Source of the DNA: Actinomycetota bacterium
GTDB lineage: Bacteria > Actinomycetota > Actinomycetes > S36-B12 > CAIYMF01
Assembly (NCBI GenBank): GCA_947455705.1
Contig: CANGPO010000016.1
Coordinates: 1 to 43,537 of the forward strand
Length of the DNA: 43,537 nt
Direction: 5' to 3'
The notes below the pieces were generated by a model. The model ran no database searches. It saw nothing but the letters and a program-made list of their open reading frames with translations, and had not been told where the DNA came from. Shown here piece by piece: positions 1-43,537 of the stretch. Within the stretch, counting starts at the first letter, position 1; every line of letters starts with the position of its first letter. A program made the position numbers and the translations under genes.

Positions 1-1
1 C

Positions 2-193
2 GATGCTGTGTCACGCGGGAACACGAAGGGTCGGTGTGTGACCTCGACGGCCAACGATGCGACCGTGGCGTTCCCCACGGCCATCGGGTTTCAGGTCGAG
101 GGGGTCGATGCACCCGTTGAGCTCGACGGCCTAGATGATGTGGTCGGACATGTGCGGTTGGTGCGAGATCTGACAGGTGAGATCAATGTTTGA
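2..193 (+). CDS. Partial ORF at left edge, unrecognised
   Basis: An open frame runs from the first bases of the window to a TGA at 191-193. It could be the C-terminus of a protein that begins outside the window, or a short protein starting at GTG 8 or GTG 41. The readable peptide is acidic and valine-rich and ends in LVRDLTGEINV. I do not recognise a family. Its stop overlaps the ATG at 186 of the next gene by a few bases, an arrangement typical of co-transcribed actinobacterial genes, which is the main argument that it is real. Coding status is uncertain. Confidence 0.3.
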   Translation, partial: DAVSRGNTKGRCVTSTANDATVAFPTAIGFQVEGVDAPVELDGLDDVVGHVRLVRDLTGEINV

Positions 194-836
194 ACCGAGG
201 CAGGATGCTCGACCCACCGATACTCCATGGCCTACCGTCGATTGGAATCCACCGCAGAATCTAGTTCTCGTAGGGGACTGGGTTGAACTTCGTCCGTCGG
301 TGCCCGCTGATGGGGCCGAGTTGCGGGCCGCCTTGGCAGCAGACGAGGTGTGGAAGCACATTCCTGGCGGGCCGCTGGTCGACGATGCCGCCGCCGAGGC
401 GTGGATCCAGGTGACGATTGATCGTGGCTGGTTCCCGTGGACCGTGCGGCTACGCCGGGATGTGGGTGAGCGCAGCGTAGGCGCGGTGGTCGGGTGGACC
501 TCATTCTTGGACATCTCCCCAGCGGACGGTCGAATCGAGATCGGTAACACCGCTTACGACCCGGGAGTGTGGGGGTCGTCGGTCAACCCTGAAACCAAAC
601 TGCTGCTTCTGACGTACGCGTTCGACTCCGTCGGGATGGGCCGGGTTCAGCTCAAGACTGACATCCGAAACCATCGTTCCCAGCAGGCGATCGCGCGGCT
701 GGGCGCACAGTTTGAGGGCGTTTTACGCCGCTACCAGCGCCGCGGTGATGGCACGGTTCGCGACACAGTCATGTTCTCGATCACGGCTGAGGAATGGCCT
801 GCAGTGCGGGCTGGGCTCGAAACCCGCGTCGGTTAA
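186..836 (+). CDS. GNAT-family N-acetyltransferase (RimJ/RimL-like)
   Basis: This encodes about 216 residues. The ATG at 186 is preferred over GTG 177 because AGGTGA lies at 175-180, five bases upstream. The protein has the layout of RimJ/RimL-type acetyltransferases: an N-terminal strand with VELRPSVPADGAELRAAL, a central block VGWTSFLDIS followed by EIGNTAYDPGVWG (the IG.T.Y.P..WG element of this subfamily), and a C-terminal acetyl-CoA-binding part with LKTDIRNHRSQQAIARLGAQ followed by EGVLRRYQR. These enzymes transfer acetyl from acetyl-CoA to protein N-termini or small amines; the substrate here cannot be told. Nothing links it to the purine genes that follow. Confidence 0.85.
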   Translation: MFEPRQDARPTDTPWPTVDWNPPQNLVLVGDWVELRPSVPADGAELRAALAADEVWKHIPGGPLVDDAAAEAWIQVTIDRGWFPWTVRLRRDVGERSVGAVVGWTSFLDISPADGRIEIGNTAYDPGVWGSSVNPETKLLLLTYAFDSVGMGRVQLKTDIRNHRSQQAIARLGAQFEGVLRRYQRRGDGTVRDTVMFSITAEEWPAVRAGLETRVG

Positions 837-908
837 TCGACCCGCTGCTTTGGCCCCCGCTGGCACTAGGCCGTACTCTTGCGTCAATCCGTCGCATTGG
901 GAGTCGAT

Positions 909-2264
909 ATGAGCACTGAATTCACGCCAAACCCCGCACGTGGCCAAGAGGTCTACGACCTGGACCGCGCGCACGTATTCCACTCGTGGTCTGCCCAGGG
1001 CCCGTTGAATCCCATGCTCATCGCCGGTGGCGAGGGTTCGTACGTCTGGGACTACGACGGTAAGCGCTTCCTGGACTTCTCCAGCCAGCTGGTGAACACC
1101 AACATCGGCCACCAGCACCCAAAGGTCGTAGCCGCAATTCAGGAGCAGGCAGCAAAGCTTGCAACGGTGGCTCCCCAGCACGCGAACGAGGCACGTGGCG
1201 AAGCTGCGAAGCGCATCGTTGACCTTTCGCCGGAAGGTTTGAACAAGGTCTTCTTCACCAACGGTGGCGCGGATGCGATCGAGAACGCGATCCGTATGGC
1301 CCGCTTGCACACTGGTCGTCGCAAGGTGATGTCGTTCTACCGCTCGTACCACGGCAACACCGGTGCTGCGATTGTTGCCACTGGCGACCCACGCCGCTGG
1401 CCGAATGAGATGGCTGAGGGTCACGTGCACTTCTTCGGCCCTTATCTCTACCGCTCAGCGTTCTGGGCTACGAGTGAGGCCGAGGAATGCGAGCGTGCAC
1501 TACAGCACCTCGAGAACGTCATCACGTTCGAGGGACCAAACACCATCGCAACCATTCTCGTTGAGACGGTCGTTGGCACTGCTGGTGTGCTGGTTCCGCC
1601 GCCCGGTTACCTCGAGGGTGTGCGCGCACTATGCGACAAGTTCGGCATCATCTTGATTCTCGACGAGGTCATGGCCGGCTTTGGTCGTACCGGTGAATGG
1701 TTCGCCTTCAACAACTTCAACGTGAAGCCCGATCTTGTGACCTTCGCGAAGGGTTCGAACTCCGGCTACGTCCCCGTCGGCGGTGTCATCATCAGCGACG
1801 AGATCGCGGCCACGTTCAATGAGCGGGTGTTCCCCGGTGGCCTCACGTACTCCGGTCACCCGCTGGCCTGTGCGTCCATCGTCGGATCGATCGATGCGAT
1901 GAAGGAAGAGGGCATCGTTGAAAACGCTAAGCGGATTGGTGCTGACGTGATTGGCCCAGGGCTTCGTGACTTGGCCGAGCGTCACAAGGTGATCGGTGAA
2001 GTGCGTGGTCTGGGTGTCTTCTGGGCGCTTGATCTGGTTACCGATCGTGCAACGCGTGAACCACTGGCTCCCTACGGTGGAACGTCGCCTGCCATGGGCC
2101 AACTGGTTGCCGAGTGCAAGAAGCGCGGTCTGCTGCCCTTCACCAACTTCAACCGCCTCCACGTCGTGCCGCCATGCACGGTCAGCGATACCGAGGCCAA
2201 GGATGGTCTGGCCATTCTTGATGAGGTCTTCACGCAGATCGACTCGCACTACGTCGGCGCCTGA
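909..2264 (+). CDS. Class III PLP-dependent aminotransferase
   Basis: This encodes about 451 residues. I start it at ATG 909, which has GGGAG at 899-903, rather than at an in-frame GTG at 879. It is a fold-type I, class III aminotransferase: the PLP aspartate lies in LDEVMAGFGRTG (Asp252) and the Schiff-base lysine in FAKGSNSGYVPVGG (Lys281). The N-terminal HVFHSWSAQG element and overall layout resemble the taurine/beta-alanine/omega-amino acid:pyruvate group. Likely role: moving an amino group from an omega-amino acid or diamine to pyruvate or 2-oxoglutarate in the cytoplasm. A polyamine-type transporter (10415-14584) and a succinate-semialdehyde dehydrogenase (27970-29310) make polyamine catabolism conceivable, but neither is adjacent. 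The exact substrate is not determined. Confidence 0.9.
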   Translation: MSTEFTPNPARGQEVYDLDRAHVFHSWSAQGPLNPMLIAGGEGSYVWDYDGKRFLDFSSQLVNTNIGHQHPKVVAAIQEQAAKLATVAPQHANEARGEAAKRIVDLSPEGLNKVFFTNGGADAIENAIRMARLHTGRRKVMSFYRSYHGNTGAAIVATGDPRRWPNEMAEGHVHFFGPYLYRSAFWATSEAEECERALQHLENVITFEGPNTIATILVETVVGTAGVLVPPPGYLEGVRALCDKFGIILILDEVMAGFGRTGEWFAFNNFNVKPDLVTFAKGSNSGYVPVGGVIISDEIAATFNERVFPGGLTYSGHPLACASIVGSIDAMKEEGIVENAKRIGADVIGPGLRDLAERHKVIGEVRGLGVFWALDLVTDRATREPLAPYGGTSPAMGQLVAECKKRGLLPFTNFNRLHVVPPCTVSDTEAKDGLAILDEVFTQIDSHYVGA

Positions 2265-2283
2265 TTTCATCTGCACCGTTGGT

Positions 2284-2289
2284 TAGGTT
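2284..2289 (+). promoter_or_regulatory. -10 element for a leaderless transcript
   Basis: TAGGTT ends seven bases before the A of ATG 2296, so transcription would start at or next to the start codon. CTGATT at 2261-2266 is a fair -35 with a 17-base spacer. No Shine-Dalgarno sequence precedes the ATG. Inference from spacing only. Confidence 0.5.
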
Positions 2290-2295
2290 GTCCGT

Positions 2296-2772
2296 ATGAC
2301 AACTGCGCCTGAGGACTTACTCGATACCGTTCAGCAGCGTCAACTTGCTGCGAGCCTGTTTAACCGTGTCTGGGATCTCCTAGATGCCGGCGACAATCGA
2401 TCGGCGGACGAGACGGCCGAGATGATTGATGCCGCCCACGCGAGCCGTTACCTGTGGCGTCGCTTAGGCGGTAAGGAGCAAGCCGTCGTGGGCGAATGGC
2501 AGATTAGTCGCGCGTACGCATCGGCTGGCCTCGGTGCCGAGGCCGTGCGTCACGCAGAGTTGTCAGAGCAGATTCTCGGCGACGGTCTGGATTGCTCTGA
2601 TTGGATCCCGGCTTCCGTTCATGAGGGTATGGCGCGAGCGCTCTTGGCCTCTGGCGATCACACGGCGGCTCGGGCACTTGCAGCCGCTGCTGTCGTCGCA
2701 CTCGATCGCATTTCCGATCCAGAGGATCGCGAACTGATCACTTCCCAGTTGGCTGAACTCAATCTGGACTAG
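2296..2772 (+). CDS. Conserved hypothetical protein, TPR-like helical
   Basis: This encodes 158 residues, soluble, acidic and almost entirely alpha-helical by composition. Alanine-rich helices such as AYASAGLGAEAVRHAELSEQ and ALLASGDHTAARALAAAA look like tetratricopeptide-type hairpins, so a protein-binding role is possible. There is no catalytic motif and no signal peptide. It appears to be translated from a leaderless message. It lies between the aminotransferase and purD on the same strand. I do not recognise a named family and assign no function. Confidence 0.7.
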   Translation: MTTAPEDLLDTVQQRQLAASLFNRVWDLLDAGDNRSADETAEMIDAAHASRYLWRRLGGKEQAVVGEWQISRAYASAGLGAEAVRHAELSEQILGDGLDCSDWIPASVHEGMARALLASGDHTAARALAAAAVVALDRISDPEDRELITSQLAELNLD

Positions 2773-2824
2773 GTCGGTTAGCCGGTTTGTTCGGAGCATG
2801 TCCGATCCCATGACCTGGTGTCGA

Positions 2825-2830
2825 TAGGGT
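2825..2830 (+). promoter_or_regulatory. -10 element for leaderless purD
   Basis: TAGGGT lies exactly seven bases before the A of the purD ATG at 2837, the same geometry as upstream of the gene at 2296. There is no convincing -35 and no ribosome binding site. Confidence 0.5.
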
Positions 2831-2836
2831 CTGCGT

Positions 2837-4108
2837 ATGAAGGTACTTGTACTCGGCTCGGGCGCCCGTGAGCACGCCATCGTGCGCGCTCTCAGCCAAG
2901 ATCCTGATGTCACGCAGATTCACGTAGCCCCCGGTAATGCCGGTATTGCCGCGGACGCGGTTGTGCACGCGCTGGATCTCACAGACGCGATGGCTCCCAC
3001 CGCTCTGGCCAGCGAGCTAGGTATCGACTTGGTGATCATCGGACCCGAAGGTCCGCTCGTTATTGGTGCCGCTGATCGACTGCGCGAGGCTGGTATCAAC
3101 GTCTTCGGGCCGAGTGGTGCGGCCGCGCAACTTGAAGGAAGTAAGGCCTTCGCCAAAGAAATCATGGCCGAGGCAGGTGTGCCCACGGCCTTGGCACATG
3201 TATGCGACACCCGCGCCGAGGTTGAGGCGGCACTCGATCAGTTCGGTGCCCCGTATGTTGTGAAGGACGATGGCCTGGCAGCGGGCAAAGGCGTGGTCGT
3301 CACCGATGATCGGGCCGAAGCGATCGAACATGCGCTGTCATGTTTTGAAAAGCAAGATGGCCGGGTTGTGATCGAGGAATACCTTGATGGGCCAGAGGTT
3401 TCGCTGCTGTGCATCACTGACGGACTTGCTGTCATACCGCTGCTGCCCGCTCAGGATTTTAAGCGGGTATTCGACGGTGATCTCGGGCCCAACACCGGCG
3501 GTATGGGTGCCTACGCACCCCTGCCCTGGGCACCAGCAGGCATGGTCGAAGAGGTTGTCGCACGGGTTGTGCAGCCGACGGTTGATGAACTTCGACACCG
3601 TGGCACGCCATTTTGTGGCGTGGTTTATGCAGGTCTTGCGCTCACCTCGCGTGGTGTCCGAGTTATCGAATTTAACGCGCGGTTTGGCGATCCGGAGACC
3701 CAAGTTGTACTTGCCCTGTTAAAGACGCAGCTGTCCCATGTGCTGGAGGCAGCGGCCACTGGGCATCTGGCGGATTTCGGACCGCTTGCGTGGCACGAGG
3801 GTTCGGCCGTAACCGTCGTCGTTGCAGCCGAAAACTATCCTGCGAACCCAATGACCGGTGATGTTGTGACTATCCAAGACGGGCTTGGTGAGGCCTATGT
3901 CTTGCATGCCGGAACCAAGCGTGACGAACACGGTGCGGTTGTTACGGCCGGTGGACGCGTTCTGTCGGTAGTCGCGACGGGAGCAAGCCTTGGGCAAGCC
4001 CGCGAGAACGTGTACGTCGCGGTGAATCATGTGGAGATTCGAGGGAGCCACCATCGCAGCGATATTGCGTTGGCAGCTGATGAAGGCCGGGTGCACGTAC
4101 CGTCCTGA
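2837..4108 (+). CDS. purD: Phosphoribosylamine-glycine ligase (GAR synthetase)
   Basis: PurD joins glycine to 5-phosphoribosylamine with ATP, step 2 of de novo IMP synthesis, in the cytoplasm. The 423-residue length is normal. The N-terminus MKVLVLGSGAREHAI is the family hallmark. The central ATP-grasp domain shows YVVKDDGLAAGKGVVV, GPEVSLL, and the metal/phosphate-binding FNARFGDPETQ near residue 290. The C-terminal domain contains AVTVVVAAENYP. It is first in a + strand purine series, 73 bases ahead of purB. Translation is probably leaderless, given a -10 seven bases upstream and no Shine-Dalgarno. Confidence 0.98.
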   Translation: MKVLVLGSGAREHAIVRALSQDPDVTQIHVAPGNAGIAADAVVHALDLTDAMAPTALASELGIDLVIIGPEGPLVIGAADRLREAGINVFGPSGAAAQLEGSKAFAKEIMAEAGVPTALAHVCDTRAEVEAALDQFGAPYVVKDDGLAAGKGVVVTDDRAEAIEHALSCFEKQDGRVVIEEYLDGPEVSLLCITDGLAVIPLLPAQDFKRVFDGDLGPNTGGMGAYAPLPWAPAGMVEEVVARVVQPTVDELRHRGTPFCGVVYAGLALTSRGVRVIEFNARFGDPETQVVLALLKTQLSHVLEAAATGHLADFGPLAWHEGSAVTVVVAAENYPANPMTGDVVTIQDGLGEAYVLHAGTKRDEHGAVVTAGGRVLSVVATGASLGQARENVYVAVNHVEIRGSHHRSDIALAADEGRVHVPS

Positions 4109-4181
4109 GCGCGGCGTTTGTTCCTTGAACGCGGAGTTGAGAGACTAGGGGCCTCTGCACCGCTGACAGTGAAGGCTCCAC

Positions 4182-5615
4182 ATGCCCAGCACTCCGCTGA
4201 TCCCTGATGTTCTGGCTTCGAGGTACGCCTCGACGGCGATGGCCACGATTTGGTCGCCTGAGCACAAGATCATCCTTGAGCGTCAGCTGTGGGTGGCTGT
4301 CCTGAAGGCTCAGCGTGAGCTCGGCGTTGACGTGCCCGATGGTGTGATCGAGTCCTACGAGGCGGTCGTCGAGCAGGTAAATCTTGACTCCATTCGCGCC
4401 CGCGAGGCGGTAACTCGTCACGATGTGAAGGCCCGTATCGAGGAATTCTCCGCTCTCGCCGGACATGAACACATCCACAAGGGGATGACGAGCCGCGATC
4501 TCACCGAGAACGTTGAGCAGCTTCAGATTTTGGCGTCGCTGAATGTCACCCGTGACAAGGTTGTCGCCGTTCTTGCTCGCCTGGCCGCAGGTGCGATCGA
4601 GTACGACGAGCTCGCGATGGCTGGCCGATCACATAACGTCGCCGCCCAGATGACGACGCTAGGTAAGCGGTTCGCATCGGCTGCAGACGAACTCCTCGTC
4701 GCGCATCGGCGACTCGAGGAATTGATTACCCGCTACCCGTTGCGGGGGATCAAGGGGCCGATGGGTACCTCGCAGGACATGCTCGATCTGCTTGACGGAC
4801 GTTCGGACAAACTGGATGAGCTTGAGGATCGCGTGGCCGCTCATCTTGGCTTCTCGCAGGTGTTCACCAGTGTTGGCCAGGTGTATCCGCGGTCTCTGGA
4901 TTACGACGTTGTCACCGCTCTGGTTCAACTTGCCGCGGGTCCGTCGTCGTTTGCAACGACGATTCGCCTCATGGCCGGTCTTGAACTCGTGACCGAGGGT
5001 TTCAAGGCAGGCCAGGTCGGCTCAAGTGCCATGCCGCACAAGATGAATACGCGTTCTTGTGAGCGGGTTAATGGGTTCTCGGTCGTCTTGCGTGGCTATG
5101 CATCGATGGTGGGTGAACTGGCCGGAAACCAGTGGAATGAAGGCGATGTTGCCTGCTCGGTAGTACGTCGCGTCGCGCTGCCTGACTCTTTCTTCGCGAT
5201 CGACGGCTTGCTCGAAACGTTCCTCACGGTGCTGGATGAGTTTGGTGCCTACCCGGCGGTGGCCGAGCGAGAACTGTCGCGCTATCTACCATTCTTGGCC
5301 ACGACTAAGGTGCTCATTGCTGCTGTTCGCAATGGTATTGGCCGTGAGACCGCGCATGAGGTGATCAAGGAGCACGCGGTAGCTGTTGCCTTGGACATGC
5401 GTCAGCGCGGATTGGAGGGCAACGATTTGTTCGCCCGACTCGCGGCCGATGGACGACTTGGGCTTACCTCGGATGATCTTGCTGCGCTCATCGCCGAGCC
5501 GATGGAATTCACCGGGGCTGCACGTGCACAGGTGTCGGCAGTGGTAGATGAGATCGAGCACCTAGTGGCTGAACGTCCCGATGCGGCCGTGTACTCACCT
5601 GAGCCGATCCTGTAG
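4182..5615 (+). CDS. purB: Adenylosuccinate lyase
   Basis: PurB eliminates fumarate from SAICAR (IMP synthesis) and from adenylosuccinate (AMP synthesis). The 477-residue protein belongs to the fumarase/aspartase superfamily: N-terminal LIPDVLASRYAS, HIHKGMTSRDLTENVEQ near residues 103-119 and, near residue 280, the flexible catalytic signature GSSAMPHKMNTRSCERVNG with its serine. It appears complete and sits between purD and purC. A weak GAAGG lies about ten bases upstream of the ATG. Confidence 0.98.
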   Translation: MPSTPLIPDVLASRYASTAMATIWSPEHKIILERQLWVAVLKAQRELGVDVPDGVIESYEAVVEQVNLDSIRAREAVTRHDVKARIEEFSALAGHEHIHKGMTSRDLTENVEQLQILASLNVTRDKVVAVLARLAAGAIEYDELAMAGRSHNVAAQMTTLGKRFASAADELLVAHRRLEELITRYPLRGIKGPMGTSQDMLDLLDGRSDKLDELEDRVAAHLGFSQVFTSVGQVYPRSLDYDVVTALVQLAAGPSSFATTIRLMAGLELVTEGFKAGQVGSSAMPHKMNTRSCERVNGFSVVLRGYASMVGELAGNQWNEGDVACSVVRRVALPDSFFAIDGLLETFLTVLDEFGAYPAVAERELSRYLPFLATTKVLIAAVRNGIGRETAHEVIKEHAVAVALDMRQRGLEGNDLFARLAADGRLGLTSDDLAALIAEPMEFTGAARAQVSAVVDEIEHLVAERPDAAVYSPEPIL

Positions 5616-5671
5616 CTCGCATCAACGGTAGGGTTTTTGTTGTTCGGCATTGTCACGATGGATGGAGTTCG

Positions 5672-6556
5672 GTGAGCATTACTGATCCTGGTTACGACCT
5701 GCCTGAGGGCTACACGCACATTTACTCAGGCAAGGTTCGCGACCTCTATCGCACACCGGACGATCGGCTGCTGTTCGTGGCCAGTGACCGAATCTCGGCG
5801 TACGACTGGATCCTGCCAACGCCGATTCCTGATAAGGGCCGCATTCTTACGGCGATGTCCCTGTGGTGGTTCGATCGAATCGACGACATCGTTCCTCATC
5901 ACGTGATCTCCACGCGAGTGCCAGACGCTGTGGCTCGGCGCGGGATGATCTGCGCGAACCTCGACATGTTTCAGGTCGAATGTGTGGTGCGCGGGTATCT
6001 GGCTGGCTCGGGGCTGACGGAGTACCGCGAAAAGGCATCGATCTGTGGGGTGAACCTGCCACCGGGTCTTAAAGACGGATCGCGGCTGCCGAAAACTATC
6101 TTTACGCCGGCCACTAAGGCACCGCAGGGCGAGCATGACGAGAACGTCACGTTCGATGAGGTCATGGCAGTTATCGGTCAGGAGGAGGCACAGACTCTGC
6201 GTCGACTCAGTCTGGCTGTGTACGAACGGGCAGCGGAAATCGCTGATGACCGTGACCTCATCCTGGCCGACACGAAGTTTGAGTTTGGTACCCAAGCGGA
6301 CGGCACGATCGTCTTGGCCGACGAAATCTTGACCCCTGATTCCTCGCGGTACTGGCCGGCCGATGGCTGGGAACCCGGACACGCACAGCCGTCATTCGAC
6401 AAGCAGTACGTGCGTGACTGGCTAACCTCGCCTGAATCTGGCTGGGATCGACACTCGGGTGAGGCACCGCCCCCACTGCCAGATGAGGTCGTGGACAGGA
6501 CGCGCGATAAGTACATCGAGGCGTATGAACGTCTCACCGGAAAGCGTTTCAACTAA
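5672..6556 (+). CDS. purC: SAICAR synthase
   Basis: PurC ligates aspartate to CAIR using ATP. The 294-residue protein shows the family landmarks in order: YSGKVRDLY near residue 18, SDRISAYDWILPTPIPDKG near residue 38, VECVVRGYLAGSGLTEY near residue 105, and LILADTKFEFG with LADEILTPDSSRYWP near residue 190-225. The start is GTG 5672, with GGATGGAG nine or so bases upstream. This is the longer PurC form usual in actinobacteria and yeast, not the shorter E. coli form. Confidence 0.98.
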   Translation: MSITDPGYDLPEGYTHIYSGKVRDLYRTPDDRLLFVASDRISAYDWILPTPIPDKGRILTAMSLWWFDRIDDIVPHHVISTRVPDAVARRGMICANLDMFQVECVVRGYLAGSGLTEYREKASICGVNLPPGLKDGSRLPKTIFTPATKAPQGEHDENVTFDEVMAVIGQEEAQTLRRLSLAVYERAAEIADDRDLILADTKFEFGTQADGTIVLADEILTPDSSRYWPADGWEPGHAQPSFDKQYVRDWLTSPESGWDRHSGEAPPPLPDEVVDRTRDKYIEAYERLTGKRFN

Positions 6557-6632
6557 CACCCCTATACCCTCCACAGCGTCGTGGCTCGGGACCGATAGGA
6601 TCAGATCTACCGTCAAACCCTGGGAGCGTGCC

Positions 6633-6881
6633 GTGGCCCGCGTCGTAGTCGACGTACTTCTCAAGCCCGAGATCCTTGACCCGCAAGGTAAAGCCGTCGA
6701 GGGAGCGCTTGGCCGGCTAGGCCTTGCTGGCGTCTCGTCGGTTCGTCAAGGTAAAACCTTCACGATCGATGTCGATGGCGACTTAGATGACGCGAGGCTC
6801 GCTCAACTACATGAGTTGGCCGGCAGCCTGTTGTCTAACCCAGTGATCGAGGACTACTCAATCCGTGAGGTCACGGCGTGA
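6633..6881 (+). CDS. purS: FGAM synthase subunit PurS
   Basis: PurS is the small bridging subunit that links PurQ and PurL in the three-part FGAM synthase complex and helps channel ammonia. From GTG 6633 (TGGGAG just upstream) it encodes 82 residues, the expected length. The sequence runs [19 protein letters not shown], then [20 protein letters not shown] and [12 protein letters not shown], which is the typical PurS pattern. Its stop overlaps the purQ GTG start (6878), so translation of the two is coupled. Confidence 0.95.
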
Positions 6882-7561
6882 CCAGTGGGATGCGCATTGG
6901 GGTCGTAACATTCCCCGGCTCACTCGATGATCGCGATGCCGCTCGAGCAGTACGGATCGCAGGTGGTGAGGCCGTCGCTCTGTGGCATGCCGACGCCGAT
7001 CTTCACGGAGTCGATGGAGTCGTTCTACCGGGTGGTTTTTCATACGGTGACTATCTGCGCTGTGGAGCGATTGCTCGCTTCGCCCCCGTCATGACTCCGC
7101 TGATCGATGCAGCCAAGGGCGGGCTCCCAATCCTTGGTATTTGCAACGGTTTTCAGGTGCTTTGCGAGTCACACCTCTTGCCCGGTGCGTTGGTTCGTAA
7201 CGACCATCTGCATTTCATCTGCCGCGATCAGAAGCTTCGCATTGAAAGCAACTCAACTGCGTGGACATCAGATTTTGAAGTTGGCCAAGAAATCGTCATT
7301 CCGCTGAAGAATGGCGAGGGCGGCTACGTCGCAGACGACAAGACGCTCGATCAGCTTGAGGGTGACGGGCGAGTTATTGCTCGCTATCTCGACATCAACC
7401 CAAACGGTAGCCGTCGCGATATTGCCGGAATCACCAACGAGCGCGGAAACGTTGTCGGCCTCATGCCGCATCCCGAGCATGCCGTTGAGGCGCTGACTGG
7501 TCCAACGACGGATGGTCTTGGCTTCTTCACGTCCGTTCTAACGAGCCTGGTGAATCGATGA
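6878..7561 (+). CDS. purQ: FGAM synthase glutaminase subunit PurQ
   Basis: PurQ is the class I glutamine amidotransferase that releases ammonia for PurL. It has 227 residues from GTG 6878; an internal ATG at 6890 ([11 protein letters not shown]) is a possible alternative start. The catalytic triad is visible: cysteine in [11 protein letters not shown] near residue 88, and histidine and glutamate in [10 protein letters not shown] near residue 196. It overlaps purS upstream and purL downstream (ATGA), so purS-purQ-purL form one tightly coupled unit. Confidence 0.97.
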
Positions 7562-9831
7562 GCCGCCACGTAGACACAGTTATCGACGCTGCTGCCAATC
7601 CTGATACGTCGCAGCCGTTTGCGGAGTTGGGCTTGAAACCCGATGAGTATCAGCAGATCCGCGAGATCCTCGGTCGTCGACCAACCTCGGCCGAGCTCGC
7701 CATGTACTCAGTGATGTGGAGTGAGCATTGCTCCTACAAGTCGAGCAAGGTGCACCTGCGTCAGTTTGGCGACAAGAAGCCGGAAACCGATGCGCTACTC
7801 GTAGGTATCGGTGAAAACGCTGGTGTTGTGGACATTGGTGATGGCTGGGCGGTGACCTTCAAGGTCGAGTCGCACAATCACCCCTCGTATGTCGAGCCGT
7901 ATCAAGGTGCCGCGACGGGTATTGGTGGAATCGTCCGCGACATTCTGTCAATGGGTGCTCGCCCGGTTGCTGTTATGGATCCACTTCGTTTTGGCGCCGC
8001 TGACCATCCAGACACTCGTCGAGTTTTGCCCGGCGTTGTTGCGGGTATCGGTGGCTACGGGAACTGCCTTGGCCTGCCCAATATCGGTGGTGAGGTTGTC
8101 TTTGACTCCTCGTACCAAGGCAATCCGCTTGTGAACGCTCTTTGCGTCGGCACGATGCGTCACGAGGACATCCATCTGGCCAGTGCCAAGGGTGTCGGTA
8201 ATCTCGTCGTGCTCTACGGCGCCAAGACCGGTGGTGACGGAATTGGTGGTGTCTCAGTGCTCGCCTCTGAGACGTTCGACGAGGGTGGGCCGGCCAAGCG
8301 CCCAAGCGTCCAAGTTGGCGACCCATTCATGGAGAAGCTACTCATCGAATGCACCCTCGAGGTGTTGCATGCGGGCTTGGTCGAGGGTATTCAAGATCTT
8401 GGTGGCGCTGGAATCTCATGTGCAACAAGTGAATTGGCGAGTAATGGTGAGGGCGGAATGCACGTCCGCCTGGACGCGGTTCCGCTGCGCGATGCCACGC
8501 TAACCCCTGAAGAAATCCTGATGAGCGAGTCCCAAGAGCGCATGTGCGCAGTCGTTACACCAGAGAAGATTGATGCGTTCCTCGCGATCTGTCGTAAGTG
8601 GGATGTCACCGCAGATGTCATTGGTGAGGTCACCTCAACGGGACGTCTAGTGATCGAATGGCATGGCGAGATCATCGTCGACGTACCGCCGCGCACGGTG
8701 GCTCATGACGGACCCGTCTACAACCGTCCGTTGGCTCGTCCGGATTGGCAGGACGACCTCATTGCCTCGGGCACGAGTGATTTGCCGCGACCGGCCAGTG
8801 CGATTGAGATTCGCGACTCCATCATGACGATGGTGGGGTCACCCAACCTTGCGGCGAAGACCTGGATCACCTCACAGTACGACCGATACGTGCTCGGCAA
8901 CACGGTTCTGGCTCAGCCAGAGGACTCCGGCATGGTGCGCGTTGACGAAGTAACGGGTCGCGGTGTTGCTGTTTCGACGGATTGCAACGGCCGCTTTGCC
9001 AAGCTGGATCCCTACAACGGTGCGAAGTTGGCACTGGCTGAGGCGTATCGCAATGTTGCGGCAACCGGTGCTGCTCCGTTGGCCGTCACCAACTGCCTGA
9101 ACTTCGGATCGCCTGAAGATCCCGCGGTTATGTGGCAGTTCAGTGAAGCTGTGCGGGGCTTGGCGGATGGCTGTCTTGAGCTTGGCACCCCTGTGACCGG
9201 TGGCAACGTCAGTTTCTACAACCAAACCGGTGAGACGGCTATCCATCCGACTCCTGTGGTGGGCGTCCTTGGTGTGATTGAGGACGTCACGAAGCGCACC
9301 CCCATGGGATTCGGTGCTGCCGGCGATGTTGTCCTGTTACTCGGTGAAACCCGCGACGAACTCGATGGCTCTGAGTGGGCGCACGTTGTTCACTCACACC
9401 TTGGTGGGGTGCCCCCGCAGGTCGATTTAGCTGCAGAGATGCGCTTGGCTGAGGTACTGGTCGAGCTTGGTGGCAGCGGTGCGCTTACGGCCGCACATGA
9501 CCTGTCGGACGGCGGTGTTGCGCAGGCTCTCGTGGAGATGGCTCTTCGCCGGGGTGTTGGCGCCTCGATTACTCTGCCAGCCGATGTCGACGCATTCGTC
9601 ACACTGTTCTCGGAATCAACTGCGCGTGTGATCGTCACGGCGTCACCGGCCAATGCGGATACCGTCATGTCAGCCGCGACATCGGCTGGCGTTGTTGTCA
9701 CTGCGCTGGGATCCGTCGGTAACCTCGGTGACGATCTGGTCATCGAGAATGTCGCAGCTGACTCGGTGAGGCTCAGCCTGGCTGAGCTATCGCAGGCAGC
9801 CGAGGCGACCCTGCCGGCACTGTTTGGCTAG
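7558..9831 (+). CDS. purL: FGAM synthase large subunit PurL (small form)
   Basis: PurL converts FGAR to FGAM with ATP and ammonia from PurQ. At 757 residues it is the small PurL that requires PurS and PurQ, rather than the fused form of about 1300 residues. It has two AIRS-like halves. Landmarks are [12 protein letters not shown] near residue 57, the ATP-binding [19 protein letters not shown] near residue 103, [16 protein letters not shown] near residue 280, and the second-half [13 protein letters not shown] near residue 545. It starts at ATG 7558 inside the last codons of purQ. Confidence 0.98.
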
Positions 9832-9881
9832 GTCAGCCGGTCGTCTGGTTTGATCGCTGCTCGAGGTTGGTAGGGGGACTG

Positions 9882-10235
9882 GTGACGTGGTCTGACACGG
9901 CGACCGAGGTCCTAGGCTTCTACGCCCGTGATGAGAAGCCACCACGCGAGCTTGAAAAGTCAGCGGTTAAGACGAGTCTGGCCCGATTGGTCGAGCTTGC
10001 CCCTGGCCGAGCTGTTGAAGTTCGGATTCCGCCCTACGCGGCCGTGCAAGTCATTGGGGGTACATCGCATCGACGTGGAACCCCGCCAGCGGTAGTCGAA
10101 TGTGATGCCCGCACGTGGTTGCGCCTTGCGACCGGGGCCATGACATGGCCGGAGGCGCTGATGTCGGGCTCCTTACATGCAAGCGGTGCCCGAAGCGATC
10201 TATCTGCCCACTTGCCGATCGACGACGGGCACTGA
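9882..10235 (+). CDS. Sterol-carrier-protein-like protein (SCP_3 type)
   Basis: About 117 residues from GTG 9882, preferred over TTG 9867 because TAGGGGGA lies seven or so bases upstream. The C-terminal half has the pattern VECDARTWLRLATGAMTWPEALMSGSLHASGARSDL, as in the bacterial SCP2-like family that lies between purL and purF in many actinobacteria. The N-terminal part contains VEVRIPPYAAVQV. SCP2-like proteins bind lipids; the actual ligand and role of this family are unknown. Conserved linkage with purine genes is established; function is not. Confidence 0.8.
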   Translation: MTWSDTATEVLGFYARDEKPPRELEKSAVKTSLARLVELAPGRAVEVRIPPYAAVQVIGGTSHRRGTPPAVVECDARTWLRLATGAMTWPEALMSGSLHASGARSDLSAHLPIDDGH

Positions 10236-10414
10236 GCCGTCTGCGCGGGTCCCCGAATTAATGCAACGGGCGACAGGCCTGGCCAATACGTTTCGCTTGC
10301 GCTGCTAATCCTGTCCACTCCGTATAGGGTCACTGCTGCGCAATGTTGCGGCCCGCCGCGCTGTGCGCAACCGCGGACGAGGTGCGCGGTAGAGCCGTCC
10401 GAACAAGGGGATCA

Positions 10415-11476
10415 ATGTCGATGGGTGACGAGTCCGCCGCTAACGCGCGCGACGGAGTTGCTGTACGTCTGCGGGGTCTCCGCAAGACCTTCGGAGAGGT
10501 GGTGGCCGTCGATAGCGTTGATTTGGACATCGCTGACGGCGAGTTCCTGACCCTGCTCGGCCCGTCGGGATCGGGTAAGACCACGGTGCTACGGATGATC
10601 GCGGGTTTTGAACTGCCGACCGCGGGCCTCATCGAACTTGATGGGACGGATGTGTCGACGCTCCCCCCATTCCAACGTGACGTCAACACGGTGTTTCAGG
10701 ACTATGCGCTGTTTCCGCATCTGACTGTTCAAGAGAACGTCGAGTACGGCCTGAAGGTTAAGGGAGTGGGTAAGCAAGACCGGCGTACCCGCGCCACTCA
10801 GGCTCTCGCCTCTGTTCAACTAGAGGGCTACGGAAACCGCAAACCCAATGAAATGTCCGGTGGCCAGCGTCAGCGGGTCGCTTTAGCTCGGGCATTGGTC
10901 AATCGGCCCAAGGTGCTGTTGCTCGATGAGCCGCTAGGTGCACTCGATCTCAAGCTACGTGAGCAAATGCAGGTGGAGCTCAAGGCTATTCAACGGGACG
11001 TGGGCATCACGTTCATCTTCGTTACCCACGATCAAGAGGAGGCGCTCACCATGAGCGACCGAATCGCGGTCTTTAACGCAGGTCGTATCGAACAGGTTGG
11101 ATCACCGGCCGACGTTTACGAGCGGCCAAGCACAGAATTCGTTGCAGGGTTCGTTGGAACGTCAAACCTGCTCCGCGATGAAACGGCGCGAAAAGTCCTT
11201 GGTGCGCAGGGTGTTTACAGTATTCGTCCCGAGAAGATCAGCATTGCTGAGCCTGCCGCTGAACCAGCGATGCATGAACATCACGTCGACGGAACCGTCG
11301 CTGAAGTGATCTATGTCGGCGATGCGACTCGATACGTCGTCGATATCGATCCGGGTGGTCGGTTGGTTGCCCTGTCGCAGAATGCGACGGCGTCGTCATC
11401 GCAGGTCTTAGAAAAGCGTGGAGAGCGTGTGCGCCTGATCTGGGATCGCGCATATGAATACAAAGTTCACGACTAA
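10415..11476 (+). CDS. potA: Polyamine-type ABC transporter ATPase
   Basis: This is the ATP-binding subunit of a spermidine/putrescine-class importer, 353 residues. The start ATG 10415 follows AAGGGG at 10405-10410. Motifs are Walker A GPSGSGKTT near residue 48, the signature MSGGQRQRVALARAL near residue 147, Walker B LLLDEPLGALD, and the H-loop FVTHDQEEALTMSD. The C-terminal 110 residues carry the regulatory TOBE-type region with IRPEKI. Genes for a binding protein and two permeases follow on the same strand. Polyamine specificity is inferred from the family (PotA/PotD-like); related spermidine, putrescine or 2-aminoethylphosphonate systems cannot be excluded. Confidence 0.92.
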   Translation: MSMGDESAANARDGVAVRLRGLRKTFGEVVAVDSVDLDIADGEFLTLLGPSGSGKTTVLRMIAGFELPTAGLIELDGTDVSTLPPFQRDVNTVFQDYALFPHLTVQENVEYGLKVKGVGKQDRRTRATQALASVQLEGYGNRKPNEMSGGQRQRVALARALVNRPKVLLLDEPLGALDLKLREQMQVELKAIQRDVGITFIFVTHDQEEALTMSDRIAVFNAGRIEQVGSPADVYERPSTEFVAGFVGTSNLLRDETARKVLGAQGVYSIRPEKISIAEPAAEPAMHEHHVDGTVAEVIYVGDATRYVVDIDPGGRLVALSQNATASSSQVLEKRGERVRLIWDRAYEYKVHD

Positions 11477-11478
11477 TC

Positions 11479-11491
11479 CCAGCACTGCTGG
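11479..11491. promoter_or_regulatory. 13-base palindrome just after potA
   Basis: CCAGCA-C-TGCTGG is a perfect palindrome around one central base, placed directly after the potA stop and 126 bases before potD. With a one-base centre it cannot form a normal hairpin loop, so a protein operator is more likely than a terminator. Function is inferred only. Confidence 0.3.
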
Positions 11492-11575
11492 ATAAACGTA
11501 ACGAACTCATCACTACACGGTGAAAAACCAACAAATGCACGTAGTTAGACGCCAAGATCGATGTAGAAGACCCGC

Positions 11576-11596
11576 TGACTTCCGAACTGGAAGTCA
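11576..11596 (+). promoter_or_regulatory. Stem-loop in the potA-potD intercistronic leader
   Basis: TGACTTCC and GGAAGTCA form a perfect eight-base-pair stem with a GAACT loop. It ends nine bases before the strong AGGAGG (11606-11611) of the binding-protein gene. No T-run follows, so it is not an intrinsic terminator. Such hairpins often stabilise the 5' end of a processed message so that the binding protein is made in excess of the ATPase; that role is an inference here. Confidence 0.45.
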
Positions 11597-11617
11597 TGAA
11601 ACGACAGGAGGACGCAG

Positions 11618-12838
11618 GTGCAGCGACTATCGCGCTTGTTTACGATCACAGCGGCTTCGGCTGCTGTTGCACTGATGGCAGCCGGTTGCGGCTCGAGCAC
11701 CACGGGCGGCGGTGGTAGCAGTGCCAGTTCTTCGCCGACCGGACGTCCCGCTCCGCCGGCAATGACTGCTGCAACGGCCGTAGGTGAGGGTGAAGGCGAG
11801 CTCAACCTCATTGCGTGGGCAGGTTATGCCGAGAATGGTTCGACTGATCCCGCAGTTGACTGGGTTACTCCATTCACCGACGCGACGGGCTGCAAGGTCA
11901 ACGTCAAGATCGGTAACACCTCTGACGAGATGGTTACTCTGATGAAGACCGGTCAGTACGACGGTGTGTCAGCATCTGGTGATGCCACGCTGCGCCTCAT
12001 TTACGGTGGCGATGTGGCTCCGGTCAACACCGACCTCGTACCCAACTACGCGACCATTTCCGACTTCCTGAAGTTGAAGCCATGGAACTCGGTCAACGAC
12101 GTTGCCTATGGAATCCCACATGGCTGGGGTGCCAACGTCCTTGCCTGGAACACCGCCGCTGTAACGACAGCCCCGACGTCAATGGGCGCATTGTTCGATC
12201 CGAATTCCCCCTACAAGGGCAAGATTTCGATCTACGACGCACCTACCTACATCGCGGACGCGGCCCTCTACCTGATGCGTACGAAGCCTGACCTGAAGAT
12301 CACGAACCCGTATGCGCTGGACGATACTCAGTTTGCGGCGGCAGTTGATTTGCTCAAGCAACAGCGTCCATTGGTCAGCAGCTACTGGGCTGACTACACC
12401 CATCAGGTTGCGTCGTTTGATTCGCAGGAGAGCGTTCTCGGTACTTCATGGCAGGTAAACGTCAATCTGATCAACGCCGACGCGAAGGTCAAGGTCGATT
12501 CAGCGGTTGCATCCGAGGGCGCTACTGGTTGGTCCGATACGTGGATGCTGGCCTCGAAGGCAGCGCACCCGAACTGCATGTACAAGTGGATGGACTGGAT
12601 CACCTCACCGAAGGTGAATGACCAGGTCGCCGAGTGGTTCGGTGAGGCACCTGCGCAGACGAAGGCGTGCGATGTTGCTACGGCCGGATTCTGCGATCAG
12701 TTCCACGCCCTCGATGCGGCTTACGCCGACTCGATTTACTACTGGACGACGCCGACGGCCAACTGCCTTGATGGCCGTGGTGATATTTGTAAGGACTATG
12801 CAGCCTGGGTCCAAGCATGGACTGAAATCAAGGGTTGA
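11618..12838 (+). CDS. potD: Polyamine-type substrate-binding lipoprotein
   Basis: This is the extracytoplasmic solute-binding protein of the ABC importer, 406 residues. The N-terminus is a lipoprotein signal: positively charged MQRLSRLF, a hydrophobic stretch, then the lipobox LMAAGC with Cys24 as the lipidation site, followed by a Ser/Gly linker. The mature part opens with LNLIAWAGYAENG and has WVTPFTDATGCKV, the PotD/PotF fold start, and later GIPHGWGANVLAWNT and WMDWITSPKVNDQVAEWFG. GTG 11618 has a near-perfect AGGAGG upstream. Its stop overlaps the permease start at 12838 (TGATG). Several extra cysteines near the C-terminus may form disulfides. Confidence 0.9.
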   Translation: MQRLSRLFTITAASAAVALMAAGCGSSTTGGGGSSASSSPTGRPAPPAMTAATAVGEGEGELNLIAWAGYAENGSTDPAVDWVTPFTDATGCKVNVKIGNTSDEMVTLMKTGQYDGVSASGDATLRLIYGGDVAPVNTDLVPNYATISDFLKLKPWNSVNDVAYGIPHGWGANVLAWNTAAVTTAPTSMGALFDPNSPYKGKISIYDAPTYIADAALYLMRTKPDLKITNPYALDDTQFAAAVDLLKQQRPLVSSYWADYTHQVASFDSQESVLGTSWQVNVNLINADAKVKVDSAVASEGATGWSDTWMLASKAAHPNCMYKWMDWITSPKVNDQVAEWFGEAPAQTKACDVATAGFCDQFHALDAAYADSIYYWTTPTANCLDGRGDICKDYAAWVQAWTEIKG

Positions 12839-13749
12839 TGTCTGCTCTGGCGACTGAACCGATGACGAGCCCTCCCTCGGGGGGCTCGTCATCTGGTTCT
12901 GCCTTTCTTTACCGTCACCCACGTTTGCGTCTGACGGGTCTTCTGACCGCGCCGATGCTTTGGCTTGGCGTGCTTTATCTCGGCTCGTTGGCCATCATGC
13001 TCGTTGCTGCGTTTTGGAGCACTGACGAGTTCACCGGTCAACTCATCAAGCAGCCGACCTTAAAGAACTTCCACACCCTGCTCACTGGGCAGGTCTATTG
13101 GGTGGTGGCGCTGCGCACGCTGGGTATCGCCGTTGCGGTCACCGTCATCGACATGATCTTGGCCGTCCCGATTGCGTTCACCGCTGCGAAGGTTGTGAAG
13201 AGCCGGGGTCTTCGATACGCGCTCGTCATCGCCGTGACGATGCCGCTCTGGGCGGGGTACCTCGTTAAGGGCTACGCGATGGAGACGATGTTCATCAACA
13301 ACGGCGTCATCGACTGGATGCTCGCCCCACTCGGCCTTAAAGGTCCTGGTCTCGGAATTCCGGCGACAATCTTCTCGCTGGCCTACCTGTGGCTGCCATA
13401 CATGATCCTGCCCATCTACGCCGGGCTTGAGCGGCTGCCTGACTCGCTGATCGAAGCCTCGTCAGATCTTGGTGCGTCGGCGGGCAAAACGTTCCGCGGC
13501 GTGATCCTTCCGATGATTGTTCCGTCGCTCATCGCTGGATCTATCTTTACGTTCTCGCTCACCCTCGGTGACTACATCATGGTGAAGATTGTCGGCGGCA
13601 CCACGCAGATGTTCGCCAACATCATTTACGACAATGTCGGAGTTGCGAACAACCTGCCGCTTGCTGCAGCCGCCGCCGTCTTCCCGATCACCGTGATCGT
13701 GATCTATCTGCTCGCCGTTCGTCGCAGCGGCGCGCTGGATAACTTGTGA
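12838..13749 (+). CDS. potB: Polyamine-type ABC transporter permease 1
   Basis: An inner-membrane permease of about 303 residues with six predicted hydrophobic segments, the first after a serine/glycine-rich cytoplasmic tail (LRLTGLLTAPMLWLGVLYLG). The ATPase-coupling EAA loop reads EASSDLGASAGKTFRGVILP near residue 205. It is the PotB-like partner of the downstream PotC-like permease. Start and upstream stop overlap by one base (TGATG at 12836-12840), indicating translational coupling with the binding-protein gene. Confidence 0.92.
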   Translation: MSALATEPMTSPPSGGSSSGSAFLYRHPRLRLTGLLTAPMLWLGVLYLGSLAIMLVAAFWSTDEFTGQLIKQPTLKNFHTLLTGQVYWVVALRTLGIAVAVTVIDMILAVPIAFTAAKVVKSRGLRYALVIAVTMPLWAGYLVKGYAMETMFINNGVIDWMLAPLGLKGPGLGIPATIFSLAYLWLPYMILPIYAGLERLPDSLIEASSDLGASAGKTFRGVILPMIVPSLIAGSIFTFSLTLGDYIMVKIVGGTTQMFANIIYDNVGVANNLPLAAAAAVFPITVIVIYLLAVRRSGALDNL

Positions 13750-13756
13750 CCTGGTC

Positions 13757-14584
13757 ATGAATCTCAGTAAATCGGCGCGTTGGGGTCTGACTGCCATTAC
13801 CGGCATCGTCCTAGTTTTCATCTATTTTCCGCTGCTCGTCGTGTTGATCAACTCGTTCAATGCGTCGAAGGTGTTCTCCTGGCCGCCGACGTCGTGGACC
13901 ACGCAGTGGTGGTCAAAGGCTGCGACGAATGAGGGTGTGAGGTCGGCGTTACTGACGAGCGTCAAGGCGGGCATCGGTGCGACGCTCATCGCAATCGTCC
14001 TTGGTTCCATGGTGGCTTTTGCGGTCGCTCGCTATGACTTCTTCGGCCGGGACTCGATCAGCTTCTTAGTGATCCTGCCGATCGCGTTACCCGGCATCAT
14101 CACCGGTATTGCCTTGAACGCATCGTTCAGCACGGTCTTGGTCCCCTTGGGAATCAGCTTCGGACTCTTCACGGTGATCCTCGGTCATGCCACCTTCTGC
14201 ATTGTTGTGGTGTTTAACAACGTCGTGGCGCGACTGCGACGTACGGGAAGCTCTCTGGAGGAGGCGGCCATGGATCTTGGGGCGGGGCCGTTCCAAACCT
14301 TCCGTGACGTCACATTCCCGGCAGTTCGGTCTGCCCTTGTTGCAGGTGCGTTATTGGCCTTCGCACTGTCCTTCGACGAAATCGTCGTCACGAGTTTCAC
14401 CGCTGGCCCCGGAGTCGAAACGTTGCCTCAGTGGATCTTCAACAATCTGTTCCGTCCTAATCAGGGGCCGATCATTAACGCCGTTGCGGCCGCCCTGCTG
14501 ATCGCCTTTATCGCCCCGGTGTATCTGGCCATGCGTATGTCAGATGGCCCAAGCCGTGTCGTACAGGTCGGCGCAGAGCCGTAA
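13757..14584 (+). CDS. potC: Polyamine-type ABC transporter permease 2
   Basis: The second permease, 275 residues, is seven bases behind the first. It has six hydrophobic segments and an EAA loop EEAAMDLGAGPFQTFRDVTFP near residue 170. The VALIN-like opening VLINSFNASKVFSWPPTSWTT is typical of PotC. It completes a four-gene importer (ATPase, binding protein, two permeases). The end of this gene overlaps a possible early start of the next ORF, although a later start is more likely for that gene. Confidence 0.92.
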   Translation: MNLSKSARWGLTAITGIVLVFIYFPLLVVLINSFNASKVFSWPPTSWTTQWWSKAATNEGVRSALLTSVKAGIGATLIAIVLGSMVAFAVARYDFFGRDSISFLVILPIALPGIITGIALNASFSTVLVPLGISFGLFTVILGHATFCIVVVFNNVVARLRRTGSSLEEAAMDLGAGPFQTFRDVTFPAVRSALVAGALLAFALSFDEIVVTSFTAGPGVETLPQWIFNNLFRPNQGPIINAVAAALLIAFIAPVYLAMRMSDGPSRVVQVGAEP

Positions 14585-14621
14585 GCGGTCCGGTTCGCGG
14601 CTCGAGGTGGATACTGAGTCG

Positions 14622-15353
14622 GTGAGCGAGTCAATCCTGTCGCGTCCGGCTAGCGAGCCCGATGACGTCCTCACATGGGGCCCGGAACCTGATCAGGTAG
14701 CGGACTTACAGCTTGGCTCACCTTTGGAGCCACTCATCATCGTGATGCACGGTGGTTTTTGGCGCCCACGGACTGATCGCACCCATCTGCGGCACATGTC
14801 CCGCGAGTTGGCAGAAAGCGGATACACGGTTGTTAGCCCGGAGTATCGGCGGGTTCTGGGGAATCCGGATCTCACGATGGACGATGTGCGGGTGGGTTTG
14901 CAGGTGCTGCCCACAACCCTGCACGGCTACTACGACGGTCGGGTGATTCTGATGGGCCATTCGGCCGGTAGTCATCTGGCCCTCTGGGCCGCTGCCGTCT
15001 GCCCACCCCAAGGGCTGATCGCGACGATTGGGCTAGCGCCCATCCCTGATTTACAGGCTGCTGACACCCGTCACATTGGCCGCGGGGCGGTCCGAGACTT
15101 CCTGGGTGTCGCGGCGCGCGAACGACCAGATCTCGATCCAGCCCAACTACCGAGCCCAGAGCACAAAGTGATCTTGCTTGCAGGACAGGTCGATGACGAA
15201 GCGATGCCAGAGTTGTGTGATGGCTACGTCAGGGCTCATCCGAACGTCGATTTTCACGTGTTGCCATCGACTGGTCACTACGAATTCATTGACCCCGGTA
15301 GCCAGGCTTGGGCGACGATTCTTGAGACTTTGACACTTGTCGCGGCGGGGTAG
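14622..15353 (+). CDS. Alpha/beta hydrolase (esterase/formamidase-like)
   Basis: About 243 residues from GTG 14622, which has GAGGTGG about eleven bases upstream; an ATG at 14544 would overlap potC by 41 bases and add an unconserved-looking arginine-rich tail. The fold landmarks are the oxyanion-hole HGGFWRPRTD near residue 42, the nucleophile elbow GHSAGSHLALWAA near residue 112, an acid near LAGQVDDE, and the catalytic histidine in STGHYEFIDP near residue 217. HGGFW/GHSAG is characteristic of small esterases and kynurenine-formamidase-like enzymes. The substrate is unknown. It lies between the transporter and purF. Confidence 0.85.
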   Translation: MSESILSRPASEPDDVLTWGPEPDQVADLQLGSPLEPLIIVMHGGFWRPRTDRTHLRHMSRELAESGYTVVSPEYRRVLGNPDLTMDDVRVGLQVLPTTLHGYYDGRVILMGHSAGSHLALWAAAVCPPQGLIATIGLAPIPDLQAADTRHIGRGAVRDFLGVAARERPDLDPAQLPSPEHKVILLAGQVDDEAMPELCDGYVRAHPNVDFHVLPSTGHYEFIDPGSQAWATILETLTLVAAG

Positions 15354-15376
15354 TCAACGGCCCCGAAAAAGACCAC

Positions 15377-15382
15377 TAGACT
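15377..15382 (+). promoter_or_regulatory. -10 element close to the purF start
   Basis: TAGACT lies eight bases before the first base of the purF GTG (15390), so the message may be leaderless. A perfect TTGACA at 15330-15335 is too far upstream to pair with it. No ribosome binding site precedes purF. Confidence 0.4.
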
Positions 15383-15389
15383 GTTCCAC

Positions 15390-16958
15390 GTGCCACGTGG
15401 TGACGGACGTCTGAGTCACGATCTTCTCCCCGGCGAGAAGGGTCCGCAGGATGCCTGCGGAGTCTTTGGCGTATGGGCCCCTGACGAGCAGGTAGCCAAA
15501 CTCGCCTACTTTGGCCTTTATGCACTGCAGCATCGCGGTCAAGAGTCAGCGGGCATTGCGGTCAGCGACGGCGCCAACGTCTGGGTCTACAAGGACATGG
15601 GGTTGGTATCGCAGGTCTTTACCGAGGCCGCGCTGGAATCCCTTCAGGGCCATCTGGCGATCGGGCACACGCGATACTCGACAACAGGTTCGAGCATCTG
15701 GGAAAACGCGCAGCCTACCTTCCGTTCCACAGCTACTGGTCACCTAGCCCTTGGCCACAACGGTAACCTCACGAACACTCACGAACTTGCCCGCAAGGTG
15801 CGTGAGCGTGAGGGGTCTAATGGTGAGCTTCCGCTCGGGGCCAGCATGTCCACGAGTGACACTGACCTGCTCACCTCTCTGATTGCATCCCATCCTGATC
15901 TGTCGATTGAAGCCGCGGCGATGGCCGAACTTCCGCAGGTGCGCGGTGCCTTTTCCCTTGTCTTCATGGATGAAACAACTCTCTACGCCGCCCGTGATCC
16001 ACAGGGAATTCGGCCACTCACTCTGGGCAAGCTTGAGCGGGGTTGGGTTGTAGCGAGCGAAACGGCCGCACTCGACATCGTCGGTGCGTCGTTCGTCCGC
16101 GAGATCGAGCCAGGTGAATTGATCGCAATCGACGAGCATGGTTTGCGGAGTCAGCGCTTTGCGCAAGCTGATCCAAAGGGCTGCCTCTTCGAGTTTGTGT
16201 ATCTCGCCCGTCCGGATACAACGATCTCTGGCCATGGTGTTCACGCGGTACGCGTTGAGGTTGGCCGTCAGTTGGCCCGTGAATTCCCGGTTGACGCAGA
16301 CCTCGTCATTCCTGTCCCGGAAAGCGGTACACCGGCAGCGGTCGGATACGCCCAGGAATCGGGTATCCCGTTCGCCCAGGGCCTGGTGAAGAACGCCTAC
16401 GTCGGCCGTACATTCATTCAGCCATCGCAGACCATTCGTCAGCTCGGTATTCGCCTTAAACTCAATCCTCTTCGAGAGATCGTCGCCGGCCAACGCCTTG
16501 TCATTGTTGACGATTCGATCGTCCGCGGTAATACCCAGCGCGCCATTATTCGGATGCTGCGGGAGGCAGGTGCGCGCGAAGTTCACGTGCGCATTTCGAG
16601 CCCGCCAGTAAAGTGGCCCTGCTTCTACGGAATCGACTTTGCTACTCGCGCTGAACTTGTCGCGAATGGTTTATCGGTGGACGAAATCTGCACGTCCATA
16701 GGTGCAGATTCACTTGGTTACGTCTCTCTGGACGGGCTCATTGCTTCGACGAACGTGGCCAAGGATCGCTTGTGCCGCGCCTGCTTTGATGGTGTTTATC
16801 CGGTCGATCTGCCAGAACCAGAACTACTTGGTAAGCACGTCCTGGAGGGTATCGAATCTCGTGTCACGGAAGCAGAGCGCACGTTGGTTCTTGGGGACGA
16901 TGGTTTGACGACGCTGATCCACGGTGGCGGGGCCACGGAGGCGTTGAACTTCCCGTGA
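15390..16958 (+). CDS. purF: Amidophosphoribosyltransferase
   Basis: PurF makes 5-phosphoribosylamine from PRPP and glutamine, the committed step of purine synthesis. 522 residues from GTG 15390. The N-terminal Ntn glutaminase nucleophile is Cys23 in DACGVFGVW, after a 22-residue propeptide that is normally removed. ALQHRGQESAGIA and IGHTRYSTTG follow. The phosphoribosyltransferase half has LVIVDDSIVRGNTQRAII near residue 370. Cysteines in SSPPVKWPCFYGIDF and DRLCRACFDG fit the Fe-S-containing Bacillus-type enzyme. Its stop overlaps the purM start. Confidence 0.97.
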   Translation: MPRGDGRLSHDLLPGEKGPQDACGVFGVWAPDEQVAKLAYFGLYALQHRGQESAGIAVSDGANVWVYKDMGLVSQVFTEAALESLQGHLAIGHTRYSTTGSSIWENAQPTFRSTATGHLALGHNGNLTNTHELARKVREREGSNGELPLGASMSTSDTDLLTSLIASHPDLSIEAAAMAELPQVRGAFSLVFMDETTLYAARDPQGIRPLTLGKLERGWVVASETAALDIVGASFVREIEPGELIAIDEHGLRSQRFAQADPKGCLFEFVYLARPDTTISGHGVHAVRVEVGRQLAREFPVDADLVIPVPESGTPAAVGYAQESGIPFAQGLVKNAYVGRTFIQPSQTIRQLGIRLKLNPLREIVAGQRLVIVDDSIVRGNTQRAIIRMLREAGAREVHVRISSPPVKWPCFYGIDFATRAELVANGLSVDEICTSIGADSLGYVSLDGLIASTNVAKDRLCRACFDGVYPVDLPEPELLGKHVLEGIESRVTEAERTLVLGDDGLTTLIHGGGATEALNFP

Positions 16959-18055
16959 CCGATTCCCAGGGCGTTACCTACGCCGCAGCTGGTGTGGACG
17001 TCGAGGCCGGCGAACACGCGGTAGCACTGATGAAGGCCTCGATCGCACGCGCTCAGCGACCCGAGGTAATCGGGGATTTCGGCGGGTTTGCAGGTCTTTT
17101 CGATATTTCGACGATCGCGAAGTTTAAGCAGCCACTCTTGGCTACATCGACCGATGGTGTCGGCACGAAGGTTGTCATCGCCCAGCGTCTGGATAAGCAC
17201 GACACAATCGGCATCGATCTCGTCGCCATGGTTGTCGATGATCTTGTCGTGTGTGGTGCCGAGCCACTCTTCATGACTGACTACATCGCTACCGGCAAGG
17301 TTGTACCGGAGCGGATCGCTGCGATCGTGTCGGGAATCGCGGAGGGTTGTCGGCAAGCCGGTTGCGCGCTCGTCGGTGGTGAGACTGCCGAGCACCCAGG
17401 CTTGCTGGCTGAGGATGAGTATGACGTGGCAGGTGCCGGAACCGGCGTTGTCGACGCACCACATCTCCTTGGGCCCGAACGAGTTCGAGTCGGTGACGTT
17501 GCCATCGGAATGCGTTCAAGTGGCTTGCACTCGAACGGTTACTCTCTCGCGCGCCACGTGCTGCTCGCTCATGCTGGCTTGTCGCTCGACCAACACATCA
17601 ACGAGTTGGGACGCACACTCGGTGAGGAATTGCTTGAGCCGACGCGGATTTACAGCCTTGATTGCCTCGACCTTACTCGCGCCGACGATGTAGAAGTGCA
17701 TGCCTTCAGTCACGTGACGGGCGGTGGTCTTGCCGCCAACCTTGCGCGGGTGATTCCCGACAACATCCACATTCGCATTGATCGGGCGACATGGAATCCG
17801 TCGCCCATCTTCGACGTCATACGACGCGAAGGTTCCGTCGCGCAGGTCGAACTCGAGAAGACGTTCAACATGGGTGTCGGGATGATCGCTTTGGTGGCGC
17901 CGGATTCAGTTGACGCTGCCATTCGACGGTTATCCAATCGCGGTGTGGACGCGTGGGTGCTCGGCCAGGCGCAAGAGCGCAACGGTGAGGTCGGAGATGC
18001 GCCGGCTAAGGGCGGTAAAGGCGGAAGCGTCGAACTTATTGGCGTGGTTGGATAA
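16955..18055 (+). CDS. purM: AIR synthase (phosphoribosylformylglycinamidine cyclo-ligase)
   Basis: PurM closes the imidazole ring of FGAM to give AIR using ATP. The 366-residue protein begins at GTG 16955 inside the purF stop (GTGA), so purF and purM are coupled. Landmarks are YAAAGVDVEAGEHAV at the N-terminus, LLATSTDGVGTKVVIAQ near residue 60, ALVGGETAEHPG near residue 138, RSSGLHSNGYSLARH near residue 188, and HVTGGGLAANLARVIP near residue 252. The C-terminal tail is glycine/lysine-rich and probably disordered. Confidence 0.97.
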   Translation: MTDSQGVTYAAAGVDVEAGEHAVALMKASIARAQRPEVIGDFGGFAGLFDISTIAKFKQPLLATSTDGVGTKVVIAQRLDKHDTIGIDLVAMVVDDLVVCGAEPLFMTDYIATGKVVPERIAAIVSGIAEGCRQAGCALVGGETAEHPGLLAEDEYDVAGAGTGVVDAPHLLGPERVRVGDVAIGMRSSGLHSNGYSLARHVLLAHAGLSLDQHINELGRTLGEELLEPTRIYSLDCLDLTRADDVEVHAFSHVTGGGLAANLARVIPDNIHIRIDRATWNPSPIFDVIRREGSVAQVELEKTFNMGVGMIALVAPDSVDAAIRRLSNRGVDAWVLGQAQERNGEVGDAPAKGGKGGSVELIGVVG

Positions 18056-18078
18056 CGCCCGACGCCCAGATGTGACGA

Positions 18079-18306
18079 TTACTCGTCGTCATCCTCATCG
18101 TCGTCGTAGTACTTCGCATACGGATCGTCCGCGTAATCGTCCGCTTCATCATCGTCGACGACGATTGAGGACGCACCCGTCTCAAGGTCATGCTGACGCG
18201 AGGCAGACAGTTCAGCTTGGAGAGCACTGAGGTCGGTGTTAACCGTCCCGTACTTCAACTCGCGTGCGACCTTGGTCTGCTTGGCTTTGGCCCGGCCGCG
18301 CCCCAT
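18079..18306 (-). CDS. DUF3073 family small acidic-tail protein
   Basis: A 75-residue protein, MGRGRAKAKQTKVARELKY at the basic N-terminus and an extremely acidic C-terminal tail of aspartates and glutamates. This is the actinobacterial DUF3073 family, which commonly lies next to purM; its function is unknown. A strong GAGGGGG lies upstream of the ATG. It converges on purM with a gap of 23 bases and no visible intrinsic terminator. Confidence 0.9.
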   Translation of the reverse strand: MGRGRAKAKQTKVARELKYGTVNTDLSALQAELSASRQHDLETGASSIVVDDDEADDYADDPYAKYYDDDEDDDE

Positions 18307-18647
18307 GGCTCGACCCCCTCACAGGGCTCTCGTGGCCCCTGCTCGACCTACATACTGATGAGTTACCGCCTGACGCGGATGTGATCACATCATAAACATG
18401 TCTCAGGTTCAAGTGTGAGCCGGTATCCACTTATCTGCGCTTCGAGCCGAATGGCACTACGCCATGTCAGTGAGATTCGCCATCGCCGAACGGGACAGAT
18501 AGGTATAGACCATTCCGCTAGTTCGCAAATGACCCGAAAGGTACTAAAGTGGTCGTTGGTGACACAAGACTGTTCCGAAAATGCTAGTAGTTGAACGTTC
18601 TGGCAGTTAGGGTCAGTGACACAATTTCGTCAACTGGTGAGGATGAC
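18307..18647. other. Divergent intergenic region between DUF3073 gene and bldC
   Basis: About 340 bases without a credible gene. It must hold the promoters of the DUF3073 gene (leftward) and bldC (rightward). The clearest signal is the palindrome at 18379-18390, listed separately. I see no RNA gene and no convincing pair of -35 and -10 boxes. Confidence 0.5.
18379..18390. promoter_or_regulatory. ATGTGATCACAT palindrome, possible operator
   Basis: A perfect 12-base palindrome lies 73-84 bases upstream of the DUF3073 start, in the divergent region shared with bldC. The TGTGA/TCACA halves recall CRP/FNR-type or GntR-type half-sites, but here they abut with no spacer. A binding protein cannot be named. 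Confidence 0.35.
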
Positions 18648-18869
18648 ATGGCGAGTCGATTGCCCGATACCGATGAACTGCTAACCCCGGCTGAGGTTGC
18701 GGCGCTCTTCCGTGTCGATCCTAAGACGGTGACTCGTTGGGCCAAGGCCGGCAAACTAACGTCCATCCGCACTCTCGGTGGACACCGTCGGTACCGATCC
18801 TCTGAGGTGCGCCAACTTCTCGAAGGCATCCCCGAGCAGCGCCTGCCAGGCGACGCAGAGCTTTCCTGA
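18648..18869 (+). CDS. bldC: BldC-type MerR-like DNA-binding regulator
   Basis: A 73-residue protein consisting of one MerR-like winged helix-turn-helix: LLTPAEVAALFRVDPKTVTRWAKAGKL followed by RTLGGHRRYRSSEVRQLL. This matches actinobacterial BldC, which binds direct repeats as head-to-tail oligomers and in Streptomyces delays the onset of sporulation. ATG 18648 has GGTGAGGA upstream. There is no effector domain. In a non-sporulating relative it would act as a small global regulator; its targets here are unknown. Confidence 0.92.
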   Translation: MASRLPDTDELLTPAEVAALFRVDPKTVTRWAKAGKLTSIRTLGGHRRYRSSEVRQLLEGIPEQRLPGDAELS

Positions 18870-18884
18870 ATCACCGCTACCTTC

Positions 18885-19340
18885 ATGGTTCGGTTCCTTT
18901 CCCACGACGACGCCGAGGCGCAGTCACTGCTGGCCGCGAACGGTGTTGAGCTCGTTGCGGTATCTCAGATCCACGAGCAACTGGCGGTTCACCGCGTGCT
19001 GGCAGCCTCCGAAGCTGATGTGCGGGCCGACGTCGTACTGACTGCTCCCAACGACGCAGATGCGGACTCAGGTAACGGTGCGTGGCATGTGAACGCTCAG
19101 CATGAAGCGCACACTGTCCTGGAAGGTGTCGGTGTGATCGAGTTCTGGTGCGGTGACGGCCCCGTAGGTGCGGTGTTAGAGCCTGGCGACATCATGTTGG
19201 TTAAAGGTGCTGAACATCGGTACCGGCCGCTGACTGATCAGCGTTGGCTGATTCGCTACTCAGGTGGGCCGCAGGAACAGCTGACGGCAACTCAGACGGG
19301 ACGACCCTCGGCGCCGTGGCCCGCAGTGGCGATTGATTAA
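18885..19340 (+). CDS. Cupin protein resembling acireductone dioxygenase
   Basis: A 151-residue protein 16 bases downstream of bldC. The core shows WHVNAQHEAHTVLEGVGVIEF near residues 65-85, a cupin metal-binding strand pair containing histidines and a glutamate, and then PGDIMLVKGAEHRYRPL near residue 107, the second cupin motif with its histidine. The layout resembles acireductone dioxygenase of the methionine salvage pathway. No other salvage gene (mtnA, mtnB/C) is in the window, and the HEAH spacing differs from the canonical EHxHxxxE, so the enzyme assignment is tentative. Confidence 0.7.
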   Translation: MVRFLSHDDAEAQSLLAANGVELVAVSQIHEQLAVHRVLAASEADVRADVVLTAPNDADADSGNGAWHVNAQHEAHTVLEGVGVIEFWCGDGPVGAVLEPGDIMLVKGAEHRYRPLTDQRWLIRYSGGPQEQLTATQTGRPSAPWPAVAID

Positions 19341-19361
19341 GTTCGGCTACCGCCACACTGC

Positions 19362-20153
19362 CTACTTGCTGGCCAGGGCTCGCTGAGCGTCTAGCAACGG
19401 TGCGAAATCAACACATGCTGAGCCTTGGTAGGGGTTGTCGACGTCGCGCACCAACAGGATCAGGTATGTGTACGCCAGTGCGAGAACGCCTGGCACGACC
19501 CACCTCATGACGGGCGAGGTGAAGTCGACGATCACGAGCAGGATCATCACGATCGTTACGAGCAAGACCATGAGCACGTAGCCCGCCTTGATGAACGACG
19601 TGTTGCGGATTGCCTGCATTCGACTGAGCGCGTTAGTGAGATCGCCGTTGGTAGCCAGAAGTCGTCCAACGTAATGGCTTGGAGCGCCGGCCTTTTCGAT
19701 GTCGACGATCAACTGGGTGGTATCGGCTTGGGCTGCCCACATCTGCTGATCGCTGATATCTCCGTGCACCCACGTGACGATCGCATCTGCGAGGGCACTG
19801 ACCCGGGGTCGGATCCAACCGCTGTCGATGTCTTTGACGCTAAGTCCTGCTGCGGCCAAGCCGTCAAGGGCCAATAGTGACTGGCCTAGTACGGCTGGGA
19901 ACTTCTCCGACTCTTTGTAATCAGACAGCACGCCAGCGAGCATGAGACCAACGATGATCGTTGCACCGGTGATGACTGCGCCGGCATCGCTGAAGGTGAC
20001 GAGCCCCGACACATCAAGTGCGTTGTGGAAAATGAATCGTCCAACGAGTACGGCGATAGCTATCGGCAGGGCCCGCAGTACGAGCCGCCATTGGCTGCCG
20101 TACGTCGGTGGCTTATCGATGGCATCTGGGCTGGTGTGAGGCGTTGTTGACAC
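19362..20153 (-). CDS. Integral membrane protein, possibly bestrophin-like
   Basis: 263 residues from GTG 20151-20153. Two hydrophobic segments near the N-terminus (ALPIAIAVLVGRFIF and AVITGATIIVGLMLAGVLS) and two near the C-terminus (AGYVLMVLLVTIVMILLVIV and WVVPGVLALAYTYLILLV) bracket a cytoplasmic helical region of about 110 residues. The closing DVDNPYQG recalls bestrophin-like DUF4239 proteins, where a D-NPF-like motif follows the last helix. No function can be given. It converges on the cupin gene. Confidence 0.65.
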   Translation of the reverse strand: MSTTPHTSPDAIDKPPTYGSQWRLVLRALPIAIAVLVGRFIFHNALDVSGLVTFSDAGAVITGATIIVGLMLAGVLSDYKESEKFPAVLGQSLLALDGLAAAGLSVKDIDSGWIRPRVSALADAIVTWVHGDISDQQMWAAQADTTQLIVDIEKAGAPSHYVGRLLATNGDLTNALSRMQAIRNTSFIKAGYVLMVLLVTIVMILLVIVDFTSPVMRWVVPGVLALAYTYLILLVRDVDNPYQGSACVDFAPLLDAQRALASK

Positions 20154-20159
20154 CGCAGC

Positions 20160-20165
20160 AGTATG
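20160..20165 (-). promoter_or_regulatory. -10 element for leaderless membrane-protein gene
   Basis: On the minus strand CATACT ends seven bases before the GTG start at 20153, the same geometry as the leaderless genes on the + strand. There is no Shine-Dalgarno. Confidence 0.4.
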
Positions 20166-20238
20166 CCAGCGGCAGCCTGCTCACCGCCGCGAGCACGACC
20201 CGTTTGTTCACCGAAGGGGTGATCAAAATTTCAATGAT

Positions 20239-20267
20239 TTGACTTTCAACTTTCTAGCGTTTAGGTT
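20239..20267 (+). promoter_or_regulatory. Promoter of the azoreductase operon
   Basis: TTGACT at 20239-20244 and TAGGTT at 20262-20267 are separated by 17 bases, close to the housekeeping sigma consensus. Transcription would start near 20274, inside the inverted repeat described next. Confidence 0.6.
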
Positions 20268-20293
20268 ATTGATTGAGACTTCAACTAATCAAT
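20268..20293. promoter_or_regulatory. Inverted-repeat operator over the azoR start point
   Basis: ATTGATT (20268-20274) and AATCAAT (20287-20293) are perfect inverted seven-base arms separated by twelve bases. The site covers the predicted transcription start of the azoreductase gene, so a bound repressor would block initiation. Redox- or phenol-sensing MarR and HxlR regulators commonly control azoreductases in this way, but no such regulator is in the window. Confidence 0.55.
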
Positions 20294-20315
20294 GATCGCC
20301 TTCGAGGAGCAACCC

Positions 20316-20945
20316 ATGTCTACCCTTCTTCACATTTCTGTCAGCCCGATGGGCGATCACAGCATCTCGCGCGGTATCGCCGGCGAATTCGTCACCGCTT
20401 GGACGGCGGCCCATGCCGATGGTGTTGTTATCGAGCGCGATCTGGACGCGAACCCCGTCCCGCACTTGGATGCGGAGGTCATCATGGCCGGTTACGTACC
20501 GGCCGACGAGCGCCCCGCATCACAGGCCGCGAAGCATGACGCTCGCATCGCCCTCATCAACGAGATTCTCAGCGCAGATGAGATCGTGATTTCCACCCCG
20601 ATGTGGAACTGGAATCTTCCGTCCGTTCTCAAGGCCTACTTCGACAACATCATCATCCCGGGCGTGCTCGATGGCTCAGGTGCTGATGGTCTTCGCGACA
20701 AGAAGGTCACGTACATCGTCGCCCAGGGTGGCTCATACGCCGAGGGCGCACCACGCTACGGCTGGGATCACCAGACCGAGTACATCCGTCTAGTCGCCTC
20801 CGCGCTGGGCGCCACCGACATCGAGGTCATCACCTCGGAGTTCGGCCTCGCAGGTGTTGCTCCGGGCATGGAGAACTTCCTCGAGCACAAGAACGCCTCG
20901 ATCATTGCCGCCACCGAAGCTGCCAAGGTCCGCGCTGTCGCGTAG
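20316..20945 (+). CDS. azoR: FMN-dependent NADH:quinone reductase / azoreductase
   Basis: About 209 residues from ATG 20316, which has GAGGAG upstream; an earlier ATG at 20292 lies within the operator and has no ribosome site. The flavodoxin-like fold is shown by LLHISVSPMGDHSISRGIAGEF (FMN phosphate-binding loop), ISTPMWNWNLPSVLKAYFDNI near residue 92, and VAQGGSYAEG near residue 137. AzoR enzymes reduce quinones and azo dyes with two electrons from NAD(P)H and protect against thiol and electrophile stress. It is followed 46 bases later by a DoxX-like membrane protein. Confidence 0.92.
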   Translation: MSTLLHISVSPMGDHSISRGIAGEFVTAWTAAHADGVVIERDLDANPVPHLDAEVIMAGYVPADERPASQAAKHDARIALINEILSADEIVISTPMWNWNLPSVLKAYFDNIIIPGVLDGSGADGLRDKKVTYIVAQGGSYAEGAPRYGWDHQTEYIRLVASALGATDIEVITSEFGLAGVAPGMENFLEHKNASIIAATEAAKVRAVA

Positions 20946-20991
20946 TACGTTTTCGGCATTGATCCTGTACTTCGACTAAGGAACTAACACG

Positions 20992-21336
20992 ATGTTGTTG
21001 CTCATCTTTGGAATTGCACTTGGGTTGATCTGTCTCGCGTCAGCAGCAGGCGACCTTCGTAAGGATCCGAAAGTTACCGAGAGCCTTTACAGCGTTGGCG
21101 TCAAGGAAAGTCAGCTGCCGGTTCTGGCTGGGCTGAAGGTACTCGGGGCTGCTGGTCTGTTCCTTGGTATCTGGCTTCCGTGGCTGGGCATTCTGACCGC
21201 TGTGTGCTTGTTCCTTTACTTCCTGCTTGCGGTCGTAGCGCACGTGCGCGTTGGCCACAAGATTGCGCAGTTCGGGCCAGCACTTGGGCTGACCGTCATG
21301 GCGTTCGTTGTTGCGTACTTCGAGTTTCGTCGCTAG
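20992..21336 (+). CDS. DoxX-like small membrane protein
   Basis: 114 residues with four hydrophobic segments: LLLIFGIALGLICLAS at the N-terminus, LPVLAGLKVLGAAGLFLGIWLP, ILTAVCLFLYFLLAVVAHV and GLTVMAFVVAY. This is the four-helix layout of the DoxX/DoxX_2 family, often found with oxidoreductases and redox regulators. It shares the azoR promoter and ends before a strong terminator, so the pair forms a two-gene operon. Confidence 0.8.
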   Translation: MLLLIFGIALGLICLASAAGDLRKDPKVTESLYSVGVKESQLPVLAGLKVLGAAGLFLGIWLPWLGILTAVCLFLYFLLAVVAHVRVGHKIAQFGPALGLTVMAFVVAYFEFRR

Positions 21337-21390
21337 GTAGCACCGCAGGTTTTTCGACGTCAGCGTTATTGATCCCCTCTGTACTGCCTC

Positions 21391-21436
21391 GCCACTGCTC
21401 GCCCCCAACTTTTCGCAGTCGGGGGCGAGCAGTGGC
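21391..21436 (+). terminator. Strong hairpin terminator after azoR operon
   Basis: A perfect 16-base-pair stem (arms 21391-21406 and 21421-21436, GC-rich, with CCCCC/GGGGG at the loop side) encloses a 14-base loop. It is followed by ATTTCTAT. It closes the azoR-DoxX operon ahead of the next gene at 21559. Confidence 0.75.
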
Positions 21437-21558
21437 ATTTCTATGCCTAGTTGTAATCGTCGAACTAGTTCACAGCCGTTAGCCAGGTGCGGGCACGGAC
21501 GTAGCATGTCTGAAGCACAACGCTCGCAATCCGTTGGTCACTATCGGCTGGAGGTTCA

Positions 21559-23694
21559 TTGGCTGCCATCGTGCCGCCCACTGATGCCGTGCCCAGTCAA
21601 GACGGATCGGTGACCCCGGTCGACGAATCGGGTAGCTCGCATGCCGTTGATCAACGCACTCAACGATCGGACATTCAGGCACTTCGAGCGATCGCCGTTG
21701 CTGTCGTTGTCATGTTTCACCTGTGGCCCACTTTGCTGCCGAGCGGCTTCATCGGCGTTGATGTCTTCTTCGTGATCTCTGGATACCTGATCACGAGCCA
21801 TCTCGTCCGGGAGTCGGTATCGACCGGACGAATCTCTCTGGCGCAATTCTGGTCTCGTCGGGCCAAGCGATTACTACCTGCTGCGTTCACGGTGCTCATT
21901 GTCGTAGAAGTGGCCACCTGGGCCTTTGTTCCGATGACACGATGGCACCAGTTCCTGACCGAGACTATTGCCTCGGCGTTCTACGTCGAAAATTGGTTGC
22001 TGTCGGTTAATGCTGTCGATTACATGGCCTCGACAAATCCGGCGTCACCCGTGCAGAACTTCTGGACACTCAGTGTTGAAGAGCAGTTCTACGTTGTGGT
22101 GCCGCTGCTCCTGATCGCGGCCGCGTTCATCGCCCGCCGGACGTCGCGGCAGCGCCGGGGCGCATTAGCCACCGTGCTCGTGGTGGCAACGGTGACAAGC
22201 TTCGTGTGGGGGGTCGCTCAAACCTCGTCCGCGCCGCCCCTTGCGTACCTGTCGACGTTCACCAGAGCCTGGGAATTCGGGGTCGGTGCACTGCTGGGGT
22301 TTGTCACGTGGCGGATGTCAGGTTCGGTGCGCAATCTTCTGACCGCCGTTGGAATGGCGATGATCGTGATGTCGGCCTTCGTCCTAGGTGCAGCACCCTT
22401 CCCCGGCGTGGCTGCTTTACTGCCGGTTGCTGGGACGGCCCTCGTGATCGCTGCAAATAGCGGTCAGAAAACGTGGCTGTCGACTGTTGGTGCCGGGGCA
22501 TCTGTGGCGTTGGTCGGAGCGATCTCATACAGCCTGTATCTGTGGCATTGGCCGTTCATTGTTCTGGTGCCTTTCGTCACGGGGCAGCCGCTGGGTGGCT
22601 GGACGAGCGTGGCTGTCCTCATTGCGGCAGTTGCGTGCGCGACATTGTCCTTTCACCTGATCGAAAATCCGGTGCGTTATGCATCAATTTTCTCTGTTGG
22701 TGACGGCGCCGTTCGTCGAGTGGCTCTGGCAGCGGTGATCGGATCTTTGGTTGTCGCTCTGCCCTGCATCGGTGGGCTGATCAGATCTGAGAAGTCCGCT
22801 GAAGTCGCGAGCGCGAAAACCGCTGCGCTCATTGCCAGCAATCCGAATTGCCTTGGTGCCCAGGCGATTAATCCGTCAACTGCACCGTGCGTCAATCCAG
22901 CTCTTGACGGGGTGCTTGTACCGGATCCGATTGCGGCTTCGCGTGATGACTCAAACCGCGCGGAATGCTGGGCGACAAATGGTGTGACCGAGCTACACGT
23001 GTGCTCCTTGGGTTCTGGCCCAGAAGTTCAGAAGCATTACATCGCGGTGGGTGACTCACACAACAACACGTTGATCGCAGCGTATGAACAGATCGCGAAG
23101 ACCAATCGCTGGCGGATCGACGTGGCCGGGCACCGTGGTTGCTACTGGACGGCCGCGGTTCAGGTGCAGGATGTGCAGTCGCTTGTTGCTGACTGCGAAG
23201 CGTGGAAGAAGAATCTGAACGCCTATCTACTCACGCATACCGACTATGACGGCATCATCACGACGTATGACTACGGGCTCTCAAACGTGATCGCCCCTGC
23301 GGGGATGACACAGGAGCAGGCGATCGTGGATGGTCTCGTGCGAGCGTGGAAGCCGTTCGCTGACCGTGGAACTCCGATCTTTGCCATCAATGACAATCCG
23401 CAGGCCGGGGACGGGCACGCCGATTGTGTGGTGAAGTACGGACTTGCGGCGGCCGAGGCTTGTGCGGTTCCCCGAGCGAAGGCTTTCAATGCGTTCAACG
23501 GTTTGCAACCGGCCGTCGGCAATACTAAAGGGGCGGCACTGATTGACCTCACGCCCTATTACTGCAACGCGACGGTCTGCCCCGCGGTGATTGGCCACGT
23601 TGTGGTCTATCGCGATCGTGATCACTTGACGGCTACGTATGTGCGCACACTCGCCCCATACCTAGGTCGTGCGCTTGCCAATCAACGTGGTTAA
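21559..23694 (+). CDS. Acyltransferase-3 / SGNH fusion membrane protein
   Basis: 711 residues, an OafA-like O-acyltransferase fused to a periplasmic-type SGNH hydrolase domain. Residues about 35-400 form the multi-helix Acyl_transf_3 domain: IQALRAIAVAVVVMFHLWP carries the conserved histidine, then FIGVDVFFVISGYLI, FWSRRAKRLLPA and NFWTLSVEEQFYVVVPLLL. The C-terminal domain has GDSHNNTLIAAY near residue 497 and DRDHLTATY near residue 690, the serine and Asp-His of the SGNH triad. Such proteins O-acetylate cell-surface polysaccharides. TTG 21559 follows GGAGG closely; GTG 21571 or 21589 are alternatives. Confidence 0.9.
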   Translation: MAAIVPPTDAVPSQDGSVTPVDESGSSHAVDQRTQRSDIQALRAIAVAVVVMFHLWPTLLPSGFIGVDVFFVISGYLITSHLVRESVSTGRISLAQFWSRRAKRLLPAAFTVLIVVEVATWAFVPMTRWHQFLTETIASAFYVENWLLSVNAVDYMASTNPASPVQNFWTLSVEEQFYVVVPLLLIAAAFIARRTSRQRRGALATVLVVATVTSFVWGVAQTSSAPPLAYLSTFTRAWEFGVGALLGFVTWRMSGSVRNLLTAVGMAMIVMSAFVLGAAPFPGVAALLPVAGTALVIAANSGQKTWLSTVGAGASVALVGAISYSLYLWHWPFIVLVPFVTGQPLGGWTSVAVLIAAVACATLSFHLIENPVRYASIFSVGDGAVRRVALAAVIGSLVVALPCIGGLIRSEKSAEVASAKTAALIASNPNCLGAQAINPSTAPCVNPALDGVLVPDPIAASRDDSNRAECWATNGVTELHVCSLGSGPEVQKHYIAVGDSHNNTLIAAYEQIAKTNRWRIDVAGHRGCYWTAAVQVQDVQSLVADCEAWKKNLNAYLLTHTDYDGIITTYDYGLSNVIAPAGMTQEQAIVDGLVRAWKPFADRGTPIFAINDNPQAGDGHADCVVKYGLAAAEACAVPRAKAFNAFNGLQPAVGNTKGAALIDLTPYYCNATVCPAVIGHVVVYRDRDHLTATYVRTLAPYLGRALANQRG

Positions 23695-24291
23695 GTGTTG
23701 GCTCGCACCATGACCGCATCACGACTCCCGCGACTTCCCCGGCACACCCTGACCGAGGGTCAAGCCGTCGTCTACGACCGGATCGCAGGTGGTCAGCGAG
23801 CTGTTGGACCACAGGCATTTCCGCTCGTGGGGCAGGACGGTGCATTGGAGGGGCCCTTCAACGCATATCTCTATCAACCCGCCCTTGGTGCGGCGTTGGA
23901 AGCACTCGGCGTGGTGATTCGCTACGAGACCTCACTGACTAAGCGCGAACGCGAGATTGCGATTTTGCTGACGGCTGCAGTGCACGAGTCAGCGTTCGAA
24001 CAGTACGCACATGAGGCTGTGGGTAAGCAGGTTGGGCTTTCCGACGACGAGATTGCGTCACTGCGCATGGTCGACGTTCGCGTATTCACTGATGCGCGTG
24101 AACGTGCTCTGGGCGATGTCGTGGTGGCGTTACTGCGTCGAGGTGACCTAGATGATGCCGAGTATTCACGCGCGATCGAAATTCTTGGTGAATCGCTACT
24201 CTTCGAACTGATTGTCCTTGTGGGTCATTACGTCACGGCCGCGATGCAGCTGCGCGTATTCCGTGTTGGAGCCCCTGATCGTTCTCGGTAA
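23695..24291 (+). CDS. Carboxymuconolactone decarboxylase-family protein
   Basis: 198 residues from GTG 23695, immediately after the stop of the acyltransferase gene, or from ATG 23710. The helical AhpD-like core shows FNAYLYQPALGAALEALG, YETSLTKREREIAIL near residue 77, and ESAFEQYAHEAVGKQVGLSDDEI near residue 98. The active-site CxxC of AhpD peroxidases is absent; the E...H pattern of true gamma-carboxymuconolactone decarboxylases is partly kept. The substrate is unknown. Tight linkage suggests co-transcription with the upstream gene, although the two have no obvious shared pathway. Confidence 0.8.
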   Translation: MLARTMTASRLPRLPRHTLTEGQAVVYDRIAGGQRAVGPQAFPLVGQDGALEGPFNAYLYQPALGAALEALGVVIRYETSLTKREREIAILLTAAVHESAFEQYAHEAVGKQVGLSDDEIASLRMVDVRVFTDARERALGDVVVALLRRGDLDDAEYSRAIEILGESLLFELIVLVGHYVTAAMQLRVFRVGAPDRSR

Positions 24292-24306
24292 CTGCCCCGG
24301 TAGAAG

Positions 24307-25011
24307 TCAACGTTGTTCCAAATCAGTGAGCACATGTCGGGTGGGCCGACGAAGGAGCATGACGATGCTCACCAACGCAATCCAGGCTGGAAAAGCGTAG
24401 ATGGTCGGCTCTGAGACGGTGACGTTGACGAACTCGATGATGCCAATTGCGTAGCTGAGCCAGACGAGCCACGCTGGTAATGCTCCTGTGGTTCGACCCA
24501 AGGTAGCGGTGGAGAGAATGACCAAGGTTGCTGCGCGTGGAGCGATTACGGAAAGTAGGACGACTGCCATCGCACGGGAGATAGAAGCGGCGCCGGGATC
24601 AGGCGTCACACCTCCCACCCGCAGGAGGACTGCCGGTGCAGCTAGTGCCGCTGAGCCGACGAGAAGGATAACAGCGGCCAACACGGCACCACCGAGGAAT
24701 GCGGTGCCGAAAAGTTTCGGTTCGTTATCGCCGAGTCGGTTTCTGATTACCCCGATGAACCATAGAAAAGCGATCGTCGCGAAAACCATCAATTGCAGGA
24801 GAATGAGCGTGTTTCTTCCTGCATCCGGAATGGCGTAGAACGTTGATATCTCTAGGGAATCTGCACTGATACCAGGAGACTCCAGCAGCCCGCGCAGACC
24901 CACAGCCCAACCCAGCGCGCACAGCAATCCGGCCACGGCGGCGGACTCGGCGGAGGCTAAGCGGGACCTCCATCGACGCTTGGGAGTCATAGACACAGGT
25001 ACACGTTTCAC
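24307..25011 (-). CDS. Six-helix integral membrane protein, unknown
   Basis: 234 residues from GTG 25009-25011, directly abutting the end of the alkane hydroxylase gene; ATG 24990 is an alternative. About six hydrophobic segments are visible (for example AAVAGLLCALGWAVG, ILLQLMVFATIAFLWFIGVI, AAVILLVGSAALAAP and IALVSIVMLL), with a basic N-terminus and an RRPTRHV tail. No motif gives a function. The junction with alkB indicates one transcript and possibly an accessory or transport role in hydrocarbon use; that is inference. Confidence 0.65.
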   Translation of the reverse strand: MKRVPVSMTPKRRWRSRLASAESAAVAGLLCALGWAVGLRGLLESPGISADSLEISTFYAIPDAGRNTLILLQLMVFATIAFLWFIGVIRNRLGDNEPKLFGTAFLGGAVLAAVILLVGSAALAAPAVLLRVGGVTPDPGAASISRAMAVVLLSVIAPRAATLVILSTATLGRTTGALPAWLVWLSYAIGIIEFVNVTVSEPTIYAFPAWIALVSIVMLLRRPTRHVLTDLEQR

Positions 25012-26400
25012 TCAGCGAGACGCAATGAAGTCGAGTTTGTCGCGCACTCCGCAGTCGGGGCAGACCCACGAGTTGGGTACGGCCGACCATGGGGTACCCG
25101 GTAGGAAGCCTTCACGTACGTCTCCACGATTCATGTCGTAGACATAACCACAGCACGGGCAGTGGACGGTAGGTGCGTCGGGTCGTGTCGTCAGTGTTGA
25201 GGCTCCCGTCCTCGACGAACGTTCATAGCCCGGTGACGAGACGGAATTCGAGGCGTGCTCCATGATGCGCTGACGTTTGCGCGGTGAGAGGTTGGCGAGC
25301 GATACATCGCCATCAAGATGTGCCACCACCCGCGGGTCCATGACTCGTCGCCACAACACCGGTACGAGGGCGAGCAGGATCATGCCGGCGTATCCGGTTG
25401 GTAGCGCCGGAGCCTCGGCCGGGTCCTGGAGTGCTTGGTATCGCCGAGTTGGGTTTGTGTGGTGGTCGCTGTGACGCTGCAGGTGGTAGAGCAAGACGTT
25501 TGTGGTGACGTTGTTTGAGTTCCAACTATGGCGAGGCTCTACCCGTTCGTATCGCTCGTACTCGCCGACGCCGACGCGCTTTCGTAGAAGTCCGTAATGC
25601 TCGAGGTAATTGACCGCCTCAAGCAACGTGAAGCCGATAACGGCTTGCAGGATCAGGTAGGGCAGCACACCGATTCCGAGCCAGATGATGAGAGCGCCAA
25701 ACAGCACCACACTCATAAGCCATGCCGTTACGACATCGTTTTGCAAACTCCATGGTGAGTGTTGTCGTCTGGCTAGCCGCTTTACTTCAAGACTCCATGC
25801 GCTTCGTGCGGAGCCCACGACAGTTCGCGGCCAGAATTGGTAGAAGTTTTCGCCCATCCGGCTGCTGGCTGGGTCGGCAGGGGTAGCGACGCGGACGTGG
25901 TGGCCGCGGTTGTGCTCGATGTAGAAGTGGCCGTAAAAGCTCTGGGCTAGAGCGACTTTCGCGATCCAGCGCTCGACGGATTCGCGCTTGTGCCCAAGCT
26001 CGTGTGCGGTGTTGATTCCGAGCCCAGCAATGAAGCCAACAGTGACCGCGAGCCCGATTCGCTCGAACGAAGTGAGATCTGCCCGCACGAGATACGCCAT
26101 TGCTGCAATCAAGCCGGCGTACTGGAGCGGTAGGAATAGGAACGTAATCCAGCGGTAGTAGCGATCCTCTTCAAGGGCCTCGATCATCTCGCGTGGTGGG
26201 TTACTTGGGTCGATTCCGAAGAGGAGGTCGAGAACGGGCACGATGCCGAGAATGACGATCGGCCCGATCCACAGGAACGCTGAGTTGCGGGTGGTGGAGA
26301 AGCCGGCGATGGCGATGAACGGCAGTAGTGGCATCAGTAATGCAACGGGCCACAAATAGCGCTTGTTGTCGCGCCATGTGCCTGACGACGTCTCAGCCAT
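25012..26400 (-). CDS. alkB: Alkane 1-monooxygenase fused to rubredoxin
   Basis: Membrane di-iron hydroxylase that oxidises the terminal methyl group of medium-chain alkanes, with its electron donor rubredoxin built in. 462 residues from ATG 26400, preceded by GAGGTGGA; an earlier ATG at 26451 lacks a site. The hydrophobic N-terminal half has about six helices. Histidine boxes: HELGHK near residue 133, EHNRGHH near 160, NYLEHYG near 265 and LQRHSDHHTNP near 307. After a linker, residues about 412-462 are a rubredoxin with CPCCGYVYD and CPDCG, the four iron cysteines. AlkB-rubredoxin fusions are known in actinobacteria. Reductase genes are not nearby. Confidence 0.95.
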   Translation of the reverse strand: MAETSSGTWRDNKRYLWPVALLMPLLPFIAIAGFSTTRNSAFLWIGPIVILGIVPVLDLLFGIDPSNPPREMIEALEEDRYYRWITFLFLPLQYAGLIAAMAYLVRADLTSFERIGLAVTVGFIAGLGINTAHELGHKRESVERWIAKVALAQSFYGHFYIEHNRGHHVRVATPADPASSRMGENFYQFWPRTVVGSARSAWSLEVKRLARRQHSPWSLQNDVVTAWLMSVVLFGALIIWLGIGVLPYLILQAVIGFTLLEAVNYLEHYGLLRKRVGVGEYERYERVEPRHSWNSNNVTTNVLLYHLQRHSDHHTNPTRRYQALQDPAEAPALPTGYAGMILLALVPVLWRRVMDPRVVAHLDGDVSLANLSPRKRQRIMEHASNSVSSPGYERSSRTGASTLTTRPDAPTVHCPCCGYVYDMNRGDVREGFLPGTPWSAVPNSWVCPDCGVRDKLDFIASR

Positions 26401-26529
26401 GCTCCACCTCACATTCCATGTAAGGCAACCACATGCAGATCCCGTATTCAAGGGCGAACGACCTGCAGCGGTTTCTCACAATTGCCTAGCAATCCGCTGG
26501 TCGTATGGTGATTCGTTGTATCTATTGGC

Positions 26530-26535
26530 TAGCGT
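26530..26535 (+). promoter_or_regulatory. -10 element for leaderless COQ4-like gene
   Basis: TAGCGT ends seven bases before the ATG at 26542. No Shine-Dalgarno is present. It lies in the 141-base divergent region shared with alkB. Confidence 0.4.
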
Positions 26536-26541
26536 CGGGCT

Positions 26542-27525
26542 ATGTCGTTAGTTGCCCCACGTGAGTTGGCGCCGGTTCTGGTAGCTGGGCTGTTAGGCGT
26601 AGCCGATGTAGAAGCCGGTCCGACCAGCGAGCAGTTGATGGTGATCCACTCCGTCGCCCGGCATCTGTGGCGCGTGGATCCCGCCACCTGTTCGGCGGCC
26701 GCTCCCGGCGAGATTGCGGCGGCAGTCAGCGATGTGTCCATGCGTCGACGTTTTGTTCAACTAGCGATCGTCGTGTCGTTCTGTCGTCATCCGAATCTTT
26801 CCGAACAGGTCGCACGCGTAGAGAGTTACGCCGCCGCATTGGACATCCACGGCGACCAACTTGATGTGCTGCACTCGTGGATTAGCAGATCCACCGAGCA
26901 GGCGAGTGCGGATTTTGTTCGGACGTACGACGGCTACATCCCGCTGCTGTCGGATACCGTTGCCCCTCCGACTGGCGATGGCGAAATCCTGCCGGAGTTG
27001 GAAGCACTTCGTGAGCTCCCCGGGGGGACATTGGGCTGGGCATTCTTTGAGTTTTATGCCAGGAATGGGTTTCACATACCAGGGCCGCACACTCCGGAAC
27101 CTGCCTACTACATCAACCACGATATGAATCATGTCATTGCTGGCTACGAGCCAACTGGCCCCGGTGAGGTGTCACTCGGCGCCTTCAAACTTGCGATGAG
27201 TGACACGGACGCGAACTGGATGGCGTTCATGGCGAACTTGCTCATTCACGAGGCGGGACTGTTAAAGCACGGCTCAACGTCACAGTTCATCCCATACGGC
27301 GGCGATATCTATCCGGATGCCCAGGGACAGGGCGTCATGCACCTACCTGGGGCTGCGGACATGTTCGGCGAAGCGCTGGAACGTGGAGCTGCCACGACGA
27401 AAGACTTCAGTCACATCGATCATCTCGCCATCGCACATCGGCAACTGGTCGACATCCGCGAAGAGTATGGTGTGATTCCGCGCTCCGACGGTAAAGACGG
27501 CGGCCTAGGAATCGGCCTCGACTAG
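26542..27525 (+). CDS. COQ4-like protein with N-terminal TerB-like region
   Basis: 327 residues, soluble. Residues about 190-210 read HDMNH, then eleven residues, then glutamate: exactly the HDxxHx11E metal motif of COQ4 (His193, Asp194, His197, Glu209), in the context YYINHDMNHVIAGYEPTGPG. COQ4 is a ubiquinone-biosynthesis protein in eukaryotes and proteobacteria, yet actinobacteria normally use menaquinone, so the role here must differ or is unknown. Residues about 10-120 look like an all-helical TerB-like domain. It is divergent from the alkB fusion and may share its control region. The start is ATG 26542, with a leaderless -10. Function unassigned. Confidence 0.75.
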   Translation: MSLVAPRELAPVLVAGLLGVADVEAGPTSEQLMVIHSVARHLWRVDPATCSAAAPGEIAAAVSDVSMRRRFVQLAIVVSFCRHPNLSEQVARVESYAAALDIHGDQLDVLHSWISRSTEQASADFVRTYDGYIPLLSDTVAPPTGDGEILPELEALRELPGGTLGWAFFEFYARNGFHIPGPHTPEPAYYINHDMNHVIAGYEPTGPGEVSLGAFKLAMSDTDANWMAFMANLLIHEAGLLKHGSTSQFIPYGGDIYPDAQGQGVMHLPGAADMFGEALERGAATTKDFSHIDHLAIAHRQLVDIREEYGVIPRSDGKDGGLGIGLD

Positions 27526-27541
27526 ATAGGTAGTCCACTAA

Positions 27542-27886
27542 CTAGGACTTGAAGCGGCGGACTTCTTGCGGCCACCCGCATGCTTCGGCAACCTTGCCCG
27601 CCCAGTATTTCGCTGCGTCATCGTCAGCAACGTCGATAATCGTCAGTCCGCCGACGAATTGCTCGGTGGCGACGTAGGGTCCATCGGCGAACGTAAGCGT
27701 GCCGCTCGTCGCGTCAGCGCTGAACGCCTTCTCTGGCTCCTCTTCAAGGCCACCCCCGAAGACGTAAACCCCGGCCTGCTTCATCTCATCGAGGACTGCA
27801 CGAGATAGAGGTCCGCGCGGTGCGTACCACTCTTCCGGGTGATCGCCCACCCACTGTTGATTGAAGAAGATGATGTACTCGGCCAT
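27542..27886 (-). CDS. YciI-like (YCII) family protein
   Basis: 114 residues. The family core is visible as YIIFFNQQW at the N-terminus, GVYVFGGGLEEEP near residue 38, and FADGPYVATEQFVGGLTIIDV near residue 65, the DGP...E..GG pattern of YCII-related proteins. They have a ferredoxin-like dimeric fold with a conserved His-Asp or similar pair and are often of unknown function; some act as dehalogenases or hydrolases. AGGAG precedes ATG 27886. It converges on the COQ4-like gene with 16 bases between stops. Confidence 0.85.
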   Translation of the reverse strand: MAEYIIFFNQQWVGDHPEEWYAPRGPLSRAVLDEMKQAGVYVFGGGLEEEPEKAFSADATSGTLTFADGPYVATEQFVGGLTIIDVADDDAAKYWAGKVAEACGWPQEVRRFKS

Positions 27887-27925
27887 GAATGCTCCTGTGG
27901 TTGTGGTGACGCTGATCGAAACGCG

Positions 27926-27959
27926 CGAGTGGGGGCCACCCGAAGGCGACCCCCACTCG
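27926..27959 (-). terminator. Hairpin terminator after the SSADH gene
   Basis: CGAGTGGGGG (27926-27935) and CCCCCACTCG (27950-27959) pair perfectly over ten bases with a 14-base loop. On the minus strand it lies ten bases past the stop of the dehydrogenase gene and is followed by a short TTT. It separates that gene from the YciI-like gene. Confidence 0.6.
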
Positions 27960-27969
27960 TAAGCGTTAC

Positions 27970-29310
27970 CTACTTGGCGATGCGGATGAGCTTCTTGTTG
28001 ATGAACTCTTCGATACCGAGAGTTCCAAGTTCGCGACCGAAACCTGAACGCTTCGTTCCACCGAATGGCAGCTCGGGAGCGTCAAGGCCAACACCGTTAA
28101 TGAAGACCATGCCCGTATCGAGCGCATTGGCTACGCGTAGGGCCTGCTCTGAATCGGTGGTGAACAGGTATGAGCCGAGGCCGTATTCGGTGTCGTTGGC
28201 AACGCGGATTGCCTCTGCCTCATCTGCAACGCGGTGCACCTGACCGATTGGGCCGAACAGTTCTTCGCGGTAGGCAGGATTGTCTGGGGTGACGTTGGTG
28301 AGGACGCCAGTCGGGATGAAGTTGCCGTTGATGTCGCCCGACGTTGCCAACGACGCACCAGCGGCAACTGCGCGCTCGAGCTGATCGGCCAGCATCGCGG
28401 TGGCGCGAGCTGACGACAACGGTGTTGGGGCACCGGCGGCCACCATCTTCTCGGTGTACTGGGCGACGAAATCGTCGTACAGACCATCGATGACGATGAC
28501 GCGCTTGGCTGCGTTGCACGCCTGGCCGGTGTTGTCGATGCGGGCGAATACCGCTGCGTCGACGGTTGCTTCCATGTCGTCTGTGCTGAGCAGGATGAAC
28601 GGATCTGAGCCACCAAGCTCGAGTACAACCTTCTTGAGGTTGCGGCCGGCGATCTCGGCGACTGCGGCACCCGCACGCTCTGAACCGGTGAGCGAGACGC
28701 CGCGGATGGCTGGGTGAGCGATCACCTCAGCGATCTGATCGTTCGTTGCGTAGATGTTGACGTAGACGCCTTCTGGCACGCCGGCTTCGGTGAAGAGGTC
28801 AGCGATGAACGCTGATGACTCAGGGCACTGAGGCGCGTGCTTGAGAAGAACGGTGTTGCCAACGACCAAGTTCGGGCCGGCGAAACGAGCGACCTGGTAG
28901 GCCGGGAAGTTCCACGGCATGATGCCGAGCAGTGCGCCGACGGAGGACGGGCGCATGAACGCTGACCCTTCGCCGTCCTCAAGTGCAATCGGCTTGTCGG
29001 CCAGTAGCGCTTCTGCGTTGCGACCGTAGTACTGGAAGATCGCACCGCTGAATTCCGTCTCGCCAACTGCGTCGGCGACGGGCTTGCCCATTTCGCGGTG
29101 GATGATCTCGCCGAGTTCGGCGGCACGCTCGATGTGCAGGTCTCCGATTCGCTGCACGATGGCGGCACGTTCGGCGATCGACTTCGCGGCCCACGCGGCG
29201 TGGGCGCCTGCGACGGTATCGACGGCTGCGCGCACCTCGGCGTCGGTGGCGGTGGGGTACGTGGACACCAATTCGCCGGTGGCGGGGTCAACGACTGCGT
29301 ACTGATCCAT
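27970..29310 (-). CDS. gabD: Succinate-semialdehyde dehydrogenase (NAD(P)+)
   Basis: An aldehyde dehydrogenase of 446 residues, the short SSADH-type seen in actinobacteria and cyanobacteria. It oxidises succinate semialdehyde to succinate, closing GABA and putrescine breakdown or a 2-oxoglutarate bypass. The general base is Glu231 in VLELGGSDPFIL and the nucleophile Cys265 in NTGQACNAAKR. MPWNFPAYQVARFAGPNL near residue 130 and SLTGSERAGAAVA line the cofactor site. GAGGAGA precedes ATG 29310. SSADH assignment is by family resemblance; other aliphatic aldehydes, including those from alkane oxidation, are possible. Confidence 0.88.
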   Translation of the reverse strand: MDQYAVVDPATGELVSTYPTATDAEVRAAVDTVAGAHAAWAAKSIAERAAIVQRIGDLHIERAAELGEIIHREMGKPVADAVGETEFSGAIFQYYGRNAEALLADKPIALEDGEGSAFMRPSSVGALLGIMPWNFPAYQVARFAGPNLVVGNTVLLKHAPQCPESSAFIADLFTEAGVPEGVYVNIYATNDQIAEVIAHPAIRGVSLTGSERAGAAVAEIAGRNLKKVVLELGGSDPFILLSTDDMEATVDAAVFARIDNTGQACNAAKRVIVIDGLYDDFVAQYTEKMVAAGAPTPLSSARATAMLADQLERAVAAGASLATSGDINGNFIPTGVLTNVTPDNPAYREELFGPIGQVHRVADEAEAIRVANDTEYGLGSYLFTTDSEQALRVANALDTGMVFINGVGLDAPELPFGGTKRSGFGRELGTLGIEEFINKKLIRIAK

Positions 29311-29642
29311 GGTTCTCCTCGTGACTTCGTGTTGGAACGGTGGTTCCTGCGGCCCCTGTGGGCGCCATGCCCCGATCGTACGGGTGCTCAGCGGAGTCGC
29401 GCTATGGGAGTGGTGAAAAGACCTCTGCTCTCAACCATCGCGTGGTGAAGGGTTGCGGCGCGCGGCGGTGACACGTCGATCTTGCTCTATCGCCGGGCGG
29501 AGATCCGCCGCTGCCGTTCTGGGAGGAGCCTGCGGAGTTCTCTCGTCCCGTGTCGGCATGACTCGAAGCGCTCTCACTGCTTCGGGTCTAGCAACATCGA
29601 GATTTCACGCTTACGATGAATCGACGTGCACGAGGGGGGAAC
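29311..29642. other. Intergenic region between gabD and the RTX-repeat gene
   Basis: About 330 bases with divergent flanking genes and no credible ORF. Two short perfect inverted repeats are present: GGAAC-GGTG-GTTCC at 29334-29347, close to the gabD start, and GGCGG-AGAT-CCGCC at 29496-29509. TACGAT at 29612-29617 is a plausible -10 for the rightward gene. No RNA gene is seen. Confidence 0.5.
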
Positions 29643-31454
29643 GTGAGTCGAATGAAGATTGCTGCCGTGGCGTGTGCGCTGCTGGCGGCATCACTGGTAG
29701 GAATCGCACCGGCAGTTGCGGTGCAGTCTCGTGCTGCACAGCCGACCCCAGCGGACTGCACGATCTTTGTAACAAACGGAATCGCCCTCGGCACAAGCGG
29801 CGATGACGTCATCTGCGGTACGCCGGGTGACGACACCATCCTCGGCGGTGGTGGAAGTGACACGATTTTTGGCTTTGGTGGGAACGATTACATTGACGCT
29901 GGTGCCGGCAGCGACTGGGTTGACGGCGGATCGGGTTACGACCAGATCGTTCTCGGACCCGGTGACGATTACGCAAACGGTGGGGCAGACGCAGACCAGC
30001 TCTGGGGCGATGCCGGCCTCGACAAACTTGTTGGGGGCGCCGGCAACGATTCCCTTTCGGGTGGCGCGGGCGTCGACAACGTCAACGGTGGCGCGGGCGT
30101 CGACTATTGCCCGGCGGATAAGCAGGACACGTCCGTCTCGTGTTATTTCGATACGGCAAAGCCCAAGCTTGTGAGCGTTTCGGTGGCTACCCCGAACGTC
30201 GACACTTCGGCCGGTGCTAAGGAGCTCGCACTTCGCGTACATGTCACCGATGCTGGTACCGGTGTCCGTTCGATCAACTTGGTTTTTCAACGGCATCTGA
30301 CCAATGGATCTTGGGTCAGTGATGTGGGTTTTGGTGGTGATGCTGAACATGCTCCGTGCACCGCTACGAATCACGCCGCTTCACCCCAGCCCGGTGAAAC
30401 TACGACGTGCTTGGTCTCAGGGACCTGGAACAACGGCATCTATGAGATGCGCACCCTGCTGCGGCACTGGTCAGCCCATGGCACCTACATTCTTTCGGAG
30501 GCAAGGCTTTACGACGGTGCACGCAACGGCGGTTTTCTCGGATACGACACGTTGACTGCGCAACATTTAGCTGTGTCGTTTCATCAGGTGGGCACCGGTG
30601 ATGGGATACCGCCACTGATCCGTTCGGTGCAGGTCATCAGCCCCGCGACCTTCTCCACCGCCAACTCCGCGCAGCTGATTGGATTGCGTATGCATGTGAC
30701 TGACGCGGTATCGGGCGTATTAGGAATGTCCGTCGAGATGGCCCGCATGACGCACGTCGCAGGTGTCGATGAGTATCTCTGGCCACAGCCGGGTGCAGGC
30801 GGCCCAGCCGACGCACCGTGGTGCTCACGGCAGGCGCCCTCGACGCCGCAGGTATGTCGTGAAAGCGGCAATACCCACGATGGTTGGTACCAGGTGTGGA
30901 TTGAACTCCCTCGGTGGGCGCCCAAGGGCGTGTATGAGTTAACCGTGGTTGGGCTATCAGACCTGGCTGGCAACACGTACTACTACACCTATGGTGAGCT
31001 TACGGACCGACACCTCGTGGCGAAGGTCTCCCAAGTCTCGACGGGTGATTCGACTGCTCCCACAGTTGTCTCGATTTCCGTGAAGACCCCGGTTGTCCAT
31101 GCGGGTGCCGCTGATGTGCGAGTCGAGATTCGAGTGCATGCGCGCGATGCCGTATCTGGGGTCGCCGGACTATTCGTAAACTTTGCGCAACAGGGCGACT
31201 GGACACTCCAGTCGCTCGAGTTCTCCAACAGCAACGAACCGTGTGGGCAGTTCAATCAAGATGCGTGCCTTATCAGTGGGACTCCTCGAGATGGAACGTG
31301 GCAAATGGCCGCTTGGCTGCCCGCACACGCGGCCGCCGGGGTCTGGTCGCTTGTGCAGGTGACCGCCAATGACAATGCAGGTAACTCGCGGGCCCTGGGG
31401 CTTCCAGATGAATTTAAGGCTGCGCACCTTTCGGGATCCTTCACGAACGGCTAG
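29643..31454 (+). CDS. Secreted RTX-repeat protein with three Ig-like repeats
   Basis: About 603 residues from GTG 29643 (ATG 29652 is an alternative), with GAGGGGGGA upstream and a likely -10 at 29612. A Sec signal peptide (MKIAAVACALLAASLVGIAPAVA) leads to a short stretch with ICGTPGDDTILGGGGSDTIFG and further GGxGxD-type nonapeptides: a calcium-binding beta-roll of about six to eight repeats. Three repeats of about 148 residues follow, opening near 30163, 30608 and 31054. Each has a VSV..P opening, LRVHVTDA.SGV, a cysteine pair, and an ending like LSDLAGN. Likely an exported, calcium-stabilised surface or adhesion protein. It is the last native gene before the integration site. Confidence 0.85.
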   Translation: MSRMKIAAVACALLAASLVGIAPAVAVQSRAAQPTPADCTIFVTNGIALGTSGDDVICGTPGDDTILGGGGSDTIFGFGGNDYIDAGAGSDWVDGGSGYDQIVLGPGDDYANGGADADQLWGDAGLDKLVGGAGNDSLSGGAGVDNVNGGAGVDYCPADKQDTSVSCYFDTAKPKLVSVSVATPNVDTSAGAKELALRVHVTDAGTGVRSINLVFQRHLTNGSWVSDVGFGGDAEHAPCTATNHAASPQPGETTTCLVSGTWNNGIYEMRTLLRHWSAHGTYILSEARLYDGARNGGFLGYDTLTAQHLAVSFHQVGTGDGIPPLIRSVQVISPATFSTANSAQLIGLRMHVTDAVSGVLGMSVEMARMTHVAGVDEYLWPQPGAGGPADAPWCSRQAPSTPQVCRESGNTHDGWYQVWIELPRWAPKGVYELTVVGLSDLAGNTYYYTYGELTDRHLVAKVSQVSTGDSTAPTVVSISVKTPVVHAGAADVRVEIRVHARDAVSGVAGLFVNFAQQGDWTLQSLEFSNSNEPCGQFNQDACLISGTPRDGTWQMAAWLPAHAAAGVWSLVQVTANDNAGNSRALGLPDEFKAAHLSGSFTNG

Positions 31455-31494
31455 CGCGTCAGGCGGCAGTGCACTCTGGCCGTTGTTAGGCGGC

Positions 31495-31519
31495 AACCTA
31501 CTTGTCTTGCAAGCAGGTT
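31495..31519. terminator. Hairpin beside the tRNA-Phe fragment
   Basis: AACCT-A-CTTG and CAAG-C-AGGTT form a ten-position stem with one A/C mismatch around a TCTTG loop. It could end the RTX gene transcript rightward, or be the original terminator of the tRNA-Phe gene read leftward. There is no good T-run on either side. Confidence 0.35.
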
Positions 31520-31533
31520 GTGCCCTTGATGGG

Positions 31534-31575
31534 TGGCCAGGGACGGGGTCGAACCGTCGACCTTCCGATTTTCAG
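31534..31575 (-). repeat. 3' fragment of tRNA-Phe(GAA), probable attachment site
   Basis: Read on the minus strand this is the 3' part of a tRNA: anticodon loop CTGAAAA (anticodon GAA, phenylalanine), variable region, T-stem and loop with GGTTCGACCCC, acceptor strand CCTGGCC and discriminator A, followed by CCC. To its right the sequence no longer matches a tRNA: there is no pairing anticodon 5' arm, D-arm or acceptor 5' strand. A 3' tRNA fragment of this sort is what tyrosine-recombinase integration leaves at the far end of an island. Its direction places native chromosome to the left and the element to the right. Confidence 0.8.
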
Positions 31576-31909
31576 GCGAGTGAACCCCGTCCGAGTGGGG
31601 GCTTCGGTTGATGTCGTGGGGTTCTGACCTGCGATCTAGTCCGCAGGGTGCTTTCACGAGATGGCTGCGTGCAACTCGTGATGTGCCAAATCTGTGACAC
31701 GTCCGGGCACGTATGAGGGCCGGCGTGATACAACGTGCGTCTGCTTGCCCCTCAGCGCCGGAGCCTCGTGCTGGAGCCCGTCCCGGCATGAAGCAGCAAT
31801 TCCCACCCGGGCTCTTCGAGATCGCCGCGACGGTCGCTCCGACCTCGCCCCCGCCTACGACGGCGCCCCGGCCTCCCCGGTCTAGCTGGGATGAGAGCTG
31901 GGCAATTCT
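31576..31909. other. Left end of the island, no intact gene
   Basis: About 330 bases between the attachment site and the transposase remnant. Frames are open on both strands because of the high GC content, but none looks like a protein. An imperfect GAACCCC/GGGGGCTTC hairpin lies at about 31582-31605. Nothing else can be supported. Confidence 0.4.
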
Positions 31910-32921
31910 TCGATTGGTGGTCAGGCGTACTCGGTGATGGACGAGATCGGTGAGGTCCGCACCGGTGCGTTCCCGCGACCAGATGCCCACCTCGAGCGCG
32001 TCGAGGGCCATCTCGGTGCGCAGCGAGGTCGAGCACTGCCAGCCGACCACACGGCGTGAGAACACGTCGATGACGAACGCGGCATAGACCCAGCCGGCTA
32101 AGGTCCGGATGTCGGCGATGTCGGCGACCCAGAGCTCGTGGGGCGCGTGCGCGGTGAACTCGCGGCCGACGAGGTCGGGGGCGATGGTCCGGGCCGAGCC
32201 AGTGGACCGTGGGCCCGTCGCTCGGGTAATCCCGCGCAGCCTCTGGGTCTTCATGAGTCGCTCGACCGTGCATCTGGCCACCGGATGACTGAGCCGGTTC
32301 AGCTCGGCGTGGACCTTCCGAGCCGCGTAGACGCGTATCTGTCCGCGTGCACCACCGCGATCGCCACGGGCGTCTGTGTGTCGCTGAGCGAAGGGGCCGA
32401 AGGCGGCCGCTACCGGTGCGCGTAGTGAGTGCTCGGGGCGACCTGCAGAACCTCGAAGATCGGCTCGACCTCGAACCCGTCCTTCTGGGCGTCGATGTAG
32501 TCGACGACCAGCGCTGCGGGCGGTCGAGCTCCGGCGCCAAGAAGGGCGACGCGCTCGTGACGATCCCGTTGGCCCGGAGCAGTTCGCGGTTGTCCGCTGG
32601 AGCGCGGCGATCCGCTCCGCATCGGTCGTACTCACGCCGGCGCTGGCCCTCGTCGATCTCGGCCTACACGACCCAGCCGCGCAACGTCTCGGGATTGATC
32701 CCGAGCTGCTCTCCGATCCGGCCGACGCCCTGACCCAGCTCGCGGCCCGCGACCAGCCTCCGCGGCGTTTCGCGCCGGCGCCAACGCCGTCGAAATCTTC
32801 GAGCCCAGGCGGGCCCGGATCCGACTGCACCAGGCGAACGCCTACCGCGCGCTATCAAGCAGCCTCGCGCACGAGGATTAGGCCAGATCCTGCCAGACAG
32901 GCACCATCGCCCCAGGGTTCA
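31910..32921 (-). pseudogene. Decayed IS3-family transposase (OrfA and OrfB remnants)
   Basis: On the minus strand, pieces of both IS3 reading frames survive in different frames. OrfA: RIGEQLGINPETLRGWV near 32670-32730, then a broken coiled-coil stretch. OrfB: DGFEVEPIFEVLQVAPSTHYAHR near 32410-32480, then in another frame YAARKVHAELNRLSHPVARCTVERLMKTQRL and the integrase-core start HELWVADIADIRTL, FVIDVFSRRVVGW and DLTDLVHH near 31940-32160. The sequence departs from the family right after LVHH, before the second catalytic Asp and the Glu of the DDE triad. Several frameshifts plus the missing C-terminus make it nonfunctional. TGAACCCTGGGG at 32910-32921 may be one IS end. Confidence 0.8.
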
Positions 32922-33029
32922 GGATCGGCGAAGCATCCGAGCGAACCGCCGCCGGTCCGACCCGACGCATCGACGGACGGGAATGCTGTCAACCGACTAA
33001 CAGCGGTTGCCGTATTGGCGGTGGCGGGC

Positions 33030-33815
33030 TCAGTGCGTGCAGAGGGTGTCTGGTGTCGCGATGAAGCGGGAGCCTTCTGGGCTGACGACGATCGACATGT
33101 ATGGCTTTCCGTCTCCCGTGGTGGCGATCCAGGTCTGAGTCGTGGCGCCGGGGTAGCCCATGGCGGCGCGAGCCGCAGTGACGTCTGGACGGTCGACGAA
33201 GAGGGCCTGCGCAGCCGTTGCGGGTGTTGCTCCTGATCCTGGGGGGCCTCCCCACGAGAGGCTGCCGCCGTCTCCGCATCCGAGGTCGGCCAGTGTGTCC
33301 GACCGCCAGACGTTGCCGGGGTCGGTGACGGTGACGGTATGGGGTGTGCCAGGACTGGCGTTGGGGAGCTGGCACGCCAACGTGAGGGTCCCGGGTGGGG
33401 CCAGCAGCGTCCACGTACCCGAAGTTGCAGGTAGCGGTTCCCCTCCTCCGCCGCCCGTTGACCACCGGTAACCCAGGTAAGAACCCTTCGGCAGGGTGCT
33501 GGTCACGGACAGCACCACACCGGCGGAGGTGGCGGCGACGGCATCGCTGGACACGCTGATCCCCTGGGGGCCGCACGACACGGCCAGGCTCGCGGGCGCG
33601 ACGCCCTCGACAGGGTTCACCGTTAGGTTTGGACGCGCGACGAACGCAACCGAGGCGACCAGAACGACGACGGCGGTGACCGAGCCGACGGTGGCCGAGG
33701 TCCGGACACGACGACGCCGGCGACCGCCCCGAAGGACGGCGTCCGTGTCGATGCGGTCGACCCCCGGGTGGGCGACGGCAGAGGCGAACAGGCTCTTGAC
33801 CTCGGTCTCGTTCAC
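33030..33815 (-). CDS. Single-pass membrane protein, putative anti-sigma partner
   Basis: 261 residues from GTG 33813-33815, which overlaps the stop of the sigma-factor fragment as GTGA. A cytoplasmic N-terminus with an RGGRRRRRVRTSA basic patch precedes one membrane helix (TVGSVTAVVVLVASVAFVA, about residues 41-60). The rest is a glycine/proline/threonine-rich extracytoplasmic domain of about 200 residues with four cysteines. Position and topology fit the companion gene of SigE-family ECF sigma factors in actinobacteria. No classical zinc anti-sigma motif is present, so anti-sigma function is inference. If the sigma partner is dead, this gene is an orphan. Confidence 0.65.
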   Translation of the reverse strand: MNETEVKSLFASAVAHPGVDRIDTDAVLRGGRRRRRVRTSATVGSVTAVVVLVASVAFVARPNLTVNPVEGVAPASLAVSCGPQGISVSSDAVAATSAGVVLSVTSTLPKGSYLGYRWSTGGGGGEPLPATSGTWTLLAPPGTLTLACQLPNASPGTPHTVTVTDPGNVWRSDTLADLGCGDGGSLSWGGPPGSGATPATAAQALFVDRPDVTAARAAMGYPGATTQTWIATTGDGKPYMSIVVSPEGSRFIATPDTLCTH

Positions 33816-34246
33816 GGTGCCTCCTTGGGTGCGGTGAGGGGGTCTGGTTCGAGGGCTGCGCGCAGCGCGTCGAGCCCGCGGCTGGCCTGGGAGCGGACGT
33901 TGCTGGCGCTCGTCCCGAGGATCTGGGCGGTCTGCTCGATCGAGAGGTCGTCCCAGTAGCGGAGAACCAGGACGGCGCGCTGCCCGTTGGGCACCTGGCG
34001 CATCGCCGTCATCAGCCGATCGCGGTCGCCGTCCACGGTGTTCGTCTGCTCGACGCCCTCACGGTCCGGCAGCTCGGCGAGGGGGACCTCGCGGCGGGAT
34101 GGGCGCCGCCTGTGGTCGAGGTACAGGTTGACGAGGATCTTGCGGGCGTAGGGCCCCGGGTCGCCCGAGGCGGTGACCCGCCCCCAGACGCCGAGCAGCC
34201 GGGTGAGCGCGTCCTGGACCAGGTCGTCGGCCAGGATCGCACCGGC
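33812..34246 (-). pseudogene. SigE-family ECF sigma factor lacking its N-terminus
   Basis: One minus-strand frame runs from just after a TAG at 34247-34249 down to a TGA at 33812. It reads AGAILADDLVQDALTRLLGVW (end of region 2), PYARKILVNLYLDHRRRPSRRE (region 2.4 and linker), and QVPNGQRAVLVLRYWDDLSIEQTAQILGTSASNVRSQASRGLDALR (region 4, promoter -35 recognition). The N-terminal 25 or so residues, with the start codon and region 2.1, are missing; the first possible start is GTG 34036, which leaves region 4 only. The break is exactly at the stop of the neighbouring gene, so a recombination event beheaded it. A short region-4-only product might still be made. Confidence 0.8.
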
Positions 34247-34666
34247 CTAGTGCTCCGAACCCAAGCGAGCGAGCCATGCGTCAACGAACGATGGCTCGAT
34301 GGCATCCTCGTTCAGATGGTGAAAAGTCAGGATCGACAATCCGTCCGTCAACGTGAAGCCCGACATCGGGCCAGGACTTTCGTCGGGCAGCCGGGTGTGA
34401 CTCGATGCCGTTGCAATAACGGCCAATTGCGTTGCCAGGATCGACGGATCGCCCGCCTCATCACACTCATAGTTGTCCAACAGCAGTGAAACGGCCCCAC
34501 CGTCGCGAACGATGGCGAGGACGAGAGGGCAATCTGGGCCCAAATCGTGCGACACCGTGACCGTACCCACGTCGCTTTGGAAGATCCGACCGGAGGAAGG
34601 ACCGAAAGCAGACTGGAATGCCCGACGTACTGCTTCCACAGCCCGTCCGCGACTCTCAGGTCTCAC
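34247..34666 (-). CDS. Candidate immunity protein of the RHS toxin
   Basis: About 139 residues from GTG 34664-34666, which overlaps the RHS stop codon as GTGA, a strong sign of translational coupling. Longer in-frame extension to 34795 would overlap the toxin tip and is less likely. It is acidic and soluble with no signal peptide: [39 protein letters not shown], and a C-terminal half ending [13 protein letters not shown] do not recognise the family. A small acidic cytoplasmic protein directly behind and coupled to an RHS toxin gene is the classic place for the cognate immunity protein; this rests on position only. Confidence 0.65.
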
Positions 34667-37600
34667 CACAGTTGGGGACCCTTCAAGAAGTCGCGGTGTC
34701 CCTTCGGTCCGGCGACCCAGCCCTTGGGACCGCTCAAGCGGAAGGTCGCGTGCCCCGAGGCCTTTGTTCCGTGGTGCGACCATCCCAGATTCCACTTTGT
34801 TCCCGGCCGGTTGAGCCTGCCAGCGCGTCCCATGCTTCCCCAGCGACTGTTGCCGAACAGGCGGCTGTTAACGCCGAAAGCCTTGCTTCGGTATGCCCAT
34901 GCACCGACTCGCTCTATGACGCTGGCGGCCCGGCTTGCATAGCTGACCGACCGAACGGCACGAGCTGTCCAGATCGCGGCGCGTGCTGCCATTGACGCAA
35001 TGCCAACACCCGGGATGAACATGGTTGCCGTAAATGCGATGTCAACCCAGTTGTCCTTAACGAAATTGCAGATGTCACCCCAGCCGAAGTTGCCGTCCAG
35101 GTCGAACATGTTGATCGGATCCAGGGGGTACACGTAGTCGTTCGGGTTACCCCCTTCGACCGGGTCGACCGACAGGAATCTTCCCCATTCGGGGAGGAAC
35201 GGCCGTGCTCCCATCTCGATAATGGGTAGCGAGCTGACGGCGTTCTCGAGGCCCTTCTGGTGTTGGCCGACCCAGCCGTAGTCCATGCTCCCGGCGGAGT
35301 TGTCGGTCGAGGAGGTGATAGGTGCGCCGGTGGCGCGATCGATGGCGACGCCGAAGGGGTCGTAGGCGAGAAGCCCGGTGGTGACCGTGCCGGTCTGGTC
35401 CGTTGTGGTGATGATGTCACCGTGGATGTTGGGGTAGGACCAGACTCCCGACGCAGCGCCGGTCTGTCCGGGTCGACTCGTGAACAGGGCGCCGCCGGGC
35501 AGTGAGATCTGGATTTCGACGATCGCCTTGGCTGCGGTCAGCGTGTAGTCGGGGGCGTCGCCGTCGCCACTGAAGCCATAGCGCGCGTCCACGGATCCGT
35601 TGACGCTGCGGGTAGTGATGCGGTCGGAGGCGTCACGCGTGTATGCGACCGTGGTGCCGATGGGGTTGGTCTGGCTAGTGCCGGTGTGCCGGCCAGCACG
35701 ATCCCACGTGAGGTTGGCGGTGATGCCGCCTCGGGCGATGACGCTGGTGTTGCCGTCGGCGTCGTAGAGGATCTGCGACGTTGCGCCGACGCCGCCTACG
35801 GAGGTGAGACGGTCGCTGTTGTCGTAGCAATAGCTCGTGGTCTGGCCGCTCTGCCCAGTCGGCGTGACGGTGAGACTGGTGCGATTGCTGTTCTTGCCCG
35901 CCGCGTTGAGCGCACCGCAGCCGCCGACGGCGGCATAGCCGTAGTCCTGGACTCGGCCGGGTATCACGGCCTGGATCAGTCGGCCGACACCGTCGTAGGA
36001 GTAGCCGTAGTTGGTCGTCTGGTTGCCTGCGCCGCCGGTGAGCGTGGTGCTGTCGGATTGGATGGCTCCGGACTGGGACCGGGTGACGGTATCGGTCAGG
36101 ATACGGCTGCCCGGAAGGGCGTAGCCGAGGCCGGTGATGCGGCCCGCGGGGTCACGAGTGACGGTGGACAGGCTCGACCCGTTGCCGCCGTTCCCGGTGC
36201 CATTGGGGTAGCTGACTGTGGACAGTTCGCCGGTGGTCGCGTTGTAGGCCGGGACGGCAATGGTGAGGGTCCCGAGCTTCTGAGAGGAAAGTCGGCCGGT
36301 GGACGCGTCGTAGACGTAGTTCTGCACGATCGTGTTGCCCGGGTTGTCGACCTGAGTGGAACTGGTCTGGGCGACGTGCCCGGCCTGGTCGTAAGTCGTA
36401 GACGTCACCACCCCGTTGACGTCTGTGTAGGAGCGGGGTCGACCAAGCAGGTCGACCTTGGTCGTGATGCTGCCCGCTGGGTCGGTCACGGTGGTGGTGA
36501 GCGGGTAGGTCGTGCCCGCGGCTCCCGCGGTGTAGGCGGTATCGACGGCGCGCTCGACGGTGGTGCCGTCGGCGAGGCGGGTCTCGGTGCGGGTGACGCG
36601 TCCGCGAGCGTCGTAGGCGGTGCACGTTCGGACTGGTCCGCCGGCGGCGTCGAGGGTGGCGACGGGGCGGCCAAGGATGTCGTAGATGGTCTCGCTGGTC
36701 AGCGCCGCGCCCGAGGACGGCGTTGGGCCGGTGCTCGAACGCGGCAGGCCGGCTTGGATGACGGCGGGGGAGCCGCTCAAGCACGGGTTGGCGCGGGCAT
36801 CAGCAATGCCCCAGTGGGTGTAGGTCCATTGGTTGCCGGCGGGCAGGGTTCGGCTGGTGCGGCGCAGGTATCCCGTCCCGGGGGCTTCGTAGCCGGTGCT
36901 GGTGGTGAGATTCAGCCCGGTGGGGTCGATGCTGGCGCTGGTGGGCATGCCGGTCTCGGGGGTGGCGCCGTAGCCGGTGGCGTTGCGACGGGTCCCGAGT
37001 CCGCCCGCGTCGTCGGTGGTGTTCGAGGTGGCCAGCCCGTACGCGGGGGTGACGCTCGAAGTCGGGACGACGGCCTTGGTCCCCGTCGGGGGGGTCCAGG
37101 ACAACTTGAGTTGTGCGGTGGCGCTGGCGACGTCGTGGTAGTCGATGCGGATCGGGGTCTTGCCGGTCGCGCCGGCTGCGACGGTGTAGGTGCCGGTGGT
37201 GGTCTGGATGCCCGCGGTCCAGTTGTCGATGACGACCTTGGTGCTGGTGCCGCTGCCGAGGATCAGTCGGGCACCGTCGGCCGCGACGGTCTCGAAGGTG
37301 TAGGTCCCGGCCGTGGTTAGGTCGATCCAGCCGGTGAGGCGCATCGACCAGGCGTTCGTGTTCACGCCGGTCGCGGGGGATGTGGCGGCCCAGTTCTTGT
37401 TCAGGCTGGTGAGGGTGCCGTGGATGGCGGACGCGCCGGCGAGGTCGGTGTTGTTCCAGTAGGTCGCCGAAAGCCCAGTGATGCCCTCGTCGTAGGCGCT
37501 GCTCGAGTGCGGAGGCAGCGGGTTGGTGCAAGTTCCGTTGGGCCGCTTGAAAGTCGGGCTAGTCGAGACCAGGTCGAAGCAGGACGACGGAGCCGGCCCG

Positions 37601-40600
37601 TAAACGTCGTTGGTGCGTCCATAGGCGTCGCGCAACGTTGTGGTCGTGCGCCCGGCTCCTTCGGTGGAGTACTCGAGTGAGTCGTCCGGCGCCCAGACAG
37701 TGGTGGTGGTGATGCCGGCGGCATCGGTACTTGTCAGCGGGCGCATCGCAGCGTCGTAGGTGACGAAGGTGTCGTGATTGCTGACACCGGCTACATCGAC
37801 CGTGGTCTGCCCAGCCCCGTAGGTGTAGGTGCGGGCGGGCCGGTTCTCTCCAGGTAGTGGTGCCGGTGCGGTGATGACGGTCGCCCGCGGTGAGGCGGCG
37901 GTGTCGTACCCGACGAGCGTGCGGGTGGTGTCGTTGTCGCGGGTGGCGGGGTCGTTGGCGACCCAGTCCGCCGCGAGCGGATCGCGGACGGCGGAGACGA
38001 GCCCGTTGGTGCCGTAGGAGATGTCGGTGAGCTCAGCACCCGGGTCCTGGATGCGAACCAGCCTGCCGGACGCGTACCAGAGCTGGGTCTGAGTGCCGTC
38101 GGGGTAATTCAGTGCGCACAGCATCCCCGCGGGAGCGGCGCTGGCGCCCGGCGGCGGGCCGGTCGGGCAGATGTCGCCTGCACGGTTGTACACCAGGCCG
38201 ATGGCGCGGGTGGGGGCCAGGCGGTCGGCGATGGAGGCGAGCCGTGCCGGGGATCCGCTGTAGGTGTAAACGGCGGCGGCAGGGTTGCGGTCATCCAGCG
38301 CGCTGATCATCGAGGCGACGGTGCCGTCGGCGTTGAAGGCGTAGTCGGTGCCGTCCTCGTCATGGAGGGTGACCTTGCCTGTGGTGTCCAGGGCGAGGGT
38401 GCCGTGCTCTCCCGGCGGCGCGGTGAATGCGTCGCCTCCGGTGCCGGCGGTCGGGGACTCGACCCTGGTCCAGGTGTGGGTGGCTCCGGTGCTGTCGGTG
38501 AGCACGACCGCGGTCGAGGTGACCAGCGAGTGGACGTAGGCCAAGTCACCGTCGAGGTCGGCGCTGACGGTCCAGCCCTCGGGGAGGGCGTTGGGGACCT
38601 CGGGGGTGAGCCAGGACGCTGGGGCCACGCAGGTCGCGTAGCTGGTGGAGTCGGGGGTGCACTCGCCAACCGCTCCGGCCGCGTCGGTGCGGGCGATCCA
38701 CAGCTCCAGGTTGGAGTTGTATGTCTCGTCGAAGTAGTCCACCCGGATCGGCACAGCGGTGCCCGCGGACAGTGCGAGGCCGGAGCCCCAGGTCACGGTG
38801 GGGACGCTGCCAGCGACCCACTGATCGACCACGAGGGCGCCGTTGACTGTCACCCTCAGGCCATCGTCGCGGACATACCCGAACTTGTAGGTCCCGGTCG
38901 TCGGGACAGTCAGATAGCCGTCCCAGCGCATCAGGACGTAGTCGACCGGCAACGCTGCCGGGTAGGCGGACTTGTCCGCCCAGTCGAAGTCGATCATCGA
39001 GTCGACGCGCTGCAGGATGGGCTGACCGTCGTCGAAGAGCTGGTTCTGGTTGGTGTCCTTGTAGTACTTGCCGGTCAGGCCGTGGACTTGCTTGCCTTGT
39101 GAGTTGTAGGTGAACGACACACCCAGCTCTCCGCCGACCGTGGCGACCGTGGGTGAGGACGCTGCGATGGTTGCGTTGCCATTGGCGAGGTTGACCGACA
39201 CGGGGCCCAGAGCGTCGACCGGCGCGGGACCGGCAGAGCCGATGCGCAGGTCGACGCGATAGCCGCGCACGGTGCTGGCCTGCACCACACCTGTGGAAGT
39301 CTTCGCGAACGCGATCCAGGTGTAGGGCACTCCGTCGCGCAACGTGCCCTCAGGCACCATCCAACTCGGGCTGGTCAGCCAACCCGAGTTGATGACCGCC
39401 CCGGTCGCGGCGTCAGAGCCGCTCGCGATCCGGAACCAGTAGCTGGTGGCCCCGGAGTAGGAGGCCGACAACGTCGGTGTTGTGGTGGCCACGACTGCTT
39501 TGTCCGCCGGCGCCGTCGCGGTCACCAGCGACGGCGCGGTGAAGGAGTTTGTCCAGGTCGAGTTCACCACCGAACTGGTGGCGTTCTGCGTGTCGTAGGA
39601 GTCCTTGACCGACACTTTCCACTTGTAGACGACACCGCCGGTCAGCCACGTCGGCATCGCGACGCTTGGGGTGGTGATCCAACCAGAGTTCCACACCGTC
39701 GAGGTGCCTGCCGCGTTCAGCACCGTGAAGTTGTAGGACATCGAGTCCGTGTCGGTTGCGGACACGCTCAGCGTCGGGTTCACCGACGCCGCCGTTGACC
39801 CGTTGGCCGGGGTCCCCGCCCCGATCACCGGCTTGACGTTGTAGGTGATCGACATCGACACGGTGAAGCGCTTGTAGGAGTACACGCCGTTGGACTCATA
39901 ACCCTTGAACAGCAGCAACTTCCCCGCGGACAGGCTCTCGACCCAGTCACCGATCTTGTTGCTCAGACCCGTGCCGTTGAATACGTTGTCAGTATTGATC
40001 GTGGCCGTCGCGAGGGACCCGCCGGTCTGCCCGCTCCACGACCAGCCCGTCGACTCCACGATGTAGTCGGTGTAACTGCTTGCCGTGCCACCATCGAAGG
40101 TCGCCGCGACCGTCGCACCCAGGACTTGCTTGCCATTGACGCTCTCGTACGGGAAGTCCACGACGCTCCGCCAGTAGGTGTTGCCACTGGCCACACTGTT
40201 CCCGATCCGCACGAACGAATCCGTGTTGATCAGCGTCCCGTCCAGGTACGACTTCACGGCGGTCGGCGAGTAGGTCGCCACCGTCGGGTCGACCAGGACC
40301 GGATAGACGCGTGCCGGGTCCAGCAGCCAAGACGACGCGACACCCACCGTGATGACCCAGTTGGACCCGCTCGCGGACGCGGCCAAGGTCCCGTACGTCC
40401 ACACAGGCTCACGCACTCCAGGGATCCCGGAGGAATCGCTGACCGCGACTCGCGGGATCACGAACACGATCGAAGCTGACGAGTCGACGAAGTCAAGGCC
40501 GCCATCGACGTTCGCCACCGGCGTCAGGCCGGGCGCCGCAACGTTGAACTTCCACGACGACGTCTTGTTCGCCGGCCGAGACTTCAGGACCAGCGTCTCC

Positions 40601-41265
40601 TTCACACTTCCATTGGTCGTCTCATAAGTCAGATCCGCACCCGGCAGTGCATCCGAAAAGCGCAGGACGGAACCGTCCAACGAGCCAGTTGACTTCGCGG
40701 AGCCCACAGCACCCATGCTGAACGTTCGGTCACCTGTAGTGAGCACCACCGTGGACGACGGCGAGGCCGCCGTCGCGAACTTCGGATTCAGCGGGTGTAG
40801 ACCCGTCTCGAAACCTGTCTTCCCGGCGCGCAGACCCCGGTCCACCGCCTTCCAAGAACCCCCCGAATCACGGACGTTCAGCGGCTCTGTCGAGAAGTCC
40901 AACTTCCGGATGCCTTGCGCATCCTCCAGAACCGTTGTGTTCTCAGACCTCGACACGACCGCCGCCGTAGCGGGATCGAACTGCTCGGCTGTCGCGCTCG
41001 ACGGCGCTGCCGCCGTCCCGGCCACCACACCAGGCCCGTTGGAAAAGTCACCGAATGACCCCGCCCGTGGAACCGCCTCCGGCGCCGGAGCGTGGATGGG
41101 GAGGGCAGCCACGTCGACGGACACGGCAGCTGCGCTCGCGGCCGGTCCCTCTGCGGCCACCGACACCGATATCAGCGCGGCGGTTGTTAGGGCCACTACG
41201 AAGATTCGACCAGGGAACCGCGTCCAACGCACCATGACCGACGAACGAGAAGAACGAACTCGCAT
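34663..41265 (-). CDS. Giant secreted PA14/RHS (YD-repeat) polymorphic toxin
   Basis: 2200 residues. A long signal peptide (basic [20 protein letters not shown], then hydrophobic [17 protein letters not shown]) indicates Sec export. Following parts: a beta-rich region to about residue 350; a DNRLRE-like module near 350-480 ([28 protein letters not shown]); fibronectin-like repeats; a PA14 domain near 760-880 ([28 protein letters not shown]); RHS/YD repeats; a second PA14 near 1270-1410 ([30 protein letters not shown]); more YD repeats forming the cage ([23 protein letters not shown]); and the RHS end AYDPFG to [10 protein letters not shown] to [10 protein letters not shown] near 2057. The last 140 residues carry a hydrophobic helix ([16 protein letters not shown]) and a tip [21 protein letters not shown] that I cannot assign. 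Confidence 0.92.
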
Positions 41266-41690
41266 CCCAAGCCCCCGCTACGACGCCGAACATCAAGTCC
41301 ACGAAAACTAGGGGCAATCTGAGGGCCGGTCAAGATCTTCTAGTGAACAACTGGGCTACGTCCCGCTCATCGCGCCCCCACGCCTGGGTCCTTCAGTGGG
41401 AGGCGGGGGGAGCAACCGTTGCGCGGAGGCATGATTTCGCCTTCCGATGCCACTCGGTGCTGCGCGACACGCGCAAGCACCACAAGTAGTTCCGACTTCG
41501 CTCTCACCACGCGGATTGTCCACGTCGGTCCAGTCGAGACTGGCCAATGCCACCTCGTCGCAGATCGGTCATCACGCCAGATATGTGACAGTCGCCTGCC
41601 TTGAATTGAAGCAGACATGTGCATCGGCGGCGAGTACCGTCTGGCCCAGATTCCATTGTGGTTCAACGGGTTTCCGGGTTGTGATGTTTC
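41266..41690. other. Divergent intergenic region, possible oriT
   Basis: About 425 bases between the RHS start (leftward) and the relaxase start (rightward), with no convincing gene. It holds the promoters of both. A small hairpin GG-T-CCAGT, loop CGAG, ACTGGCC lies at 41527-41545. MobF relaxases usually act on an oriT just upstream of their gene, so this is where oriT would be expected; I cannot identify a nic site. Confidence 0.4.
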
Positions 41691-43389
41691 GTGTTGTCCA
41701 GTGCGAAGATCGGTCGGTCCTCCTGGCGGTACTACCAACGCACCGTCGCCGGTGGTGCGTGCGAGTACTACGCCGAGCACGGTGACGCCCCCGGCCGCTG
41801 GCACGGCTGCGGCCTTGCCCAGCTCGGCCTCACGGCAGGTGCCGAGGTGCAGGAGCGTGAGCTCGAAGCGCTGTTCGGTCGCGCCCTGTCACCCACGACA
41901 GGTGTTGTGTTGGGGTCGCCGTGGCGCGCGGACGCGGTGACGGGGTATGACCTGACGTTCTCGGCACCGAAGTCGGTGAGCACCCTCTGGGCGTTGGGCG
42001 ACGCCCGGACGATTACGGCGATCGATGCCGCACATGCCGCGGCGGTCAACGCCGCGCTCGGCTACCTCGAGACCCATGCGTCGCTGTCGCGACGCGGCCG
42101 CGACGGTGTCGAGCAGATCGGATCGGCTGGGTTCGCGGCGGCGCTCTTTGACCATCGGACTTCGCGGACCGGGGATCCGCAGCTGCACACCCACGCGCTG
42201 GTGGTGAACAAGGTCCGCTGCGTGGATGGTGCGTGGCGGACGTTGGACGGGCACGAGATCTTCCACCACAAGAAGTCCGCGGGTGTCGTCTATCAAACCG
42301 CGCTGCGCGCGGAGTTGTCGGCGCGGTTGCCGGTGTCGTTCGGGGCGGTGTCCGAGCACGGTCAGGCCGAGATCGCCGGAGTCCCCGAAGAACTGATGAC
42401 CGCGTGGTCGTCGCGGACATCCGCAGTGCTCGCGGATGCGGTCCCGACGATCGCCGACGCAGAGGACGCGCTAGGCCGCCCGGTGTCCGCCACGGAGCGG
42501 GCCAGGATCATCAAGACGGCGGTGCTCTCCACAAGGCCGGCGAAGGACGTACCCGTCCCGGAGGGGGAACGTCGCGGGCGCTGGCTGGAACAGGCGGCGG
42601 CGTTGGGGTTCACGGCGGACGTGGTGACGGACGCCGTCCGGACCGCCGACGCCCAGGGGAGAAGCGTGCCGGTGCCGTCCGGGTGGTCGGGGACGGTGCT
42701 GAGGGACGCGGTGACCGAGGTCGGGCGGCGTAAGGCGATCTGGTCGCGCGCGGACCTGGCCATCGCGGTCGCGGCGAGGGTCCCGACGACGGGTGACCCC
42801 CGGCTGAGGTCGGCGGCTGATGCGGTGATTCGGGTGGAAGAGATCACCGACATCGCGCTCACCCAGGTCGGGCTCTCCGGCGCGGTGCCGCTGGGTGTGG
42901 ACCCATCGGGGGTGACCGCGCGGGCGTCGGATGCCCGCTACGCCTCCTGTGAGCTGGTGGACACCGAGGCCCGGATCCTGGAGCGGGCCGTAGTAGGTGG
43001 GTTCCGGCCCCCGGAGCGGTTGCGCCCGGACTTCGTGGCGTTGCTGCTGTCCGGGGAGGCGGGGCTATCCGAGGAGCAGGGGCGGGCCGTGGTCCGACTG
43101 GTCGCCACTCGGGACCTGGTCACCGTGATGACGGCACCGGCGGGGGCGGGCAAGACCACCACCCTGGCCGCGGCCACGGTGGTGTGGGGCAATGACTGGA
43201 AGGACGTGACCGCGCTCGCGCCGTCCGCGCGTGCCGCCGCGGAGCTCGCGAAGGCGACCGGGGCGCCGGGTCAGACGGTGGCCCGGTGGCTGCTCCGGGA
43301 GGCGACCAATCCGACGCCGGTGAAGGTGCCGTCCGATCCGGGGTACATGCGCAGGGAGGTGATCGTGGTCGATGAGGCCTCGATGCTCA
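41691..43389 (+). pseudogene. MobF (TrwC/TraI-type) relaxase, truncated
   Basis: About 566 residues of relaxase from GTG 41691. The N-terminal tyrosines lie in WRYYQRTVAGGACEYY. LTFSAPKSVSTLWALGD and FDHRTSRTGDPQLHTHALVVN (near residues 150-170) are the HUH metal motif of MobF relaxases, which nick oriT and pilot the strand during conjugation. A helicase domain follows with Walker A APAGAGKTTT near residue 483 and Walker B VIVVDEASML near residue 559. Full-length members normally continue for several hundred residues. Here homology stops at about 43389 and the frame continues to 43469 only as an out-of-frame reading of integrase sequence. The nicking domain is intact, the helicase is not. Confidence 0.85.
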
Positions 43390-43537
43390 GACCACGCCTG
43401 GGCCGGTGCGTTCGCCCTGAGCTTGTCCGGCCTGCGACGCGGGGAGGTCCTCGGCACACGCTGGTCTGACATCACTCTGGACGGCGACTTGCCCCACATC
43501 GTCGTGCGCCGCTCGCGGGTCCAGCTTGGCCATGACG
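43390..43537 (+). CDS. Tyrosine recombinase fragment (continues past edge)
   Basis: In the frame +1 to the relaxase, the sequence from about 43390 to the window end reads DHAWAGAFALSLSGLRRGEV, then LGTRWSDITLDGDLPHIVVRRSRV. GLRRGEVLG.RWSDI is the first catalytic-arginine box of phage-type integrases (tyrosine recombinases). The N-terminal arm and core-binding domains that should precede it are absent, replaced by relaxase sequence. The remaining catalytic boxes (HxxR and the tyrosine) would lie past the edge. It is probably a remnant, but the part outside the window is not visible. Confidence 0.8.

Follow-up and report, generated by a model that had tools for sequence, protein, structure and literature searches.

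A probable exchangeable RHS toxin-immunity cassette with an uncatalogued C-terminal tip in an actinobacterium

The window analysed here, a stretch of 43,537 nucleotides of actinobacterial DNA, carries on its reverse strand the gene for a 2200-residue RHS protein, followed directly by a short overlapping frame and then by the remainder of a sigma factor gene. The protein opens with a hydrophobic segment that, read from the sequence only, resembles an export signal; it contains two PA14-type regions, and both the RHS repeat family PF05593 and the RHS-associated core family TIGR03696 score above their cut-offs in it. The features are as follows.

34663-41265, reverse strand: RHS polymorphic toxin gene, 2200 aa (open frame, RHS repeats and RHS-associated core).
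38716-39087, reverse strand: PA14 domain, residues 727-850 (Pfam PF07691, protein E 4.5e-36, two stretches).
37099-37500, reverse strand: second PA14-like region, residues 1256-1389 (NCBIfam NF041776 and two Pfam PA14/GLEYA stretches).
35092-35328, reverse strand: RHS-associated core domain, residues 1980-2058 (TIGR03696).
34894-35091, reverse strand: linker with a hydrophobic stretch, not conserved together with the tip module (alignment, hydropathy).
34666-34905, reverse strand: conserved tip module, the candidate toxin domain (alignment, phmmer and shuffle Z against the relative L115).
34687-34701, reverse strand: GHRDF, containing the H.D motif common to the window and both relatives (alignment).
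34247-34669, reverse strand: candidate immunity gene, 139-140 aa, with a GTG start (34669 or 34666) overlapping the RHS TGA.
33812-34246, reverse strand: SigE-type sigma factor fragment (TIGR02983 positions 32-159), the right edge of the putative cassette.

The TIGR03696 core model stops at residue 2058, the G of a DLDG motif, and the 142 residues that follow (34666-35091, reverse strand, with the stop codon at 34663-34665) constitute the tip. The first-pass annotation, made from the letters alone, had described an unassigned C-terminal tip beyond the RHS core, and this tip is real: both protein strings quoted there are found in the frame at 34663-41265, with only the upper bound given for the tip, 35095, lying about one codon beyond 35091. 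Since the frame runs through 2200 codons and another RHS protein ends in a significant match to the last ~78 residues, the tip is more than a chance extension of the core. The core itself ends in the variant motifs DPVEG and DLDG, in which both aspartates are kept. Two DPxGL motifs (PxxxxDPxGL) form the Rhs autocleavage site (PMC8636562), and by analogy we propose the variant DP..DLDG motif as the site at which the tip would be released. Its second motif differs from DPxGL in reading DLDG, and related RHS proteins of the same family have DL.G there.

To find relatives of the tip, RHS 3' ends were gathered by position, about 150-180 of them from related genomes; they came from 30 loci found in a TIGR03696 search of 247 genomes of the class, from 119 ends taken by coordinate, and from the window's own family and order. 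Two of these ends, from other RHS proteins in the same bacterial class, carry the same tip. The intact relative (L115, on whole contig L239) ends in ...LYGSRSVGADSPWFGNDSLGTPGVSGSLNQRGAAYRIGWSVNAEAPGGARPVFSLRTPWILHLDFFYGPVFP and matches the window tip with a phmmer E of 4.4e-6 among 6588 ORFs and a Smith-Waterman Z of 14.3, a score reached by 0 of 5000 shuffles. The second relative (L093, from genome G020 of the same order) is interrupted: either its frame is broken or the sequence contains an error. It ends in ...LYSSRYMGHQSQLFGRKYTSGIQGSMNQGRLRTGWGWKG and resumes in another frame as ...GTNVFRTSWSSPGNRKSSNHIDWMWW. When the two pieces are scored separately, the first matches L115 with a Z of 10.1 and the second does no better than shuffles, so that the second piece is placed by its position and motif. 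Against the window alone L093 matches weakly, 81 of 5000 shuffles being as good. The first-pass annotation had proposed searching for RHS proteins that share only this tip, and L115 and L093, which have other linkers, are such proteins. The family may exceed the three members known from this sampling of RHS ends.

Alignment of the three tips gives 12 invariant columns and confines conservation to the last ~78-80 residues, which share Y.S...G..S..FG, G..G.(L/M)N, GW, F(R/S) and H.D, with GP following H.D in the window and L115. The composition of this end is striking: the last 78 residues hold 14 K or R, a single D or E, 4 H, 6 W and 14 G, and the tip as a whole has a pI of 12.0. Two features that had earlier been given prominence fare poorly in the alignment. 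Of the clustered histidines, one in four is conserved, that of GHRD, which has its counterpart in the H.D of both relatives; WSHH in the window is WSVN and WGWK in the relatives, and the histidine of SGHATF likewise lacks conservation. The hydrophobic segment, once read as part of the tip, falls outside the conserved module. Its most hydrophobic 19-residue stretch has a Kyte-Doolittle mean of 1.66, and the sequence of L115 differs there, with a maximum of 1.06. An RHS paralogue in the same genome has a similar FIPGV stretch beside an unrelated tip; the stretch therefore belongs to linkers in general, and on these comparisons the candidate toxin module and the hydrophobic linker are separate things.

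The first-pass annotation could not place the tip in a known toxin family, and profile searches bear this out: at E <= 10 it has no match in Pfam, NCBIfam, PHROGs or PADLOC. The same was true of its last 65 residues and of the L239 tip in Pfam and NCBIfam, Ntox families included, and comparison with PDB sequences gave chance-level matches only. The downstream ORFs gave nothing of note in the profile libraries, and searching the genomes with the downstream ORF returned weak matches only. When the tip was used directly as a phmmer query, 166 genomes of the order and 396 of the phylum yielded weak, wrong-frame, GC-rich noise; these scans are not very sensitive, as the order search included G020 yet missed its broken tip. 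Pattern scans, for which the motif was guessed from the look of similar tips, and related-locus searches of the collections found no RHS tip, and searches of viral, plasmid and phage sequences (tblastn at chance level for plasmids and phages) found no relative of it. A characterised family may nevertheless match the tip in structure. AlphaFold run without an alignment gave a pLDDT of 42 for the tip, modelled as helices followed by strands, and 51 for the downstream ORF, both too low to use.

The frame that overlaps the end of the RHS gene looks coding by its codon-position GC values of 0.65/0.50/0.65, and only 1.3% of shuffles keep a frame of this length and composition open. The predicted product is acidic, with a pI of 4.7 versus 12.0 for the tip. 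L239 repeats the arrangement, with the same GTG/TGA overlap, an ORF of ~140 aa, and a pI of 9.7 for the tip and 6.3 for the ORF. An overlapping, co-oriented, acidic ORF lies where an immunity gene would be expected; the downstream ORFs of the three loci are not clearly related to one another. At its N-terminus the window ORF does match the L115 ORF, in the C-terminal part of the latter (2 of 5000 shuffles), but the match is out of register and we draw nothing from it. As the three ORFs show no clear relationship, it is position, overlap and charge that make the 139-aa ORF the best candidate for the immunity gene.

Base composition and the downstream junction both point to cassette exchange. 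GC3 falls from 0.86 in the core (mean 0.859) to 0.70 in the tip and 0.65 in the candidate immunity ORF, the value for the tip lying below that of every core window of 142 codons (minimum 0.711). Composition changes of this sort from Rhs shell to tip have been described (PMC8636562). Different tips follow a similar core in the same genome, at RHS ends on contigs C57 and C97, and the same tip follows different RHS proteins in L115 and L093. The right edge lies exactly at the end of the candidate immunity ORF, where the SigE-type sigma gene lacks its start and ~30 N-terminal residues; its homologues in the same genus are intact, the best being 79% identical. Unless the contig is misassembled at this point, the cassette seems to have replaced the 5' end of the sigma gene.

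We consider, at a probability of roughly 80%, that this locus is an exchangeable cassette of RHS toxin and immunity gene whose toxin domain is uncatalogued and possibly a nuclease; the tip is probably a toxin of a familiar kind, directed against other bacteria. Architecture and conservation are what the sequences show; that the tip is toxic, and that immunity, cleavage, entry into other cells and a nuclease activity come into play, we infer from established RHS biology (PMC3482391, PMC8636562) and from our own reasoning, along the following lines. The exported protein would display an RHS shell with PA14 modules at the cell surface, the tip would be freed at the variant DPVEG..DLDG, and the hydrophobic linker would aid its entry into a neighbouring bacterium. 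There, the small and very basic tip would attack nucleic acid, RNA being likelier than DNA, with H.D as its likeliest catalytic contribution, while the acidic 139-aa protein would shield the producer and its kin. The suggestion in the first-pass annotation that histidines and lysines could form a nuclease-like site is still conjectural, though made somewhat likelier by the very basic tip and its acidic partner. We put forward tentatively, as possible, that the last ~80 residues stand for a so far undescribed family of very small toxin domains in actinobacterial RHS proteins, marked by GW and a terminal H.D, with a fold of its own and fast-diverging immunity partners; this family would at present comprise three members, one of them broken.

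Other accounts of the tip can be set beside this one. That it is instead a BECR-fold RNase toxin is rather unlikely: typical BECR domains are longer than the tip module, no BECR family in Pfam or NCBIfam gives a profile match, and a model with a pLDDT of 42 is unusable. In its favour, BECR RNases are among the largest groups of RHS toxins (PMC3482391). The BECR fold has a helical segment followed by a 4-stranded meander, with a His or Ser/Thr in the active site. A small, basic C-terminal domain with one conserved histidine, an acidic partner and possibly a helix-then-strand order, as in the low-confidence model, recalls the BECR-fold and Ntox toxins (PMC3482391), from which the window tip differs in having neither sequence nor profile match to them. 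The letters SHH in the window tip recall another nuclease with a conserved SHH signature, Tox-SHH (HNH/EndoVII), an identity that we set aside as there is no Pfam match and SHH is absent in both relatives.

That the tip has decayed, leaving a remnant cassette without toxicity at a rearranged locus, is improbable. The removed start of the sigma gene at the 3' junction, the broken frame of L093, and a downstream ORF that resembles the L115 partner in a shifted register only would all fit such a history, but the 2200-codon frame is uninterrupted, the conserved positions of the family are kept, and the overlapping ORF is intact with coding-like codon positions. More improbable still, in our view, is an RHS toxin like Tse5, pore-forming or ionophoric, in which the toxic part would be the hydrophobic stretch and the basic end an accessory. 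The stretch is present and pore-forming Rhs toxins exist (PMC10684867); however, conservation with L115 covers the last ~78 residues and not this stretch, and a similar one accompanies the unrelated tip of the same-genome paralogue.

An exchangeable toxin-immunity cassette fits what is known of RHS polymorphic systems (Zhang et al. 2012, PMC3482391; Rhs1 structure, PMC8636562), which likewise comprise an exported RHS protein whose core ends in a DP-type motif, a variable tip with its own base composition and an immunity-like gene directly downstream; the window differs from known systems in that its tip belongs to no catalogued toxin family. WapA of Bacillus subtilis, a wall-associated RHS protein with a tRNase tip (PMC5566331), offers a parallel in a Gram-positive-type cell with a C-terminal toxin directed against neighbours. 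The window protein differs from it in having PA14 modules, and the likeness is drawn by analogy. The tip family is real and uncatalogued, within a known kind of system and ordinary in kind. If confirmed, it would add one more toxin-immunity family to the many polymorphic ones known and provide a compact domain that should lend itself readily to expression and structure solution; our overall view of polymorphic toxins would stay as it is. The locus would also be a documented case of cassette exchange in actinobacteria with small genomes, here next to a relaxase gene and to the detriment of a sigma factor gene.

Several further observations concern RHS ends and the surroundings of these loci. 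The RHS ends on C57 (L002) and C97 (L003), one of which lies at a contig end, have cores that end similarly, followed by unrelated tips. The contig of the intact relative holds, downstream of it, an orphan segment of RHS core plus a different tip (L239:1385-2179) and, further on, an ORF at L239:7028-8074 that reads by eye as a tyrosine recombinase. In a genome of the same genus, core and tip of the RHS protein L083 (G002:C63) are separated by a segment (CNSFEPDTPVLLADG...FVVGAGITRFTVHNSS) that, again by eye, looks HINT-like. Within the window, a gene for a TrwC-type relaxase with a helicase-like AAA domain (41691-43469) lies close to the contig end and diverges from the RHS gene; given this gene, a mobile element may carry the RHS cassette. 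The opposite flank of the RHS locus holds a transposase with rve and HTH_21 domains (31451-32830) and, at 29616-31454, a protein of 612 aa that has RTX calcium-binding repeats together with DUF7743/DUF7035.
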